From positions 1-64,000 of the forward strand of contig JAUCZK010000015.1 of assembly GCA_030373145.1 (NCBI GenBank): a DNA stretch of 64,000 nt, written 5' to 3'. The notes beneath the pieces are model-generated. The model made no database searches. It was not told the DNA's origin and worked only from the letters and a program-made list of their open reading frames with translations. Below are positions 1-64,000 of this stretch, piece after piece (the first letter of the stretch is position 1; every line of letters starts with the position of its first letter). Origin of the DNA: Cyanobium sp. CZS48M (GTDB lineage Bacteria; Cyanobacteriota; Cyanobacteriia; PCC-6307; Cyanobiaceae). The position numbers were made by a program, and so were the translations under genes.

Positions 1-6
1 CTCCCA

Positions 7-40
7 GAACCGTACGTGACACTCTCGCGTCATACGGCTC
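7..40 (-). mobile_element. Group II intron domain V
   Basis: On the minus strand this 34-nt block begins GAGCCGTATG, has a GAGA tetraloop and closes with CACGTACGGTTC. Pairing and size match the catalytic domain V of bacterial group II introns. It lies directly 3' of the maturase tail, in the order expected of an ORF-containing intron. The window starts before domain VI and the 3' splice site can be seen. Confidence 0.8.
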
Positions 41-43
41 CCA

Positions 44-289
44 TCACCCACTCACCACAACACCGGCACGCTGCCAGTGGGCAAACAGGTCTGATCGTTG
101 CTGCCTGATCAGCTCTGTTCTGTAGAAGCGACCGTAGTGCTGAATCCAGCCCCGCAGGACAGGATTCAACCTCCTCGCGAACTCCTCAATCGACAGATGA
201 ACCAGGGGTAACAATCCTATCGCCTTGACCCGCTCCCGCATGCGCTTGAGCGCGTGCGGACTCACGGCAGGCCCCGCCCATCCTCGATG
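44..289 (-). pseudogene. Group II intron reverse transcriptase/maturase, C-terminal remnant
   Basis: About 80 residues remain, with the maturase-specific block LRGWIQHYGRFYRTEL typical of the C-terminus of group II intron-encoded proteins. The polymerase fingers and palm with the YADD motif are absent. Recognisable sequence extends a little upstream of the GTG at 265 (WAGPAVSPHALKRM) and then stops, so the 5' part of the intron is deleted. Domain V follows directly. This is a dead remnant. It is not the reverse transcriptase of a diversity-generating retroelement, because those lack a maturase domain. Confidence 0.8.
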
Positions 290-411
290 GAGTTGCGTCA
301 GTGTTCATGTTGAACGTTTGACTCGTGGCACAAGTAGCCGCAGCAGGCTTTTCAAGCCTGCCGCCGCCAGAGAATTACTGGGTAGCTTCAAAGTCATTCA
401 ATCCGATGGCC

Positions 412-669
412 ATGAGGAGCACGATCACGTCCCGCGGTCAGACCGTGATCCCAGTAGCCATCCGCGAGCGCTTCGCGCTCGGCCCCTTTCAGCGCCTGGA
501 GTGGCTCGTGGAGACTGATGGCTCGATTCGAGTCATTCCGGTTGCCGCCTCTCCCGTGAAGGCCTGTCGGGGAAAGGGCGTGGTGTCCGGCCAAGCCCCG
601 AATCCGGTTCGAGAGGCCGAAGCGGCTGCGGCTCGTGATGTGAAGGGCGCTGAAGGACGGCACCTCTGA
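412..669 (+). CDS. AbrB/VapB-type antitoxin
   Basis: An 85-residue protein that opens with a SpoVT/AbrB swapped-hairpin beta-barrel, seen in TITSRGQTVIPVAIRERFAL. This is the DNA-binding fold of VapB and MazE antitoxins, which bind their own promoter and neutralise a partner toxin. The C-terminal half is basic and Ala-rich, where toxin binding would be expected. The ATG at 412 was chosen because homology begins there; 406 is an alternative. A PIN toxin would be expected to overlap the stop, but only a few codons resembling a PIN start (LILDAG) are seen before a stop, followed by transposase sequence. The antitoxin therefore appears orphaned. Confidence 0.7.
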   Translation: MRSTITSRGQTVIPVAIRERFALGPFQRLEWLVETDGSIRVIPVAASPVKACRGKGVVSGQAPNPVREAEAAAARDVKGAEGRHL

Positions 670-685
670 TCCTCGATGCGGGTCA

Positions 686-1141
686 TGGCTGAATCGAAAT
701 CACCGGCTTGACGGCAACGCCAACATCATTGAATGGCCCCAGCTACAGCAGAGCTGCCAGCCGATCCGCCTGGCATTTGAGGCCACCCTGCACAAGGCAG
801 TCGATCTGGGCTATCAGCGCGGTGAGCGAACGCCCTGGGCCCAGACCGTGCGCACCTGCAGCCAGCTGATGCAACGCCAGCAGGCACTGTGGACCTTCCT
901 GGAGATAGAAGGTGTCGAACCCACCACCAACGCGGCTGAGCGGGCGCTGCGGCAATCGGTGATCCAGCGCAAGATCAGCCATGGCGTCCAATCATCCAAT
1001 GGCGCGCTCTGCCGCAGCCGCCTGCTCACAACCAGCTCCACCTTGAGACAGCAGAACCGTGACCTGTGGGGCTTTCTGGAGCAGGCCTGGATCGCCCATC
1101 GACGCGGTAGTGTGATGCCATCGCTGCTGCCTGATCACTGA
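686..1141 (+). pseudogene. IS66-type transposase, C-terminal fragment
   Basis: The reading frame is open from about 686 to the stop at 1141. It contains the IS66 family C-terminal signature NAAERALRQSVIQRKIS followed by a block around TLRQQNRDLWGFLEQAW. The N-terminal zinc-finger-like region, the HTH and the first acidic residues of the DDE site are missing, and there is no start codon or RBS at the 5' edge. The fragment abuts the VapB-like gene, so insertion and deletion here probably removed the toxin partner. It is non-functional as it stands. Confidence 0.75.
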
Positions 1142-1180
1142 GAGGGTGATCACAATGAACGCATACGAATCGGCAGCTGA

Positions 1181-2440
1181 TCATCGCAGCGTAGACCCGC
1201 TATTTCTGGCCAACTGTTGGCTACACCACGTTGCAAAGCAAGTCCCCAGAATCGCCTGGCCGGCGGCATTCAAATTAATGCCCTGGAAGTGCCTTACCGC
1301 CTCAGCCCCCCCCGCCAACTCCCCCAGCCAGGCGTCTCCCCCCCACCCCCCGGCCGGCACCCGCCAATTCAGCCCCAGCTCCTGTGCCTCAGCCGCCAGC
1401 CAGCCCTCGCCGTACCCAACCGCCAGCGCACCCTTCCCAAGTGCGTACCGGCTGGCGGCCCAGTGCCATAGCAGGCCACTGCTGCGCTGGCTGTAATGCA
1501 GCGGGTCGTAGGCCAGCAGCGCCAACGGGCAGCGCGCCAGCCACTGCTGCATCGCCGCGCTTGGCACCTCCTGCTCCAGACACACCAGCCCCAGGCCGGC
1601 CTCTTGGGCCTCCTTCAACAGCTGCCGTTCCTCACTCGGCAGGCTCGTCGTGCCGTGCTGATGCCACAGCCAGCCCCAGCCGTGCAGCTCGTCCCGTGCT
1701 CCCCCCGCCAACAACTGCTCCAGCACCGCCAGGGCCTCGCCGCGCCCCTTCCCCGGCTTGAGGTCGCCCCAGTGCAGCAGCACCAGCGGCGGCTCCCCCG
1801 GCCTGGGCGGTTGCGGCCGGCAACCGGCCCCCACCACCGCAGAGTGCACGCCGGCACTGTTCACTCCCGTGGCTGCAAGCAGTGGCTCGTAGAGCCGTTC
1901 CTGCTGGCGACTGGGGAACGCCAGTGTGAGCCGGTGGCCCTGCTGCCGGCACGCCCTTGCCAGAGCCGCCAAGGCCACCCGGGCGTTGGCCGTGGCCTGC
2001 TCCGTTCCCCCCGGGTCCTTCAAGGTTTCTCCCGGCGAAAACATGAGGCTGAGCAGCACCTCCGCCGGGGCCGCCGTGGCGAGGTGCCGTGCCAGCCCCA
2101 GCAGCTGGAAGGGCAGCAGGCTGTGCCCCAGCCAGGCCGCCACCGGCTCCCCTGCCCATGCCGCCGCCTGGACCAATTGCCCCTCCAGACGCCGCGCCAG
2201 CCGCACCATCCCACCCAGCTCCCGCCAATGGGCCGGATCGCCATAGCCGCAGTCGCTGAACACTCCCCGCAGCGGCGACGGTGCCGTGGGCTCGGCCTCC
2301 AGCGCCACATCTGCCCAGAGCTCCGCTCGCCAGCCTGCCCCGATCAGCTCCGCCAGGAGCGGCCGGTTCACCTCGCCGTGGTGCCCCACCGTGCTGGCAT
2401 AGGCCGGATCCACAATCACCAGCAGGCCGCGGGAGCTCAC
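1181..2440 (-). CDS. Putative GT-B-type glycosyltransferase
   Basis: A 419-residue soluble protein starting at a GTG (2440). The N-terminus LLVIVDPAYASTVGHHGEVN looks like the first Rossmann strand and loop of a GT-B glycosyltransferase. The middle has LVLLHWGDLKPGKGRGEAL, in the position where GT4-type enzymes begin the nucleotide-sugar-binding half, and the following region with Ser/Tyr-rich loops could bind the donor. I do not see an unambiguous EX7E motif, so the family assignment is tentative. It is divergent from the TPR-like gene at 2581 and near a methyltransferase, which suggests a small surface-glycan locus. Substrate unknown. Confidence 0.55.
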   Translation of the reverse strand: MSSRGLLVIVDPAYASTVGHHGEVNRPLLAELIGAGWRAELWADVALEAEPTAPSPLRGVFSDCGYGDPAHWRELGGMVRLARRLEGQLVQAAAWAGEPVAAWLGHSLLPFQLLGLARHLATAAPAEVLLSLMFSPGETLKDPGGTEQATANARVALAALARACRQQGHRLTLAFPSRQQERLYEPLLAATGVNSAGVHSAVVGAGCRPQPPRPGEPPLVLLHWGDLKPGKGRGEALAVLEQLLAGGARDELHGWGWLWHQHGTTSLPSEERQLLKEAQEAGLGLVCLEQEVPSAAMQQWLARCPLALLAYDPLHYSQRSSGLLWHWAASRYALGKGALAVGYGEGWLAAEAQELGLNWRVPAGGWGGDAWLGELAGGAEAVRHFQGINLNAAGQAILGTCFATWCSQQLARNSGSTLR

Positions 2441-2475
2441 GGCTGGCTCAACAGCACAGTATAAGCGCCATTCAC

Positions 2476-2500
2476 GATTCCGTCATCCGATGATGGAATC
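2476..2500. promoter_or_regulatory. 25-bp near-perfect palindrome in a divergent intergenic region
   Basis: The sequence starts GATTCC and ends GGAATC. The intervening bases pair as TCATC/GATGA with a single mismatched pair and one central base. It lies between the divergent genes at 2440 and 2581, where an operator for both would sit. A transcribed hairpin is the alternative. Confidence 0.45.
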
Positions 2501-2580
2501 GTATGGCGAGAACGCAACTAATAAGAGCGCAATACCGGTATTATGGGGAAATGCGAGTTTAGGGATTACCAGCCCCGCCT

Positions 2581-3714
2581 ATGGCTGATCAACTGGAGCT
2601 GGGGCGCAGCGGCCGTGCGGAAGAGCTGAGTCGCCAGGCTCAGGCACGTCGTTCAGCCGCCGACTGGACTGCCACCGCCGCCCTGGAGCTCGCCTGCGCC
2701 TGGCTGCTCGCCGGTGATCTCCGCCAGGCCGATTTTGCCCTGCTGGAGGCCGACCGGCTCGACCCCTCCCTGGCCCTGGTGCCCGATCTGTGGGGGATCT
2801 GGCCGGCGCCAGCGCCCAGCGGGCAGGCCGCCGCCAGCCCCCCTCGCCAACAGGCCCAGGCCCTGGCGACCTGCTTCCGCGCCTGGCGCCATCCCGACCT
2901 GCAGGCGATCTGGCAGCTGCTGCTGCCCCAGCTCCAAGCCGACTGGCACTTGGCCCTGGAACCGGAGCATGGCGATCCACTGCTGATCCTCGCTCGTGCC
3001 AGTGCTCTGCCGGGGGCGGCGCCCCTGGTTCCGCCCCTGGAGTCTGAGCTGGCGCGGCTGGTGGCGGATAAAGAAATCGCCGCCGAACCTGCCGCCAGCT
3101 GCCTTTACTGGAGCCGGCTGGCCACCGTGCGGCCCCAGTGGGTTCTGGCCCGGATTCGCGTCGCCGATCTCTGCCTCGCCCGCGGCAACCTGGAGGCCTG
3201 CGGCCGCTGGCTGGCCGATCCGCCCCCGCGAGCCCTGGCCAACGCCTGGTTCCACGACTTGATCGCCCGCTACGCCCTCGAGTGCGGCGACGTGGCCCAG
3301 GCCCGTGGGGCCTGGGCCGAGGCCATCCGTACCGCCCAGGCGGGCGATGGAGCCCTGGTGGCGATCTTCGAGCAGCGGTGCCGCCAGGCCCGGCGCGGCC
3401 CTGGCGTGCTGAAGGTGCGCAGCCTGGCCCAGCGCGGCGAGGCCGCCGCTGCCTCGGCTTTGCTCCAGTGCCTGCTGGCCGATGACCCGCAGTGGCAGCC
3501 TCTGCGCAGCCTGCGCGAGCGGCTGAGCGCCACCGAGCAGCCAGATTCCTTCAGCCTCCTGCTGGATCGCGCCGCCGCCTTTCTCCAGGGCCTTGGGCAT
3601 CCCGTACCCCCGCCAGGCCCAGCCAGCCCCTGTGAAGCGGGCGATGCTCTGGCGCAACTGGAGGCCTGCAGCCACCGCCTCAGCGACTATGAAGCCCGCT
3701 TCGCCCTGGCCTGA
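2581..3714 (+). CDS. TPR-like helical-repeat protein of unknown function
   Basis: A 377-residue soluble protein rich in Ala, Leu and Arg, with repeated amphipathic helix pairs such as ALELACAWLLAGDLRQADFA and later VADLCLARGNLEACGRWL. These resemble degenerate tetratricopeptide repeats and suggest a protein-protein scaffold. No catalytic motif and no signal peptide are visible. The ATG at 2581 was chosen; no strong Shine-Dalgarno precedes it. It ends just before the convergent coiled-coil gene at 3728-3973 and sits between a glycosyltransferase-like and a methyltransferase-like gene. The function is not recognised. Confidence 0.6.
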   Translation: MADQLELGRSGRAEELSRQAQARRSAADWTATAALELACAWLLAGDLRQADFALLEADRLDPSLALVPDLWGIWPAPAPSGQAAASPPRQQAQALATCFRAWRHPDLQAIWQLLLPQLQADWHLALEPEHGDPLLILARASALPGAAPLVPPLESELARLVADKEIAAEPAASCLYWSRLATVRPQWVLARIRVADLCLARGNLEACGRWLADPPPRALANAWFHDLIARYALECGDVAQARGAWAEAIRTAQAGDGALVAIFEQRCRQARRGPGVLKVRSLAQRGEAAAASALLQCLLADDPQWQPLRSLRERLSATEQPDSFSLLLDRAAAFLQGLGHPVPPPGPASPCEAGDALAQLEACSHRLSDYEARFALA

Positions 3715-3727
3715 AGAGGCATCAGCC

Positions 3728-3973
3728 CTACTGCTCCAGACGCTCCAGCAGGGCCTGGATCAGGGTTTCGGCCCGTCCCATCTGCTGCCGATGCCGCTCC
3801 AGCTGTTGCTCCTGGTCCTGGTGCGCCAGGAAATAGAATTCCAGTTCTTCCTGCACCTGCTGCAGCATCAACAGGTTGAGTTCGGCTTCGTCATTCGCCT
3901 CCTCCAGCAGTAGCCTCAAGCTAGAGATTTCCTCCTCCAAATCTTTGCAATCTTTAACCTCAGTTCCGGCCAT
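3728..3973 (-). CDS. Small coiled-coil protein with a VQEELEFYFL motif
   Basis: An 81-residue, Glu/Gln/Leu-rich protein predicted to be almost entirely coiled coil. It contains LLMLQQVQEELEFYFLAHQ, a motif I recognise from cyanobacterial and other bacterial glycan-locus proteins, often at the ends of larger glycosyltransferase-associated proteins. It has no signal peptide. It is convergent with the TPR-like gene and is followed across a short gap by the methyltransferase gene on the other strand. It could be a free-standing oligomerisation module for the neighbouring enzymes, but that is inference from context. Confidence 0.6.
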   Translation of the reverse strand: MAGTEVKDCKDLEEEISSLRLLLEEANDEAELNLLMLQQVQEELEFYFLAHQDQEQQLERHRQQMGRAETLIQALLERLEQ

Positions 3974-4031
3974 CTTTCCACAGAACTCGCCAATTCACTC
4001 TACATTAAGCACGGTTTATCGATGAGAAACC

Positions 4032-4916
4032 GTGGCGGTTGCTGCAGCCCTCCTGCCTCCTCAGGCCATTCATGTGGACTGGCAGACCTTCACCAGCTTC
4101 CCTGCCTTCCAGGAGCATCTCCAGCGCACTCAGGCGCTCTGGCCCTCTCAGGTTCGAGACTCCCTGAGATTGATCGTCCTCAATGGCATCCTTGACCCCC
4201 TCAGCGGTGCCCCGGTGCCAGCCGCAGCCCTGAAACTTGAATCCGCCAACTACCGCGAAACCCTTGAGCACAACGGATGCATCTCAAGGCATCGCGCCGT
4301 GCTGCTGGTGCTGCAGCAACTGACCGCCCGCGGCGAGCTGCCTGCCATCGAGGAGCTGCAGCTCTACTGCCCTGAGGCCATTACACCATTCGCCGCGTTG
4401 CTGCGACGGCACTTCCCCCGGGCACTCTTGAGCGAATATCTGCCCGACCCCGCCGATCCCCGCCACAGCAGCATTCCCCATCAAGACCTCTGCGCCCTCT
4501 CCCTGCCAGACGCCTGCATGGATTTGGTGGTATGCAACGACGTGTTCAAGCACCTCTACGACCTGCCCGCCGCCCTGTCAGAGATCGTCCGCATCCTGCG
4601 TCCCGGCGGCCAGCTGGTGACCACCTTTCACTTCGCTTACAACCGCATCAACACGATCGTGAAGGCACACCATTACCCCGGGGCAAACCCCGGAGTGGCG
4701 GGCGAGGCAGCGCTGATCAGCGATCCCGAGTTCCATGGCAATCCGGTGGATCCCCACCAAGGCAGCCTCGTGTATCAGATCCCCGGCTGGGACCTGCTCG
4801 ACCAGGCCCGTGCCTGCGGCTTCCTCGAGCCCACCATCCACTGGATCGCTGCGCCCAGCTACGGCGTGGTGGGGCAGGAGATCCCCGCCGTGATGGTGCT
4901 GGTGGCCCGGCGTTGA
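4032..4916 (+). CDS. Class I SAM-dependent methyltransferase
   Basis: A 294-residue protein starting at GTG 4032. The C-terminal two thirds carry a Methyltransf_11-like fold: an acidic residue and strand before LPDACMDLVVCNDVFKHL, then EIVRILRPGGQLVTTFHF, the usual post-core motif of class I enzymes. The glycine-rich motif I is poorly preserved, so the AdoMet-binding loop is atypical. The final segment contains His-rich loops that may bind substrate. It is next to a glycosyltransferase-like gene, so O-methylation of a sugar or lipid is a reasonable guess. The substrate cannot be told from sequence. Confidence 0.65.
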   Translation: MAVAAALLPPQAIHVDWQTFTSFPAFQEHLQRTQALWPSQVRDSLRLIVLNGILDPLSGAPVPAAALKLESANYRETLEHNGCISRHRAVLLVLQQLTARGELPAIEELQLYCPEAITPFAALLRRHFPRALLSEYLPDPADPRHSSIPHQDLCALSLPDACMDLVVCNDVFKHLYDLPAALSEIVRILRPGGQLVTTFHFAYNRINTIVKAHHYPGANPGVAGEAALISDPEFHGNPVDPHQGSLVYQIPGWDLLDQARACGFLEPTIHWIAAPSYGVVGQEIPAVMVLVARR

Positions 4917-5061
4917 TCGGTTTTCACGTGTGAATGATTAATCCCAATGACGTGATCACGATTCCGAATCGTCTTGCTCCGGTGCGGCCAGCACCACGCC
5001 GGGTGGGACCTATCAGGAAGTTGTCCGCTCGGAGTGCTGAACTGAGCACCGTGATTGAGCG

Positions 5062-5216
5062 TTCGACGGACTGCGCCACTTCAAGCTGCGCGGCACCGAC
5101 AAGGTGAGTGCCGTCCACTCCTTCGGAGAAGCTGCGGCTACGGCCTGAACGTGATCGTCTACAACCTGATCCGCTTGGGCAACATGCTCTTGGCGCAGCC
5201 TTCTCCTCAGGAGTAG
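5062..5216 (+). pseudogene. Transposase C-terminal relic, frameshifted
   Basis: Two adjacent frames together give GLRHFKLRGTDKVSAVHSFG and then YGLNVIVYNLIRLGNMLL. This resembles the end of a DDE transposase, in which an RGxxKV block is followed by a helix ending in NLIRLG. The first frame hits a stop while the second continues to a TAG at 5214-5216, so at least one frameshift is present. No upstream catalytic part was found. The family (IS1182-like or unclassified) is uncertain. Confidence 0.5.
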
Positions 5217-5625
5217 CCCGCGATGGAGGCGGCATGAATAGCCAGTTACCCAGAGGTCTGCCCAATAGGCCTCCACCAAATGCCTTGCAAAAAGCCAACA
5301 AGGCCGAAATCGGACTGTTTGCCGACCAGATGGCCGCCGATCAGTCTTGTTGAGCCGGAAATCCACTTATGCCTGTGGAAAACTGGCTCGTGGACTGGTT
5401 TTTTGCAAACTCTTAACGCCAGGAGAACAGCCAAGGCAGCAGCCCCATGAGCACAACACCACGGCCGAGCTGGTCGCAGACCGCAACATCGACGTCCTCG
5501 GTCGGTGGTGTGGGCCAGAGCGAGTCGTCGGTGATGGGCTCGGCCATGACATGAGCCACCTGGAGGCGGTTGGTGCAAATGGCCTCGAAGATCGCGCTCC
5601 TGGGCGCCAAGGCAGGTTGAACACC
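5217..5625. other. Intergenic stretch with no convincing gene
   Basis: About 400 bases between a transposase relic and the transglutaminase gene. The reading frames here begin with GTG or TTG, lack ribosome-binding sites and show no recognisable motif. A 65-codon minus-strand frame (5413-5610, TTG start) directly after the transglutaminase gene is the only one in a plausible operon position, and I do not consider it supported. Confidence 0.4.
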
Positions 5626-6489
5626 TCAGGGCGACTCCTCCAACCTCGTCACCCAGACCCCCACGCTGAGGGTGGAGCCACTCGGCCCCACGAAGGCGCC
5701 CGCCACCGGCGGTACGGCCTCGGGCTCTCGGGCCACGGCCACCGCCATGTGGTGAGGGCCGGCGAGGGCGCCGATGGTGGGATCAAAGCCCTTCCAGCCG
5801 GCACCGGGCAGGTAGACCTCCGCCCAGGCGTGGGTGGAGCCGGCGGCGGCGGCGGCGGCCGGGTCGTGGAGATAGCCACTCACGAAGCGGGCGGCGAAGC
5901 CCAGCAGGCGGGCGGCCCCCAGGAAAAGGGTGGCGAAGTCGCGGCAGGAGCCGGAGCCGCCCCGGAGGGTGTGCTCGGGCGTCTGCACGCCCGGTTCCTC
6001 CCGGCGCTGGTAGCGCAGGCTGGCGTGGATGCGTGCGTTGATCCGCTCCAGCAGCGCGTAGGTTTCGATCCGCTCGCCGGGCTGCAGCAGTGCCGCCACC
6101 CAGTGGGTCAGCAGCGGCGCAGGACTGGCCCCGGGCTTCTGGCGGTAGGGGGCCAGCAACAGCAGGTCCTCGTCGCTGTAGCGGAAGGGGAAATGCAGGG
6201 CCTCGTCATCCACGAGGAAATCCAGGGGCGCCTGGTGGTACTGCTGAACCACCAGCTCGCTCTCAATCAGCAGCTGGACCGTGGGCTCGCTGAAGCTGGC
6301 GATCGCCACCGAGTTGTCCTCCGCGTCGCGGTGCCAGCGCAGCTGGGCCGGTGGGGTGATGCGCAGGCTGGAGGATTCGATCCGCAGTTCATGGCCCTCC
6401 CGTGGCCTCAGCCGCAGAGCATGGGCGTCAAGCCGGACGGGCGCCTCGAAGCTGTAGGTGGTGAGGTGCAGGATCCGGTAGCGCTGCAT
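5626..6489 (-). CDS. Transglutaminase-like cysteine protease family protein
   Basis: A 287-residue protein with the N-terminal beta-rich domain of bacterial transglutaminase-like proteins (YRILHLTTYSFEAPVRLDAH) and then the papain-like core. The catalytic triad is visible: Cys in GGSGSCRDFATLFLG, His in STHAWAEVYLPG and Asp in GWKGFDPTIG. Family members are cytosolic proteases, amidases or crosslinking enzymes of unknown substrate. They often sit near circularly permuted ATP-grasp and alpha-E genes, but none is present here. It is divergent from the hydroxylase gene at 6561 across a 71-bp gap. The ATG at 6489 gives the expected family length. Confidence 0.85.
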   Translation of the reverse strand: MQRYRILHLTTYSFEAPVRLDAHALRLRPREGHELRIESSSLRITPPAQLRWHRDAEDNSVAIASFSEPTVQLLIESELVVQQYHQAPLDFLVDDEALHFPFRYSDEDLLLLAPYRQKPGASPAPLLTHWVAALLQPGERIETYALLERINARIHASLRYQRREEPGVQTPEHTLRGGSGSCRDFATLFLGAARLLGFAARFVSGYLHDPAAAAAAGSTHAWAEVYLPGAGWKGFDPTIGALAGPHHMAVAVAREPEAVPPVAGAFVGPSGSTLSVGVWVTRLEESP

Positions 6490-6560
6490 GGCCGGGGCGG
6501 TTCAGGGCGGTGCGAGGTCCCTAGGGTGGGTGTTGACGCCGTCGATAGGTCAACCAGTCC

Positions 6561-7406
6561 ATGGCGATCGCACAGATCGACACCGAAACAGTGATCCGTT
6601 CGCTCGGTGATCATTCCTTCGTGTTTTACGGATTTGTGTTTTTCGGCATCATCCTGGCCCGCTATTTCCTGCTGGCCGGTGGGTCCTGGTGGTGGCTCTA
6701 CGTCCGCTCAACCGCAGCCGAGCCTGGACCAGTACCACCTGGATCCAGGCCAGCTGAACCAAGACCCGGGCAGAGGCAGCAGCACACCGATGGCATCGGC
6801 GCCGACATCCGCCTCTCGGTGCTCTCGGCAGCCGTGTTCGCCCTGGCCACCGCAGCAGTGCTTACGCTCCAGAGCCACGGGCTCACCCGCCTCTATGCCA
6901 GGCCCGACACCTACGGCTGGTGGTACCTCGCTGTGAGCTACGCCGCCGTGCTGATCCTCCAGGACGGGCTCTACTACGCCACCCATCGCCTCTTCCACCA
7001 CCGCTGGCTCTACCGCTGGTGTCACCACGGGCACCACCGCACGCGCCAGCCCACCCCCTGGACCTCCTTCGCCTTCGATCCCCCCGAGGCCGTGGTGCAG
7101 GCCCTGGTGCTGGTGCTGCTGGTGCTGCTGGTGCCGCTGCACCTGATCACCCTGATGGCGGTGCTGAGCACCATGACGGTGTGGGCGATCGTGAATCACC
7201 TCGGCCTCGACCACCTGCCCAGCGGCTTTCCCCACCACTGGCTGGGCCGCTGGGTGATCGGCCCCGCCCACCATTCGCTGCACCATCGCCACCCGGGCGT
7301 GCACTTCGGCCTCTACTTCACCGTCTGGGACCGGATCGGCGGCACGGAAGACCCCAGCTACGCCGCCGCCGTGGAGCCCCCCAGCGATCTGGGCGCCATA
7401 CATTGA
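6561..7406 (+). CDS. Sterol desaturase / fatty acid hydroxylase family membrane protein
   Basis: A 281-residue integral membrane protein. The three histidine clusters of the di-iron fatty acid hydroxylase superfamily are clear: HRLFHH, HHGHHRT and HHSLHH. They follow at least four hydrophobic segments, for example [19 protein letters not shown] and [18 protein letters not shown]. Such enzymes hydroxylate or desaturate lipids or carotenoids using O2 in the membrane. The gene ends 4 bp before mnmG and probably heads the mnmG transcript, although the functions look unrelated. The exact lipid substrate is unknown. Confidence 0.85.
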
Positions 7407-7410
7407 ACCG

Positions 7411-9363
7411 ATGGCCCTCAGCGCAGCCCCCAGCGAAACCTTTGAGCTGATCGTTGTCGGCGGCGGCCATGCCGGCTGTGAGGCGGCGCTCACCGCGGCG
7501 CGGCTGGGGATCTCCACGGCCCTGTTCAGCCTCAACATCGACCGCATCGCCTGGCAGCCCTGCAACCCGGCGGTGGGTGGGCCGGCCAAGAGCCAGCTGG
7601 TGCATGAGGTGGATGCCCTCGGCGGCGTGATCGGCCGCCTCGCCGATGCCACCACCCTGCAGAAACGGATGCTCAACGCCAGTCGTGGGCCGGCGGTGTG
7701 GGCCCTGCGCGCCCAGACCGACAAGCGCCAGTACGCCCGCCAGATGCTGCAGCTGCTGCAGCACACCCCCAACCTGCAGCTGCGCGAGGCGATGGTCACC
7801 GGGCTGGAGGTGGAGCCGGAGGGCAGGATCACCGGCGTGCGCACCTTCTTCGGCAGCGTCTATGCCGCATCGGCCGTGATCCTCACCACCGGCACCTTCC
7901 TGGGCGGTCAGATCTGGGTGGGCCAGCAGTCGATGCCTGCCGGCCGCGCCGGCGAGCAGGCCGCCGAGGGGCTCACCGAAGCGCTGCAGGCCCTCGGTTT
8001 CCACACCGACCGCCTCAAGACCGGCACCCCGGCCCGGGTGGATCGCCGCAGTGTGCGCCTCGATCAGCTCGAAGAACAACCCAGCGATGCCGAGGGCCGC
8101 TACTTCTCCTTTGATCCAGCCGCCTGGGTGAGCAGTGAGCCGATGGCCTGTCACCTCACCCGCACCACCGCCGCCACCCACCAGCTCATCCGCGACAACC
8201 TCCATCTCACGCCCATCTACGGCGGCTTCATCGACAGCAAGGGGCCGCGCTATTGCCCATCGATCGAAGACAAGATCGTGCGCTTCGCCGATAAGGACAG
8301 CCACCAGATTTTCCTGGAGCCGGAGGGCCGCGACACCCCTGAGCTCTACATCCAGGGCTTCTCCACCGGCCTGCCGGAGCGACTTCAGCTGGAGCTGCTG
8401 CGCACCCTGCCCGGCCTGGAGCAGTGCGTGATGCTGCGGCCGGCCTATGCGGTCGAGTACGACTATCTGCCGGCCACCCAGTGTCTGCCCTCGCTGATGA
8501 CCAAGCGGGTGCATGGATTGTTCAGCGCCGGCCAACTCAACGGCACCACCGGCTATGAGGAGGCCGCCGCCCAGGGGCTGGTGGCCGGCCTCAACGCCGC
8601 CCGGTTGCTACGGGACCAGGAGCCGGTGCATTTCCCCCGCGAGGGCAGCTACATCGGCACCTTGATCGATGATCTGGTCACCAAGGACCTGCGCGAGCCC
8701 TACCGGGTGCTCACCAGCCGCAGCGAATACCGCCTGGTGCTGCGCGGTGACAACGCCGACCGGCGCCTCACACCCCTGGGCCGGGAGCTGGGCCTGATCG
8801 ACGACCGCCGCTGGGACTTGTTCCAGGCCAAGCAGGTCGCCATCGCCGCGGAGAAGCAGCGGCTGGAAACGGTGCGGCTCAAGGTCAGTGATCCGGTGGC
8901 GGCGCAGGCGGAAGCCCGCTCGGGGGCACCGATCAAGGGCTCGATCACCCTCGCCGATCTGCTGCGCCGCTCCGGCTTCCACAGCCGCGATCTGGTGGAC
9001 CTGGGCCTGGCCGATGCGGGCCTGCCGGCCGGCGTGCGCGAGGGGGCGGAGATCGATCTCAAATACAGCGGCTACCTGGCCCGCCAGCAGCAGCAGATCG
9101 ATCAGGTGCGCAAGCAGGATCAACGCCCGATCCCCGGCGGCATCGACTACAGCGCCATTGCCACCCTCTCCAAGGAGGCCCGCGAGAAACTCGCCGCCGT
9201 GCAGCCGCTCAACCTGGGGCAGGCCTCGCGCATCCCCGGGGTGAGTCCGGCCGACACCACCGCCCTGCTGCTGTGGCTGGAACTGCGCCGCCGGCGTGAG
9301 GGGCAGGAGCAGCAATTGTCGAATCGGCAGGCCACCCCTACGATCGCGACAATTCCCTCCTGA
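7411..9363 (+). CDS. mnmG: tRNA uridine-5-carboxymethylaminomethyl(34) synthesis enzyme MnmG
   Basis: A 650-residue FAD protein that with MnmE installs cmnm5 on U34 of several tRNAs. The N-terminal dinucleotide-binding motif is [19 protein letters not shown]. It is followed by the family hallmarks [38 protein letters not shown] and [15 protein letters not shown]. The C-terminal helical domain that contacts tRNA and MnmE is present and the length is normal. The start at 7411 lies 4 bp after the hydroxylase gene. The gene is followed after 11 bp by a membrane-protein gene, consistent with one transcript from 6561 to about 10926. Confidence 0.97.
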
Positions 9364-9374
9364 GCCCAGCGGCC

Positions 9375-10289
9375 ATGGGCGGTGATCAGCGCCCCATCTC
9401 CTCATCCCGGGCGTTCTGGGAGCTGAAGGCCGAGCAGGTGATGGATCGCGTGTTTTCCGCCGATCTGCCTGGCCTGGCCTTTCGTCCGGGGGAGTGGCCC
9501 ACCCATGAGGGCTACAGCCGCGACCTGCAGCAGCCCGAGCCGAGCCTGGGCCTTGAGCCTGGCTCCGGTCCCGCACCGATCGATGTGGTGGTGCATGAGG
9601 CGCCACCACGTCTGCGCCCCGCAAGCCGAACTGGCACTCGATCAACGGCGCGGCCCCGCAACGCCGCTGCGACCGCTTCAACGGCGGCAAGGAATCAGAG
9701 TCAACGGCCCCTGCTGATGTTGATGGCACTCCTGTCGGTGCTAGGGGCCGGCAGCACCGTTCTGGTCTGGCGGGGCTGGACCCAGGCCAGCATCGCTCTG
9801 CAACAGGAGCGCACCCTGCAGCTGCTGGAGCGCCTGCGCTCGGTGGGTCCGCTGGGGGGAGCCGAGCCGGGAGCCACGGCCGCCGCCACGGCCCTTCCTC
9901 CAGGCCAGGCGGTCGATGGCAGCGCCAACGGCCTGCCGCCGCCGCCACCGGAAGAAGCCTGGGTGCAGGAACTGGAGCCGCTGGAGAGCAGCTCCCGGGC
10001 CTCAGCCGCCCCGCCGCTGCGGGTGCCGGTGAGCGGCTACGAGCCCTCGGGCGATGGCGGGAGGCCAAGCACTGGAGTGGAGAAGGGCTCCCCGGAGCTG
10101 GTGGGGGTGGTGCAGGTGCCCGGTCAGAACGGCTCAGCCATTTTCCAGATGGGCGGCAGCTCCACCAGCGCATCCGTGGGCGAAGCGATCGGATCCACTG
10201 GCTGGCGTCTGCACTCCGCCAACGGCAACTCCGTGGTGATCGAGCGCAACGGCCAACAGCAGCGGGTGAGCATCAGCGGCGGCTTCTGA
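9375..10289 (+). CDS. Single-pass membrane protein with a secretion-protein-C-like tail
   Basis: A 304-residue protein with a cytosolic N-terminal half rich in Pro and Arg, one transmembrane helix at about residues 112-132 (LLMLMALLSVLGAGSTVLVW), a Pro/Ala-rich linker and a compact C-terminal domain (about 230-304). The tail includes ELVGVVQVPGQNGSAIFQMG and SVGEAIGSTGWRL and resembles the periplasmic domains of PilP and type II secretion GspC. This suggests a pilus or envelope scaffold role, but it is inferred from pattern only. It is 11 bp downstream of mnmG and 34 bp upstream of the chorismate-lyase-like gene. Confidence 0.65.
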   Translation: MGGDQRPISSSRAFWELKAEQVMDRVFSADLPGLAFRPGEWPTHEGYSRDLQQPEPSLGLEPGSGPAPIDVVVHEAPPRLRPASRTGTRSTARPRNAAATASTAARNQSQRPLLMLMALLSVLGAGSTVLVWRGWTQASIALQQERTLQLLERLRSVGPLGGAEPGATAAATALPPGQAVDGSANGLPPPPPEEAWVQELEPLESSSRASAAPPLRVPVSGYEPSGDGGRPSTGVEKGSPELVGVVQVPGQNGSAIFQMGGSSTSASVGEAIGSTGWRLHSANGNSVVIERNGQQQRVSISGGF

Positions 10290-10323
10290 GGCTCCTTAGC
10301 CTGGACTCCCAGAACCGAGGCTG

Positions 10324-10926
10324 ATGGCTGACTCCCTGCTCACCCGGCCATGGGTCTCCCCCACCGCGCTGTGGGAAGCGCCGATCAGCGAGGTGCTCAA
10401 CGCCCGGGCCGGTGGGCAGCTCAGCGGGGCCTGGAAGCTGCTGCTGCTGGGGGATGGCAGTCCCACCCGCCATCTGCACCTGCTCACCGGCACGCCGATC
10501 ACGATCGATCTGATCGCCATGGGACCCGAGCTGGCGTCGCAGGGCCGGCCCGCCGAGGTGGCGGAACTGGCGCCTCCCCTGCTGCTGCGGCAGGTGTGGC
10601 TGCGCTGCAACGGCCAGGCCCTGGCCTGGGCGGAGAGCTGGTGGAACCAGGCGGAGGCCGAGCGGTCTCTGCGTGACCGGCAGCAACCCATCTGGCTGAG
10701 CCTGACCAGTGAGCGGGCGGAACTGTTCCGCGAAGTGGACGGCCTGGCCCAGGTGACTGCCGACTGGCTGGAGCGGGGATTTGGCGCAACCGGACCATTC
10801 TGGAGCCGTCACTACCGCTTTTTCCGGCAGGGGCGGGAGCTCACGGTGATCCGGGAAGTGTTTTCCCCGGCCCTGGAGCGCTGGCTGGGGCCAAGCCGCC
10901 ACGACGCAGATCTCCATAAAGTTTGA
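10324..10926 (+). CDS. Chorismate--pyruvate lyase-like protein (DUF98 family)
   Basis: A 200-residue soluble protein of the cyanobacterial DUF98/UbiC-like type. It would convert chorismate to 4-hydroxybenzoate and pyruvate, the ring precursor of plastoquinone. Family-like sequence includes LLLGDGSPTRHLHLLTGTP in the N-terminal half and LLLRQVWLRCNGQALAWAES. The latter corresponds to the strand with the conserved Arg that contacts product in this fold. A late GFGATGPFWSRHYRFFRQG block is also typical. It ends a co-directional run with mnmG. The enzyme assignment rests on family resemblance, so the gene symbol is withheld. Confidence 0.75.
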   Translation: MADSLLTRPWVSPTALWEAPISEVLNARAGGQLSGAWKLLLLGDGSPTRHLHLLTGTPITIDLIAMGPELASQGRPAEVAELAPPLLLRQVWLRCNGQALAWAESWWNQAEAERSLRDRQQPIWLSLTSERAELFREVDGLAQVTADWLERGFGATGPFWSRHYRFFRQGRELTVIREVFSPALERWLGPSRHDADLHKV

Positions 10927-11020
10927 TGAAGCCTCGGCGATCTGTGGCGGTTTCCACTTGACAACTTGCGCATCCGGGGGATCTGGACAGGATGGCGGCA
11001 TTGGTTTCACCTGTTCGACG

Positions 11021-11557
11021 ATGACCACCACCCTTGGAAGCCCAGGAGGGCCTTCCGCCTCCGAGGCCGCAGATCAGTGGATCTCCCTCACCGACCTGGG
11101 GCGCTCCCTCGGCCTCTCGGCCGTCAGCTGCGGCCGCCTGTTGATCCAGGCCGGGCTGCGCCAGCTCGATGGCCGCCCCACCGAACGGGCCCTCCAGCTG
11201 GGCCTGGCCCGGGCCAATGGCCAGGGTCTGCAACGGGGTCGCTCAACCCTCTGGCAGCAGGCCGGCTGCGCCGCCGCCCTTGGGGGCCACTCCCCCCGCC
11301 AGCAGCCCACGCTGGTGGAGCAGTGGGCGGAACTGCTCTGGGCCCTGAAGCAGGGCTCCCCCTCGATCGTCACCTCCGCCGAGCAGATGGCGGAGGATCT
11401 GCCCCAGGAGCTGGTGGGGGCTGTGAACCGTCAGCTGCAGGACAAGGGCTGGGACTTCCAGGTGAGCCACCACTCCTGCCGGCCCCAGCAGAGCGCCCCG
11501 CACCACGGCCAGGCAGCCCCTGGCCGCAGCCGGGTGCACCGCAGCAGCAGCCACTGA
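11021..11557 (+). CDS. Conserved hypothetical protein, possible winged-helix N-terminus
   Basis: A 178-residue protein if started at ATG 11021; the frame extends upstream to 10958, but that part is low-complexity and lacks a good start. The N-terminal region WISLTDLGRSLGLSAVSCGR followed by LLIQAGLRQLDGRPTERAL looks like a helix-turn-helix module. Further helices follow around TLVEQWAELLWALKQG, and the tail is His/Ser/Gln-rich and probably disordered. This pattern fits a picocyanobacterial conserved hypothetical. A DNA-binding role is a guess from the helix pattern. It is convergent with the DUF1269 gene across a bidirectional hairpin. Confidence 0.55.
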   Translation: MTTTLGSPGGPSASEAADQWISLTDLGRSLGLSAVSCGRLLIQAGLRQLDGRPTERALQLGLARANGQGLQRGRSTLWQQAGCAAALGGHSPRQQPTLVEQWAELLWALKQGSPSIVTSAEQMAEDLPQELVGAVNRQLQDKGWDFQVSHHSCRPQQSAPHHGQAAPGRSRVHRSSSH

Positions 11558-11559
11558 GG

Positions 11560-11586
11560 CCGGGAGCCCAGGGTCCGTGGCTCCGG
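11560..11586. terminator. Bidirectional hairpin between convergent genes
   Basis: The left arm CCGGGAGCC and right arm GGCTCCGG pair with one bulged G around a 10-nt loop. The hairpin fills the 33-bp gap between the stops of two convergent genes. No U-tract follows, as is common in high-GC cyanobacteria. Confidence 0.5.
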
Positions 11587-11590
11587 ACGC

Positions 11591-12112
11591 TCAGCCCAGG
11601 CGCAGGGCTTCGGCTTGTTTGCGGCTGCTCTCCAGCAGTTCGCTGAGCTGGGCCTCATCGGTGTGGCTGAGGCTGGTGCGCAGCAACTTGGCGTGGGGCG
11701 CGAAGCTGCGCAGTCGCTCGATCACCCGATCGGGCGTGGCATCGCGCACCAGCAGGCAGAGGGCGGCGCTGGCCTTGGGCAGGGTTTCACCGAGCTCCCG
11801 CAGGAAGCCGTCGTTGATGCCCAGATCACTGAGCGCCCCGGACGCCGCCCCCATGCCGGCGCCGACGGCGGCACCCAGCAGGGGGTTGAGAAACAGCAGC
11901 CCCACCAGAGATCCCCAGAACCCGCCCCCCAGGGCGCCGGCGGTGGTGAGGTTGATGGCCTGGCGCAGGTGCACCTGACCATCGGCATCACGCTCCACCA
12001 CCACGGCGTCTTCCAGGGAGATCAGGTGCTCCTGCTGGATGGCGACCAGCTCCTTGCGCACGGCTTCTGCCTCTTCAACCTTGGGAAAACCCACCACGAT
12101 CAGGTTGCTCAT
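11591..12112 (-). CDS. DUF1269 domain-containing protein
   Basis: A 173-residue protein starting SNLIVVGFPKVEEAEAVRK, the hallmark ferredoxin-like N-terminus of the DUF1269 family. A glycine-rich hydrophobic hairpin follows (GGGFWGSLVGLLFLNPLLG and AAVGAGMGAASGALSDLG) and may insert into or lie on a membrane. The C-terminal half ending in LLRTSLSHTDEAQLSELLE is also typical. The family is widespread and linked with stress responses, but the molecular role is unknown. It is followed on the same strand by no close gene, and the hairpin at 11560-11586 probably terminates it. Confidence 0.8.
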   Translation of the reverse strand: MSNLIVVGFPKVEEAEAVRKELVAIQQEHLISLEDAVVVERDADGQVHLRQAINLTTAGALGGGFWGSLVGLLFLNPLLGAAVGAGMGAASGALSDLGINDGFLRELGETLPKASAALCLLVRDATPDRVIERLRSFAPHAKLLRTSLSHTDEAQLSELLESSRKQAEALRLG

Positions 12113-12154
12113 GGACGCTGCGGAGTGTTGGAACTGAACCTCAGGCTAAGGGCT

Positions 12155-12754
12155 TCACTCCCGACGGGGACGACGGCTGGAGCGGGGCAGGGGCCGACCG
12201 CCTGGGGGGGAGGAGTCGGGAGCGAGGGAGCCCGGGGGGTCTGAATGCTGCTCCAGGGGCTCCTGCTCCGGCGCCCGCTGGACGCTGCGTCGAGCGGGCG
12301 GAGGAACCGAGGCCTGGTCCTGAGCGCGGGCCGGGGGCAGCAGGGGGGCCGTTCGGCGGGAGATGGCCTCCAGGGGCCGGCGGGCTCCGGCCTCAGCCGC
12401 CGATGCCCTGGGAGCTGGCTGGCGCTGGGGTGACATCGGTGGTTGCCATGGCGAGCCGTCCTGGGGCAGCGGGGGCCTGCGGCGTTCTGAAGGCTCAGGG
12501 CGCTCCTGCCAGGGTTCCGGCCAGTCGTCGTCGCCTTCGAGGAACCAGTCGATGCGGTTCTCCACCCAGCGGCCCAGACCCTCCAGGCCCGGGCGCCCGC
12601 CGGCTCGGCGCTCGGCTCCACGGGCCTGCGGACGCGAGCCAGGGCGAGCCCCGGCCACTCCATCCACCAGCTGCCGTCCTGCCGACATCCATTGATCCAG
12701 GGAGCCGCCGCTGCGGCGACGTCCCCGGCGGGGAGGATCTCCCGAACCGTTCAT
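12155..12754 (-). CDS. Arg/Pro-rich, mostly disordered conserved protein
   Basis: A 199-residue protein from ATG 12754 (MNGSGDPPRRGRRRSGG). The frame continues six codons upstream. Only the middle, GLEGLGRWVENRIDWFLEGD followed by WPEPW, looks folded. The rest is Arg-, Pro- and Ser-rich and predicted disordered, with a strongly basic C-terminus (RSSRRPRRE). The mix of a short acidic/aromatic core with basic tails would fit a nucleic-acid or assembly factor, but I cannot name a family. It is co-directional with a 46-codon ORF and a SprT-like gene upstream. Confidence 0.5.
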   Translation of the reverse strand: MNGSGDPPRRGRRRSGGSLDQWMSAGRQLVDGVAGARPGSRPQARGAERRAGGRPGLEGLGRWVENRIDWFLEGDDDWPEPWQERPEPSERRRPPLPQDGSPWQPPMSPQRQPAPRASAAEAGARRPLEAISRRTAPLLPPARAQDQASVPPPARRSVQRAPEQEPLEQHSDPPGSLAPDSSPPGGRPLPRSSRRPRRE

Positions 12755-12804
12755 GGCCCTCGCCTGTGCCATCGCAACCGATGTGACCTGACCCTAACGG
12801 CCCC

Positions 12805-12945
12805 TCAAGGGCCGGCGGCCCGGCGCGGGCTCGTGCTCGGGCCCACCAGGCCAAGGCGATGGGCTCGCAGCCAGCGCTCCCGCCCCAGACCCAGCAGGGC
12901 GATTGAGACACCCCCTCCCTGCAGCACCCACAGAAACAGATCCAC
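12805..12945 (-). CDS. Possible 46-residue small membrane protein
   Basis: A GTG-started frame of 46 codons immediately downstream of the SprT-like gene on the same strand. It begins with a hydrophobic stretch (DLFLWVLQGGGVSIALLGLG) and continues with a basic tail (RERWLRAHRLGLVGP), like a one-helix membrane protein of positive-inside type. Just past its stop is a short GGCCC/GGGCC hairpin. It fills the gap between two co-directional genes that would otherwise be empty. No homologue is recognised and the start is uncertain. Confidence 0.35.
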   Translation of the reverse strand: MDLFLWVLQGGGVSIALLGLGRERWLRAHRLGLVGPSTSPRRAAGP

Positions 12946-12969
12946 GGGTCCCGGCTCAGTGGCTGAACC

Positions 12970-13512
12970 CTAGGCCGCACGGGCCTCGAACACCAGGGCA
13001 CAGCTGGCATCCCAGCGCCCCCCATGCAGGCGCTCGCAGCAGAGGCGGCAGGCCAGGCCCCGCACCCGGCGGCGGTAGGCCGCACTGACACCGCAGCAGG
13101 GGCAGCGGGCGATCCAGGGAGCCGACGCCAGTGGCAGCGGGTAGTGGTGGCGCAGGCTCACCTCGAACTCCGCCTGGGCGGCATTGATCCGCGCCATCGC
13201 TGACCGGAAGTGGGGGCCGTGCACCTCGCGGGCCTGCAGCACCCGATCGATCCAGGCGTGGATCATTTCGTGGCAGAGGGTGCCCAGGGTGGCGCTTGCG
13301 GGCAGGGGGGCCAGGACTGGCCGGGAGAGCACGATCTCGCAAAGGATTGAGCCATCCCGCCGCCGGCCGCGGCGGTAGAGGCCGGCGGTGCGGCTCATGC
13401 GTCCGTCGCTCCAGCGCAGCTCCAGCAGGGGCCGGCCGCCCGGGGCCAGGGCGCCGCCGAAGTGCTCGCGGTCGAGGCGATGGAACAGGGGCAGCAGGGG
13501 CGACAGGGGCAT
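12970..13512 (-). CDS. SprT-like zinc metalloprotease domain protein
   Basis: A 180-residue protein with the SprT/Spartan arrangement. The HExxH zinc-binding motif lies in TLCHEMIHAWIDRVL and the third ligand is likely the His in HGPHF. A C-terminal zinc ribbon is formed by CPCCG and CRLCC. Eukaryotic Spartan degrades DNA-protein crosslinks, and bacterial SprT-like proteins are presumed to act similarly on nucleic-acid-bound proteins. Length and motif spacing are normal. It is divergent from the membrane-protein/ligA pair at 13620 across about 107 bp. Confidence 0.85.
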   Translation of the reverse strand: MPLSPLLPLFHRLDREHFGGALAPGGRPLLELRWSDGRMSRTAGLYRRGRRRDGSILCEIVLSRPVLAPLPASATLGTLCHEMIHAWIDRVLQAREVHGPHFRSAMARINAAQAEFEVSLRHHYPLPLASAPWIARCPCCGVSAAYRRRVRGLACRLCCERLHGGRWDASCALVFEARAA

Positions 13513-13619
13513 GTCGCAGGCAGCGGATGACGCAGGCGTGGCTCCAGTGTGGGGGGTTCACTCCCGGGCCGGCGGGGCCGTCGGTCAGACTCTGCAACCT
13601 GAACGCGCGCATGTAGACG

Positions 13620-14042
13620 ATGGACTGGGGTCTGGCCCAAACGATCGGCACCAAGGTCCTGCTGGCCGGAGCTGGGGCTCTGCTCCTCTATTGGACCTAC
13701 ACCGCCGTGCGCCTGGTGATCAGCGCCCGCGGCATCAATCCGCTGCTCAAGCAGTTCTTCACTCAGGTGGCCTCCGGCCAGATCGACGGCGCCTATCTCC
13801 TCACCACCAAGAACTACCGCTCCCACGTGAACCGTCAGCAGTTCATCCGCTTCCTGGCGGGGCTGCAGCTCAACAAGTACCGCAACCTCAAATCGGGCCG
13901 ACCCCGGCTGCAGGAGGGCCAGATCATCCTCACCGTGAAGCTCAAATCGGAAGCGAAGGACGAATTGCCCCTGGATTTCACCTTCGTGAAGGTGGAAGAG
14001 AACTGGCGGGTGGAGCGGATCCAGAAGCTGGCCGCGGCCTGA
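13620..14042 (+). CDS. Membrane-anchored NTF2-like protein (DUF4864-like)
   Basis: A 140-residue protein with one N-terminal transmembrane helix (VLLAGAGALLLYWTYTAVRL) and then an NTF2-like cone fold. The opening helix LLKQFFTQVASGQIDGAYLL and the final strands LDFTFVKVEENWRVERIQKL are characteristic. Such domains usually bind small ligands or partners and are not enzymes by default. It precedes ligA by 6 bp and is certainly co-transcribed with it, although a functional link with DNA ligation is not evident. Confidence 0.7.
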   Translation: MDWGLAQTIGTKVLLAGAGALLLYWTYTAVRLVISARGINPLLKQFFTQVASGQIDGAYLLTTKNYRSHVNRQQFIRFLAGLQLNKYRNLKSGRPRLQEGQIILTVKLKSEAKDELPLDFTFVKVEENWRVERIQKLAAA

Positions 14043-16547
<2,505 letters not shown>

Positions 16548-16824
16548 CAGGTTGCCGGCGCCTGCAACCGCATTCCCGACCCCCCTGCCGCGACGCTGCT
16601 CGCTGTCGCTGAACCACTGGGCTATGCGGCCTGCAGGGATGAACCCCGAAGGCCCGTCGATCCCGCTGGCATCGAGGCGGATCGTGCACAGCCCCTCACC
16701 GCAAAGCGCCGCATCCTGCCGGAACTGGCAAGGGTTCGCCCAGAGCAGGGGTGGCGCACGCCAGAGTGTTCCGGAAGCCAGACTCCAGCAAAGAGCAGGC
16801 CCTATTCATGAGTCGAATGTTCCC

Positions 16825-16986
16825 ATGAGCGCTCCCGTCAGCGAACCAGCGATTCACCGCTGGATCAAATCAGAGTGTGGCCGCGCCAAGTACGCCGAAC
16901 TCGCCTCCCGCCCTGGTATGGCAGCGAAGCTGCGGCTGGCCTGGTTCGTGCTGATCGCCGCAATCCGCGACTCACGGTTGCCCTGA
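16825..16986 (+). CDS. Possible 53-residue small protein
   Basis: An ATG-started frame of 53 codons (MSAPVSEPAIHRWIKSECGR and onward), with a central basic helix and a hydrophobic segment (LRLAWFVLIAAIRDSRLP) at the end. Codon use is compatible with coding sequence. It lies in an otherwise empty stretch upstream of the choice-of-anchor protein. No ribosome-binding site or homologue is recognised. The following 290 bp to 17275 show no gene; a TTGACA hexamer near 16990 could belong to a promoter. Confidence 0.25.
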   Translation: MSAPVSEPAIHRWIKSECGRAKYAELASRPGMAAKLRLAWFVLIAAIRDSRLP

Positions 16987-17275
16987 GGGTTGACATCTGT
17001 ATATCGGACCAATCATCAAGCCCTATCCCAATGCGACCAAAGAGAACCACCCCTTGGACAGAAGATTTCGGGATCTGAGTGGACCACATAGTGGATCACC
17101 TGTCTGCATTGAGTGAATAAAGCTCACGACTGGTGACTGCCCGCCCTCCAGGCCCCATCCGAGACGATCACGACATCAAGGCATCTGACAACGCCGATTT
17201 CATCCAATGTTAACCCACCCATAAATAACGACTACCCCAAGATCGTGGGAAACTCCTGCTTTCCTCCATCAGTTC

Positions 17276-19162
17276 ATGGCTGCCCGCTTTGCCACGCCCT
17301 CGCAGGGATCGCTCAACTCCACACGGGACAAGGGCAATGGCAAAAAGCCGATCTCACCCCCACCACAACAGCAGCCAGAAGATCCCCTCCTCGGCCGCAT
17401 CGATCTGACCGACTTCTCGGTTGATTCTGAAGCTGGTGAAGACGGCCTGGTGGCCGAGATCAGCGCCTCTGTATATATCGCCAACAAGCTATTTACGATC
17501 TCCAGTGGCGGCAGCGATCTCGTCACCCTCACCGGCTGGAAGGATCCCTCAAATCCTGAAGTTGTCCAGCAGCTCGATCTGACTGGCTTCTTCACTACCT
17601 CGGTGGCCACGTTCGGCAACCTGATCGCCATCGCTGCCACGCCTGACAACTATGACGCCATCGGCATCAAAACACCCGAAAGCCAGATCCGCTTCTACAG
17701 CCTCAATCCCTCCGGCAAGCTCACTGAAGTGGGCGTAGTGTATACCGGCTTCCTCACCGACGGGATGCAGTTCAGCGCCGACGGCCGCCAGCTCTACATC
17801 GCCAATGAGGGCCAGCCCAACGCCAACTACACCGAGGATCCGGTCGGTACTGTGTCGATCATCGACATCAGCGGCAAGGGCGGCAAGGGCGGCAAGGGCG
17901 GCAAGGGCGGCTTCTCCGCAACCGAAGTCAAGTTCCCTGCTCTGGACCACGCTGACGTGGAGCTTCAGGGCAGCGGCATCCGCAGCATTCCCTTCAGCGG
18001 CAAGGCCGGCATCACCACCAGCTTCGCTGAGGATGCCGAACCGGAATACGTGGCCGCCGCGGGCGGCTATCTGTTCGTGACCCTCCAGGAGAACAACACG
18101 GTCGCGCGGATTGATCTGGACACCAACAGTGTGGAGGCCTACATCGGCCTCGGCTGGATGGACTACAGCAAGGTGGCAGTAGACCTGGACGACCGGGATG
18201 GGCCACCAGCCAATGGTGAAAGCTTCAGCGCCATCTTCAAACCCCTCACCGGACAGCAGGTCGTCGGCCTGCGCATGGCCGATGGCATCGCCGCCTGGGA
18301 GCAGGGCGAAGACGTGTACTTCATCACCGCCAACGAGGGGGATGCGCGAGAGTACGGGGAAACTGATGCAAATGGCGATTTTGACGCCACTTACCTCGAT
18401 GAGCGGCGAAACGGATCCGGCGGGTCAAGCGCCCTCAATTACGGGTCAGTACCCAGCCGATACAAACTGATCGTTGAGAATGCCGAGGACAGTGCCCTGC
18501 GCACGAAGGCCCTCGTGCTCAGCGGCAATCTGGCCGATACCGATCCCACCAATGATTTTGTCTTCGAGCCTGCCCCCCAGTCGTCAGCAACCCGCACCGG
18601 CACGCCGGTGAGCTTCGGCTCCCGCAGCCTCAGCCTGTTCGACGGCCTCACCGGCCAGCTGCTCTGGGACAGCTGGATGACCGACACCATCAAGGGCACG
18701 GCCTACAACACCAGCCTGCAGAACATCGCCCAGTTCGCCGGCACCTACGACGACGGCCGCAGCGATGACAAGGGCGTCGAACCGGAATCGGTGGCCGTGC
18801 TCGAGTACAACAATCGCCGCTATGCCGTGGGTTCCCTGGAGCGCACAACCGCGGGCGACAAAACAGTTGATCCGAACGACATCGATCCCGTGACCCAGGG
18901 TGGCCTGCTGGTGGTCTACGACGTCACCGACGTCAACAACGTGGACTTCGTGACCTACCAGCAGGTGAGCCGCAGCCCCGAGGGCCTTGAGGTGATCGAG
19001 GCATCGCAAAGCCCCACCAGGCGACTGCTGCTGGGGGTGAGCAGCGAATTCGATTCCAACTCTGTGGAACTCCTCGACTTCGGCGCTCTGCTCGGCAACG
19101 GTAATGGTGCCGCCTATCTGCTCAGCGATCTGGCCAAACCCATCACCTACCAAACCCTGTAA
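17276..19162 (+). CDS. Choice-of-anchor I domain beta-propeller protein
   Basis: A 628-residue protein lacking a classical signal peptide. After a low-complexity N-terminus (about 1-40) it forms repeated blade-like units such as SDLVTLTGWKDPSNPEVVQQ and later EYVAAAGGYLFVTLQENNTV. The late block PEGLEVIEASQSPTRRLLLG fits the choice-of-anchor I family of surface or secreted propellers often found beside phosphoesterases. An acidic, Asp-rich segment around ANEGDAREYGETDANGDFD may bind calcium. A perfect GKG-type tandem repeat interrupts one blade. It is 197 bp upstream of the RTX 5'-nucleotidase, its likely partner in extracellular phosphate-ester use. Confidence 0.75.
   Translation: MAARFATPSQGSLNSTRDKGNGKKPISPPPQQQPEDPLLGRIDLTDFSVDSEAGEDGLVAEISASVYIANKLFTISSGGSDLVTLTGWKDPSNPEVVQQLDLTGFFTTSVATFGNLIAIAATPDNYDAIGIKTPESQIRFYSLNPSGKLTEVGVVYTGFLTDGMQFSADGRQLYIANEGQPNANYTEDPVGTVSIIDISGKGGKGGKGGKGGFSATEVKFPALDHADVELQGSGIRSIPFSGKAGITTSFAEDAEPEYVAAAGGYLFVTLQENNTVARIDLDTNSVEAYIGLGWMDYSKVAVDLDDRDGPPANGESFSAIFKPLTGQQVVGLRMADGIAAWEQGEDVYFITANEGDAREYGETDANGDFDATYLDERRNGSGGSSALNYGSVPSRYKLIVENAEDSALRTKALVLSGNLADTDPTNDFVFEPAPQSSATRTGTPVSFGSRSLSLFDGLTGQLLWDSWMTDTIKGTAYNTSLQNIAQFAGTYDDGRSDDKGVEPESVAVLEYNNRRYAVGSLERTTAGDKTVDPNDIDPVTQGGLLVVYDVTDVNNVDFVTYQQVSRSPEGLEVIEASQSPTRRLLLGVSSEFDSNSVELLDFGALLGNGNGAAYLLSDLAKPITYQTL
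17872..17912 (+). repeat. Four-fold 9-bp tandem repeat encoding GKG units
   Basis: The unit GGCAAGGGC is repeated in frame about four times within the choice-of-anchor I gene. It encodes Gly-Lys-Gly units in what should be a loop. The length is a multiple of three, so copy-number change alters loop length without breaking the frame. Confidence 0.8.
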
Positions 19163-19173
19163 ATCAGAGTGTC

Positions 19174-19194
19174 GGCCCGCCATGCAGGCGGGCC
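19174..19194 (+). terminator. GC-rich hairpin after the choice-of-anchor gene
   Basis: GGCCCGCC and GGCGGGCC form a perfect 8-bp stem around the loop ATGCA, 11 bp after the stop at 19162. There is no U-tract. It is likely a terminator or mRNA-stabilising hairpin separating this gene from the nucleotidase gene. Confidence 0.6.
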
Positions 19195-19359
19195 CCGTGG
19201 ACCCCAGGAGCTGGGAAATCACATGGCAAAGCGATCCGGAACACCCATTGATAGCGATCTTTACGAGAGCTTCCCTGAATTGATAACCGGCTCTTTGCCA
19301 TCAAGAAGATGATCTGTGAAAGGATCGCGACATAAGCTTTCTTTTCCAGGATTCTCATC

Positions 19360-21738
19360 GTGGCGTTCATTCTCCAGCTGCTTCATTTCGCTGATGGCGA
19401 GGCCGGTCTGCTCGCATCCAACACGGCACCCTATCTGGCCGCCCTGGTGGATGCCTTCGATGACGACTACACCAACACCCTCATCCTGGCCGGAGGCGAC
19501 AACTACATCCCCGGACCCTCCCTTGCCGCCGGCACCGACCCATCAGTGATCGCGGTTGCTGGCAAAGGAGACAATCCGGGTGCCGCCGATATCGAAATCC
19601 ACAACCGCATCGGCGTGGAAGCCTCCACCATCGGCAATCACGAATTCGATCTTGGCACCAGGGCCTTCAGCGATGCCATCAATGATGCTGCCTTCCCCTA
19701 TCTCTCCGCCAACCTGGATTTCTCAGGGGATGGAGACATCTCTGGCCGCTACACCGAAACCGTAGGCGTTGGAGGCCTGGAGGAGGCCTTCACACTGGCG
19801 AGAAGGGTCGTGCCTTCTGCCGTAGTGACCAAGGGGGGTGAACTCATCGGCCTTGTGGGGGCCACCACCCAGATCATCGAATCGATCTCCTCCACCGGTG
19901 GGGTGGAGGTCAAGGGTTTTGCTGGAGACGGTGCCGAGATCAACGAGATGGCGCTGCTGGCGGCACAGCTGCAGCCGGTGATCGATGATCTGCTTAATCA
20001 GGGTGTGAACAAAATCATCCTGATGTCACACCTTCAGCAGATCGCTCTAGAGCAGGAACTGGCCCAGCATCTAGAGGGAGTCGATATCATCCTGGCCGCA
20101 GGCTCCAACACACGGCTGGGCGATGCCAACGACGTTGCGGTGGCCTTCCCCGGTCATGCAGCGAATTTCGCAGGCTCCTACCCGATCGTCACCAATGGCG
20201 CCGATGGCGGCACCACCCTGATCGTGAACACCGACAACGAGTTCACCTACCTGGGCCGGCTGGTGGTCGAATTCGATGCCGCAGGCAACCTCATCGCACC
20301 CGATCTCGACAGCATCCCAGGCGACAACACCAGCCTCAATGGGGCCTACGCAGCGACAGCGGCCAACGTGGCGGCCGCCTGGGGCGTGAACGAAGCGGAT
20401 CTGCTTACCACCGCCTTCGCCGAGGGGACCAAGGGTGAGCAGGTGGCCGACATCACCGAGGCCGTGCAGGCCGTGATCAACACAAAGGACGGTGAAATCT
20501 GGGGATTCACCGATGTGTATCTGGAAGGGGAGCGCAATCAGGTGCGCAACCAGGAGACCAACCTCGGAAACCTCAGCGCGGACGCCCAGCTGGAGGCCGC
20601 CCGGGATGCCCTGCCTGAAGGGTCGATCGTGGCATCACTCAAGAACGGTGGCGGCATCCGGGCCCAGATCGGTTCAGTCGACGTGATCACCGGCGACAAG
20701 GAACCACCCCTGGCCAACCCCGTTGCCGGCAAGCCGAAGGGAGCCGTCTCGTCCCTCGACATCGAGAACTCCCTGAGGTTCAACAACAAGCTGATGGTGT
20801 TCGACACCACCCCGGAAGGCCTCAAGGCGATCCTCGAGCATGGGGTGGCGACTCTGGGCAATCAGGGGCGATTCCCACAGCTGGGTGGCATCAGCTTCTC
20901 CTTTGACCCCGACCAGCCGGCCGGCTCGCGTGTGCTCAACGTGGCAGCGCTCGACGCCAACGGAACCCCGGTCGTCCGGATCATCGAGAACGGTGTGGTG
21001 AGTGCCGATGCCCCGGCCAAAATCAGCGTGGCGACGATCAGCTTTCTGGCGGACGGCGGCGACAGCTACCCGATCAAGGCCAATGGCGAAAACTTCCGCT
21101 ACCTGCTCGACGACGGCACCCTGGGAGCCGCTCTCGACGAGACGCTCGATCTCGATTCCAGTGCGAACACTCCTGCGAATGCCCTTGGCGAGCAACGTGC
21201 CCTCAGGGAGTTTCTGGCCGAATTTCATGGGACACCGAACACCGCCTTCGATTCGGCGGACACTCCCGGTGCTCTCGATCAACGCATCCAGGATCTGAAC
21301 CTGCGCTCGGACGATGTTTTCGGGCCCGGGCTCACTGTTGTTGGAGGAGTGGGTGGCAACAGCCTCTTCGGTTCCGCCGGAAACGACGTGATGGAGGGGG
21401 GAAATGGAAAGGATGAACTCACCGGCCTGGCCGGCGACGACGTCCTCAAGGGGGGCAACGGCAAGGATGTCCTGTTCGGTGGGTTTGGGAACGACACCCT
21501 CATCGGGGGCAGAGGCGCGGATCTGTTCGTTCTGGGGGCAGGGCAAGGAACCGACATCGTCCAGGACTTCGGCCATGGACCCGACCGCATCGGCCTGCTC
21601 GCGGGTCTCAGCTACTCCGACCTGGTCATTGGGGTCTCCGGGGACGATGCCACGATCAGCTTTGGCGGTGAGATGCTGGCCATCCTGATGGGAGTCGATG
21701 CCGGCTCCCTCTCCCAGTCGCCCTTCACGGTGGTCTGA
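19360..21738 (+). CDS. 5'-nucleotidase/2',3'-cyclic phosphodiesterase with RTX tail
   Basis: A 792-residue secreted-type phosphoesterase starting at GTG 19360, with AGGA 9 bp upstream. The N-terminal metallophosphatase domain starts at LQLLHFADGEAGLL and shows ILAGGDNYIPGPSL and TIGNHEFDLG, with the metal ligands. The C-terminal 5'-nucleotidase domain shows SLKNGGGIRAQIG. The last 120 residues are RTX repeats of the GGxGxDxL type (GGNGKDVLFGGFGNDTLIGG) ending in DLFVLGAGQGTDIVQDF. It has no N-terminal signal peptide, so type I secretion with Ca2+-induced folding outside is expected. It probably releases phosphate from nucleotides. The start of the domain deviates from the canonical DxHG pattern (HFADGE). 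Confidence 0.9.
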   Translation: MAFILQLLHFADGEAGLLASNTAPYLAALVDAFDDDYTNTLILAGGDNYIPGPSLAAGTDPSVIAVAGKGDNPGAADIEIHNRIGVEASTIGNHEFDLGTRAFSDAINDAAFPYLSANLDFSGDGDISGRYTETVGVGGLEEAFTLARRVVPSAVVTKGGELIGLVGATTQIIESISSTGGVEVKGFAGDGAEINEMALLAAQLQPVIDDLLNQGVNKIILMSHLQQIALEQELAQHLEGVDIILAAGSNTRLGDANDVAVAFPGHAANFAGSYPIVTNGADGGTTLIVNTDNEFTYLGRLVVEFDAAGNLIAPDLDSIPGDNTSLNGAYAATAANVAAAWGVNEADLLTTAFAEGTKGEQVADITEAVQAVINTKDGEIWGFTDVYLEGERNQVRNQETNLGNLSADAQLEAARDALPEGSIVASLKNGGGIRAQIGSVDVITGDKEPPLANPVAGKPKGAVSSLDIENSLRFNNKLMVFDTTPEGLKAILEHGVATLGNQGRFPQLGGISFSFDPDQPAGSRVLNVAALDANGTPVVRIIENGVVSADAPAKISVATISFLADGGDSYPIKANGENFRYLLDDGTLGAALDETLDLDSSANTPANALGEQRALREFLAEFHGTPNTAFDSADTPGALDQRIQDLNLRSDDVFGPGLTVVGGVGGNSLFGSAGNDVMEGGNGKDELTGLAGDDVLKGGNGKDVLFGGFGNDTLIGGRGADLFVLGAGQGTDIVQDFGHGPDRIGLLAGLSYSDLVIGVSGDDATISFGGEMLAILMGVDAGSLSQSPFTVV

Positions 21739-21804
21739 GTGGAAGGCTCCCAGAGCCGATGATCCCGCCGACCAACCAAGCCCAGGCCTAGTTTGACGCG
21801 GAAT

Positions 21805-22521
21805 TCAAGGTGCAGGGAACAGCCGTTGCCGCAACGCCTCGGCCAGTTGCGGGTTGCTGGCGGCCCACTCCACCAGGCCGCGGTCCTGCAGGTAGGCCGG
21901 CCAGTCAGCGCTGCCGCTGGGAGAGGCTGCGGTCCCCTCCAACGGCAGCGATTCATCCGCCGGCCGGCGGGTTTCACCCATGGCCAGCCCGCTCACCATC
22001 GCCAGGGCGATGCGCACCTGGCGGGCCGGCTTCTGGTTCACGAACTCGAACTGGTGCTCGATCGTCCGCCCGTCCCGGTCCTGGCCCACCACCAGGAAGC
22101 GGCGCGGTCCGTCCTCCCCGTCGCGGTTGCCACTAGCCCCGCGCAGCAGACCACCGAGCAAGCCCAGGGGCGCGGTGATGTACACCGGCACCACGAGGCC
22201 CGCCGCCGATTTCATCGTGTTCAGGGTGCTGGCACCCACCACCTCGCCTAGGCCCGGAGGATCTCCCCCCGCCCCGGTGGTCACCCAGCGGCTGATCCCA
22301 GCAGCGGGGATGAAACCCGCCGGTCCGGCGATCCCACGCTGATCAAGCACGATCGTGCATGGATTGCCGCCGCAGAGGGCCTGGAAGCTGGTGGCCAGCG
22401 CCGGGGCTGGACCGATGGCCGGAGATCCGGCCAGGGCTCGCGGCGCGATCAGCAGCAGGGCGGCTACGGCGCCGAAGGCACTTGCGCCCCTCGCGCGGTG
22501 AAGCTGGGAACAATGGATCAC
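21805..22521 (-). CDS. Secreted conserved protein, intact copy
   Basis: A protein of about 238 residues from GTG 22521; the frame runs further upstream but over the next gene. The chosen start gives a plausible signal peptide (ASAFGAVAALLLIAPRALAG). The mature part shows GNPCTIVLDQRGIAGPAGFI, VYITAPLGLLGGLLRGASG and TIEHQFEFVNQKPARQVRIA. The single hydrophobic Gly-rich segment could be a second membrane hairpin. A paralogue with a damaged 5' end lies at 16119-16547, so the two copies bracket the nucleotidase genes. No family name is recognised; a periplasmic or cell-surface location is likely. Confidence 0.6.
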   Translation of the reverse strand: MIHCSQLHRARGASAFGAVAALLLIAPRALAGSPAIGPAPALATSFQALCGGNPCTIVLDQRGIAGPAGFIPAAGISRWVTTGAGGDPPGLGEVVGASTLNTMKSAAGLVVPVYITAPLGLLGGLLRGASGNRDGEDGPRRFLVVGQDRDGRTIEHQFEFVNQKPARQVRIALAMVSGLAMGETRRPADESLPLEGTAASPSGSADWPAYLQDRGLVEWAASNPQLAEALRQRLFPAP

Positions 22522-22636
22522 GATGCCAGCCGGTGAAACCTGTGGGGGATGACACCCATCCTGCCGCTGGTGGCCATCACGCGGGCTGTGGGCCTGCAGA
22601 TCCGCCAGGACGAATGTGCGGGGGTTGATGATCCGT

Positions 22637-23287
22637 TCAGCGCGGGTCCAGCCGCCCCAGCGCACGCCGCGCCGCCCGGCCCGCCAGCCAGATCGAGCCC
22701 ACGTTGGCAATCAGCCCCAGGAGGCGCAGGGCCCAGGTACCGGCATCCGCCTCGCCGTGGAGCACCTCTCCGAAGCGGGCCACATCACCGGCCAGATCAC
22801 CGAGGGCGCAGAACAGCACCGTGCCCGGCAGGATCGCGAGCAGCCCGACGAGGTAGTCGCGCAGGCTCACCTCGCTGAGGCCATAGGCCAGGTTGAGCAG
22901 GCTGAACGGAAAGGCCGGCGAAAGCCGGGTGAGCAGCACCAGCTTGAGGCCCTCCTGGCTCACCGCCCGCTCGATCGCCAGCAGCTTCGGGGCAGCCTGC
23001 AGCCGGCGGCGGGTCCAGCCCCGCAGCCAGTGGCGGCCCAGCAGGAAGGTGGTGATCGCCCCCAGCGACGCCCCCAGAAACACGATCACGCTGGCCCAGA
23101 CAGTGCCGTAGAGCGCCCCGGCCAGCATCGAGGCCCAGACCCCCGGCAGCAGCAGCGTCACCCAGAGGGCATAGAGAGGCACAAACGCCACCGCCCCGGC
23201 GGGGGAGCGCAGGGCCGGCAGCAGCGGCTCCAGCCAGGCGGAAGGGTCCACGGCCAGGACGGCCGGGCTCACAGGCCCGCGAACCAT
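22637..23287 (-). CDS. TVP38/TMEM64 (DedA/VTT-type) membrane protein
   Basis: A 216-residue polytopic membrane protein from ATG 23287. The start overlaps the stop of the upstream oxidoreductase gene by 19 nt, a sign of coupling. VTT-domain features are the first reentrant region LPGVWASMLAGALYGTVWAS, then GASLGAITTFLLGRHWLRGW and a second region SPAFPFSLLNLAYGLSEVSL. VTT/DedA proteins include lipid scramblases and proteins linked with proton-motive-force homeostasis. Its place with a molybdoenzyme and cytochrome b suggests an envelope redox or lipid context, but the substrate is unknown. Confidence 0.85.
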   Translation of the reverse strand: MVRGPVSPAVLAVDPSAWLEPLLPALRSPAGAVAFVPLYALWVTLLLPGVWASMLAGALYGTVWASVIVFLGASLGAITTFLLGRHWLRGWTRRRLQAAPKLLAIERAVSQEGLKLVLLTRLSPAFPFSLLNLAYGLSEVSLRDYLVGLLAILPGTVLFCALGDLAGDVARFGEVLHGEADAGTWALRLLGLIANVGSIWLAGRAARRALGRLDPR

Positions 23288-23988
23288 TCGTAGCCCTGGT
23301 CTTCCCAGGTGCCGCGGCGCACCCCGAGGTTGGAGACCACCCGCAGGCGCGTCACCCACTTGCTGAGCTTGTAGCCCAGCTTGATCGGGGTGGCGAGGCG
23401 CACGGGGGCACCGTTGGCCACGGGCAGGGGCGCCCCGTTCATGGCCGTGGCCAGGAGGGTCTGGGGGTGGAGGACCGAGGGCCGGTCCCAGCTCTCGAAA
23501 TATTGATCGGCCGACTCGATCTCCACGTAGCCACCCAGGGGTGAGATCCCCGCCAGGTGGAGCACATCGGCCAGGCGCACGCCCGACCAGGTCACGATCG
23601 CCGCCCAGCCCTCCACGCAGACATGGCGCATGGTGATGCACTGCTGGGGCAGGGCGGCCAGGGCCGCCAGGTCGAGCTGGAGCGGCCGGTTCACCAGGCC
23701 CTCCACCCGCAGCCGGTAGTTGCCGGGATCCAGGCGGGGCGTGCCGTTGAAGCTGTTGATCAGCAGCGCCTCAGGATCCACCTGATCGGGCCGGAACTCC
23801 GGCACCGGGCCGCGGCCCTGCAGCAGAGCTTCGAGGCGCTGGTTGAGGGGCTCGCTGAACTGACCCACCTGCTCGCTGAGGCCATTGAGGGCGCAGCCAC
23901 CGAGCAGCAGGCTCGAGCCGCCCGACACTCCCAGTCCCAGAAGCCGGCGGCGGCTGAGCAGAGAACGGGGATCGGGGGAGCTGTTCAT
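23269..23988 (-). CDS. Molybdopterin-dependent oxidoreductase (YedY/sulfite oxidase family)
   Basis: A 239-residue protein from ATG 23988. Its N-terminus is a twin-arginine signal (LLSRRRLLGLGVSGG) ending at a possible lipobox (LLLGGC), so the folded cofactor-loaded enzyme would be exported by Tat. The sulfite-oxidase fold has the molybdenum-ligating Cys in TMRHVCVEGWAAIVTWSGVR, with PVRLATPIKLGYKLSKWV towards the end. It lies just after a cytochrome b gene on the same strand, its likely electron partner, as in YedY-YedZ pairs. The substrate could be oxidised methionine or another S/N-oxide; this is inference from the family. Confidence 0.85.
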   Translation of the reverse strand: MNSSPDPRSLLSRRRLLGLGVSGGSSLLLGGCALNGLSEQVGQFSEPLNQRLEALLQGRGPVPEFRPDQVDPEALLINSFNGTPRLDPGNYRLRVEGLVNRPLQLDLAALAALPQQCITMRHVCVEGWAAIVTWSGVRLADVLHLAGISPLGGYVEIESADQYFESWDRPSVLHPQTLLATAMNGAPLPVANGAPVRLATPIKLGYKLSKWVTRLRVVSNLGVRRGTWEDQGYEWFAGL

Positions 23989-23996
23989 GGAAAGGC

Positions 23997-24614
23997 TCAG
24001 GCGAACATCGCGCGCAGCAGGCGCATCCCGCCGATCCGCCACGAGAGCAGCAGGTGGGCGATCAGCAGCAGAGCGATGGCGGGGATCGTGGCGAAGTGGC
24101 ACACCCGCAGGGTCTGCCAGGCGGTGACACCAAAGGCCTCACCGAATGAGAACAGCCCCGAGAGCCACCAGAACTGAGCCGGCTTGTACATGGCCAGGCC
24201 GGTGATCAGGCTGAAGCCCAGCAGGATCAGCATCAGGGTGTAGACCAGCCGGTGGCTGGCCAGCCGGCGCCTGGGCGCGTGGGCACTGGCCCTGAGGGTG
24301 CTCAGATCACCGGGTTCCGCCAGCCGCCGGCGCCGCCGAGTGAGCAGCAGGGCCATCCAAAGGCCGAGGTTGAGGGCATAAAGCCCCATGAAGCCGAAGT
24401 GCCAGTCGCGTCCGCCGGCCAGCCAGCCGCCGAGGGTGAACAGCTCCGGAACCGTGGCTCCCTCCCGGCCGCCGAAGACCGGATTGGCGTTGTAGATCTG
24501 CAGACCACTGCCGGCCATCACCAGCAGCACCAGCAGGTTGAAGGCATGGAAGGCCCGGGTCCACCAGGGGGAATGGCGGATGGGGGCTGGCGGCGGGGCC
24601 ATGGCCTGGGACAT
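23997..24614 (-). CDS. Cytochrome b-type membrane subunit for the molybdoenzyme
   Basis: A 205-residue four-helix membrane protein from ATG 24614. Potential haem ligands are the His residues in WWTRAFHAFNLLVLLVMAG, WHFGFMGLYALNLG, RLVYTLMLILLGFSLITG and RVCHFATIPAIALLLIAHLL, as in thiosulfate-reductase or formate-dehydrogenase cytochrome b subunits. It would pass electrons between the quinone pool and the exported molybdoenzyme encoded 8 bp downstream. The frame extends upstream to 24692, but that overlaps the divergent promoter region and has no clear start. Confidence 0.8.
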   Translation of the reverse strand: MSQAMAPPPAPIRHSPWWTRAFHAFNLLVLLVMAGSGLQIYNANPVFGGREGATVPELFTLGGWLAGGRDWHFGFMGLYALNLGLWMALLLTRRRRRLAEPGDLSTLRASAHAPRRRLASHRLVYTLMLILLGFSLITGLAMYKPAQFWWLSGLFSFGEAFGVTAWQTLRVCHFATIPAIALLLIAHLLLSWRIGGMRLLRAMFA

Positions 24615-24690
24615 GGGGGAGGGCGGAGTCGTTAACGGGGTACCGGCGAAGCTGGCGGATGGATGGGGGAACCAACGCCAGGATGGCGCC

Positions 24691-25170
24691 ATGGAGAGCA
24701 GCGCCGTTCTCAGCCCCTGCCGCCTCTACCGCTATGAGCTCTGGCGGCGCTGGGATGGCAGCCGGGGTGTGGTGATGATCATCGGGCTGAATCCGAGCAC
24801 GGCCGATGAGGCCCACGACGATCCCACCGTGCGGCGTTGCATCACCTACGCCAGGGACTGGGGCTATGGCGGGCTCTGCCTGACCAACCTGTTCGCCCTT
24901 CGCGCCACCCATCCCGCGGCCCTGAAAACGGCCACAGATCCCATCGGTCCCGAGAACGACCTGCACCTGCGGACCGCGGCCCGGCTGGCCGACCTGCGGG
25001 TAGCCGCCTGGGGAGTGAACGGAGCTCACCGGGGGCGCGCCAGCGCGGTTCTCTCCTCCCTCTCCGGCCTGCACTGTCTGCGTCTGAGCCGCGATGGCCA
25101 CCCGATGCATCCGCTCTACCTGCCCCGTGGCCTGCGACCGGAGCCGTGGCAGGCGTCGTTTTGTTGCTGA
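24691..25170 (+). CDS. DUF1643 family protein
   Basis: A 159-residue soluble protein from ATG 24691, the point where family homology begins. It shows the DUF1643 signature VVMIIGLNPSTADEAHDDPT followed by RRCITYARDWGYGGLCLTNL and a late HPLYLPRGLRP. The family is widespread in bacteria and phages, with a uracil-DNA-glycosylase-like look, but its activity is not established. It is divergent from the cytochrome b gene across 76 bp and upstream of mscL. Confidence 0.85.
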   Translation: MESSAVLSPCRLYRYELWRRWDGSRGVVMIIGLNPSTADEAHDDPTVRRCITYARDWGYGGLCLTNLFALRATHPAALKTATDPIGPENDLHLRTAARLADLRVAAWGVNGAHRGRASAVLSSLSGLHCLRLSRDGHPMHPLYLPRGLRPEPWQASFCC

Positions 25171-25249
25171 GCCCGTTGCTCAGACTGATGTTCGGCCGAG
25201 TCGCCCAGAGTTGTCATACAGAATCAGTCATCATCTAACAATCGCTGCC

Positions 25250-25630
25250 ATGGCTTTACGCCGCCCAGGTCTTCTCTCGGATTTCCAGGCCTTCATCAAC
25301 AAGGGCAATGTGGTGGACCTGGCCGTGGCGGTGGTGATCGGCGGCGCCTTCGGCAAGGTGGTCGACGCGGTGGTGAGCCTGGTAATGACCAGCCTGCTGG
25401 AGCCAGCGCTCAAGGCCGCCCAGGTGGAGTCGATCCAGGCCTGGCCCGCCGGGGCGGTGCTCGTGGCCTTGATCAACTTCCTGGTGATCGCCTTCGTGGT
25501 GTTCCTGATCGTGCGCGCGATCGAAGCTTCCAAGCGCAAGGAGGAGGCGGTGGCGCCCCCCGACATCCAGGCCCAGCTGGCCTCGGCTGTGACCCGCCTG
25601 GCCGAGGCGCTGGATCGCAAGGGGCTTTAG
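25250..25630 (+). CDS. mscL: Large-conductance mechanosensitive channel MscL
   Basis: A 126-residue channel that opens under membrane tension to release solutes on hypo-osmotic shock. The N-terminal amphipathic helix (LLSDFQAFINKGNVVDLAVA) leads into TM1 with its Gly-rich gate (VVIGGAFGKVVDAVVSLVM). TM2 (VALINFLVIAFVVFLIVRAI) and the C-terminal coiled-coil helix follow. Length is normal, although the periplasmic loop is short. The ATG at 25250 was chosen because the longer frame upstream (25094) reads over the DUF1643 gene. Confidence 0.95.
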   Translation: MALRRPGLLSDFQAFINKGNVVDLAVAVVIGGAFGKVVDAVVSLVMTSLLEPALKAAQVESIQAWPAGAVLVALINFLVIAFVVFLIVRAIEASKRKEEAVAPPDIQAQLASAVTRLAEALDRKGL

Positions 25631-25856
25631 GGGCCGAGGGCTGGGGGAGACAGAAGCCCGTTGTGGGGGGGGCGTCCCGTGGGTCCCCATTCCATCCCGT
25701 GAAGGGAAGCCAATTGATGGGAGAGAACCACCGGATCGAGCGACCGGAAAACTTCTAAGCTGGCACCCTTGAGCCGGGGGAACGAGCGCCATCGCCCGCC
25801 GTGAGCGATCCACCTCTCCAGGGGCAAACCGAGGCTTCGGGTCTGTTCCCCGCACC

Positions 25857-26336
25857 GTGGCAACGCCACCGTCGGGACCGGAGGAGCAGCTGGTGGAGAA
25901 GCTGCGGCGGATCGAGGCCCTGTTCGCCAGGCCTGCCACTGACGGGGAGAGGGTGGCGGCCGAGCGGGCCCGCGAACGCATCAAGGCCCGCCTGCGGGAA
26001 CTGGCGGCCGAGGAGCCACCGGTGGAGTTCCGCTTCTCCCTCGCCGACCAGTGGTCGCGGCACCTGTTCGTGGCCCTGATGCGGCGCTACGGCATTCAGC
26101 CCTATCGGTATCGCGGCCAGCGGCGCACCACGGTGATGGCGCGGCTGAGCCGCCCCTTCGTGAACGAGACGCTCTGGCCGGAATTCCTGGAGCTGCAGCA
26201 GACCCTCTCGGCCTACTTCGATGCGCTCACCGACCGGGTGATCGAGCAGGTTCTGGACGTGGAGGCCAGCGAAGCGGAGGAGCGGGCCGAGTCAGCGCAA
26301 CTGGAGCCGGTGGAGCATCAGGGGACGTTGTTGTAA
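25857..26336 (+). CDS. Conserved hypothetical helical protein
   Basis: A 159-residue soluble, charged protein starting at GTG 25857. The N-terminal helix LVEKLRRIEALFARPATDGE followed by AAERARERIKARL resembles the start of DUF2786-type proteins. The middle has a basic strand-loop (YGIQPYRYRGQRRTTVMARL), possibly nucleic-acid binding, and the C-terminus is acidic. A 226-bp gap separates it from mscL and no operon partner is evident. I cannot assign a function. Confidence 0.6.
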   Translation: MATPPSGPEEQLVEKLRRIEALFARPATDGERVAAERARERIKARLRELAAEEPPVEFRFSLADQWSRHLFVALMRRYGIQPYRYRGQRRTTVMARLSRPFVNETLWPEFLELQQTLSAYFDALTDRVIEQVLDVEASEAEERAESAQLEPVEHQGTLL

Positions 26337-26827
26337 TGCAGACCGAAGCCACAGCGTGGGCTCACTCCAGATCGGCTCACTGCCCTCCGAGTCCACGCGA
26401 ACACGTCGAGTCTTTCAAAGACTTACCCAGGCGGAAGCGAATCCAGCAGTCGGCCAGGATTATCAGGATCCCGACTCTTCGCCACAAAACGAGAGAAGCT
26501 ATGCCATGAACTTTCGCGATCGTCAGCCAGGGCCCAACAGGCAACGGCTGGCTCAACATTCTTTATCTTGACCGGGAAGAAATGGCCATAACCCTGGGCC
26601 GCGTCCCTTTGCGTGGTGTAAATGCCGAGGCCCGAATGCCCTGATTAGAGGGTGAACAGGGTGGAATGACTGGCTGTCATTCCGGAGGCGCAAGTACGCC
26701 TCGTTGATCCACGATGAATCGGGACGATTGACTTGTCAAGTCTTTCGTCCAAGCGTGGATGTGTTGAGAGCGGCAGGAGTCTTCTATGCAGCCCAGGGGT
26801 TCCAGCACCGGCCCCCATGTGCCCTTC
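26337..26827. other. Non-coding region flanking the transposase relic, with one hairpin
   Basis: About 490 bases between the hypothetical gene and the IS256-type transposase remnant. No coding frame here has a start, RBS and motif together. The only structure I see is at 26663-26683, where GGAATGAC and GTCATTCC pair perfectly around TGGCT. It may be a terminator or part of an insertion-sequence end. The base composition is less GC-rich than in neighbouring genes, which fits mobile DNA. Confidence 0.5.
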
Positions 26828-28098
26828 TCAGGTAATGGAGATCTGCAGGGCGGGGAGTGCCTCCAGATCCGGGATGGCGGCCATGCTCTCGGCGGAGAAC
26901 ATGCGACGGCCCTCCAGCTGCCAGTGCTCGTGCTGCTCCAGCAGCACCGCGCCCACCAGGCGGGTGATGGCGGCATCGTTGGGGAAGATGCCGACGACGC
27001 GGGTGCGGCGTTTGATCTCCTCATTCACCCGCTCCAGCAGGTTGTGCTCCAGACCTTGCGCCAGTGCTGCTGCGGGAAGTGGCGGAAGGCCAGCACATCC
27101 TCCCGGGCCTCGTGCATCAGCTCAGCGGCTTTGGGAAAGCGCTCGATCAACGAGGCGGCCAGGTCATCCCAGCGGCTGAAGATCTCGCCGGCGTTCTCCT
27201 GGGCGAACACACTGCGCAGGGCAGCGGTGACCATGCCCTGGTGGGCTACTCCTGCGGAGAAGGCTGCGCCTATGGGGACGCGCTGCAACAGGTTTCTGGC
27301 GTAGGCGAAGCCTTCCGCGAAGCGGTGATGAACGCGACAGCGCTGCCAGACGCAACCCTGCAGCTGCCTGCGGATCGCCTTGGTGAGCCCCACGTGGGCG
27401 TCGGAGATCACCAGTTTGACCCCAGTGAGGCCACGCTCTACTGCTTCGCAGAAGCCGGCGGCTATGAACGAGGCAAGGAACTCACTCCAGAAGCCCTCAG
27501 TCTCACTGTCGCCCACCTTGAGGCCCAGCAACTCCCGGCGGCCATCGACATTGACGCCCATGGCGACGACCACGGCCCGAGAGCAGACCTGCAAAGCCTT
27601 GCCGAGCCGGCCCTTGAGGTCAGTGGCATCCAGGTAGACGTAGGCGTAGCCAGACTCCTGCAGCGGCCGGCTCAGGAACGCCTGCACCTCCTGGTCGATC
27701 TCCTGGCAGATCCGGCTCACCTGCGACTTGGAGATGCCGCTCTGGGAGCCCAGCGCTCCCACCAGGGCATCGACCTTGCGGGTGGAGACGCCGCCGATGC
27801 TGGCCTCCATGATCACGGCGTAGAGGGCCTGGTCGACCCGACGGCGGGGCTCAAGGATCGAGAGCAGGAAGCTACCGGCCCGCAACTTGGGGATCAGCAG
27901 GTCGATGTCGCCCACCTGGGCGGTGAGGCTGCGGGGCCGATAGCCGTTGCGATAGCCGAGCCTCTCCTCGGTGCCTTCATGGTGGTAGGCACCCAGAACG
28001 GCGGCAGCCGTGGAGCCGAGCGCCTGAGGTGCGCGGCTCGCAATTGCCTGTAGGTTAAAGGAATCTGTCTCCAATCTGATCAATGACGGCATCAGCAC
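26828..28098 (-). pseudogene. IS256-family transposase, frameshifted and N-terminally altered
   Basis: Two frames make one mutator-type transposase. The first (28098 to 27025) holds GYRNGYRPRSLTAQVGDIDL, IPKLRAGSFLLSILEPRRR and the catalytic region VYLDATDLKGRLGKALQVCS with VISDAHVGLTKAIRRQLQG. It ends at HWRKVWSTTCWSG instead of the expected STNLLERVNEE. The second frame (27028 to 26828) resumes at NEEIKRRTRVVGIFPNDAAI. A one-base deletion near 27050 explains the break. The usual first 30-50 residues are replaced by an unrelated short leader. Terminal inverted repeats were not found. Confidence 0.9.
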
Positions 28099-28364
28099 GG
28101 TTGCTGGCCATGGCAGTTATCAGCTGCGGAACACTCGCCTGCTTCCCTTATGGAGCCAGTGCGCAGAACATGGAAGACGATCTGATCATGCATTACTGCA
28201 CCAATGCCGTGAATGCTGAAGTTGCCCTCTCTGGTAAACCAGCTCCAGCCGGTCTGGCTACGTACACATGTCGTTGCGTGGTCAATCAGGTGAACCAACG
28301 CGTAAGCATCAGCAATGCCAAGACAATCTGCAAGCAGCAGGCTGCCACCAAGTACGGCCTCTGA
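28083..28364 (+). CDS. Small secreted Cys-containing protein
   Basis: A 93-residue protein with a signal peptide (LLAMAVISCGTLACFPYGASA, cleavage likely after ASA) and a mature domain of about 65 residues. The mature domain has Cys in HYCTNAVNAEVALSG, TYTCRCVVNQVNQRVS and AKTICKQQAATKYGL, which could form disulfides. Its 5' end overlaps the transposase relic on the other strand by 16 bp, so the relic's leader is really the antisense of this gene. Similar small Cys-bearing secreted proteins recur in cyanobacteria, but I cannot name the family. Confidence 0.6.
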   Translation: MTASARLLAMAVISCGTLACFPYGASAQNMEDDLIMHYCTNAVNAEVALSGKPAPAGLATYTCRCVVNQVNQRVSISNAKTICKQQAATKYGL

Positions 28365-28509
28365 TCGTTACGGAGGCTGGTCAGATCAGATAGGCTGATT
28401 CAGGCATAGGATCTCCAGGGCTGTCCTGGGTCAGTCAACCCGGCTCAAGAATGACCATTGATTCGGCGATTCCCGCCTGCTTGGAGTGATCATCATCACA
28501 AGCAACTGG

Positions 28510-28638
28510 TCAGAGCCATTGGCCTCCACTGTTGTTGCAGTAGTCCTTCCTCGCGATTGAATCATTGGTTCCGCACACTGTCAGGCCCGGAATGAGAACC
28601 AAAGCCGTCGTGGTGATGAAGCTGAACATCACTGTCAT
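28510..28638 (-). CDS. 42-residue putative small lipoprotein
   Basis: An ATG frame of 42 codons with AGGGGA four bases upstream. The product begins with a hydrophobic signal (FSFITTTALVLIPGLTVCGT), with Cys22 placed like a lipobox cysteine, and ends KDYCNNSGGQWL. It lies 38 bp downstream of the larger secreted protein gene at 28677 on the same strand. The SD, signal and codon use together support a real gene despite its size. The remaining bases to 28365 show nothing. Confidence 0.5.
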   Translation of the reverse strand: MTVMFSFITTTALVLIPGLTVCGTNDSIARKDYCNNSGGQWL

Positions 28639-28676
28639 GGGTCCCCTGCGCGAAGTATTCAATGGGGCCGACGACC

Positions 28677-29351
28677 TCAAACGCCTGGGCCGTAGGCCAC
28701 TTGGCAGACGGCATTAAGCAGCTGAGCCTGTTGGGCCGTCTGTGGAACCTGTCCGTCCAGAAGGCCCTGCTGACAGTTGGCGGCACCCAGCAGCGGAGTG
28801 CCGTTGAACTGATAGCTGAAGCTTGCACCATAGGTTCCCACCGCCTCCACGGAGCCATAGTTCAGCTGGTAGCTGGTCTGGGGTACCACGAACACTGGTG
28901 ATTGCTGCGTGGCAGCGGTATTCACCAGGCTTGTGATGGCCGCGCCGGTGGCCAGGCCTGCCAGCCCCCAGGTCGTGGCGTTTGGCCCCCACCAACTCCA
29001 GGTGGCTGGGGCCCATCGATACCAGCCCGCATTCCAGGGTCTTCTGCTCCAGTAGCCCCCATTGGCCCAGTCGGGGTGCCAGCCGTTGTAGGGCCGGTTG
29101 TAGAAATTGGTATTGACATCGATGTTGCGGTTGAGGTTGCCCCAGGCGGGGCGTACTCCGGCGCCATAGAGGGGGTGGTAACCGTTGTATCCGCCGCGCC
29201 AGTCATCAACGCCCCCGCCGAAGCGGTACCCGCCACCTGCAAAACCACCGAATCGGCCCCAGGCCTGGGCTGGAGATACCAGCCCGGGGCTCACCAGTAC
29301 CAGTAGGGCCAGAGCAAGGGGGGCTTTGAAGGGGGAGGTCACAGGGCTCAT
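28677..29351 (-). CDS. Secreted Gly/Trp/Asn-rich protein
   Basis: A 224-residue exported protein. The signal peptide ends at PGLVSPAQA. The mature N-terminus is glycine- and aromatic-rich (WGRFGGFAGGGYRFGGGVDD) with YNRPYNGWHPDWANGGYW, followed by a hydrophobic Ala/Gly helix (GLAGLATGAAITSLVNTAA). The C-terminal domain has two cysteines (AANCQQGLLDGQ, LLNAVCQVAYG). The layout resembles DUF3300/YXWGXW-like envelope proteins with an inner-membrane or outer-membrane hairpin. Function unknown. It has no obvious RBS. It is upstream of, and probably co-transcribed with, the 42-codon lipoprotein gene. Confidence 0.65.
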   Translation of the reverse strand: MSPVTSPFKAPLALALLVLVSPGLVSPAQAWGRFGGFAGGGYRFGGGVDDWRGGYNGYHPLYGAGVRPAWGNLNRNIDVNTNFYNRPYNGWHPDWANGGYWSRRPWNAGWYRWAPATWSWWGPNATTWGLAGLATGAAITSLVNTAATQQSPVFVVPQTSYQLNYGSVEAVGTYGASFSYQFNGTPLLGAANCQQGLLDGQVPQTAQQAQLLNAVCQVAYGPGV

Positions 29352-29501
29352 CGCAGACGTTGATGTTCAGGAACGCCGCGCCAGTCAACTCCAGCGCACC
29401 GCCTTGGTTTGGTTTGGTTGTAGCACCGGGGAAACGAGGGCGGCTGTGAAGGAAAAAGAAACGTCTTCGGAATCAATCGCATCGCGAACATTTGATGTCC
29501 A

Positions 29502-29699
29502 TCACGAGCCAATGGTGACGGCATTGGGATGCTCCTGCGCGTTAAGCAAAGGGAATGCCACCCCGGTCATCAGGGTCGTATGGCCGTTGATGAAGGTGCC
29601 GCCGGTCCAGATCAGGAACAGCCATCCGTGCCATGGGCACAGCTGAGCGCCGTTGGCAAGCTGTTCAAGACTCTGTTGGGTCGTTGAGGGCGCCGTCAT
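29502..29699 (-). CDS. 65-residue hypothetical protein, translationally coupled
   Basis: An ATG-started frame overlapping the stop of the previous small ORF by ATGA. The sequence begins TAPSTTQQSLEQLANGAQL and has a hydrophobic central segment (HGWLFLIWTGGTFINGHTTL), perhaps a single membrane helix. The one Cys lies just before it. Neither homologue nor function is recognised. The stop-start overlap and the co-directional arrangement with the transporter gene are the best evidence that it is expressed. Confidence 0.4.
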   Translation of the reverse strand: MTAPSTTQQSLEQLANGAQLCPWHGWLFLIWTGGTFINGHTTLMTGVAFPLLNAQEHPNAVTIGS

Positions 29700-29800
29700 C
29701 GGATCGGTGGACTGGTGTTATCTGTTTTGACGGCTTCCGGGTAAGGCATCCATCGAATCTCTCTCAACATTGAGTCTCCCGCATGGGTTGGTCTGGTCAT
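29696..29800 (-). CDS. 34-residue ORF between transporter and coupled small gene
   Basis: A 34-codon ATG frame (TRPTHAGDSMLREIRWMP and onward) that starts just beyond the stop of the GAP-family transporter gene. It ends in an ATGA overlap with the next small ORF. It may serve as a leader peptide that couples translation of the downstream ORF. A shorter start at MLREIRW is possible. No homologue is recognised. Confidence 0.3.
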   Translation of the reverse strand: MTRPTHAGDSMLREIRWMPYPEAVKTDNTSPPIR

Positions 29801-29802
29801 CT

Positions 29803-30468
29803 TCAGAGCCTCAGAAGACCGCTGATGGCGAGGTAGATGCTGAACCCGAAGCAGAGTGCAGCATTGATCTGACGCTGATGGCACTCGCACCAGCCGCTCA
29901 TGATCACGAGGCTGCGGCGCCCGGCCGATCCCGCCAGCACCAAGGCCAACGGCGGGCCCAGGGACGGGAGCAGCGTGATCAGACTGACCAGCGCCGCCAT
30001 CAAGGCCCGCGTCATGGGTGAAACCCCGGATCGGGCCAAATCTTGAATCGCGGGTAAGAACAACACCAAGCTGGTGAGATTGGCGGCCATGAGGCCCATA
30101 CCAAGCAGCAAAGAAGCGCGCAGAGGATGGGCAACAGACGCGGGTGTGGCGGCCTTCTGATGGTCGGGCCGCTGCAGCATCTCAATGCCGAGCACCACCA
30201 GAAAGATCGCCAGCACCAGGTGCAGGCAAGCTGAAACCGGATCGGGGCCCGGGATTCTGGCCGGCAGGGCTGCTCCTGTAGCCAGGCCCAGCAGCGCCCA
30301 GAGGGCCACCACCAGGGCCGAGCCCAGGGCAAAGCACCAACCTCGACGCAGGCCGGAGCCTGGGCTGGTGAGGGTCAGCACCTGACCCACCAACAGCAGG
30401 GGGCTCACGGCTGCTCCCAAGGCCAGGGGCAGCACTTCAAGCGCGAGGGAGGTTGGCGAAGGAACCAT
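29803..30468 (-). CDS. GAP/LysE-like membrane transporter
   Basis: A 221-residue polytopic membrane protein with about six hydrophobic segments (for example ALEVLPLALGAAVSPLLLVG, HLVLAIFLVVLGIEMLQ and ALMAALVSLITLLPSLGPPL). The pattern matches the GAP (sulfolipid/glycopeptidolipid-addressing) family, related to LysE-type exporters. Members help move lipids or small solutes across the inner membrane. ATG 30468 is preferred over the TTG six bases upstream. It is divergent from the formylglycine-generating enzyme gene, and the 59-bp gap holds both promoters. Confidence 0.75.
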   Translation of the reverse strand: MVPSPTSLALEVLPLALGAAVSPLLLVGQVLTLTSPGSGLRRGWCFALGSALVVALWALLGLATGAALPARIPGPDPVSACLHLVLAIFLVVLGIEMLQRPDHQKAATPASVAHPLRASLLLGMGLMAANLTSLVLFLPAIQDLARSGVSPMTRALMAALVSLITLLPSLGPPLALVLAGSAGRRSLVIMSGWCECHQRQINAALCFGFSIYLAISGLLRL

Positions 30469-30527
30469 GGGCAAAGGCTTTCGTCCATACTCTCAGGCTC
30501 TTGGATACACCCCCCGGCGGAGACTTC

Positions 30528-31517
30528 ATGCCCCTGCGTCTGCTGGCCGCGACCCTTCTCATCCTGGGCTTGCTGATTCAGCCGCTTGAGGCGGATGCCG
30601 TGCAGGCCCCTCCTTCCTGCCAGGCAGGCATGGAATGGATCCCCGGCGGCACGTTCCGCATGGGGTCGGATGACCACTACCCCGATGAGCTCTCGGTTGA
30701 TGCGGTGACGGTGGAGGGTTTCTGCATCGACCGCCATGAAGTCACCAATGCCGAGTTCGATGCATTCGTGACGGCCACGGGCTATGTCACCGTGGCGGAA
30801 CGGCCGATCCCCAAGGATCAGTACCCCGATCTGGCTGACGATCAACGGGCTCCCGGTGCCCTGGTCTTCGAAAGCCCAGCTCCTGGAAGTGAAGTCGCCT
30901 ACCTGAGCTGGTGGCACTGGACTCCCGGGGCAAACTGGCGGCATCCGCAGGGCCCCGACAGCGACCTTGAAGGCCTGGCCAACCATCCCGTCGTGCAGGT
31001 CGCCTTCAGGGATGCCGAGGCCTATGCCGCCTGGGCCGGCAAGGCCCTTCCCACCGAGGCCCAGTGGGAATTCGCCGCCAGGGGCGGCCTCAAGGATCAG
31101 ATCTTCAGCTGGGGGAAAACCTATTCAACGAAGAAGGCCAACACCTGGCAAGGGGAGTTCCCCATCCACAACCAGGAGAAGGATGGCTACTTCGGCACGG
31201 CCCCGGTGGGGAGCTTTCCGCCCAACGGCTACGGGCTCCAGGACATGACCGGCAACGTCTGGGAGTGGACGCAGGACTGGTACCGACCCGGCCACCAGGG
31301 CATGGCCGATCATGTGAATCCAGCTGTGAGCGAGCAGGAGCTGAGTTTCGATCCCCGCGAGCCTGGCATCGCCAAGCACGTGATCAAGGGTGGTTCCTTC
31401 CTCTGTGCGAAGAACTATTGCAGCCGCTACCGCCCGGCGGCCCGGGAGGCCCTCGAACCGGATACAGGCACGTCCCACATTGGTTTTCGGCTGGTCTCCG
31501 GCCCGACCGAGGGGTAG
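30528..31517 (+). CDS. Formylglycine-generating enzyme, sulfatase-activating
   Basis: A 329-residue protein from ATG 30528 with GGAGA six bases upstream. The N-terminus (LRLLAATLLILGLLIQPLEA) looks like a signal peptide. The FGE fold starts at MEWIPGGTFRMGSDDHYPDE and contains RHEVTNAEFDAFV, LPTEAQWEFAARGG and TGNVWEWTQDWY. Both copper-binding catalytic cysteines of true FGEs are present: Cys293 and Cys298 in GGSFLCAKNYCSRYRPAAR. It converts the sulfatase active-site Cys to formylglycine using O2. It directly precedes a sulfatase gene and serves at least that one and the sulfatase at 36618. Confidence 0.92.
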   Translation: MPLRLLAATLLILGLLIQPLEADAVQAPPSCQAGMEWIPGGTFRMGSDDHYPDELSVDAVTVEGFCIDRHEVTNAEFDAFVTATGYVTVAERPIPKDQYPDLADDQRAPGALVFESPAPGSEVAYLSWWHWTPGANWRHPQGPDSDLEGLANHPVVQVAFRDAEAYAAWAGKALPTEAQWEFAARGGLKDQIFSWGKTYSTKKANTWQGEFPIHNQEKDGYFGTAPVGSFPPNGYGLQDMTGNVWEWTQDWYRPGHQGMADHVNPAVSEQELSFDPREPGIAKHVIKGGSFLCAKNYCSRYRPAAREALEPDTGTSHIGFRLVSGPTEG

Positions 31518-31660
31518 TCGTTGCGACTCAGCTGGGCACGCCTACTCAATTCGGGCAAAAAAGTCAGCACCTCGGCCTCCTCCCCGCCATTGCCTGGAAA
31601 TATGGGTTGCCTGCGCTCCCGTCAGGGGTCGCTGTCCTCTTCAGATACCCAGCTCGGCGC

Positions 31661-33466
31661 ATGGCCCCACTGGCACCAACGATCCGTCGGCTGACCAGCC
31701 TGGTGCTGGCGCTGTTCTTCAGTCTTTCCCTGGTGGCCTGCGGCGGGAAAGGGCCAGACCTCAACGAGGCCTCCGCGAACCCCACGGCGATGCCCACCGG
31801 CCAGCCGGTGGCGCGGCCGATGGGAATGCCCACCGAGAAATTCGCGAACAAGCCGAACATCCTCTTCATCATGGGTGATGACATCGGCTGGATGCAGCCG
31901 AGCATCTACCACCGCGGCCTGATGGTGGGCGAAACCCCCAACATCGACCGGATCGGCAAAGAGGGGGCGATCTTCATGGATTACGTGGCCATGCAGAGCT
32001 GCACATCGGGGCGCAATGCGTTCTTCACCGGCATGTACCCCCTGCGGACGGGCATGATCCCGCCCCAGCTGCCCGGCAGCCCGAGCTACCTCAGGCCCGG
32101 CACTCCCGCTCTGGCCAAGTTCCTGCGGGATCAGGGCTACACCACGGGAGAATTCGGCAAGAATCATCTGGGTGACCACACCGCGTCCCTGCCTACGGCG
32201 CACGGTTTCGAGGAGTACTGGGGCTACCTGTATCACCTCGATGCCATGCAGCAGGTGAGCTTCCCCGACATCAACAGCTCGCCGACGCAACAGGCGGTTG
32301 CGCCCCCTTGCCAGAACACTCCCGTCCCTGGGCTGCCTGCCGTGGCCGGTGCGGTGGATCCCAAGTCCACAACCTGCCTCACCCCGCCCCGGCCGGTGAT
32401 CTGGTGCACGTCGTCCGACGGCACAGAAAAGAACCAGAGCTGCAAGGACGAGGGACCGCTGACCCTGGAGCGATCCAAGACCGTGGACGAGGAGATCTCA
32501 GCCAAGGTGATCGACTTCCTCGACCGCAACGATCCCAAGAAGACCAACAAGCCGTTCTTCGTGTGGTACAACCCCGCACGGATGCACGTCACCACCGTGC
32601 TCTCGGACAAATACATGAACATGGTGGGAACCAAAGGCGGCAAGGATTGGGGTGTCAACGAAGCAGGCATGAAGCAGATGGATGACAACATCGGCTATGT
32701 GCTCAAGAAGCTGGATGACATGGGCCAGCTTGACAACACGCTGATCGTCTTCACCACCGACAACGGTGCCGAGATGATCTCCTTCCCCGACGGCGGTGTT
32801 ACTCCCTTCAAGGGCCAGAAGGGCGAGTCCTACGAAGGCGGTTATCGCGCCCCCATGGTGGTGCGCTGGCCCGGTCACATCCAGCCCGGCACCGTGAAAG
32901 ACCAGCTGTTCGCCGCCCTGGACTGGGTGCCAACCCTCGTGGATGTCGCCGGCGGTCCAAAGGGAGAGAATCTGAAGAAGCAGATCGAATCCGGCAATTA
33001 TCCCGGCATCGTCAAGACCACCCTCGATGGCGTCAATCAGCGCGACTACCTCGAAGCCAAGTCTGATAAGTCGGCACGAGATTACTTCTACTATTACTCC
33101 GGGGCCACACCATCAGCCGTGAGGTACAAGAACTGGAAGATGTATTACACCATGTCAGAGCCAGGAGCTGAAGGCTGGATCATGCCCCTGATCCCCTTCC
33201 ACTTCACCTTGGTTCAGAACATCAAGCGCGATCCCTTTGAGCAGGCCGTCGGCGTCAGTCAAAAATCGGCAATGAGCATTGGTGGTGCCCTGGGCGGTCC
33301 GGTCACGGCGTTCCTTTACGACTGGAACATGTTGCCCATCGGCCAGCAGTTGTGGGAAAAACAGTTGATGTCCTACAAGACGTTCCCACCTCTTCAGGCG
33401 CCTGAGACCTACAACCTCGATGGCATCCTGAAGCAAGTCCAGGCGGCGAACCATCCCAGCGAATAG
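31661..33466 (+). CDS. Sulfatase (S1 family), putative lipoprotein
   Basis: A 601-residue sulfatase from ATG 31661. The signal sequence ends with a lipobox (FFSLSLVACGG, Cys27). The core starts KPNILFIMGDDIGWMQPSIY, giving the metal-binding Asp pair. The modification site is Cys114 in MQSCTSGRNAFFTGMYP, so the classical CxPxR is CTSGR here, with Ser in place of Pro. Further ligands are in HVTTVLSDKYM and VFTTDNGAEMISFPDGG. It would hydrolyse a sulfate ester outside the cytoplasmic membrane. The upstream FGE is the obvious activator; an HdeD-like gene follows after 16 bp. Confidence 0.9.
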   Translation: MAPLAPTIRRLTSLVLALFFSLSLVACGGKGPDLNEASANPTAMPTGQPVARPMGMPTEKFANKPNILFIMGDDIGWMQPSIYHRGLMVGETPNIDRIGKEGAIFMDYVAMQSCTSGRNAFFTGMYPLRTGMIPPQLPGSPSYLRPGTPALAKFLRDQGYTTGEFGKNHLGDHTASLPTAHGFEEYWGYLYHLDAMQQVSFPDINSSPTQQAVAPPCQNTPVPGLPAVAGAVDPKSTTCLTPPRPVIWCTSSDGTEKNQSCKDEGPLTLERSKTVDEEISAKVIDFLDRNDPKKTNKPFFVWYNPARMHVTTVLSDKYMNMVGTKGGKDWGVNEAGMKQMDDNIGYVLKKLDDMGQLDNTLIVFTTDNGAEMISFPDGGVTPFKGQKGESYEGGYRAPMVVRWPGHIQPGTVKDQLFAALDWVPTLVDVAGGPKGENLKKQIESGNYPGIVKTTLDGVNQRDYLEAKSDKSARDYFYYYSGATPSAVRYKNWKMYYTMSEPGAEGWIMPLIPFHFTLVQNIKRDPFEQAVGVSQKSAMSIGGALGGPVTAFLYDWNMLPIGQQLWEKQLMSYKTFPPLQAPETYNLDGILKQVQAANHPSE

Positions 33467-33482
33467 CTGGAGCACCCACACC

Positions 33483-34058
33483 ATGAGCAACATCATGAGC
33501 GACTCTGATCACGCCTGGGCCCAGCGCTTGAAGACGTCAAGGTCCATGGGGATCCTGATGATCGTGCTGGGGGCCCTGGCCATTCTTTACCCTCTCTTTG
33601 CAACGATCTTCACCTTCAATGTGATCGGCTTCGTGCTGCTGTTGTTCGGCTTTCTGCAGCTGTTTCATGGCTTACAGCTCAGCAAGGCAAAGGCTGGTCA
33701 ACACTTGCTGGCCATCCTGCTCGGCATCTTCTATTTGATCGTTGGCTTCTGGATCCTGCGCCATCCAGTCTTCTCGATCCTGGATCTCACCCTGGTGATT
33801 GGAATTCTGTTCTTCATCCAGGGAGCCATCCAGGTGATCAACGCCTTTGATGGCCGAGAGGAGCATCGCAAGTTGCTGCTCGCCACTGGGATTGCCGGCA
33901 TTATTCTCGGCATCCTGATCTGGAGCAACTGGCCCTTCGATTCCCTCAGCCTGCTGGGGCTGCTGGTGGGCATCAACCTGATTCTCTCCGGCGTCAGCAT
34001 CCTGAAGACCTTCCGGGCGGATCAGCTCAGCCCCTCGGCTGGCTCAGAATCCACCTGA
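33483..34058 (+). CDS. HdeD/DUF308 family membrane protein
   Basis: A 191-residue protein with six hydrophobic helices, including GILMIVLGALAILYPLFATI, FVLLLFGFLQLFHGLQL and LLGLLVGINLILSGVSILK. This two-by-three repeat matches HdeD/DUF308, a family first linked with acid resistance in enteric bacteria. It is 16 bp after the sulfatase stop and is probably co-transcribed, so it may help the membrane cope with acid released by sulfate-ester hydrolysis. That link is inference. Confidence 0.85.
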   Translation: MSNIMSDSDHAWAQRLKTSRSMGILMIVLGALAILYPLFATIFTFNVIGFVLLLFGFLQLFHGLQLSKAKAGQHLLAILLGIFYLIVGFWILRHPVFSILDLTLVIGILFFIQGAIQVINAFDGREEHRKLLLATGIAGIILGILIWSNWPFDSLSLLGLLVGINLILSGVSILKTFRADQLSPSAGSEST

Positions 34059-34098
34059 CACCGAGGAGGGCCTCGGATCTGCAATCGCGTTCAGACTC

Positions 34099-35169
34099 AT
34101 GAGCAATTCGTCGACAATGCCACTGAGGCGCAGAACCATCATTCAGTCGCTGGGCACACTGCTCTGCGCCACACTGCTTGCCGTTGTCGTCGGCCTGCCA
34201 GGAGTTTCTGCCAAGCCGCTGGATCCGCTGCCTTCCTGGAATCCTGGGGCTGCCAAAGACAGCATCCTCAACTTTGTCTCCCAGACCACCGATCCCAGCA
34301 GTCCTGACTTCGTTCCTGCAGAGGAACGCATCGCCACCTTCGACCAGGACGGCACCCTCTGGGTGGAACACCCGATGTACACCCAGGTGATGTACATCCT
34401 CGAACGGGTGCCAGAGCTGGTGAAAGCCAAGCCTGAGCTTGCCCAGGAGAAGCCCTACGCCACCGTGCTCTCTGGGCTAGCAGGTGACAGGACGAGTCTG
34501 GAGAGCCTGACGCTGCCGGATCTTGAGAAACTGGCAGCCGCCACCCTCACCGGAATGCCGCTTGACACCTTCAATCAAGAGGTGAAACGTTGGCTGGCCA
34601 CGGCGAAACATCCACGCTGGAAACGCCCCTATACCGAGCTCACCTATCAGCCGATGCAGGAGCTGCTCAAGCTGCTGCGCGCGAAAGGCTATCGCACCTA
34701 CATCGCCACGGGTGGTGGCCAGGATTTTGTGCGTGTCTACGCCAACGACATCTATGGAATACCCCCTGAACAGGTGATCGGCACGGCCGGCAGCACCCGC
34801 TACGGCTACACCAGCACGGGCAAGCCCTTTCTCACCAAGGAACCCAAGCTTCTGCTCGACAACAACAACGCTGGCAAGCCCGAGGGCATCCATCTGATGA
34901 TCGGTCGCAGGCCAACGGCGGCATTCGGGAATTCCACCGGCGATCGGCAGATGCTCGAATACGCCAAGGCAGGGGGAGAAGCCAACCTGGCGATGATCGT
35001 GCTGCACGATGATGCCAGCAGGGAATATGCCTATGGCCCAGCCCAGGGGCTGCCGGACACCAAGGTGGGCACCTTCACCCAGGAGCTCTACGACGAAGCC
35101 AAGCAGCAGGGATGGGTGGTGATCAGCATGAAGAACGACTGGAAACAGATCTTCTCGTTTGCGCGTTAG
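34099..35169 (+). CDS. Exported HAD-superfamily phosphatase-like hydrolase
   Basis: A 356-residue protein with an N-terminal signal (SLGTLLCATLLAVVVGLPGV, cleavage near VSA). HAD motif I is IATFDQDGTLWVEHPMY with nucleophile Asp, motif II is the Thr in YRTYIATGGGQDFVRVYA, and motifs III/IV are around KPEGIHLMIGRRPTAAFGN with TGDRQMLEYAKAGG. The closest type is the periplasmic phosphoserine-phosphatase-like HAD family. It is in line with the sulfatase/HdeD genes and 40 bp downstream. A deleted copy of its C-terminus lies at 36325-36484. The substrate is unknown. Confidence 0.85.
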   Translation: MSNSSTMPLRRRTIIQSLGTLLCATLLAVVVGLPGVSAKPLDPLPSWNPGAAKDSILNFVSQTTDPSSPDFVPAEERIATFDQDGTLWVEHPMYTQVMYILERVPELVKAKPELAQEKPYATVLSGLAGDRTSLESLTLPDLEKLAAATLTGMPLDTFNQEVKRWLATAKHPRWKRPYTELTYQPMQELLKLLRAKGYRTYIATGGGQDFVRVYANDIYGIPPEQVIGTAGSTRYGYTSTGKPFLTKEPKLLLDNNNAGKPEGIHLMIGRRPTAAFGNSTGDRQMLEYAKAGGEANLAMIVLHDDASREYAYGPAQGLPDTKVGTFTQELYDEAKQQGWVVISMKNDWKQIFSFAR

Positions 35170-35218
35170 CCCCAGGTGAATCCGCTCAACGAGTAGCGCT
35201 GAAGGCCTTTTGATGCGG

Positions 35219-35233
35219 TGATGCCTGGCATCA
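35219..35233. promoter_or_regulatory. Perfect 15-bp palindrome upstream of the AraC-type gene
   Basis: TGATGCC and GGCATCA flank a single T. It lies 74 bp before the start of the AraC-family regulator and 50 bp after the HAD gene. That is a natural place for an operator, possibly autoregulatory. No protein can be assigned from sequence alone. Confidence 0.4.
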
Positions 35234-35306
35234 ACGCCCATGGGGCGCCCACAGCTGAGGCCAGAATGGTCAGAGACAAACCCGCAGACGATGCGACGTT
35301 GTTCAG

Positions 35307-36281
35307 ATGCCTCCCCTGCTGACCATTGACAGCGTCGAGTGCCTGCAGGCCAGGCTGGACGCACTCGGCCTGTCCCTGAAGGTCACTCAGCTCGCCGGGG
35401 GTGAGCTGAGCGGAACTCTGCTGCCCCTGCAGCTGGGTCCGCTGCGGCTGCTTCGCATCCGGGTCGACAGGTCGATTCACTGTGCCGGCCCCAAGCCGCG
35501 TGGCAGCCAAATTGTGGCGATTGATCTGGACAGGGATGTGGACGGCGGTGTGACCTCGCCAGCCCTGATGCGCAGCCATGGCCAGCCGCTGTTGCCCAGG
35601 GCCCTGTTCGGGCTCTCCTGCGCCGGCGAGATCCATCTGACCACCTTCGGCCCGTGCGACTTGGCCCTGCTGCTGATCCATCAGGAGGCGTTCCTCCATC
35701 GGGCCGACCGGCTCGGCTGCTCGGTGCTGGAGCAGGTGCTGCCCCGCAACTGGCTCACCTTGGATCCAGGCCGGTTTGCGCGGCTGCGGCGCTACCTGCG
35801 CCAGCTCTTCGCGACGTTCGAGGCCGATCCCACCCTTCAGCAGGTGGCTGGTTTCGACGAGCTGGTGAGCAACGATCTGATCCCTCTGGTGCTGGAAGCC
35901 CTGATCCATGGCGGTCATGCCAGCGACAGCCTGCCCCGGGCCCCTTCGCGGATCGCGCTGGTGAAGGCGGCCCAGCGGTGGATGGAAGCCCATCCCAGGC
36001 AGCCCATTCACCTGGAGGGCCTCTGCCGAGAGGTGCACACCAGCCGGCGGAGCCTGATTCAGGGATTCCGGGAGCACCTGGGGATGGGTCCGATGACCTA
36101 TCTGCGGCTTCATCGCCTGCACGGCATCCGCCAGGAACTGCTGGGGGCCGATCCAAGCCAGATGAAGATCCGCGCCCTCGCCGCGGAATGGGGCTTCCTC
36201 AACCCTGGCCACTTCTCCAGGCAGTACGCCGAGCTCTTCGGTGAGCGGCCTTCCGACACTGTTCGCCGGCCCCGATCTTGA
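35307..36281 (+). CDS. AraC-family transcriptional regulator
   Basis: A 324-residue protein. The C-terminal 100 residues carry the two helix-turn-helix units of AraC proteins: LEGLCREVHTSRRSLIQGFR and KIRALAAEWGFLNPGHFSRQ followed by YAELFGERPSDTVRR. The N-terminal 200 residues resemble the ligand-binding domain of AraC proteins of the AraC_binding_2/Arabinose-independent type, with no metal site seen. Lying between the HAD hydrolase and the second sulfatase, it is the best candidate to control the sulfatase cluster in response to a sulfated compound, which is inference. Confidence 0.85.
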   Translation: MPPLLTIDSVECLQARLDALGLSLKVTQLAGGELSGTLLPLQLGPLRLLRIRVDRSIHCAGPKPRGSQIVAIDLDRDVDGGVTSPALMRSHGQPLLPRALFGLSCAGEIHLTTFGPCDLALLLIHQEAFLHRADRLGCSVLEQVLPRNWLTLDPGRFARLRRYLRQLFATFEADPTLQQVAGFDELVSNDLIPLVLEALIHGGHASDSLPRAPSRIALVKAAQRWMEAHPRQPIHLEGLCREVHTSRRSLIQGFREHLGMGPMTYLRLHRLHGIRQELLGADPSQMKIRALAAEWGFLNPGHFSRQYAELFGERPSDTVRRPRS

Positions 36282-36324
36282 CCTGAGGTGCGTCGTGATC
36301 TCCCGGGCCTCGCGAGTGCCCACG

Positions 36325-36484
36325 TCCTTGGCGAGGGATGGCAGATGCTCGACTACACCAAGGCAGGGGGAGAAGTCAACTTAGCGATGATCGTGCGGCG
36401 CGATGATGCCAAGCTGGAGTATGCGTATGGCCCTGCATCAGCATGACGAACGGCTGGATACAGATCTTCTCGTTTGAGCGTTAG
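36325..36484 (+). pseudogene. Deleted duplicate of the HAD hydrolase C-terminus
   Basis: The frame LGEGWQMLDYTKAGGEVNLA followed by MIVRRDDAKLEYAYGPA aligns with TGDRQMLEYAKAGGEANLA and MIVLHDDASREYAYGPA of the HAD gene at 34099. After PA the match jumps, in another frame, to ISMTNGWIQIFSFER and the stop, corresponding to ISMKNDWKQIFSFAR at the end of the HAD gene. About 25 codons are missing. The relic is therefore a partial, internally deleted copy lying about 1.3 kb from its source. Confidence 0.75.
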
Positions 36485-36617
36485 GGGCAGAGCCCTGGCA
36501 AGCAGGATCAAGAGAAATGAATAGCCGGACCCGCAAGACAACCGCAAAGAGGTGATTGGATTTATCATTGATCTGGATTCCTGGCAATCCATCACCACTC
36601 TCTGGAGGCTCTGGCCA

Positions 36618-38186
36618 ATGCCGAACAAGAAGCCAAACATCATTCTGCTTGTGACAGATGACACAGGCTATGGCGATCTTGGTCCTTATGGCGGCGGCGA
36701 GGGGCGCGGCATGCCAACCCCGCACTTTGATCGGATGGCAGCTGAAGGGATGACCTTCTTCTCCTTTTATGCCCAACCGAGTTGCACTCCAGGTCGGGCG
36801 GCCATGGTCACGGGTCGGATCCCTAACCGCAGCGGCATGACCACCGTGGCCTTTCAGGGTCAGGGTGGCGGTTTGCCGGCAGCGGAGTGGACCCTGGCCT
36901 CTGTGCTGAAACAGGCCGACTACCGCACCTTTTTCACCGGTAAGTGGCACCTGGGTGAGGCCGATTACGCACTGCCCAATGCCCAGGGCTATGACGAAAT
37001 GAAGTATGTCGGCCTTTATCACCTGAATGCCTATACTTATGCCGACCCCACCTGGTTCCCGGATATGGATCCAGAACTGCGCAGCACGTTCCAAAAGGTG
37101 ACCAAAGGGTCACTTTCGGGAAAGGCCGGTGAAGAAGCCAAGGAAGATTTCAAAATCAATGGTCAGTATGTCGATACACCTGAGCAAGGCGTTGTCGGGA
37201 TTCCCTTCTTCGATGGCTATGTCGAAAAAGCGGCGACTGAGTTCCTTGATGAAGCGGCCAAGGACGACAAGCCCTTCTTTCTCAGCGTCAACTTCATGAA
37301 GGTGCACCAGCCCAACCTGCCGCACCCTGATTTCATCCACCAATCACCTTCGAAGAGCAAGTACGCCGACTCGATCGTCGAGCTGGATGCCAGGGTCGGG
37401 GCGATTATGGACAAGGTGCGGGAGCTTGGCCTGGAAGAGGATACGTTGATCTTCTGGACGACGGACAACGGGGCCTGGCAGGATGTCTATCCCGATGCCG
37501 GCTACACCCCTTTCCGAGGCACGAAGGGAACGGTGCGTGAGGGAGGCAATCGTGTACCCGCGATTGCCTGGTGGCCCGGGAAGATCGGAGCCGGCGTCAA
37601 GAACCACGATATTCTGGGTGGCCTTGATCTGATGGCCACCTTTGCCTCCCTTGCAGGGGTACCGCTTCCCACCGTCGACCGCGAGGGCGAACCGACCACC
37701 TTCGACAGCTATGACATGTCTCCGGTGTTGCTGGGCACTGGCAAGTGTGAGCGCAAGTCATGGTTCTACTTCACCGAGAATGAACTCACACCTGGTGCAG
37801 TTCGGGTGAACAATTACAAGGCTGTCTTCAACCTTCGGGGTGACGATGGCGGAACGACTGGAGGCCTGGCCGTGGACTCCAACCTCGGCTGGAAGGGAGC
37901 AGAGAGTTATGTCGCGGTCGTGCCCCAGTTGTTTGACCTATGGCAAGACCCACAGGAGCGCTACGACATCTTCATGAATAACTACACCGAACGCACCTGG
38001 ATGCTGGTCACCGTCGGCGAAGCGGTTAAAGAACTGATGAAAACTTATGTCCAGTATCCACCGCGCAAGATGCAGAGCGAGGGGTATTCCGGCCCCATTA
38101 CCCTCACCCAATATGAACGCTTCCAACATGTCCGCGACATGCTGGCGAAGGAAGGAATCAACATCCCATTGCCCACCGGAAACTAA
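36618..38186 (+). CDS. Arylsulfatase-type sulfatase without signal peptide
   Basis: A 522-residue sulfatase from ATG 36618, with GGAGG 12 bases upstream. The core begins at KPNIILLVTDDTGYGDLGPY (metal ligands Asp14, Asp15). The modification motif is Cys56 in QPSCTPGRAAMVTGRIPNRS, the canonical CxPxR. Further signatures are YRTFFTGKWHLGEADYALP, HQPNLPHPDFI and LIFWTTDNGAWQDVYPDAGY. There is no signal peptide or lipobox, unlike the sulfatase at 31661, so the two enzymes probably act in different compartments or on different substrates. A hairpin follows the gene. Confidence 0.92.
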   Translation: MPNKKPNIILLVTDDTGYGDLGPYGGGEGRGMPTPHFDRMAAEGMTFFSFYAQPSCTPGRAAMVTGRIPNRSGMTTVAFQGQGGGLPAAEWTLASVLKQADYRTFFTGKWHLGEADYALPNAQGYDEMKYVGLYHLNAYTYADPTWFPDMDPELRSTFQKVTKGSLSGKAGEEAKEDFKINGQYVDTPEQGVVGIPFFDGYVEKAATEFLDEAAKDDKPFFLSVNFMKVHQPNLPHPDFIHQSPSKSKYADSIVELDARVGAIMDKVRELGLEEDTLIFWTTDNGAWQDVYPDAGYTPFRGTKGTVREGGNRVPAIAWWPGKIGAGVKNHDILGGLDLMATFASLAGVPLPTVDREGEPTTFDSYDMSPVLLGTGKCERKSWFYFTENELTPGAVRVNNYKAVFNLRGDDGGTTGGLAVDSNLGWKGAESYVAVVPQLFDLWQDPQERYDIFMNNYTERTWMLVTVGEAVKELMKTYVQYPPRKMQSEGYSGPITLTQYERFQHVRDMLAKEGINIPLPTGN

Positions 38187-38248
38187 CCCAGTGCTGGTGA
38201 TCGCTAACCGCCAGGTCTAGTCAAAAAACCACCCATGAGCACCGCGCT

Positions 38249-38288
38249 TGCCTGTCCGATGGACTGGCAGGATCGGTGCCTTTCTTTT
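38249..38288 (+). terminator. Hairpin followed by T-rich tract
   Basis: TGCCTGTCC pairs with GGACTGGCA (one mismatch) around a GAT loop, and a T-rich stretch (TTTCTTTT) follows within 20 bases. It lies 62 bp after the sulfatase stop and upstream of the convergent valS end. The rest of the 297-bp gap 38187-38483 shows no gene. Confidence 0.5.
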
Positions 38289-38483
38289 GCGTAGCAGGCC
38301 AGAGCAGGTCGATCAAATCCCAAACAAAACAGCTTCCGCGGCAAAGACTGGGCCAGGCGGGCGATACACCGCGGCGGCGGCCTTACAGGCCGGTGGCGCT
38401 TCCCAGATCAGCTTCGATAGCCTCAGTTCTCGAGAGTGAGGTTGGGATAGGCCTGAAAATCAGCCGGGTTGTTGCTCACCTGT

Positions 38484-41318
38484 TCAGCTCAGCCCCACCA
38501 GCCGCCCCCGCGCCAGCGCCGCCTGGGCCTCGGCTTCAGCCAGGTTGGCGCGGCACTCGGCCACCACCTGCGGCGGTGCCTTGCCGGCAAAGTTCGGGTT
38601 GGCGAGGCGGCCGGCCAGGCCCTTGATCTCCTTTTCGGCCTTGGCGATGTCCTTCTCCAGCCTGCCGCGTAGGGCGCCCAGATCCACCAGGCCCTCGATC
38701 GGCAGCAGCACTTGGAGCTCACCGCTCACGGCCGCGAGGCAGCGTTCACTCGCCGCCCCCCCCGGCTCGCGCACCTTCACCGACGCCGCCCGGGTGAGGG
38801 CGGTGATGTCGCCGCTGGCCTGGCACAGCACCGCCGCCAGCTCACTCCGGCCGGTGAGGAACACCACCGGGGCGCTCTGCGACGGCTTGAGCCCTGCCAC
38901 CGCCCGCAGGTTGCGCACAACCCGGATCGCCTCGATCAGTTCGGCGAACTGGGCCTCGAGGGCTTCATCCAGCGCGGCTTCGTTCACGGTGGGCCAGGGC
39001 TGCAAGGCCAGGAAGGTGCCATCGGGGGCGCCAGTGAGCCCATGCCAGAGCTCTTCGCTCAGGTGGGGCATCAGCGGATGCAGCAGCACCAGCAGCTCAC
39101 CAAGCACCTTGGCCAGCACCTGGCGGGCGACCCGCTGGTCGGCCAGGGCTTCGGGGCTGAGGGGCTCGCCTTCAGCGGCAGAAAGGGGATTGAGGCGGCG
39201 CTTGAGCAGTTCGATCGTCCAGTCGCAGACCTCGTTCCAGGCGAACTCATAGAGCCCCTTGGCGGCCTCGCCCAGGGCATAGCTCCCATAGCGCTGGGCG
39301 GTTTCCCGATTCACCCGCGCCAGGCGGGAAAGGATCCAGCGGTCGGCCAGGGTCAGGGCCGCCGGATCGGGCTCGCCCAGGCTGGCGGGCGTTTCGCCGC
39401 CCAGGTTGATCAGGGCGAAGCGGGTGGCGTTCCAGAGCTTGTTGGCGAAGTTGCGCGCCCCCTCCACCGTGGCCGAACTGCCACTGGCACGGTCGTAGTC
39501 GAGGCGGATGTCCTGGCCGGCGCCGGCCACTTCACGCACCAGGGCGAAACGCAGAGCATCGGCACCGTAGCGCTCGATCAACGGCAGCGGGTCGATGCCG
39601 TTGCCCGCTGATTTGCTCATCTTGCGGTTGTTCTCATCCCGCACCAGGCCGTGGATCATCACGTCGGCGAAGGGCATGCGGCCGGTGAAGGCGCCGGCCA
39701 GCATCGTCATCCGCGCCACCCAGAAAAAGATGATGTCGAAGCCGGTCACCAGCACGCTGGTGGGATACCAGGTGGCCAGATCGGCCGCGCCCTCATCGGG
39801 CCAGCCCAGGGTGGAGAAGGGCCAGAGGCCGCTGGAGAACCAGGTGTCGAGCACGTCCGGGTCCTGTTCCAGCTGTAACTGACGGCCCGCCGCCGCGCTG
39901 GCGGCACCGAACTGCGCCTCCGCCTTCGCCTGGGCTTCGGCCGCATCGCGGGCCACCACATAGGGCGTGGCCTCGGTGATCACGCCGCCCGTTTCACTCA
40001 CCACGAACCAGGCGGGGATGCGGTGGCCCCACCAGAGCTGGCGGCTGATGCACCAGTCGCGGATGTCGGTGAGCCAGTCGCGGTACACCTTCTCCCAGCG
40101 CTGCGGCACAAAGCGGGGTGCGCCGCCATCGAGGGCCTCGCGGCAGCGGGCGGCCAGCGGTTCGGCCCGGGCGAACCACTGGGTGGAGAGCAGCGGCTCC
40201 ACCGGCACCTTGCCGCGATCCGAGAACGGCACGCTGTGGCGGTGCGGCTCCACCTTCACCAGGAAGCCCTCGGCCTCCATCGCCGCCACCACCGCCTTGC
40301 GGGCCTCGAAGCGATCCAGCCCGGCGAAGCGGCCCGCCTGGGCGTTCATGGTGCCGTCCTTGGCCATCACCGTGATCAATGGCAGGCCGTGGCGGGCACC
40401 GATGGCGAAGTCGTTGGGGTCGTGGGCGGGAGTCACCTTGACGCAACCCGTGCCGAAGGCCGGATCCACGTGCTCATCGGCCACGATCGGGATCTGGCGG
40501 CCCACCAGCGGCAGAGTGATCGTCTGGCCCACCAGGGCGGCGTAGCGGGGGTCGCTGGGGTGCACGGCCACGCCGGTGTCGCCCAGCAGGGTTTCGGGGC
40601 GGGTGGTGGCCACCACCAGGTGATCGAGGCCGCCAGCCGCAGAGCCCTCACCGTCACCCGCGCCGCCGCTGAGGGGATAGCGGAAGTGCCAGAGGTGCCC
40701 GTCGAGCTCCTTCATCTCCACCTCCAGATCGCTCACCGCCGATCCCGAGGCCGGGCACCAGTTCACCAGGTACTCACCCCGGTAGATCAGGCCCTGCTCG
40801 TGCAGCCGCACGAAGGCCTCCACCACGGCCTTGTTGAGGCCCGGATCGAGGGTGAAGCGCTCGCGCTTCCAGTCCACTGAGTAACCCAGACGGCGCAGCT
40901 GGCCCACGATTGTGCCGCCGCTTTCGGCCTTCCAGCTCCAGGCGCGCTCCAGGAAGGCGTCGCGGCCCAGGTCGTCCTTGCTGCCGCCTTCCGCCTTGAT
41001 CTGCTTCTCCAGGATCGACTGCACCGCGATCGAGGCGTGATCGGTGCCGGGCAGACAGAGCACGTTTTTGCCCTGCAGGCGCTGGAAACGCACGATCGTG
41101 TCGATCAGGGCCGTCTCGAAGCCGTGGCCCATGTGCAGGCTGCCGGTCACGTTCGGCGGCGGGATCACCACGCTGAAGGGCTCGCCGGGAGCCTCCGGAT
41201 CCGGATGAAAAGCACCCGCAGCTTCCCAGGCCGCCTGCCAGCGGGCTTCAGTGCCGGCCGGGTCGTAGGTCTTGGGCAGGGCGCCGTCGGGGCTGGGGGC
41301 GGCGGAGGCCTCGGTCAC
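38484..41318 (-). CDS. valS: Valyl-tRNA synthetase
   Basis: A 944-residue class I synthetase from GTG 41318, where homology starts ([20 protein letters not shown]). The HIGH-type motif is [20 protein letters not shown] and the KMSKS motif is [20 protein letters not shown]. The editing (CP1) domain between them has the usual [19 protein letters not shown]. The anticodon-binding domain and the C-terminal coiled coil that ends in [19 protein letters not shown] are present. The open frame extends 134 codons further upstream, but that part reads over the promoter and a neighbouring gene in a different frame. Confidence 0.97.
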
Positions 41319-41365
41319 GGCGGGCTGGGGAAGGTCAGCCCATGCTCTCAAAGGGGACGGTGGGC

Positions 41366-41989
41366 TCAGGCAGCTGCCAGCCGCGCCACATAGGCCTCCA
41401 GGGTGCCGGCGTTGATCCAGCCGGTGGCGATCGTCTTGGCGTGGCTGGCGGAGACCCGCCCACGGTGGGCGTGGGAGGGGCTGGCCGGGAAGATCAGCAA
41501 CTTGCCCCGCTCGGCCTCCTCGTGGTGCTCCTGCCAGTGGAACTCGGTGCCGCCATCGGGGAGGGTGTTGAGGTAAAGGATCCAAGCGAGCACACGCCGG
41601 ATCGGTTCGGTGGCCTCTTCGCTGGTGGTCCAGTCGCAGTGCCAGCTGCGGAATCCCTCGCCTGGCGCGTAGTGCTGCAGGTTGAAGATCGGGTTCACGA
41701 ACAGAGAACGCTCCGGGCACACCTCCAGCAGCAGCGGGCGCTCGCTCAAGTAGCGCTGCAACCCAGCCGACACACCGCGCAGGATCACTTCCGCCAGGCC
41801 GTGGGCCTCGGGGTCGGAGCGGTCGATCGCCACCAGGCTGATGTCGGTGGAGACCTTGGCGGGTTGGGAGGGATCGTGGCCGAAGGCAACCCCCGGGCGG
41901 CGCAGATCCGCCCGCCGCTCGTAGAAACCCAGGGCCGCATCGGCCAGGGCCTCATAGCCAGAATTTCGGTAGGTGCCGATCAGGCGCAT
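41366..41989 (-). CDS. Fe(II)/2-oxoglutarate-dependent oxygenase (prolyl-hydroxylase type)
   Basis: A 207-residue protein from ATG 41989 with a 2OG-FeII double-stranded beta-helix. The iron ligands are the His and Asp of [12 protein letters not shown] and a distal His in [15 protein letters not shown]; Arg/Lys near the end (ATGWINAG) could bind 2-oxoglutarate. Family members hydroxylate protein prolines or small substrates. It is co-directional with valS (48-bp gap) and with the hypothetical gene upstream. The substrate is unknown. Confidence 0.85.
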
Positions 41990-42037
41990 CAGGTGCCTCC
42001 CAGAGGCGGGCACCGTAGGAACGGGCGAGCCTGACGT

Positions 42038-42526
42038 TCAGACCGGCGAGGCCAGCCGCGTCCAGGGAATGGCCACCGCAGAGTCATGGCGGACCCAGCT
42101 GCGCGGATCGGTGCTCACCTGCTCCGCCAGGCCCACCTGCTCCAGGGCTTCAGCGAGGCTGGCGTCAGCCAGCCCGCCCTCCCCTGCGGCAGCCTCCAGC
42201 GGCAGGGCCAGCACCTGGTCTTCGGCGGGATCGGCCATCAGCTTGAGGTTGATCCCCTCCAGCTCCCGCTCGAAGAACAGCCGCCGCATCCGGGCCGTGG
42301 CGTGGGGGCCGATGGCAGCGGCAAATGCCTCCAGACACTCGCGGCTGCCGTCAGCGCCGCAGTTGAGCGCCAGCCAGATCAATAGCTTCGCCCAGCTCTC
42401 GGTGGTCCACAGCGGCGGGAAGCTGGTGCGGTGCTGGCGCACCAGTTCGCCGAGGGCGAAGTCGAACAGGCCGGCCTGCAGGGCTGTGGCCTGGGCGGTG
42501 CTGGCGCCGGGTCCGGCAGGGGTCAC
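42038..42526 (-). CDS. Cyanobacterial conserved hypothetical protein
   Basis: A 162-residue protein starting at GTG 42526. It is mostly helical, with LQAGLFDFALGELVRQHRTS and MRRLFFERELEGINLKLMAD followed by EDQVLALPLEAAAGEGGLAD. The one Cys pair (LNCGADGSRECLEAF) could be structural. I know of no catalytic motif. It is divergent from the small conserved gene at 42673 and precedes the 2OG oxygenase on the same strand with a 48-bp gap, so the two may form an operon. Confidence 0.6.
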   Translation of the reverse strand: MTPAGPGASTAQATALQAGLFDFALGELVRQHRTSFPPLWTTESWAKLLIWLALNCGADGSRECLEAFAAAIGPHATARMRRLFFERELEGINLKLMADPAEDQVLALPLEAAAGEGGLADASLAEALEQVGLAEQVSTDPRSWVRHDSAVAIPWTRLASPV

Positions 42527-42672
42527 GGAAAGGGACTGACGAGGGGAAACTCAGGCTGCCGCAGGCAGGAAAGCTGATCAGGAGTTCCGCACAGGAGCGG
42601 CGGCTGGTGGGCCTGAACCGCTTCAGGTCCGCCCTTGGGGGCAAACTGCAGGAGCTTGCAACGGACACGCCC

Positions 42673-42933
42673 ATGGCCCTGGATCTGAACGACCCGGAGC
42701 TCGAGTTCTCCGATCTGGTCTACGCCTACCAGAGCTGGGTGATGGCGGTGATCAACGACGAGAAGCTCGGCGGTGAGGAGAAACTGCTCACCGACGACAT
42801 CACCGAGGACGCGCTCAACTCCATGCGCTTCCTGCCCGGTGAGGTGACCTCGGCGATCGAAACCTCCCTGGCCCGCGTCTACGACGTGGATCCCGATGAG
42901 CTGGCCGAGCTGCTCTTCCCTGGCGAAGACTGA
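42673..42933 (+). CDS. Small acidic conserved cyanobacterial protein
   Basis: An 86-residue acidic protein from ATG 42673 (ALDLNDPELEFSDLVYAYQS). A GTG at 42607 would add 22 residues with less conserved character. Motifs include WVMAVINDEKLGGEEKLLTD and ALNSMRFLPGEVTSAIE, and it ends in an acidic tail (YDVDPDELAELLFPGED). The charge and helical pattern suggest a binding or adaptor protein. It is 40 bp upstream of a methyltransferase gene on the same strand. Function unknown. Confidence 0.65.
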   Translation: MALDLNDPELEFSDLVYAYQSWVMAVINDEKLGGEEKLLTDDITEDALNSMRFLPGEVTSAIETSLARVYDVDPDELAELLFPGED

Positions 42934-42973
42934 CTCCGGGCCACACTGCCCTGAGCTCCCAGCCCGTTCCCCG

Positions 42974-43783
42974 GTGGCCACCGACACCTACCTGCTCGGC
43001 ACCGATCCGCTGGAGCTTGAGCGGCTGCGCCTTCAGCACGAGCTCTGGCTGCCGGAGGCCCGACGCGCCTGGCAGCGGGCGGGGCTGAAACCTGGGGAAC
43101 GGGTGCTGGATCTGGGGGCCGGCCCGGGCTTTGTCGCCCTGGAGCTGGCCCGGGAGGTGGGACCCGAGGGCCGGGTGCTGGGCCTGGAGCTGAGTGCGGC
43201 CTACGCCGAAGCCGCCCGCAGGGCGGGGCTGGGGCTGGGGCTGGGCCAGCTGGAGGTGCGTCAGCACGACCTGGTGGGCGATGCCTTTCCCGAGGAGTCG
43301 TTCGACCTGGTGTGGTGCCGCTGGGTGCTGATGTTCCTCGGCGAACTCGACCCCCTGCTCGAGGGGCTGGCCGCCCAGCTGCGACCTGGCGCCCGGCTGG
43401 TGGTCCACGAGTACATCCACTGGAGCAGCTTCGCGTTGCACCCAGGCGCCGAGGCGGTGGCGAGCTTCGGTCGTGCCGCCCACGCCAGCTTCCTGGCCGC
43501 CGGCGGCGACCCGGATGTGAACCGGCGGCTGCCGTCGCTTCTGAGCCAGCGGGGCTTCCGCATCGATGACCTACGGCCACTCACCGTGGTGGGGCGCCTC
43601 GGCGATGGAGTGGCGCGCTGGCTGGAGCGTTTCGTGACCACCTACGGGCCGGAGCTGATCCGCCGGGGGCTGTGGAGCGATCAGGAGGCCGATCGGGCCC
43701 GGGCCGAGATGGCGGCGGCGCGGCAGGATCCAGGTGCCTTCTGGGTGGGGCCCACGGTGATGGAAACCCGCGCGACACGATGA
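42974..43783 (+). CDS. SAM-dependent methyltransferase
   Basis: A 269-residue class I methyltransferase from GTG 42974. Motif I is clear: GERVLDLGAGPGFVALELAR. The acidic end of strand beta2 is VLGLELSAAYAEAARRAG, motif II contains FDLVWCRWVLMFLGELDPLL, and motif III GLAAQLRPGARLVVHEYIHW. The type resembles small-molecule or quinone C/O-methyltransferases. The N-terminal DTYLLGTDPLELERLRLQHE is a family-typical leader. It sits in a run of co-directional genes (42673-47263) with 25-40 bp gaps. The substrate is not known. Confidence 0.8.
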   Translation: MATDTYLLGTDPLELERLRLQHELWLPEARRAWQRAGLKPGERVLDLGAGPGFVALELAREVGPEGRVLGLELSAAYAEAARRAGLGLGLGQLEVRQHDLVGDAFPEESFDLVWCRWVLMFLGELDPLLEGLAAQLRPGARLVVHEYIHWSSFALHPGAEAVASFGRAAHASFLAAGGDPDVNRRLPSLLSQRGFRIDDLRPLTVVGRLGDGVARWLERFVTTYGPELIRRGLWSDQEADRARAEMAAARQDPGAFWVGPTVMETRATR

Positions 43784-43808
43784 CTTTTCTGAACTGATCG
43801 CCATCCCG

Positions 43809-44735
43809 ATGACCTGGACCACCGCCTCCATCCCCGACCAGAGTGGCCGGATCGCCCTGATCACCGGCGCCAACAGCGGGCTGGGGCTGGAGTCCGCCCG
43901 GGCCCTGGCGAGCCATGGGGCCACGGTGGTGCTCGCCTGCCGCTCCCGCCGCCGGGGGGAGGAGGCCCGCGCCGAGCTGCTGCCCGCCGCGGTCGCCGGC
44001 CTGGAGGTGCTCGAGCTCGACCTGGCGGATCTGGCCAGCGTGCGCGCCGGGGCCCGCTGGATGCAGGAGCAGTACGGCCGCCTCGATCTGCTGCTCAACA
44101 ACGCCGGTGTGATGGGCCCGCCGCGGCAGCTCACCCGCGATGGCTTCGAGCTGCAGTTCGGCACCAACCACCTGGGCCATTTCGCCCTCACCACCGCGCT
44201 GCTGCCCCTGATGGAGGGACGCGCCGACGCCCGGGTGGTGACGGTGACCTCCGGCGCCCAGTACTTCGGCAAGCTGGCCTTCGATGACCTGCAGTCGGAG
44301 CGGCGCTACGACCGCTGGGCGGCCTACAGCCAGAGCAAGCTGGCCAATGTGACCTTCGCCCTTGAGTTGCAGCAACGGCTGGCGGCAGCCGGCAGCACGG
44401 TGTCGTCGCTGGCTGCCCACCCCGGTCTGGCGCGCACCAACCTGCAGCCTGCCTCGGTGGCCTCGAGCGGCTCCCGCTTCGAGAGCCTGGCCTACCGATT
44501 GATGGATCCCCTCTTCCAGAGCGCCGCCATGGGGGCCCTGCCCCAGCTCTATGCCGCCACGGCCGCCGAAGCTCGGGGCGGAGAGCACTACGGGCCCGAT
44601 CAATGGGGGGGCATGCGCGGCGGGCCCACCCAGGTGCGCATCGCCCCAGCGGCCCTCGATCCCCAGATCCGCCAGCGCCTCTGGGAGGTGAGTGAGCAAC
44701 TGGTGGGCCAGTCCATCCCTGCCAAGGCCCCATGA
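43809..44735 (+). CDS. Short-chain dehydrogenase/reductase
   Basis: A 308-residue SDR. The NAD(P)-binding motif is RIALITGANSGLGLESARAL, followed by the structural NAG in LLLNNAGVMGPPRQLT. The catalytic Ser lies in VVTVTSGAQYFGKL, and the Tyr-x3-Lys is YSQSK. The NHLGHFALT motif places it with retinol-dehydrogenase/protochlorophyllide-reductase-like SDRs, using NADP(H) probably. The gene ends in an ATGA overlap with the lipoprotein gene that follows. The substrate is not identifiable. Confidence 0.85.
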   Translation: MTWTTASIPDQSGRIALITGANSGLGLESARALASHGATVVLACRSRRRGEEARAELLPAAVAGLEVLELDLADLASVRAGARWMQEQYGRLDLLLNNAGVMGPPRQLTRDGFELQFGTNHLGHFALTTALLPLMEGRADARVVTVTSGAQYFGKLAFDDLQSERRYDRWAAYSQSKLANVTFALELQQRLAAAGSTVSSLAAHPGLARTNLQPASVASSGSRFESLAYRLMDPLFQSAAMGALPQLYAATAAEARGGEHYGPDQWGGMRGGPTQVRIAPAALDPQIRQRLWEVSEQLVGQSIPAKAP

Positions 44736-45985
44736 GTGCCAGACCGGCCAGAACCCTCGCAGCCCTGGCGGCCATCCTGCTCAGCGGCGGCTGCCAGGGC
44801 TGGGGCGTCAACGAAAGCCTCTTTCTTTATGTGGAGACCGACTCCACCCAAACCCGGGCGGTGGAGCTGGGCGACAGCCAACAGCGGGCACGCAAGCTGA
44901 TTGAGGAGTTCCGGCAGGTGAACCCAGGCGTGAGCATCCACGTCCGCCACCTCCCCAGTGATGCGTTCCTGAGCTCCACCGCCTACCGCACCTCCCGTGC
45001 GCTGGGTCCCGACCTGATGGTGACACGGGTGGTGACGGCCCTCCGTCTGAATCAGCAGGAGCTGAGCGAATCCGTTGAGCTGAATTCACCGCAGCTGGAG
45101 GAGATCGACCCGCGCTTCCTCCAGGATTTCCGGGTGGGCGGCAAGCTGCTGGCCGTGCCGCTGATGGCCCAGCCGGACGTGGCCTGCTACGACCGCCGGC
45201 GCGTGCCCACACCACCGAGCGATCTCAATGGCCTGATCGGCCTCAGCGCCAAGGGCCTGAAGGTGGGCCTGCCCCTGCGGCTCACGGATCTCTACTGGAC
45301 CAGCAGCGCGCTCCAGGCCCAAGGAGCTGTCAAACGCCTGCTGGAAGCGCCGATCAGCGCCAGCGGATCCCTGCCGATCAACCCGGCCGATCGCCAGGAC
45401 CTGCTGCGCTGGCTGAACTGGCTCAACAACGTCAACCTGCAACAGAACGTGGAGTTCTCGGATGATCCGCTCGACCTGGTGGAGAGGCTGGAGCAGGGCA
45501 AGCTCGGCTGGATCAGCTGCAACAGTCTCTGGCTGGATCGGCTCGGCAAGACCCTGGGGCCATCGCTGGGGGTGTCGCAGCTGCCGGGTCGCGACGGCGA
45601 GCCGGCCCAGGGCCTCACCCGGCTGAAGGTGTGGAGTTTCGGGCGGCACTCCACCCCCCGTCAGCGCCAGCTGGCCAAGGAGTTCGTGCTGTTCACACTC
45701 AACCAGCTCAACCAGAAACGGCTGATGCTGGCCGCCCCCGGCAATCTGCCGGTCAACCGCGACGTGCTGATTCCCAGCAAGAGCTCCAGCCTGTTCGCCG
45801 CCCTGGCAGGCAGCCTTGATCACGCCGAGCTGATGAGCTTCAAGGATCCCGAACGGATCGAAATCCGCCTGGCCTGGATCGACGACGTGCTGGAGCGCGC
45901 GATTGTGAACGCCGAAGCACCGGCTGAGGTGATGCGGACACTCCAGGCGGGGCCAGCCGCGACACCGCGCACCAACCAGCCCTGA
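44732..45985 (+). CDS. Lipoprotein substrate-binding protein (ABC family 1)
   Basis: A 417-residue solute-binding protein. The signal ends in a lipobox (AAILLSGGCQG), and the mature protein has two-lobe SBP features: ARKLIEEFRQVNPGVSIHVR, GGKLLAVPLMAQPDVACYD, EQGKLGWISCNSLWLDRLGK and LAKEFVLFTLNQLNQKRLML. It is overlapped with the SDR gene by 4 bp and followed 24 bp later by an MscS channel gene. No ABC permease or ATPase gene is near, so it either serves a distant transporter or acts as a sensor. Start and lipid anchor are well supported; the ligand is unknown. Confidence 0.8.
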   Translation: MSARPARTLAALAAILLSGGCQGWGVNESLFLYVETDSTQTRAVELGDSQQRARKLIEEFRQVNPGVSIHVRHLPSDAFLSSTAYRTSRALGPDLMVTRVVTALRLNQQELSESVELNSPQLEEIDPRFLQDFRVGGKLLAVPLMAQPDVACYDRRRVPTPPSDLNGLIGLSAKGLKVGLPLRLTDLYWTSSALQAQGAVKRLLEAPISASGSLPINPADRQDLLRWLNWLNNVNLQQNVEFSDDPLDLVERLEQGKLGWISCNSLWLDRLGKTLGPSLGVSQLPGRDGEPAQGLTRLKVWSFGRHSTPRQRQLAKEFVLFTLNQLNQKRLMLAAPGNLPVNRDVLIPSKSSSLFAALAGSLDHAELMSFKDPERIEIRLAWIDDVLERAIVNAEAPAEVMRTLQAGPAATPRTNQP

Positions 45986-46009
45986 AGTTCACCGTCCAGC
46001 CGAGCCTCG

Positions 46010-47263
46010 ATGCGCCTCTTCCTCTACGAGATCTCCGGCTGGCTGGGCTATGTGGCCCGGCCCCAGGTCCTGATCCAGGTGCTGATCGGGGTGGTGCTCT
46101 ACGCCACCTACGCCATCTGGATCCGCCCGCGGCTGCTGGGTCGCGGCCACCGCCTGGAATTCCTCGGCAGCCTCGGCCTGCTGCTGGCCCTGCGGCTCAG
46201 TGCCGTGCTGCTGGGCTGGCTGGGGTTCCCCAACGGCCTGGCTCACTACGTGGCTCAGTTGTTCAGCCTCTGGCTGGTGCTGGCGCTGGTGCGGCTGATC
46301 TCACGGCGTTGGTACAGCGAAGCCGCGATTGAGCGCTTCTACCGCCAGCTGGTGCGCCCCCTGGCCGCCCTGGTGGTGGTGGGATCCCTGATCAACCAGC
46401 TGGATTCCCTCATCGATGTGGGCCAGATCCCGCTGATCACCCTGTTCGGCGAGCCGCTCACCGCCAGTGGCATCGTCTTGATCCTGACCATTCCCTATTT
46501 CCTGGTGGTGGTCTCGGGCTATGCGGTGGTGCTGGTGGGCGGGCTGCTGCAGCGGCTGCTGGGCTTCACCAACGGCACCCGCGTGGCGGTCGAACTGGTG
46601 AGCCGCTACCTGGTGATCGCCATGGGATCGCTGTGGGTGCTCAAGCGCATCGGCCTGAACAGCACGGCGATCGCGGCGGTGGCGGGGGGCCTCTCGGTGG
46701 GGCTGGGCTTCGGCGTCAAAGAAGTGTTCTCCAACTTCGTCAGCGGCCTCTGGCTGCTGTTCGAGGGATCGGTGCGTCCTGGCGAGGTCCTGTTCATCGA
46801 TGGCGACCCCTGCGAGGTGCGCAGCCTCGGCCTGCGGGCGGCGGTGCTCTGGCGCGATCGCGACAACGCCGAACTGGTGATCCCCAACCAGGACTTCTTC
46901 ACCACCACCACCACCACCTACACCGGCTCCGACCGCCTGCGCCGCAGCCAGGTGGAGGTGTCAGCCGCCTACCGCCACGACCCCGACACGGTGATCCGCC
47001 TGCTGGAGGCGGTGGCCCGCTCCTCGGCCCGGGTGATGCTGCAGCCCCCGCCCGCGGCGCTGCTGCTGAGCTACGGCGACTCCGGCATCAACTACGTGCT
47101 GCGCTTCTGGATCGAGAACCCCATGCACAACGCCGGCATCAAAAGCGAGGTGAGCAGAGCCATCTGGCACCGCTTCAGCGAGGAGGGGATTGAGATTCCC
47201 TTCCCGCAGCGGGTGGTGTCTGCGCCAGTGCAGAACCATGAGCAACTGGAGGGGCCCTCCTGA
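46010..47263 (+). CDS. MscS-family mechanosensitive channel
   Basis: A 417-residue membrane protein. Several N-terminal helices precede the MscS core, whose pore helix TM3 is AIAAVAGGLSVGLGFGVKEV. Next comes the beta domain (FEGSVRPGEVLFIDGDPCEV) and the C-terminal alpha/beta cage (VEVSAAYRHDPDTVIRLLEA, EEGIEIPFPQRVV). The open channel would release solutes after osmotic downshift. Its tight placement after a solute-binding lipoprotein gene is unusual. The FNxF-type sequence VIPNQDFFTTTTTTY is typical of the family. Confidence 0.9.
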   Translation: MRLFLYEISGWLGYVARPQVLIQVLIGVVLYATYAIWIRPRLLGRGHRLEFLGSLGLLLALRLSAVLLGWLGFPNGLAHYVAQLFSLWLVLALVRLISRRWYSEAAIERFYRQLVRPLAALVVVGSLINQLDSLIDVGQIPLITLFGEPLTASGIVLILTIPYFLVVVSGYAVVLVGGLLQRLLGFTNGTRVAVELVSRYLVIAMGSLWVLKRIGLNSTAIAAVAGGLSVGLGFGVKEVFSNFVSGLWLLFEGSVRPGEVLFIDGDPCEVRSLGLRAAVLWRDRDNAELVIPNQDFFTTTTTTYTGSDRLRRSQVEVSAAYRHDPDTVIRLLEAVARSSARVMLQPPPAALLLSYGDSGINYVLRFWIENPMHNAGIKSEVSRAIWHRFSEEGIEIPFPQRVVSAPVQNHEQLEGPS

Positions 47264-47420
47264 ACCGGGGCACCAGCATGGGCGCCTCACCCGCCCATGG
47301 GTCAACAGCACGCCACAGACGCAGCGGAGCATCAACGGCTACCAACGGCATGAGCATTGTGATCAGCTGAAGCAACAGCAGCAATGACCAACGGAGCGAG
47401 ACGCCCAGACCACATCAAAA

Positions 47421-47434
47421 GTAGCAACAGATAC
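47421..47434 (+). promoter_or_regulatory. NtcA-binding box upstream of the cyanate operon
   Basis: The sequence is GTAGCAACAGATAC, a perfect GTA-N8-TAC. Twenty-two bases after its end is AACAAT (47457-47462), which fits a -10 element at the spacing of class II NtcA-activated promoters, where NtcA replaces the -35 box. It lies 129 bp before the chosen start of cynA. Activation under nitrogen limitation is expected from what is known of cyanobacterial cyn operons. The rest of the 299-bp gap 47264-47562 shows no gene. Confidence 0.75.
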
Positions 47435-47562
47435 CCGCCACATCGAAGGGGGCAGGAACAATGCACTGGGCGCATTTAATGCCATGCAGCAACAATAAAA
47501 AAGATATCGGTAATTGGATAATACAAGCTCATTTCATGTTCTGCTTGCCTGATCAGGACATT

Positions 47563-49224
47563 ATGTCCAGCGATTACCAAGCCGCTATAGCAAAAACTAC
47601 TGCTTATCTCATGCCATCAATTCCCGCAACACTGTCCGGTCAAGCCGCGATCGAGCGGCTCCTCGGGCAGACAGCCACAGCGGCCTGTACTTGCACAGAT
47701 TGCATCCAAGGACTGGCCTCCCATGAATCATTCCTGACGGATTTTCCTGAAGATCCAGAAACCTTGATGGATGACTTCCATCGCATGGGTCTGATCCGTC
47801 GAGAGGCTTATCCTATCGCGGAGAAGATCAGTCAGGCAGAACTTCGCGAGCTGCTCTTCTTTCGACATGCATCACAGGGAAATCCAGAAAAGGAACAGCT
47901 CCTGCGCGCCCTGGCCAGCGAAGCCGGCGGCCTCGATCAGGCCTTTGCGGCGGCTTTCGGTCCCCAGGCAGGCCGCTTTTTCTCCCGTGTGAGTAGCAGC
48001 AGCCCGCTGGGACGGCGCACGTTCATGAAGGGTCTCGCTGCAGGGGCAGCCTTAGTCACCCTGGCCAACTGCGGTGTACGGGATGACAGAGAAACCGACG
48101 GAGGGGCCCCGGTCGATCCCTCCAGCCTTGAGAAGAAAGACCTGAAAGTGGGATTCATTCCGATTACCTGCGCCACGCCGATCATCATGTCGGAGCCGTT
48201 GGGCTTCTACACCAAGCAAGGTCTGAATGTAAAAGTGGTGAAAATGCCGAGCTGGGGAGCCGTACGCGATTCAGCCATTGCCGGCGAACTCGACGCCTAT
48301 CACATGCTAGCCCCCATGCCGATCGCCATGACCCTGGGCCTTGGCTCCACACCATTCAGTGTCAAGTTAGCGAGCATCGAGAACATCAACGGCCAGGCCA
48401 TCACCGTTGCAAAACGCCACGCCGGCAAAGTCAAGGAAGCCAAGGATTTCAAAGGATTCGTCATCGGCGTGCCCTTCCCCTTCTCGATGCACAACCTGCT
48501 GCTGCGCTACTACCTGGCAGAAGGCGGAGTGAACCCTGATACCGATGTTCAGATTCGCCCCGTACCGCCGCCGGACAGCATCGCCCAACTGGTGACTGGC
48601 GATCTCGATGCCATGTTGATGCCCGATCCATTCAACCAAAGGGCCGTCTACGAAGATGCGGGCTTCATCCTTCTACTCACCAAGGATCTCTGGAATGGAC
48701 ATCCCTGCTGCGCCTTTGCTGCGGGAGAGCCCTGGATTCAAGAGCACCCTCAGACCTTCCGAGCCCTCAACAAATCAATCATCGAAGCCGCAAACTACGC
48801 CAGCAAAGCCGAGAATCGCAAGGAAATCGCTTCAGCAATTTCTGGACGAGCCTTCCTGAACCAACCCACCGAAGTGGTTGAAGCAGTATTGACTGGCAAG
48901 TTCGAGAATGGACTGGGGCAAAGCTTTGATGTTCCCGATCGCATTGATTTCAAGCCCTATCCCTGGCAGAGCTTCTCCAACTGGATTCAGAGCCAGCTGG
49001 TGCGATGGGATCTCGGCAAGGCCGCCAGCATGATCCAGGCGGGTGATTTTGATACCAACAGTGCTTCCATCTTCCTCACAACTGAGGCCCAGGAACTGGA
49101 GAGGAGCATGGGCTTGAATCCACCAGCTGAAACGTCCCGCGTCGAAACGCTTGCCTTTGACACCTTCGATCCCCAAAGGCCACTGGACTACGTTGAGGAA
49201 CAGAAGAAGCGCGATGGCTTTTGA
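47563..49224 (+). CDS. cynA: Cyanate ABC transporter substrate-binding protein, N-terminally extended
   Basis: A 553-residue protein from ATG 47563 with CAGGACATT before it. The C-terminal two thirds form an NrtA/CynA-type solute-binding protein (DLKVGFIPITCATPIIMSEP, GLNVKVVKMPSWGAVRD, GVPFPFSMHNLLLRYYLAE). The Tat-lipoprotein signal (GRRTFMKGLAAGAALVTLANC) does not begin the protein. It sits at residues 150-170, after a domain with a cysteine cluster (ACTCTDCIQG). A GTG at 47989 would give a conventional export signal. It binds cyanate (or bicarbonate/nitrate-like anions) for the permease and ATPase encoded next. Confidence 0.85.
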   Translation: MSSDYQAAIAKTTAYLMPSIPATLSGQAAIERLLGQTATAACTCTDCIQGLASHESFLTDFPEDPETLMDDFHRMGLIRREAYPIAEKISQAELRELLFFRHASQGNPEKEQLLRALASEAGGLDQAFAAAFGPQAGRFFSRVSSSSPLGRRTFMKGLAAGAALVTLANCGVRDDRETDGGAPVDPSSLEKKDLKVGFIPITCATPIIMSEPLGFYTKQGLNVKVVKMPSWGAVRDSAIAGELDAYHMLAPMPIAMTLGLGSTPFSVKLASIENINGQAITVAKRHAGKVKEAKDFKGFVIGVPFPFSMHNLLLRYYLAEGGVNPDTDVQIRPVPPPDSIAQLVTGDLDAMLMPDPFNQRAVYEDAGFILLLTKDLWNGHPCCAFAAGEPWIQEHPQTFRALNKSIIEAANYASKAENRKEIASAISGRAFLNQPTEVVEAVLTGKFENGLGQSFDVPDRIDFKPYPWQSFSNWIQSQLVRWDLGKAASMIQAGDFDTNSASIFLTTEAQELERSMGLNPPAETSRVETLAFDTFDPQRPLDYVEEQKKRDGF

Positions 49225-49255
49225 TTGAACTGCACACTTCCAATACTCTGTTTCC

Positions 49256-50041
49256 ATGACAAAGTCGTCCCTAAGCAAACCGATGGGCCTTCTTGTCTCC
49301 ATCGTCAGCGTCCTGATCGCCTTGGTCGTCTGGCAGATTCTTGCCAAGCAAGGTCTGCTGGGCAAAAACTTCCCAGGCTCCCTCGAAACCCTGAAAGAAC
49401 TCCAATGGTGGCTCTCGGATCCCTTCTTCAACAATGGTCCTAATGATCTGGGAATCGGCACCAATCTGCTGATCAGTTTACGCCGGGTGATGATCGGCTA
49501 CAGCTTGTCCATCGTTGTCGCCGTCCCGCTCGGACTGTTGATTGGGGTGTCCCGCCTGGCCAGCAGTTCCGCCAACCCCTTCATTCAACTGCTGAAGCCG
49601 GTCTCTCCTTTGGCCTGGCTGCCAATCGGCCTTTTCGTCTTCAGGGATTCGGAGCTGACCGGCATTTTTGTGATCTTCATTTCCAGTGTCTGGCCAACAT
49701 TGATCAGCACATCCTTTGGCGTACAAACCATCAACCCCGATTACCTGCGGGTCTCCAGATCCCTGGGTGCCAGCCAGCTGCGCACCATCACAAAAGTCGT
49801 GCTCCCCGCTGTCATGCCTAACATCCTGGCGGGCATGCGCATCTCGATGGGCATTGCCTGGCTGGTGATCGTTGCCGCTGAAATGCTGTTGGGTTCCGGC
49901 ATTGGCTACTTCATCTGGAATGAATGGAACAATTTATCACTCCCAAACATCTTCGTGGCGATCATCGTGATCGGCCTCACTGGAATTCTTCTTGATCAAT
50001 TCATTGGAGCTCTACAGAAACGCTTTGACTATCAACTCTGA
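49256..50041 (+). CDS. cynB: Cyanate ABC transporter permease
   Basis: A 261-residue membrane protein of the NrtB/SsuC permease type with six hydrophobic segments. The EAA-type loop that contacts the ATPase lies around RVSRSLGASQLRTITKVVLP. Other features are LLISLRRVMIGYSLSIVVAV and LLGSGIGYFIWNEWNN. It lies 31 bp after cynA and 37 bp before cynD, in the order usual for these operons. It would form a homodimeric channel for cyanate with cynD as ATPase. Confidence 0.9.
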   Translation: MTKSSLSKPMGLLVSIVSVLIALVVWQILAKQGLLGKNFPGSLETLKELQWWLSDPFFNNGPNDLGIGTNLLISLRRVMIGYSLSIVVAVPLGLLIGVSRLASSSANPFIQLLKPVSPLAWLPIGLFVFRDSELTGIFVIFISSVWPTLISTSFGVQTINPDYLRVSRSLGASQLRTITKVVLPAVMPNILAGMRISMGIAWLVIVAAEMLLGSGIGYFIWNEWNNLSLPNIFVAIIVIGLTGILLDQFIGALQKRFDYQL

Positions 50042-50078
50042 TGTCCAAAGATCTGCCGAACCAGCTTTGTCCAATGTC

Positions 50079-50927
50079 ATGTCAGCCACAAACGACTACA
50101 GCGAAGTCCAGCTCAGTATCGAAAATGTTGGCAAGGTCTTCACATCTGAGCCTGGCCTGCTGAGATCGCTGAGCAGGCGTCGCACCAGCGCTGGATACGT
50201 TGCCCTTGAGGACGTTAATCTCCGAATCGAAGAAAATACCTTCGTCTCTATCATCGGTCCATCGGGCTGTGGCAAGTCCACCTTGCTTAATCTGATGGCC
50301 GGCCTGGATGAGCCCAGCTCAGGTCAGATCCTAATGGACGGGCTTAGAATCCGCGGCCCCGGGCCTGATCGTGGAGTTGTTTTCCAGAACTATGTCCTGA
50401 TGCCATGGCTCACGGCCCTGGAGAACGTCATCTACGCGATCGAAACCGCACAACCCAGCATCAGCAAGGGCAACGCCAAGGAACAGGCCCGTGAGTATCT
50501 GTCCATGGTGGATCTCGAAAAGGCGATGGACCGCTATCCCAGGGAGATGAGTGGAGGGATGAAACAACGCGTGGCCATTGCCAGAGCCTTATCGATCAAG
50601 CCCAAGATCCTGCTGATGGATGAGCCCTTTGGGGCCCTCGACGCCCTGACCCGCGGCTATCTTCAGGAGGAAGTTCTGCACCTGTGGGAAAACCACCGGG
50701 TCACGGTGGTCCTGGTGACCCACAGCATTGACGAGGCCCTGCTTCTCTCGGACCAGATCGTGTTGATGTCGAGCGGTCCGAATGCCCGGATCAGTGATTT
50801 GATCGACCTTCCGCGGATTCGTCCGCGCAAACGGAACATGATCGAAACCAATCCGGATTTTCTGGCCGTGAAACAGCGGCTTGAAGACCATCTGTTCCGG
50901 GAAACCAGGGCCATCGAAGAAAAGTAG
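50079..50927 (+). CDS. cynD: Cyanate ABC transporter ATP-binding protein
   Basis: A 282-residue ABC ATPase from ATG 50079; the frame starts upstream at 49992 but inside cynB. Walker A is [19 protein letters not shown], the signature motif is [18 protein letters not shown] and Walker [15 protein letters not shown]. The late H-loop is [18 protein letters not shown]. The type matches NrtD/SsuB/TauB ATPases. It drives uptake through the permease encoded just upstream and is followed 82 bp later by cyanase. Confidence 0.92.
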
Positions 50928-51009
50928 TCCTTCGACCACTTTCCGGCCCAACCATCGCTTTTCCTCCCATCCCGTTCACCCCTACCCCTTCATTCTTGAC
51001 GGATCTGCC

Positions 51010-51456
51010 ATGAGCACGCTCACCCCCCTCAGTCACACCCTGCTCAACGCCAAGCGCAAAAAAGGCATCAGCTTTGCGGAACTGGAAACGCTGCTCAATC
51101 GCGATGAGGTCTGGATTGCCAGCCTGCTCTATGGCCAGGCCACAGCCTCGCCGGAGGAAGCACAGTCCCTTCTGGCGGCCCTGGATCTGGATCCAAGCCT
51201 GGCTGGCGAGCTGACCATTCCTCCCGTCAAGGGCTGCCTGGATCCCGTGGTCCCCGCCGATCCATTGATCTATCGCTTCTACGAAATCATGCAGGTGTAC
51301 GGCCTGCCGATGAAAGATGTGATCCAGGAAAAATTTGGCGACGGCATCATGAGCGCGATCGATTTCACCCTGGAAGTCGATAAAGTTGAACATCCAGCTG
51401 GTGATCGGGTCAAGGTCACCATGTGCGGCAAATTTCTGCCTTACAAGAAGTGGTGA
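51010..51456 (+). CDS. cynS: Cyanate hydratase (cyanase)
   Basis: A 148-residue enzyme that decomposes cyanate with bicarbonate to CO2 and carbamate, which yields ammonium. The N-terminal helical domain contains [20 protein letters not shown]. The C-terminal dimerisation/active-site domain has [20 protein letters not shown] and [20 protein letters not shown], with the catalytic Arg and Glu in the first and Ser in the second. It forms a decamer. It is the last gene of the operon with cynABD, so imported cyanate is converted at once into usable nitrogen. Confidence 0.97.
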
Positions 51457-51471
51457 CCTGAGCCGCTTTGC

Positions 51472-51948
51472 TCATAGGCCGAGTTCCGTGAGACCGGGGT
51501 GGTCCTTCGGCCTCGGTCCCTGGCGCCAGAGGAATTTGCGCTCTGCATCGGCAATCGGCACATCGTTGATGCTGGCCTCACGCCGACGCATCAGACCTTC
51601 AGCACTGAACTCCCAGTTTTCATTGCCATAGGCCCGATACCACTGGCCGGCTAGATCATGCCACTCGTACTGAAAGCGCACGGCAATGCGATTGTCGTGC
51701 CAGGCCCAGACTTCCTTGATCAATCGATAGCCATTCTCCTGGGCCCACTTGCGCTGGAGAAAGGCCACAATCTCGTCGCGACCCCTGATGAATTCTGAGC
51801 GATTGCGCCAGTAGCTGTCTTCCGTGTAGGCCAGCGACACTCGGTGGGGATCTCTGGAATTCCAGGCATCCTCCGCCATCCTTGCCTTCTGGATCGCCGT
51901 TTCCTGGCTGAACGGAGGCAGTGGAGGCTTTGTACTTAGGGCTGACAT
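51472..51948 (-). CDS. DUF1348 family NTF2-like protein
   Basis: A 158-residue soluble protein with the DUF1348 hallmarks: [40 protein letters not shown] and [20 protein letters not shown]. The fold is an NTF2-like cone that binds small molecules; the activity is unknown. It is convergent with cynS (15-bp gap) and probably belongs to a separate transcript. Start at ATG 51948 gives normal length. Confidence 0.85.
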
Positions 51949-51991
51949 CTGGATCTTGCGATGAGTTATTTTACTCCTGCCGCAGGCTGAA

Positions 51992-52123
51992 TCAGGCCTC
52001 GGCCTCGCAGCCTATGGAATGCTCCTGAAGCAAAGGGATCGCCCCTATCTCCTCTTCCAGCAGGGGTCTGGGCCCCACCGTGTTCTCGTTGAAATCGAGC
52101 AGCCGGTCATCGCTGATGGCCAT
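51992..52123 (-). CDS. 43-residue ORF of unknown function
   Basis: An ATG frame ([20 protein letters not shown] and onward) that ends in an acidic Cys-containing tail. It lies between the large fusion gene and DUF1348, in the same direction as both. A longer GTG start at 52192 adds 23 residues but has no RBS. The codon pattern is consistent with coding, but no homologue is recognised. Confidence 0.25.
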
Positions 52124-52203
52124 CAAGCGCACGAGGCAGGGAGGTCTTGAGGGTAGGGAACCCGCCAATGCGACACGTCTTACAGACTTCACCCGCTTCA
52201 GCC

Positions 52204-55200
52204 TCAGCTCTGGTCCCGGTGGGAAAGGGCCTCCAGGTGCAGCTCCCGGATCTCCTCGGCTTCGGTGCGGTCCAGCTGGGCCGCTGAGACGGGGGAAGCG
52301 GTGGTCATCACCTTGGTGCGGCTCTGGGATTTCCAGTGGTCGAAACCGATCAGCGGCAGAGCGGAAACACGTCGGGCCATGGACCAGAACAGCACATAGG
52401 CGGCCAGCAGGCGGCGGAACGATCCAAAGCGGGATTCCCGCAACGCCTCGATCGCATCCCCGTTATGGGAGTTCTCACTATCGCCGCAACCGGCATGAAC
52501 CGGACTTGGCAGCACCAGCACCGCGCTGAACGCCTCGTGCTGCAGCCGGGGATCAGAGCCGACCGCAACGATTTCCGGGCCCACCCCCAGGTGGCGGATG
52601 CCGTCGGCCTGGCGCCCCGCCAGAATCGTCGCCTGAGCCAGCGACCGTTGCCCTTCGCTGCAGCGACCGTCGGGCACGCCTAGATAAAGCAGTGTGCCAC
52701 GCACCACCCGGTGGGCCTGGGTGTGCAGCAGATGGTCGCTTGGATCAGCTCCCTGCACATCGATGGCATTGATGCCGAAGCTGAGGGAAAACAACTTGCT
52801 CACGTAGTTCACCAACAACTGGTGCACCCCCTCGGCCTCGCCGATCACCACAGAGCGGCGGCCTGTGCGGGCCAGCAGCGGAAGGCCCTGAGCCAGCCGT
52901 AGCGCCACGGTCCAGAACCAGGGGCCGAACACATAGAGCGCCACATCGGCGGGCACGCTCACAGCGAGCATGAGATCCGCCAGCAGATCACCCTCGCTCA
53001 CCCCAGCCAGCAACAATGCGGCGTTGATCAGGGTGCGGATCAAGGGTGTGGAGAATCCCACGCTCTCCAGGATGTAGAGCGCATGGATCAGCCAGGCATA
53101 GGGAGTTTCGAGCACGTGCAGGGCCCAGCGCCGGCCGATGTGGCGCAGTTGCCTTGATACACCGCTGGGCCGCCCCTGCCCGCTGGGGCCGGAACCCACG
53201 ATCGTGGCCGCATCCTCTAGAAACAGGTGGCCTTCCATATTCTCCAGGGCGATCAGGTCTTCCGGTGGAAGACGAAGTCCAAGGGGATGCTGGCCCGGAA
53301 AGGCCTGCTGTACCTGCCGGCTAAGGCAGAACAACAGTTCGGTGAGTGTCTGGTGCATGGCGGCCACAGTGGCCGTGGCAGGTTCGGCGAGGCGGCGCCC
53401 GGCGCCAGTGGTGAACAGCCGGCGACAAAAGGGTTCCCCCGGGGCATGGACAGCCAAGAGCGGCGATCCCACAAAGCTGGTTGGTTCACCTGTGAGCACG
53501 AATAGTTCACGGATCACCTCCTGGCGCACCAGCAGGTCACAGGCTTCCGCCACCTGGCGGCTGGCGAAGGTCTGGCCGGAATGGCTGAGCACCAGCACGA
53601 TCGACTGGCGGGCGAAGCCCAGTGTTTCGATGTCGTGCTGCAGGTGCTGGAGCACCGCGTTGGCGGAGAGGGCCCGCACGCTCAGCAGTGGCATCAGGCT
53701 CTGAAGGTCGCGGGCGAACTGCTCCCCCAGCCAGAGGCTGTTCTCCACCCCGGTGATCAGAAGGTCCACGTGGCGCGAAGTCGCCAGGGCCGGATCGAAC
53801 CCCATGCCAGCCAGCGCCGCCTGCTTCTCTGCCAGGTGGGCCGCCTTGGCGATCAGGAACTGGGCCAGATGGGCGGCGCTCTGGCGGTTGGCGGAACCGG
53901 GATGGATCCAGTCGTTGCGGATCGCGGCCAGCAGCCCTGGGATCGAGCGGAGATCGTCCCCCACCGGGTCTGGCCGGCGGTGAGCGGCGCGCCGGCCGGA
54001 GGGTGGCTGGGCTACGGCCAGGGGCGTGAACGGGACCTGGACATAGAAGTGTCGCCGTCCCAGCTGTTCCTCCACCGACAACTCCCGGCCCCTCGAGAGG
54101 GAATGGAGGCGAAGGTCGGCGCAGGCCAGCACCGCCACCTCGCCGGCGTTCTGGTCTAGATCGATCCGGTAGGCCCCCTGAACACCGGCCAGCACCGCAT
54201 CCACTGCCGCCGGTTCGGAGGCGTACACCGCCAGAGCGTCCGCTGGATCGAAGCCGAGCGTGATTGGTTGGCCGAGGCTGGTGAGGACAAGACGCTCCGG
54301 CCAGGTGGTGGACACCACGACCAGTCCGAAGCTGCCGCGGGCCCGCTCCATGAACTGCCTCACCGCCCGGTAAGGATCGTTGCGCAAAAACGCTTCGATG
54401 GCGGCGTCAATCCAGCGGCGCAGCAGTGCAGGCTCGGATCGGCACACCCGCACGTCCTCAGCCAGCTGGGGCAGGATCAGGTCAACCAATCGCTGGAAGG
54501 CGGGGTCGCCCGGATCGAAGACAGCCCCAGGCTGCTCTGCCACCACTGCTGCGAAGCTCACCTCAAAGGCGGCTGTCCAGTTCTCTAACTCCACTGAAGC
54601 GGGAGCGGCGGCGCCCTGGGGAAAGACCTGCTGGGCCGCTAAGCGCACTGCGGCGTACCAATCCCCCTGGGTGATGAGCAGATCCATCAGGCCAGCAATC
54701 TTGGGCGAATCCCCGACAGCTGCATGGCCCTTATGCAGCACCCGCTCCAACCAGTGACCCACATCGGCAAACTCCAGTTCGGCCTCGGCCAGCTGAAAGC
54801 GCTCGAAGTCGCCGTTGTGGGTGATGCGGTGCTCAACGGTGCGCCAGGCCCTGCTCCATTGCCCCTCGTCCCGGCTCCAGAGGCGGCGCCGTTGGGCAGG
54901 ACACCAGCTATGCCAGTGAGTCTCGATCACCGCCGGCGGACCGCTGGTCCCGAAGCGGTAGTGGCACGCGGCTAGCAGGCCGGCGGACATGGGGCGGTGG
55001 CCTGCCCGGGCGGCCTGGTGGCGACGGCGGCCGAAACTGGTCTCCAGGGCGTCAGTGAGCTGGCCCCGCTTGGCGTTGACCAGCTTGTGGCCCACGAAGC
55101 ATGGATCCCCGTGGCAATCGCCAACCAGCACCAAAGCTCCTGCTGCTTGCGCGCCGCGGATTTCGGTCTGCAGCCCCATGGTGCGCAGGCGCTCGATGGC

Positions 55201-55860
55201 ACAGGAGGGCAGCAGCTCGCCACGTGGGGGTGGAGTCGGGCCACTGATGAAACCGAAGTTCCCGCAGTAGAAGCGGCTAGCGCGGCCAGTGAGCATGGCA
55301 TGCCAATCGGAGCCAGAGGCCAGAAGCATCACCGCATTGGCCACAATCGCACTGGCCAACAAGACCGGGGTCAGGCCAGCCGAGGCGGGCCCCATCAGAA
55401 GCAACAGGGCCACGGCATTGAACAGTGGGCCGCCTGCTGCCTTGAGCCGTATTCGCCAGCGGGCGGGCGATCCCACCTCCAGCCAGGGCAGGGGCAGGGC
55501 CGCTCCATCGGCCAGGCCGATCGGGGCCAACGGCAGTAGCCTCTCAATCATTGAGGCCGGGGAGCGGTGTTCCAGCAGGTTCGCCAGCCGCAGCGACGAG
55601 GCGTCGCCGTCTACCAACGCCCGCACCAGCGCGTGGCCGGCGCCATGGAGCAGTTCGGCGGCACACCAGCTCAGACGAATCCAACAGGAGAGCGCAAAGG
55701 CTCCCCAGACCATGGCTGCCTGATCCAGGCCATTGCCGAAGGTGCCGGCAAGGCAACTGCTGGCGGAGATTGCCACAGAAGCCAATTCCGGCCAGGCCCC
55801 CAGCAGCCCCACGCTGAACGATGGGCACGGAGGGGCAGATGGAAGGCGATCGGAATTCAT
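52204..55860 (-). CDS. Fusion of M50-like membrane domain, GlmS-like amidotransferase and SIS domains
   Basis: A 1218-residue protein. Residues 50-185 are hydrophobic with HGAGH (72-76), a glutamate-less version of the HExxH of site-2 proteases, and GGPLFNAVALLLLMGP as in the following helix of that family. From Cys199 (CGNFGFISG) a class II glutamine amidotransferase domain aligns with GlmS: RGAQAAG for RGYDSAG, HYRFGTSGPPAVIETHWH for the HTRW...HPH block, HNGDFERF for HNG, and GDSPKIAGL for the D-E loop. SIS-like domains follow (690-800, with VLSHSGQTFASRQVAEACDL; and 1000-1120), with two or more membrane helices near 915-990. Function unknown. It is divergent from a Crp/Fnr gene. Confidence 0.7.
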   Translation of the reverse strand: MNSDRLPSAPPCPSFSVGLLGAWPELASVAISASSCLAGTFGNGLDQAAMVWGAFALSCWIRLSWCAAELLHGAGHALVRALVDGDASSLRLANLLEHRSPASMIERLLPLAPIGLADGAALPLPWLEVGSPARWRIRLKAAGGPLFNAVALLLLMGPASAGLTPVLLASAIVANAVMLLASGSDWHAMLTGRASRFYCGNFGFISGPTPPPRGELLPSCAIERLRTMGLQTEIRGAQAAGALVLVGDCHGDPCFVGHKLVNAKRGQLTDALETSFGRRRHQAARAGHRPMSAGLLAACHYRFGTSGPPAVIETHWHSWCPAQRRRLWSRDEGQWSRAWRTVEHRITHNGDFERFQLAEAELEFADVGHWLERVLHKGHAAVGDSPKIAGLMDLLITQGDWYAAVRLAAQQVFPQGAAAPASVELENWTAAFEVSFAAVVAEQPGAVFDPGDPAFQRLVDLILPQLAEDVRVCRSEPALLRRWIDAAIEAFLRNDPYRAVRQFMERARGSFGLVVVSTTWPERLVLTSLGQPITLGFDPADALAVYASEPAAVDAVLAGVQGAYRIDLDQNAGEVAVLACADLRLHSLSRGRELSVEEQLGRRHFYVQVPFTPLAVAQPPSGRRAAHRRPDPVGDDLRSIPGLLAAIRNDWIHPGSANRQSAAHLAQFLIAKAAHLAEKQAALAGMGFDPALATSRHVDLLITGVENSLWLGEQFARDLQSLMPLLSVRALSANAVLQHLQHDIETLGFARQSIVLVLSHSGQTFASRQVAEACDLLVRQEVIRELFVLTGEPTSFVGSPLLAVHAPGEPFCRRLFTTGAGRRLAEPATATVAAMHQTLTELLFCLSRQVQQAFPGQHPLGLRLPPEDLIALENMEGHLFLEDAATIVGSGPSGQGRPSGVSRQLRHIGRRWALHVLETPYAWLIHALYILESVGFSTPLIRTLINAALLLAGVSEGDLLADLMLAVSVPADVALYVFGPWFWTVALRLAQGLPLLARTGRRSVVIGEAEGVHQLLVNYVSKLFSLSFGINAIDVQGADPSDHLLHTQAHRVVRGTLLYLGVPDGRCSEGQRSLAQATILAGRQADGIRHLGVGPEIVAVGSDPRLQHEAFSAVLVLPSPVHAGCGDSENSHNGDAIEALRESRFGSFRRLLAAYVLFWSMARRVSALPLIGFDHWKSQSRTKVMTTASPVSAAQLDRTEAEEIRELHLEALSHRDQS

Positions 55861-55986
55861 GGGTGGGCCTCCGGTGATTGAGGCAGAAGGGGACAGGCCC
55901 CCTCGACCGATGCCATCACTGTCCGTTCACCGTTCAGGAAAGGAGTGGATTCCCCTCACACCTGACCGTCCAATCCCTGACAGCCC

Positions 55987-56006
55987 GTTGTCATGTCGGT
56001 GACAAC
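55987..56006. promoter_or_regulatory. Crp/Fnr-type operator between divergent genes
   Basis: GTTGTCA-TGTCGG-TGACAAC is a perfect 7-bp inverted repeat with a 6-bp spacer, the geometry of Crp/Fnr-family sites (TGTCA-N6-TGACA core). It sits 82 bp before the Crp/Fnr-type gene at 56088 and 127 bp before the large fusion gene on the other strand. It could let the regulator control itself and its neighbour together. Confidence 0.65.
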
Positions 56007-56087
56007 AGGCAGTCAGGCTGCTGAACTGACACAGTTGCGGGATAGGTCTCTCCCCTCCCCGCCGCCTGCCTGCCAACGCCTCCTGGA

Positions 56088-56783
56088 ATGGACACCAACT
56101 TCAACAGTGCGGAACTCCAGGTCTTTCCCCTTTTCACTGGACTGGACGTCACCCTCCTGGAGCGCCTGCTGCACCAGCACCGCAACCTCACGGTGCCGGC
56201 AGCCCACCAGTTGCTGTTTGAGGGCGACTGGGGTGATGGGCTGTTTCTGATCCGCTCCGGTGTGGCCAAGGTGCGCCACATCACCCTTGGCGGTGAGGAG
56301 GTGGTGGTGAACCTGTTGGGCGTAGGAGAGATGGTGGGCGAACTGGCCATGTTGCTGGGCAATGGCCTCCGCTCCGCCGACGTGGTGACGCTGACGCCGA
56401 TGGAGGTGGTGAAACTTCGCTGGTCGTCGGTGCAACAGGAGGTCGAACGCTGGCCCCGCTTCACCCTCAACCTGGCCCAACTGGAAGCGCGGCGCCTGGT
56501 GGCGCTTGGGCATCGATTCCGGCTGCGCGGGGAAGATGCCACCACCCGGGTGCTGGCCACGCTGGCGGAACTGGCCCGATGCACCAGCTACGAAGCGGAT
56601 CCGCTCAGCCCCATCCCCGACATCACCCAAACGGAGATCGCCTCAATCGCGGGCCTGGCCAGGGGCACCACCTCGAGGGTGCTCAGTCAGCTGCGCGCCA
56701 AGTCCGTGCTGGTGGATGGGCCCGAGGGGCTGCAGATCGTGGCACTTGAGCCGCTGCGCAAGCGTGGGTTGATTGAAGGCTAG
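56088..56783 (+). CDS. Crp/Fnr-family transcriptional regulator
   Basis: A 231-residue protein. The N-terminal cyclic-nucleotide-binding-type beta-barrel runs from FPLFTGLDVTLLERLLHQHR to GVGEMVGELAMLLGNGLRSA, with no Fnr-type cysteine cluster and no clear cAMP-binding RxS motif (RSADVV is close). The winged HTH is DITQTEIASIAGLARGTTSR followed by VLSQLRAKSVLV. It is not NtcA by sequence. It is likely a regulator of the divergent fusion gene via the palindrome at 55987-56006. The effector cannot be predicted. Confidence 0.85.
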   Translation: MDTNFNSAELQVFPLFTGLDVTLLERLLHQHRNLTVPAAHQLLFEGDWGDGLFLIRSGVAKVRHITLGGEEVVVNLLGVGEMVGELAMLLGNGLRSADVVTLTPMEVVKLRWSSVQQEVERWPRFTLNLAQLEARRLVALGHRFRLRGEDATTRVLATLAELARCTSYEADPLSPIPDITQTEIASIAGLARGTTSRVLSQLRAKSVLVDGPEGLQIVALEPLRKRGLIEG

Positions 56784-56828
56784 GAGCCTGTCACGCCTCG
56801 AACGGAGTCAACGTGCGACAGGTTCCTA
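56781..56828. terminator. Long inverted repeat with 12-bp arms
   Basis: TAGGAGCCTGTC and GACAGGTTCCTA pair with one mismatch around a 24-nt loop. The left arm overlaps the stop of the Crp/Fnr gene. The minus-strand operon from the HEPN gene ends within the loop, at 56791. It could terminate both convergent transcripts. Confidence 0.45.
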
Positions 56829-56987
56829 GATCAAGAGTCTCCGCCAGGATCCGCAGTGTCGATCCCAGCGGCTCGGGATGCAGGCGCAGGCGTCCCAGGA
56901 GCCCATCGAGCTGCGCTGCACGAACACCTGTATGGGGGGCAACGAGGGGACGGGCGCTGGCTGGAGGTGATCGGAGGCCGTGCTCAT
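56791..56987 (-). pseudogene. Third gene of the HEPN-MNT operon, frameshifted at a G6 tract
   Basis: The ATG at 56987 overlaps the MNT stop as TGATG. The first frame gives STASDHLQPAPVPSLPP up to a run of six G on the plus strand (56934-56939). The next frame then continues HTGVRAAQLDGLLGRL and later TLRILAETLDLGT to a TGA at 56791. One extra base in the run would join them into a protein of about 65 residues. A change in a homopolymer run could be a recent loss or phase variation, or a sequencing error. The product resembles nothing I recognise. Confidence 0.45.
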
Positions 56988-57367
56988 CACCCCGGGCCCC
57001 GCCATATCCAGAGCAGGTCCTTCAGCAACGCCTGAGCCATCCGTCCGGGCGCTCCAGAGGCAGGTTCCAGCAGGGCCTGAAACTCTTTCGGAGTGAGGAT
57101 GAGGGCATCACAGGCCAGGGTCAGTTCTTCGAAGGGCCAGAGCAGCAGGCGCTGACTCTGGGTGCCCATCCCCTGGCGATCGATGAGCAGGAGATCGAGA
57201 TCACTCCCCACAGCCGCATCTCCCCGGCCATAGCTACCGAAGACGCCGACAGCCAACAGCTCAAGGTGAGCCGAAGCCTGACGTTCAGCCCAGGTTCTGG
57301 TGGCCTGAATCACCTGGCTGGGCTCCGGCCATCGCAGCACCGATTGCGTCAACGAGCGAACGGGCAT
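56987..57367 (-). CDS. MNT-type nucleotidyltransferase domain protein
   Basis: A 126-residue minimal nucleotidyltransferase. The signature is LLAVGVFGSYGRGDAAVGSD followed by DLLLIDRQ, with the DxD-type metal ligands (SDLDLLLID). The MNT partner of HEPN toxins (MntA) can act by oligo-AMPylating the toxin. The frame extends to 57421; ATG 57367 overlaps the HEPN gene by 83 bp, and a GTG at 57313 with GGAG upstream would reduce the overlap to 29 bp. It follows the HEPN gene directly, as usual in such pairs. Confidence 0.8.
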   Translation of the reverse strand: MPVRSLTQSVLRWPEPSQVIQATRTWAERQASAHLELLAVGVFGSYGRGDAAVGSDLDLLLIDRQGMGTQSQRLLLWPFEELTLACDALILTPKEFQALLEPASGAPGRMAQALLKDLLWIWRGPG

Positions 57368-57728
57368 GGTGCAAGGCGTCGAGACTCTGCAGGCGTCCAA
57401 AGTGGTCTGTGGGCGCTCCATCCGGAAGGCTATCGGGGCATCTGGTGGGGATGTAGAGCGCGTCGAGAATGCGCAGGCGATCGATCAGGTCAGTGATGGC
57501 GTTCGCCAGCCCCTGACGAGACCCCGATGGCAGATCACGAAACAGGCGTCCCAGGCCATGGCCCCAGGCCTCCTGACCCAGGGACAGGTGCAGGCCCTTG
57601 AGCGCCTTTTCCACCGCCTGATGGCAGGCGAAGCAGGCCCATTCGTGGTGACCATTCGCCGCACTCAGTTCCGCTTGGGCCAGATCGGCGCGGGCCTGCG
57701 CCAGCCAGTCCTGGGAGCGATCCGCCAT
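57285..57728 (-). CDS. HEPN domain protein
   Basis: A 147-residue HEPN protein starting ADRSQDWLAQARADLAQAEL and with the family core HHEWACFACHQAVEKALKGL. Typical HEPN toxins carry an RX4-6H RNase motif near the end; here the C-terminal helix reads DALHHARSLVDAIGAAM. A clean Rx4-6H is not visible, so the RNase activity is doubtful. It precedes an MNT gene with overlapping frames, the arrangement of HEPN-MNT toxin-antitoxin and antiphage modules. It may also act as a nucleotide-sensing or anti-toxin-like subunit. Confidence 0.8.
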   Translation of the reverse strand: MADRSQDWLAQARADLAQAELSAANGHHEWACFACHQAVEKALKGLHLSLGQEAWGHGLGRLFRDLPSGSRQGLANAITDLIDRLRILDALYIPTRCPDSLPDGAPTDHFGRLQSLDALHHARSLVDAIGAAMAGAQPGDSGHQNLG

Positions 57729-57939
57729 GGGCTCCGGTGTGGTGCGATCAGCGTGCCACAGGCCCGTGGGGGATGGATGGATCGAACCAGCGAGAACTGG
57801 CCGCCGGCCATGGTGCCATCATGGCTGGGTTTCTCCACTTGATGTTCGCCATTCTCCTGATTGGCCTACATACACCTTCAGGCAACTTGCTGAAAAGGGC
57901 AGAAAAAGCCTGAGGGCTGAGGGCTTGAGGGACTAAGCG

Positions 57940-59619
57940 CTAAGAAGGCAATCCTGGGGGGAGACAGCAGACGCGGAAGCCCACGTTGCCGTAGCGGTTG
58001 ACCGGGAGGACGCTGTTCCGGAAGGCCGAGCGGCAGATCCCGGGGAAGTTGCTCCAGGAGCCGCCGCGCAGCAGCCGGTACTCCTGATCCTGGAGGCCCT
58101 CCAGGGCCGCATCAGACTCCTCCCAGGCACTGCCATCCTGCCGCCAGCCAGGGCCCACCGGGTCAGGATGCCAACAGTCGCCGCACCATTCGAACAACTG
58201 GCCGTGCATCTCCGCCAGCCCCCAGCGGTTCACCACCGCCAGGGCCCCGGTTGCCGTCGGACGCTGGTGGTACTCCCCTTTTCTGCCCCGGCCATAGGTG
58301 GAATTGGCGTCATAGTTCGCCCAGCTGGGATCCAGCGTGTCGCCGCAATGGAAGGGTGTGTTGCTGCCTGAGCGGCAGGCCACCTCCCAGCGGCTCTCGC
58401 TCGGCAGTGCCAGCTGGGGCGCTGCCGTTCCGCCGACCAGGGCGGTCCATTCCTCGACCAGCCAGTGGTTGAGGCGCGCCAGCCATTCGCCGCAGTCGAA
58501 CCAGCTCACGCTGTCCACCACCAAGCCTCCTGGCTGGGCAAAGCGCTCCCAAAGGCCCTTGGCTTCATAGGTGCCCGGGCTGGCGGCGATCTCCCGCTCA
58601 ATCAGCGGCAACCCCGCCACCGCTGCCCACTGGGCCTGGCTGATCGGAAACCGCGCCATTGCAGTGGGCTCCAGCCGCACCCTGCGCTGGGCTTCCACAT
58701 TCACCCCCTCGCACCGCTGCCGAAATCTGGGGTAGACATCACGGCCAGCTTCCCCCTGCTGGCCTTCCCGCTCCTCCAGTGAGCCGATCGTGTACTCACC
58801 GCCAGGCACCAGCACCATCTCCAGCTGCTCCCCCTCGGGGAGGGGCAGCTGCCACACCTCAACCGTCTCAAGCACCTCGGTGCGCAGCTCCAACCCCTTG
58901 CAATCTTCCTGGTTGAGCGCGGTGAGGGTGAGCATCGGCACCACACGGCCCGCTCCCGATCCAAGCGAGGGCAACTCCCGGCTGGCCGCCAGCTGCAGGC
59001 CCCGTGCAGCGCCCTGGAACAATGGAAGGGCCGCGTCGATTCGCTGCCAGTCGCTGTCTTCGTGCACCACCACCTCCAGCGGCTGGCGGCTCAGCTGTTG
59101 TTCCAGGGCTGCCGTGATCCGTTGGCGCTGCTCCACCTGGGTTTCGGCCCCGACAGCGCTCAGCCCCAGCGCTTCTGCCGCGGCCCTTCGCAACGCCACC
59201 GGCTGGGTCTCCTCCCCCATCACCTGCTCCAAGGTCGCCACGGCCACCTCGCCACCGATCAGACACAGCACCACCGCTGCCTCACTCCGCTCCTCGATCG
59301 GCAGCTCCCCATCCCGCATCGCCAGCCCCAGCCGTTCGCTGGCCACCGTGCGCACCGCCAGCCGCTCGCCGGGCTCGGCACCGGAGGCCGCCATCGCCGC
59401 CAGCTTGGCGATCGCATCGCGCCGCTCGCTGGCCACCGGCACCCCCAGCTCCCACATCCACTTCCTGGCCCGCTGCAGCGCCAGCCTGTAGCGCTCCTCC
59501 TCAGGATCCAGAAACGCCAGCCGGCCCAGCCGGTCAGGGGCGTCGGCCGGCATCGACAGGGCCCGGCTTTTGCTCTGCTCGCTGCAGCAGTCCCGCAGGG
59601 CCAGCAGGAAGCCCCGCAT
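57940..59619 (-). CDS. HEAT-like protein with FGE/C-type-lectin domain, putative DGR target
   Basis: A 559-residue protein from ATG 59619 with GAGGAG 8 bp upstream, 13 bp after the DUF4062 stop. The N-terminal half is helical (EERSEAAVVLCLIGGEVAVA, RRAAAEALGLSAVG), like HEAT repeats. The middle has PMLTLTALNQEDCKGLEL and VWQLPLPEGEQLEMVLVPG, and the C-terminal 250 residues form a SUMF1/FGE-type C-type-lectin domain (RWEVACRSGSNTPFHCGD, NRWGLAEMHGQLFEWCGD). The catalytic FGE cysteine pair is absent. The C-terminus RGGSWSNFPGICRSAFRN up to VGFRVC has the layout of a DGR variable region. Confidence 0.8.
   Translation of the reverse strand: MRGFLLALRDCCSEQSKSRALSMPADAPDRLGRLAFLDPEEERYRLALQRARKWMWELGVPVASERRDAIAKLAAMAASGAEPGERLAVRTVASERLGLAMRDGELPIEERSEAAVVLCLIGGEVAVATLEQVMGEETQPVALRRAAAEALGLSAVGAETQVEQRQRITAALEQQLSRQPLEVVVHEDSDWQRIDAALPLFQGAARGLQLAASRELPSLGSGAGRVVPMLTLTALNQEDCKGLELRTEVLETVEVWQLPLPEGEQLEMVLVPGGEYTIGSLEEREGQQGEAGRDVYPRFRQRCEGVNVEAQRRVRLEPTAMARFPISQAQWAAVAGLPLIEREIAASPGTYEAKGLWERFAQPGGLVVDSVSWFDCGEWLARLNHWLVEEWTALVGGTAAPQLALPSESRWEVACRSGSNTPFHCGDTLDPSWANYDANSTYGRGRKGEYHQRPTATGALAVVNRWGLAEMHGQLFEWCGDCWHPDPVGPGWRQDGSAWEESDAALEGLQDQEYRLLRGGSWSNFPGICRSAFRNSVLPVNRYGNVGFRVCCLPPGLPS
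57970..58077 (-). other. Putative DGR variable region (VR)
   Basis: On the minus strand this runs from the RLLRGGSW codons to the GFRV codons, near the C-terminus of the lectin-like protein. Between the fixed blocks nearly every variable residue is encoded by a codon ending in C (AGC, TTC, ATC, GTC, CTC, TAC among them). That is what adenine mutagenesis of AAC codons in a template would give. A GC-rich tail follows, as in homing sites. No template repeat or RT is in the window. Confidence 0.65.
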
Positions 59620-59632
59620 CCGTTCCCGCTCC

Positions 59633-60958
59633 TCAACCGTGCGCTGGCTGCTCCAGTTCCGCCAGGAACTCCTGCCAGAGCGCTCCATCACCGGCGGAAT
59701 CAGCCTCCAGCCTCTCCAGCTGCCGCAGCGCCGCCAGGTAGTCGGCCAGTGGATCCAGCGGAAAGCGCAGCCAGCTCTCGTCGGCGCCAGGAGTACGCAG
59801 CAGGTTCAGATCGATCAGGTAGCCCAGCAGCGCCTGGCGCTGGTTTCTCCCCTCCAGATCCATCCCATCAGCGGCCCCCAGCGCCTGTTCCGCCAACCAC
59901 CCCGGGAACTCCACCGGTTGAAACAGCGGGCGGCCGTTCTGCCCCTGCCGGTGGCTGGCCAGGGCCAGCACCCTCAGGGCCCGCTGCACCATCGGGCCAT
60001 CGATCCTGAGCCCCGCCCGCTGCCGCATCCCCGGATCGGAGGGCGTATCCACCCGCACCACATAGCTGAGCATCAGCTCAGGCACCGATCCGGCCAGCAA
60101 TCCCTGCCTGCGCTTGGCGATCACGTCATCGATGAACATCTGCGCCAGCAGCGCCTCCACCAGGGCCGGATCGAGGTCTTCTGAGGCACCTGGCAGCTGC
60201 GCCTGCAGCCAGGCGCGCACCCGATCCGCCACGCTCTCCTTCTCGCCCAGGGCCGTCTCGATCAGCACCGGCAGCCGCCGTTGCTGCACTGAGGGGATGG
60301 CACAGAAGGCCCGCTCCAGCGCCTGGTGGTGCTGCTCCACCCAGGTGTTGAGGTCGGCGGGGGTGTAAGTCTTCCGGTTATCAGGGCCTGTGCCTCCGGC
60401 CAGCGCCTTGAGGGAGCGCTCCAGCAGCTGGGAGAGCTGGTCCGGGTTGCTGAACTTCTGCAGAGTGAGGCCGGCGTTGCCGACTTTTTCGAGGAAGGCC
60501 TCCTGCCGGTCTCCGTACGTGCGGTCGATCAGAGCCTTGGATGGGATGCCCAGGTCCGCCGCCTCGGTGTCCAGCAGGAACACCAGCCGGGGGATGGGCG
60601 CTTCGGTGGCAGTGTCGAATTCCAGCTCGGTGTACGACACCTCCGGTCGGTCTCTCACAGGGGAGCTGTAGCGCGTGCCGAAGATCCCGACATACACATC
60701 ACAACCTTGTTGCCGCTTCGAACCACCAACACGCTCGGTGCAGACAGCGGCCGGAGCCTGGTCGATGGAGGGGAAATCGGCCATGTCCACCACCACGTGG
60801 CCACAGGCCGAGACCGCGCGCTCGGCCTTGCTCACATAGGAGCCCCCGGAGGGGTACAGACGCAGCTCAGAAGTGTGCGAAAGGAACACCCGCCATGGAG
60901 CAGGGCCGGGGGATGGGGGATTCACGCCAACAGCATCCCTCTGAGACCGGACGCGCAC
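59633..60958 (-). CDS. DUF4062 (TIR-like) domain protein
   Basis: A 441-residue protein whose first 160 residues are a DUF4062 domain: WRVFLSHTSELRLYPSGGSY, CGHVVVDMADFPSIDQAPAA, DVYVGIFGTRYSSP and EVSYTELEFDTATEAPIPRL. DUF4062 is TIR/STIR-like and is common as the effector or sensor head of STAND-type conflict proteins. The remaining 280 residues are helical and lack a recognisable Walker A. It is followed by the HEAT/lectin gene after 13 bp, so one ancestral protein may have been split. The GTG at 60958 is a tentative start. Confidence 0.8.
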   Translation of the reverse strand: MRVRSQRDAVGVNPPSPGPAPWRVFLSHTSELRLYPSGGSYVSKAERAVSACGHVVVDMADFPSIDQAPAAVCTERVGGSKRQQGCDVYVGIFGTRYSSPVRDRPEVSYTELEFDTATEAPIPRLVFLLDTEAADLGIPSKALIDRTYGDRQEAFLEKVGNAGLTLQKFSNPDQLSQLLERSLKALAGGTGPDNRKTYTPADLNTWVEQHHQALERAFCAIPSVQQRRLPVLIETALGEKESVADRVRAWLQAQLPGASEDLDPALVEALLAQMFIDDVIAKRRQGLLAGSVPELMLSYVVRVDTPSDPGMRQRAGLRIDGPMVQRALRVLALASHRQGQNGRPLFQPVEFPGWLAEQALGAADGMDLEGRNQRQALLGYLIDLNLLRTPGADESWLRFPLDPLADYLAALRQLERLEADSAGDGALWQEFLAELEQPAHG

Positions 60959-61161
60959 GATAGGCAGCTCCTCTGCCGGATCACCAGGCCATCGCCCAAC
61001 CAGACCTGCAAGGAGATTGGATCAGGAACATCAAGGTGGATCTTCTGCTGGCACGTAATCTCAGCGAGGAGGCCTTCGCGCGGTGCGGAGCCATGGTGAG
61101 CACGCTGGAGAACGCTCCCACAAACTGGGACGGCAGACACCCCCACACCCTGGTTGTTGCC

Positions 61162-61764
61162 ATGGCCCACTCCGAACGCGTTCCCAAACCCATGCAGGAG
61201 CGGTTCGAGAGCCTGTGTGAGGCAACCGATGCCTTCTGCGACCTCCACCTCAACGGTGAATACAGGCAGCTGATCCGCGAGCTGCTGGCGGCTCTGTGCC
61301 TCAAACGGCCGTCACCGCTGGCCAGGGGGAAGGTGACCACCTGGGCAGCTGCGGCGGTGCACGCCATCGGCACCGCCAACTTCCTGTTCGACAAAACGCA
61401 GACCCCCCACTGCAAGAGCCCGCAGATCTTCGCCTTCTTCGGAGTCTCCGCCAGCAACGGCCAGACGCGATCGAAGCAGCTGCGCGATCTGATGGGGGTG
61501 GATTGCTTCTCGCCCGAATGGACCCTGCCCAGCAGGATGGACGCCAACCCCATGGTGTGGATGGTGGAGGTGGATGGCTTCATCCGTGATGCGCGGAGCC
61601 TGCCCTTGCAGGTCCAGGAGATCGCCTGGGCAAAAGGCCTGATTCCCTACATCCCCGCCCTGAAAAAAAGCTCCAGCGCTGCGAAGCACGGCCCGGAAAC
61701 CAGGTCGCAGGAGCCAGAAGCCACGACGCCGGCACCGGATCATGGTCAGCTGGGGCTGTTCTGA
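61162..61764 (+). CDS. DUF6398 domain-containing protein
   Basis: A 200-residue protein from ATG 61162; the frame opens at 61036 with GTG. It matches DUF6398 through RVPKPMQERFESLCEATDAF, RQLIRELLAALCLKRPSPLA, GTANFLFDKTQTPHCKSPQI and FFGVSASNGQTRSKQLRDL. The C-terminal third is specific to this protein and ends QLGLF. The activity of DUF6398 is not established. It is divergent from the DUF4062 gene. Its stop lies exactly at the breakpoint of the truncated lectin-like gene on the other strand, which suggests it arrived by recombination. Confidence 0.75.
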   Translation: MAHSERVPKPMQERFESLCEATDAFCDLHLNGEYRQLIRELLAALCLKRPSPLARGKVTTWAAAAVHAIGTANFLFDKTQTPHCKSPQIFAFFGVSASNGQTRSKQLRDLMGVDCFSPEWTLPSRMDANPMVWMVEVDGFIRDARSLPLQVQEIAWAKGLIPYIPALKKSSSAAKHGPETRSQEPEATTPAPDHGQLGLF

Positions 61765-63154
61765 TCTGGGGATCGTTGATCCAGGAGCCGCCGCGCAGCA
61801 GCCGAAATTGGCGCTCCATTTCGTTCAGCCCGGGCGCCGGCTGTTCCTGGGCTGTGCGGTCGTCCGGCCCCTCGGCGCCGTGGTGATGCCACCGGTCCTG
61901 GCACCACTCCCATACGTTGCCATGCATGTCGGCCAGTCCCCACCGGTTCACCACTCCATAGGCCCCCACGGCAGTCACGGTCCCCACCCGCTCGCCCTCC
62001 CCACCCGGGGGGAACGCTGACCTGCCGTCGTAATTGGCCCAGGCGGCATCGATCGTGTCGCCGAAATGAAACGGTTTGCCGCTGCCGGCACGACAAGCCA
62101 CCTCCCATTGCGCTTCGCTAGGCAACCCCACGGCCGGTGCCATCAGGCCGATACGGCCCAAGAGATGGCGATTGAGCCGGTCACACCACTCCCGTGCGTC
62201 CTGCCAGCTCACGTTCACCACCGGCAGATCGTCCCCCTTCCTCTCTGCATGGGGATCCGGATTCAGGTCCCTGTTGATCGCCTCCAGGCTCGCCAGAGAC
62301 CGCCACTGCGCCTGGGTGATCGGGTAGCGGGCCAGGGCGCACGCCTGCAGGTGCACCTGCAGGCGTACTTCCACAAGGTGTTCACGGTCCTTACAACCAG
62401 GCGACCGTGCATACATCGCCTGCCAGAGCGTCGCCTGAATCTCGCGTGGATAGGGAAATTCGTCCTCGGCTGCTCCGATCGTGTAGGTGCCCGCTGGCAC
62501 AGCCACCACCTCGAGGGGAAGCCCTCCGGGCAGGGGCAGCTGCCAGACCCGCACCTTCTGCACCGCTGTGCTCACCAGGCCCATTGCGGTGGTGAGGGTA
62601 AGCATGGGCACGATCCGGCCCTCCTCCTGCCCAAGGATCGGCAAACGGCGGGCCGCCACCAGCACCTGGATGGCGCGGCTGGCGCCCTGCCGCAGTGGCA
62701 ACACCTCCTCGCCCTCGAGCAACTTTTCGAGGAGCCGCCAACGCTCCTGCTCAGATTCCCTGGGTGCCGTTACCGTTCCCAGCGCTTCGGCGGCGAGGCG
62801 GCGCAGCTCCAGCGGCTGCTTCGGCTGCAGCAGAACCTGCACCATCAGCTGCTCCGCCTTGTCGCCGCCGATCGCGGCCAGGGCCTGCAGGGCCGCTTGC
62901 CGTTCCTCCGGCTCGCGCCCGTCGCCATCACGCAGCACGGCCCCCAGGGGCTCCACAGCCAGCAGGGCCGCAGGGTTCCCTTCCACGCCCATCAGCTTCA
63001 GGCGGCAGAGGGCATCGAGGCGCCGCAGCAGCTCTCCACAGCCGGCTGCAGATCTGCAGGAACAGGGATCGCAACGGCACTGGAAAACCATGACATCGCC
63101 GAACAACCCGCTGCGCCCGACATCTCTACCTTCGCGTCGCTTCAGGGGGGCCAC
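61580..63154 (-). CDS. Second FGE/C-type-lectin protein, C-terminus lost at a junction
   Basis: A 524-codon frame from GTG 63154, with AGGAG five bases before it. It is paralogous to the protein at 57940: GRIVPMLTLTTAMGLVSTA, VWQLPLPGGLPLEVVAVPAG, EAQWEVACRAGSGKPFHFGD and NRWGLADMHGNVWEWCQDRW. At 61781-61804 it has the same 24 bases as the other gene (RLLRGGSW). The match then ends after about 20 bases, at the stop of the DUF6398 gene at 61764. The last 60 codons are antisense to that gene and are not variable-region sequence. The protein probably misfolds or has lost its binding surface. Confidence 0.65.
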   Translation of the reverse strand: MAPLKRREGRDVGRSGLFGDVMVFQCRCDPCSCRSAAGCGELLRRLDALCRLKLMGVEGNPAALLAVEPLGAVLRDGDGREPEERQAALQALAAIGGDKAEQLMVQVLLQPKQPLELRRLAAEALGTVTAPRESEQERWRLLEKLLEGEEVLPLRQGASRAIQVLVAARRLPILGQEEGRIVPMLTLTTAMGLVSTAVQKVRVWQLPLPGGLPLEVVAVPAGTYTIGAAEDEFPYPREIQATLWQAMYARSPGCKDREHLVEVRLQVHLQACALARYPITQAQWRSLASLEAINRDLNPDPHAERKGDDLPVVNVSWQDAREWCDRLNRHLLGRIGLMAPAVGLPSEAQWEVACRAGSGKPFHFGDTIDAAWANYDGRSAFPPGGEGERVGTVTAVGAYGVVNRWGLADMHGNVWEWCQDRWHHHGAEGPDDRTAQEQPAPGLNEMERQFRLLRGGSWINDPQIRTAPADHDPVPASWLLAPATWFPGRASQRWSFFSGRGCRESGLLPRRSPGPARAGSAHHG

Positions 63155-63271
63155 TTCGCTCCTGCTGACTACGCAATCGCTTCGCGGATGGGTAAGGGTA
63201 CAACAACGGAGCAGCGCCCCGTTTTCGAAGGCCTCAATGGATTTTTCAGCGAACTCCTCAGAGGGATCTGT

Positions 63272-64000
63272 TCATGAACAGAGCTCGCACCCCAGGGAAC
63301 GGGCAGTCTCAAGCGCATCTAAGAGGGACCACTGCATCCCCTCAGCAGCCAGTCTCTCAAAAGTGTGATCACCGAGTTGCTGTTGGGTCAGGTCGACATA
63401 TCCTTCATGAGCGGCCCGATCCAAGGGTTCGAAGTGAGCGCCCATCTCCTCCAGCCGACGCCTGGTGAGGCCCAGCACCCTTGCGGCCGTCTCCGGCTGT
63501 CCAACCGCCATCGCAACCCCACCGAGGGCGGAGAGACAGAGCGTGGTGATCATGGGATAGTCGTAAATGCGTCCGTACTCCAGGGACCGGGTTAAAAACT
63601 CCCTGGCCGCCTGGGGATCACCTGCAGCCAATCTGATGTGGGCCAGGTTTTGGAGCAAGTGAGCGGGCCAGTAGACATTGTCAAGGTCGACAAGCTTCGC
63701 CAGGGCATTGTTGTAGAGCTCTTCCGCTGCCTGCAGGTCACCGGCCGCCCTGCAGCCCTCGCCTAGGGCGATCAGTGCCAGAGCCGTGCCACTGTCATCC
63801 CCTAGTTCCCGGAACATCTCCAGGGCTTGCACCATCAGTGGGGGGCCATTGGTCTCATCGCCGGTGACCGCCAGGGTGATTCCCAACGTCATCTTCGTGC
63901 GAGCAATGTCGGCAGGTGCGCCCTGACGGCAGAAGAGATCATGGGCACTGCGGCAGTAGGGTAGGGCTCCGTCGTAATCCCCCATGAAGATGCGCAACCA
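63272..64000 (-). CDS. TPR-repeat C-terminus of a STAND-type protein, partial
   Basis: At least 242 residues; the frame runs off the right edge of the window. TPR-like repeats are clear: ALEMFRELGDDSGTALALIA, AAGDLQAAEELYNNALAKLV, AHIRLAAGDPQAAREFLTRS and LCLSALGGVAMAVGQPETAA. The last block VLGLTRRRLEEMGAHFEPLD and RLAAEGMQWSLLDALETA is typical of the end of AfsR/LuxR-like STAND ATPases, where the repeats sense a ligand. The N-terminal half with the ATPase lies outside the window. It points the same way as the neighbouring conflict-type genes. Confidence 0.7.
   Translation of the reverse strand, partial: WLRIFMGDYDGALPYCRSAHDLFCRQGAPADIARTKMTLGITLAVTGDETNGPPLMVQALEMFRELGDDSGTALALIALGEGCRAAGDLQAAEELYNNALAKLVDLDNVYWPAHLLQNLAHIRLAAGDPQAAREFLTRSLEYGRIYDYPMITTLCLSALGGVAMAVGQPETAARVLGLTRRRLEEMGAHFEPLDRAAHEGYVDLTQQQLGDHTFERLAAEGMQWSLLDALETARSLGCELCS

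What the first reader, a model, noticed from the sequence alone, without database searches (positions are those of the whole stretch)
57970..58077. Variable region of a diversity-generating retroelement in a lectin-like protein
Seen: the C-terminus has the fixed RGGSW...CRSA...NVGFRV frame, and the changeable positions use codons ending in C in a pattern explained by AAC codons mutated at A. Known: this is the signature of DGR variable proteins of the C-type-lectin/FGE fold. The protein is coupled to a DUF4062 gene, a conflict-system combination. No RT or template is present in the window.
Basis: partly seen in the sequence, partly recalled or inferred. Interest (0 to 1): 0.85.

Follow-up and report, generated by a model that had tools for sequence, protein, structure and literature searches.

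The report
Orphan hypermutation target, engine gone
A cyanobacterium carries a broken immune-receptor-like gene whose tip still bears the marks of a targeted-mutation machine (a diversity-generating retroelement), but the machine itself is absent from this genome, so the region is most likely a frozen leftover and not an active hypervariable site.

Summary
The minus-strand FGE/C-type-lectin ORF (57940-59691) ends in a variable region (VR): 14 of 15 variable codons end in C, against 41% for the same amino acids elsewhere in the gene (p=3e-5). Complete DGRs (RT, template repeat TR, VRs) exist in same-family genomes; 9 of 400 sampled carry the RT. Across 83 columns invariant in six of their TRs, the window VR differs at 12 of 23 A columns but only 1 of 60 non-A columns (p=1.6e-7). 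So this is a real, A-mutated DGR target. Yet the window genome (99.99% complete) has no RT and no TR, so diversification has almost certainly stopped. The gene is also decaying: intact relatives (Cyanobium FGCU6, Synechococcus UW140) are single DUF4062-NACHT-helical-FGE proteins; the window copy has lost the NACHT P-loop core and is split by a frame break. Another VR fragment in the genome nearly matches a non-syntenic copy in another genus (1 of 24 A columns differs, versus 10-21 among active VRs). Best reading: an orphan, frozen relic of a DGR-diversified NLR-like sensor; a new member of a known kind. DGRs in this unicellular family are notable because a 2020 survey called them absent from Synechococcus.

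The parts
57970..58077 (-). DGR-type variable region (RLLRGGSW...VGFRV); variable codons lie between 58053 and 57985
   Evidence: 12 of 23 A columns but 1 of 60 non-A columns differ from the invariant columns of six relatives' TRs; codon list
57949..57963 (-). VR 3' end CTCCCCCCAGGATTG, of VR type (CCCAGG) where TRs read CCCAGCACC (possible IMH boundary)
   Evidence: side-by-side VR and TR sequences
57970..58821 (-). FGE-sulfatase / C-type-lectin-fold domain (putative sensor)
   Evidence: PF03781 E=1.8e-28; phmmer hits include Treponema DGR variable protein 2y3c, E=9.4e-5
57940..59691 (-). ORF: NCH4 helical + repeat region + FGE; C-terminal half of the former receptor
   Evidence: 57% identical to residues 577-1157 of the FGCU6 protein
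59503..59637 (-). NCH4 (NACHT C-terminal helical domain 4)
   Evidence: PF22731 E=1.5e-7
59633..59691 (-). Frame break between the two ORFs (overlap in different frames where relatives are continuous)
   Evidence: tblastn of the FGCU6 protein switches frame here; ORFs
59633..60958 (-). ORF: DUF4062 + NACHT remnants (N-terminal half of the former receptor)
   Evidence: PF13271 E=9.6e-9; no NACHT/AAA match in this ORF
60608..60892 (-). DUF4062 domain (TIR-like NADase family), TELEF motif retained
   Evidence: family function from PMC13174449
60279..60326 (-). Deletion junction 1: segment holding the Walker A motif of intact relatives is missing
   Evidence: FGCU6 nt 597-857 has no counterpart
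60145..60160 (-). Deletion junction 2: Walker B side of the NACHT is missing; CTGCTG shared by both sides
   Evidence: FGCU6 nt about 982-1280 has no counterpart
61583..63154 (-). Second FGE relic (HEAT-like + FGE), both ends lost
   Evidence: PF03781 E=1.2e-34; 38% identical to FGCU6 residues 673-1130
61766..61804 (-). Truncated VR of the second relic (LLRGGSWINDPQ, then unrelated sequence)

Best explanation
This is an orphan, no longer diversifying DGR target. In intact relatives the gene encodes one NLR-like receptor: an N-terminal DUF4062 (TIR-like NADase family) effector, a NACHT-type NTPase, helical repeats, and a C-terminal FGE/C-type-lectin sensor whose last ~110 nt are overwritten by mutagenic retrohoming (RT copies an adenine-rich TR, mutates at A, and replaces the VR). 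In the window the copy was diversified in the past, by a DGR of its own lineage or before arriving by horizontal transfer. The RT and TR are absent now, and the gene has lost its NTPase core and been split into two ORFs, so it is most likely a relic. Shown: A-restricted VR, no RT/TR in the genome, deletions, frame break. Inferred: the sensor/NADase mechanism of the intact form, and present non-function.
For: Complete cassettes (VP-RT-TR) in same-family genomes; TR versus VR in the same genome gives 163 A changes and 2 non-A changes over 10 pairs. The RT carries the DGR motif IGNLTSQ. Window VR against the invariant columns of six TRs: 12/23 A, 1/60 non-A, p=1.6e-7; outside the VR, A and non-A sites differ by only 36% against 28%. 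Own genome has no RT or TR. Intact DUF4062-NACHT-FGE in FGCU6 and UW140, with a TR about 165 bp downstream of the FGCU6 gene. Deletions and frame break.
Against: The genome is a 37-contig draft, so an RT/TR in a gap cannot be fully excluded. The frame break could be a sequencing error. The downstream ORF could still be translated alone as a free FGE sensor. The exact donor TR was not found; the TRs used come from other genera and differ from the window VR at 8 or more non-A sites each.
Confidence: 0.85

Rival explanations
1. An active DGR target served in trans: RT and TR lie in an assembly gap or on a lost or unassembled plasmid or phage, and the VR still diversifies.
For: Trans-acting DGRs with remote VRs are known in cyanobacteria (PMC7517822). 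In the G055 genome one RT/TR serves at least five VRs.
Against: 99.99% completeness with no RT or TR. No genome of the same genus sampled has the RT. The target gene has lost its NTPase core and frame. An orphan VR in this genome (C11) is frozen relative to a copy in another genus.
Confidence: 0.08
2. An ordinary FGE-family protein that never saw a DGR: the RGGS-CRSA-GFR frame and C-ending codons reflect family conservation and high GC.
For: FGE proteins share the RGGS...GFR frame and the region is about 66% GC.
Against: C-ending codons are 14/15 against 41% in the rest of the gene. A-restricted differences from TRs, p=1.6e-7. Ordinary FGEs in the same genome lack the pattern. A homologous receptor has a TR immediately downstream.
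Confidence: 0.03
3. The FGE ORF is a functional, frozen sensor, expressed from its own start and pairing with the truncated DUF4062 ORF as a two-gene system with a fixed specificity.
For: Both ORFs are long and free of stops (1752 and 1326 nt). The two NACHT deletions leave the DUF4062 ORF open. DUF4062 keeps its Pfam match and TELEF motif.
Against: Loss of the whole NTPase core, an overlap in different frames exactly where relatives are continuous, neighbouring relics, and long ORFs being common by chance at this GC.
Confidence: 0.12

Closest known systems
DGR variable proteins of cyanobacteria, including 'remote' VPs (Vallota-Eastman et al. 2020, PMC7517822)
   Same: C-terminal CLec/FGE domain with a 3'-terminal VR differing from TR at adenines; VPs dispersed away from the RT; modular N-terminal signalling domains
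   Different: Here no RT or TR is left in the genome. N-terminal partner is DUF4062-NACHT; NACHT does not occur in that paper's text. Host is of the unicellular picocyanobacterial family, where that paper reported DGRs absent (Synechococcus, Prochlorococcus).
DGR-diversified STAND/NACHT antigen sensors (Dore et al. 2024, PMC10907252)
   Same: STAND NTPase fused to a DGR-diversified CLec/FGE domain; degenerate DGR loci with missing machinery are also described there
   Different: Effector position holds DUF4062; window copy lacks the NTPase core; no RT in the genome; not a multicellular host
DUF4062 TIR-like NADases / Swarozyc (preprint PMC13174449)
   Same: DUF4062 domain; in human proteins (TEP1, NWD1) it sits next to a NACHT, as in the intact relatives here
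   Different: The sensor is a hypervariable FGE domain, not WD40 repeats; NADase activity not tested here
Treponema denticola TvpA (PDB 2y3c)
   Same: FGE-type CLec fold with a C-terminal VR; direct sequence match E=9.4e-5
   Different: Not part of an NLR-like receptor

Membership tests
Diversity-generating retroelement (complete element) | DGR-clade reverse transcriptase in the genome | tested here: not met
   No RVT_1 hit; no hit to a same-family DGR RT at E<=1. The same searches find RTs in relatives.
Diversity-generating retroelement (complete element) | Template repeat homologous to the VR, with A at the variable positions, in the same genome | tested here: not met
   Only VR-type copies found
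DGR variable region (past target) | Differences from a cognate TR confined to adenines | tested here: met
   12/23 A against 1/60 non-A columns, using TRs of other genera in the family; the strain's own donor TR is unknown
DGR variable region (past target) | Ongoing A-specific variation between strains or cells | not testable with these tools
   No second strain of this species or read data available
DGR variable protein, CLec/FGE fold | VR at the C-terminus of a CLec/FGE domain | tested here: met
   PF03781 reaches residue 574 of 583; match to TvpA 2y3c. An AlphaFold model failed (pLDDT 31.5), so the fold rests on sequence.
STAND/NACHT antigen sensor | P-loop NTPase between effector and sensor | tested here: not met
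   Lost in the window; present in FGCU6 and UW140 (Walker A GDGGAGKTS; weak NACHT/AAA Pfam matches)
DUF4062 TIR-like NADase | DUF4062 domain | tested here: met
   PF13271 E=9.6e-9, above the curated cut-off
DUF4062 TIR-like NADase | NADase activity with the catalytic Glu | not tested
   Motif YTELEF is present, but the catalytic residue was not assigned and activity not assayed

The most novel reading that the evidence does not exclude
In picocyanobacteria, sensor genes pre-diversified by DGRs circulate between genera without their RT, as frozen receptor alleles of fixed specificity: a pan-genome repertoire made by a few DGR-bearing donors and shared with RT-less recipients.
Probability: 0.2. 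Interest if true: 0.75.

Novelty: new member of a known kind. Interest (0 to 1): 0.48.

Why it matters
It shows what is left when a bacterial hypermutation system is lost. It also shows that complete DGRs exist in the family of unicellular picocyanobacteria, where a 2020 survey reported none in Synechococcus or Prochlorococcus, and that their targets there include NLR-like receptors joining a DUF4062 (TIR-like NADase family) effector to a hypermutable sensor. The frozen VR shared by two genera makes it testable whether pre-diversified sensors travel without the mutating enzyme. The window copy itself is probably a relic, which limits its own weight.

Tried and rejected
Searched the own genome for RT by family profile, by a same-family RT protein, and for TR by DNA: none. 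Checked the 66-nt window/G005 match at 31.2 kb: an ordinary FGE gene beside a sulfatase, not DGR-related. Asked whether gene-wide A bias explains the VR result: outside the VR the contrast is weak. VR-versus-VR comparisons show no A bias, as expected when both are mutated. Looked for shared flanks with the same-genus orphan VR in G005: none, and that gene is TIR-nSTAND1-FGE. AlphaFold on four sequences failed (pLDDT 31.5), so no fold search was run. Rfam gave nothing, and PADLOC nothing for the DUF4062 and FGE ORFs. Papers on DGRs in Cyanobium/picocyanobacteria: none on the subject beyond the 2020 survey in the held library.

Full report
What is there. The sequence LLRGGSW-SNF-P-GI-CRSA-F-R-NSVL-P-VNRYGN-VGFRV is as described. 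Fourteen of 15 variable codons end in C, against 41% for the same amino acids in the rest of the gene (p=3.3e-5). Because FGE proteins in general share the RGGS...GFR frame, this alone was suggestive only; three ordinary FGEs in the same genome have the frame without the codon pattern.

Independent test with templates from relatives. In a same-family genome (G055) contig C47 holds a full DGR: RT at 114520-115656, TR at 115675-115803, and at least five FGE genes whose VRs match the TR. The RT has the DGR motif IGNLTSQ, as do nine RT loci checked in relatives. Further TR/VR sets were found in G300, G307, G343, G349 and G401. Over ten same-genome TR/VR pairs, 163 A positions and 2 non-A positions changed. 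The window VR was then compared with columns invariant in all six TRs: it departs at 12 of 23 A columns and at 1 of 60 non-A columns (Fisher p=1.6e-7). In the rest of the FGE domain, A and non-A positions change at 36% and 28% against FGCU6. The window VR also ends in CCCCCCAGGATTG, the VR form, where TRs continue CCCAGCACC. I conclude that the VR was made by mutagenic retrohoming.

The machinery is absent. The genome (G000, 2.77 Mb, 37 contigs, 99.99% complete) has no RVT_1 match, no match to a same-family DGR RT at E<=1, and no TR. The same profile and query find RTs in relatives. In 400 family genomes, 9 carry this RT and none of them is in the window's genus. Sixteen of the 400 have strong VR matches (E<1e-10), so 7 have a VR without RT; most of those 7 are incomplete, but G000 and G005 (same genus) are about 99% complete (G005 with 6% contamination).

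The gene is decaying. In Cyanobium sp. FGCU6 (L077) and Synechococcus UW140 (L076) the homologue is one protein of about 1160 aa (truncated by the contig in UW140) with DUF4062, a P-loop NTPase (GDGGAGKTS; weak NACHT/AAA_25 Pfam matches), helical repeats and FGE. FGCU6 has a TR about 165 bp downstream of that gene and an RT elsewhere; its VR differs from that TR at 9 A and 7 non-A positions, so that TR is not its exact last donor. The window's DUF4062 ORF (59633-60958) lacks the two stretches that hold Walker A and the Walker B side, and the homology to FGCU6 switches frame in the 59633-59691 overlap. A second FGE ORF (61583-63154) is cut inside its VR after GGSWINDPQ, and a third fragment lies at C11:17.2 kb.

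Frozen variable regions. The C11 fragment shares an 892-nt stretch (86% identical) with a gene on G066 contig C47 (another genus), with no homology in the flanks held. Their VRs differ at 1 of 24 A columns and 4 of 71 others, while the five VRs of the DGR-bearing G055 differ pairwise at 10-21 of the same A columns. The same diversified allele is therefore carried in two genomes in which no RT was found (G066 is an 89%-complete draft) and has not been re-mutated since they parted. This supports freezing of orphan VRs and, less firmly, transfer of pre-diversified genes.

Mechanism. Shown: A-restricted VR, absence of RT and TR, deletions and frame break. From published work: CLec/FGE domains as DGR-diversified putative sensors and STAND-CLec fusions as putative antigen sensors (PMC7159879, PMC10907252), and DUF4062 as a TIR-like NADase family that in human proteins neighbours a NACHT (PMC13174449). 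Inferred: the intact receptor senses a ligand with its hypervariable FGE domain, oligomerises through the NACHT and triggers DUF4062 NAD+ hydrolysis; the window copy can no longer do so.

Novelty and limits. DGR-diversified STAND sensors and degenerate DGR loci are published. New here, as far as the held open literature shows, are DGRs and orphan VRs in the picocyanobacterial family (a 2020 survey called DGRs absent from Synechococcus and Prochlorococcus, PMC7517822; a 2024 study found the cyanobacterial RT clade 98% multicellular) and the DUF4062-NACHT-FGE combination. No read-level variation could be tested.

Noticed in passing
window 56987-57728 (-): HEPN gene and nucleotidyltransferase (MNT-like) gene, overlapping, next to the FGE locus: a HEPN/MNT-type toxin-antitoxin pair.
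   Followed up: partly
window 30453-31517 (+): Ordinary FGE (sulfatase-maturation type) immediately upstream of a sulfatase-like ORF (31064-33466); no DGR signature.
   Followed up: yes
window 61078-61804: The junction of the truncated second VR with an uncharacterised convergent ORF (61036-61764) recurs at 91% identity in G367 (L109), another genus, so the broken VR and the ORF seem to have been inherited or moved together.
   Followed up: partly
L139 7134-10088 (G005 C9): Same-genus genome carries an intact TIR-nSTAND1-FGE gene whose VR also shows A-restricted change (14/23 A, 3/60 non-A) although no DGR RT was found in that genome.
   Followed up: partly
L123, L124, L125, L160, L161, L162: A second group of DGR RTs (64-68% identical to the first) sits beside FGE genes, with TRs of another type (GGSWFNEPHNCRAANRNSNHPAN-like) in most; several genomes (G307, G349, G401) hold both groups.
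   Followed up: partly
window 57890-57945 and VR 3' flanks of relatives: About 60 nt after the VP stop codons are alike across many VR loci (CTTAATCCCTCAACACTCGGCTGTT-like), perhaps a cis-acting homing signal.
   Followed up: no
Microcystis phages LMM01/MaMV (hits H1-H9): Cyanophages carry FGE proteins about 35% identical to the window's FGE domain; whether they bear VRs was not checked.
   Followed up: no
window 49256-51456: ABC transporter genes followed by a cyanase-like ORF, as in picocyanobacterial cyanate loci (identified from the translation only).
   Followed up: no
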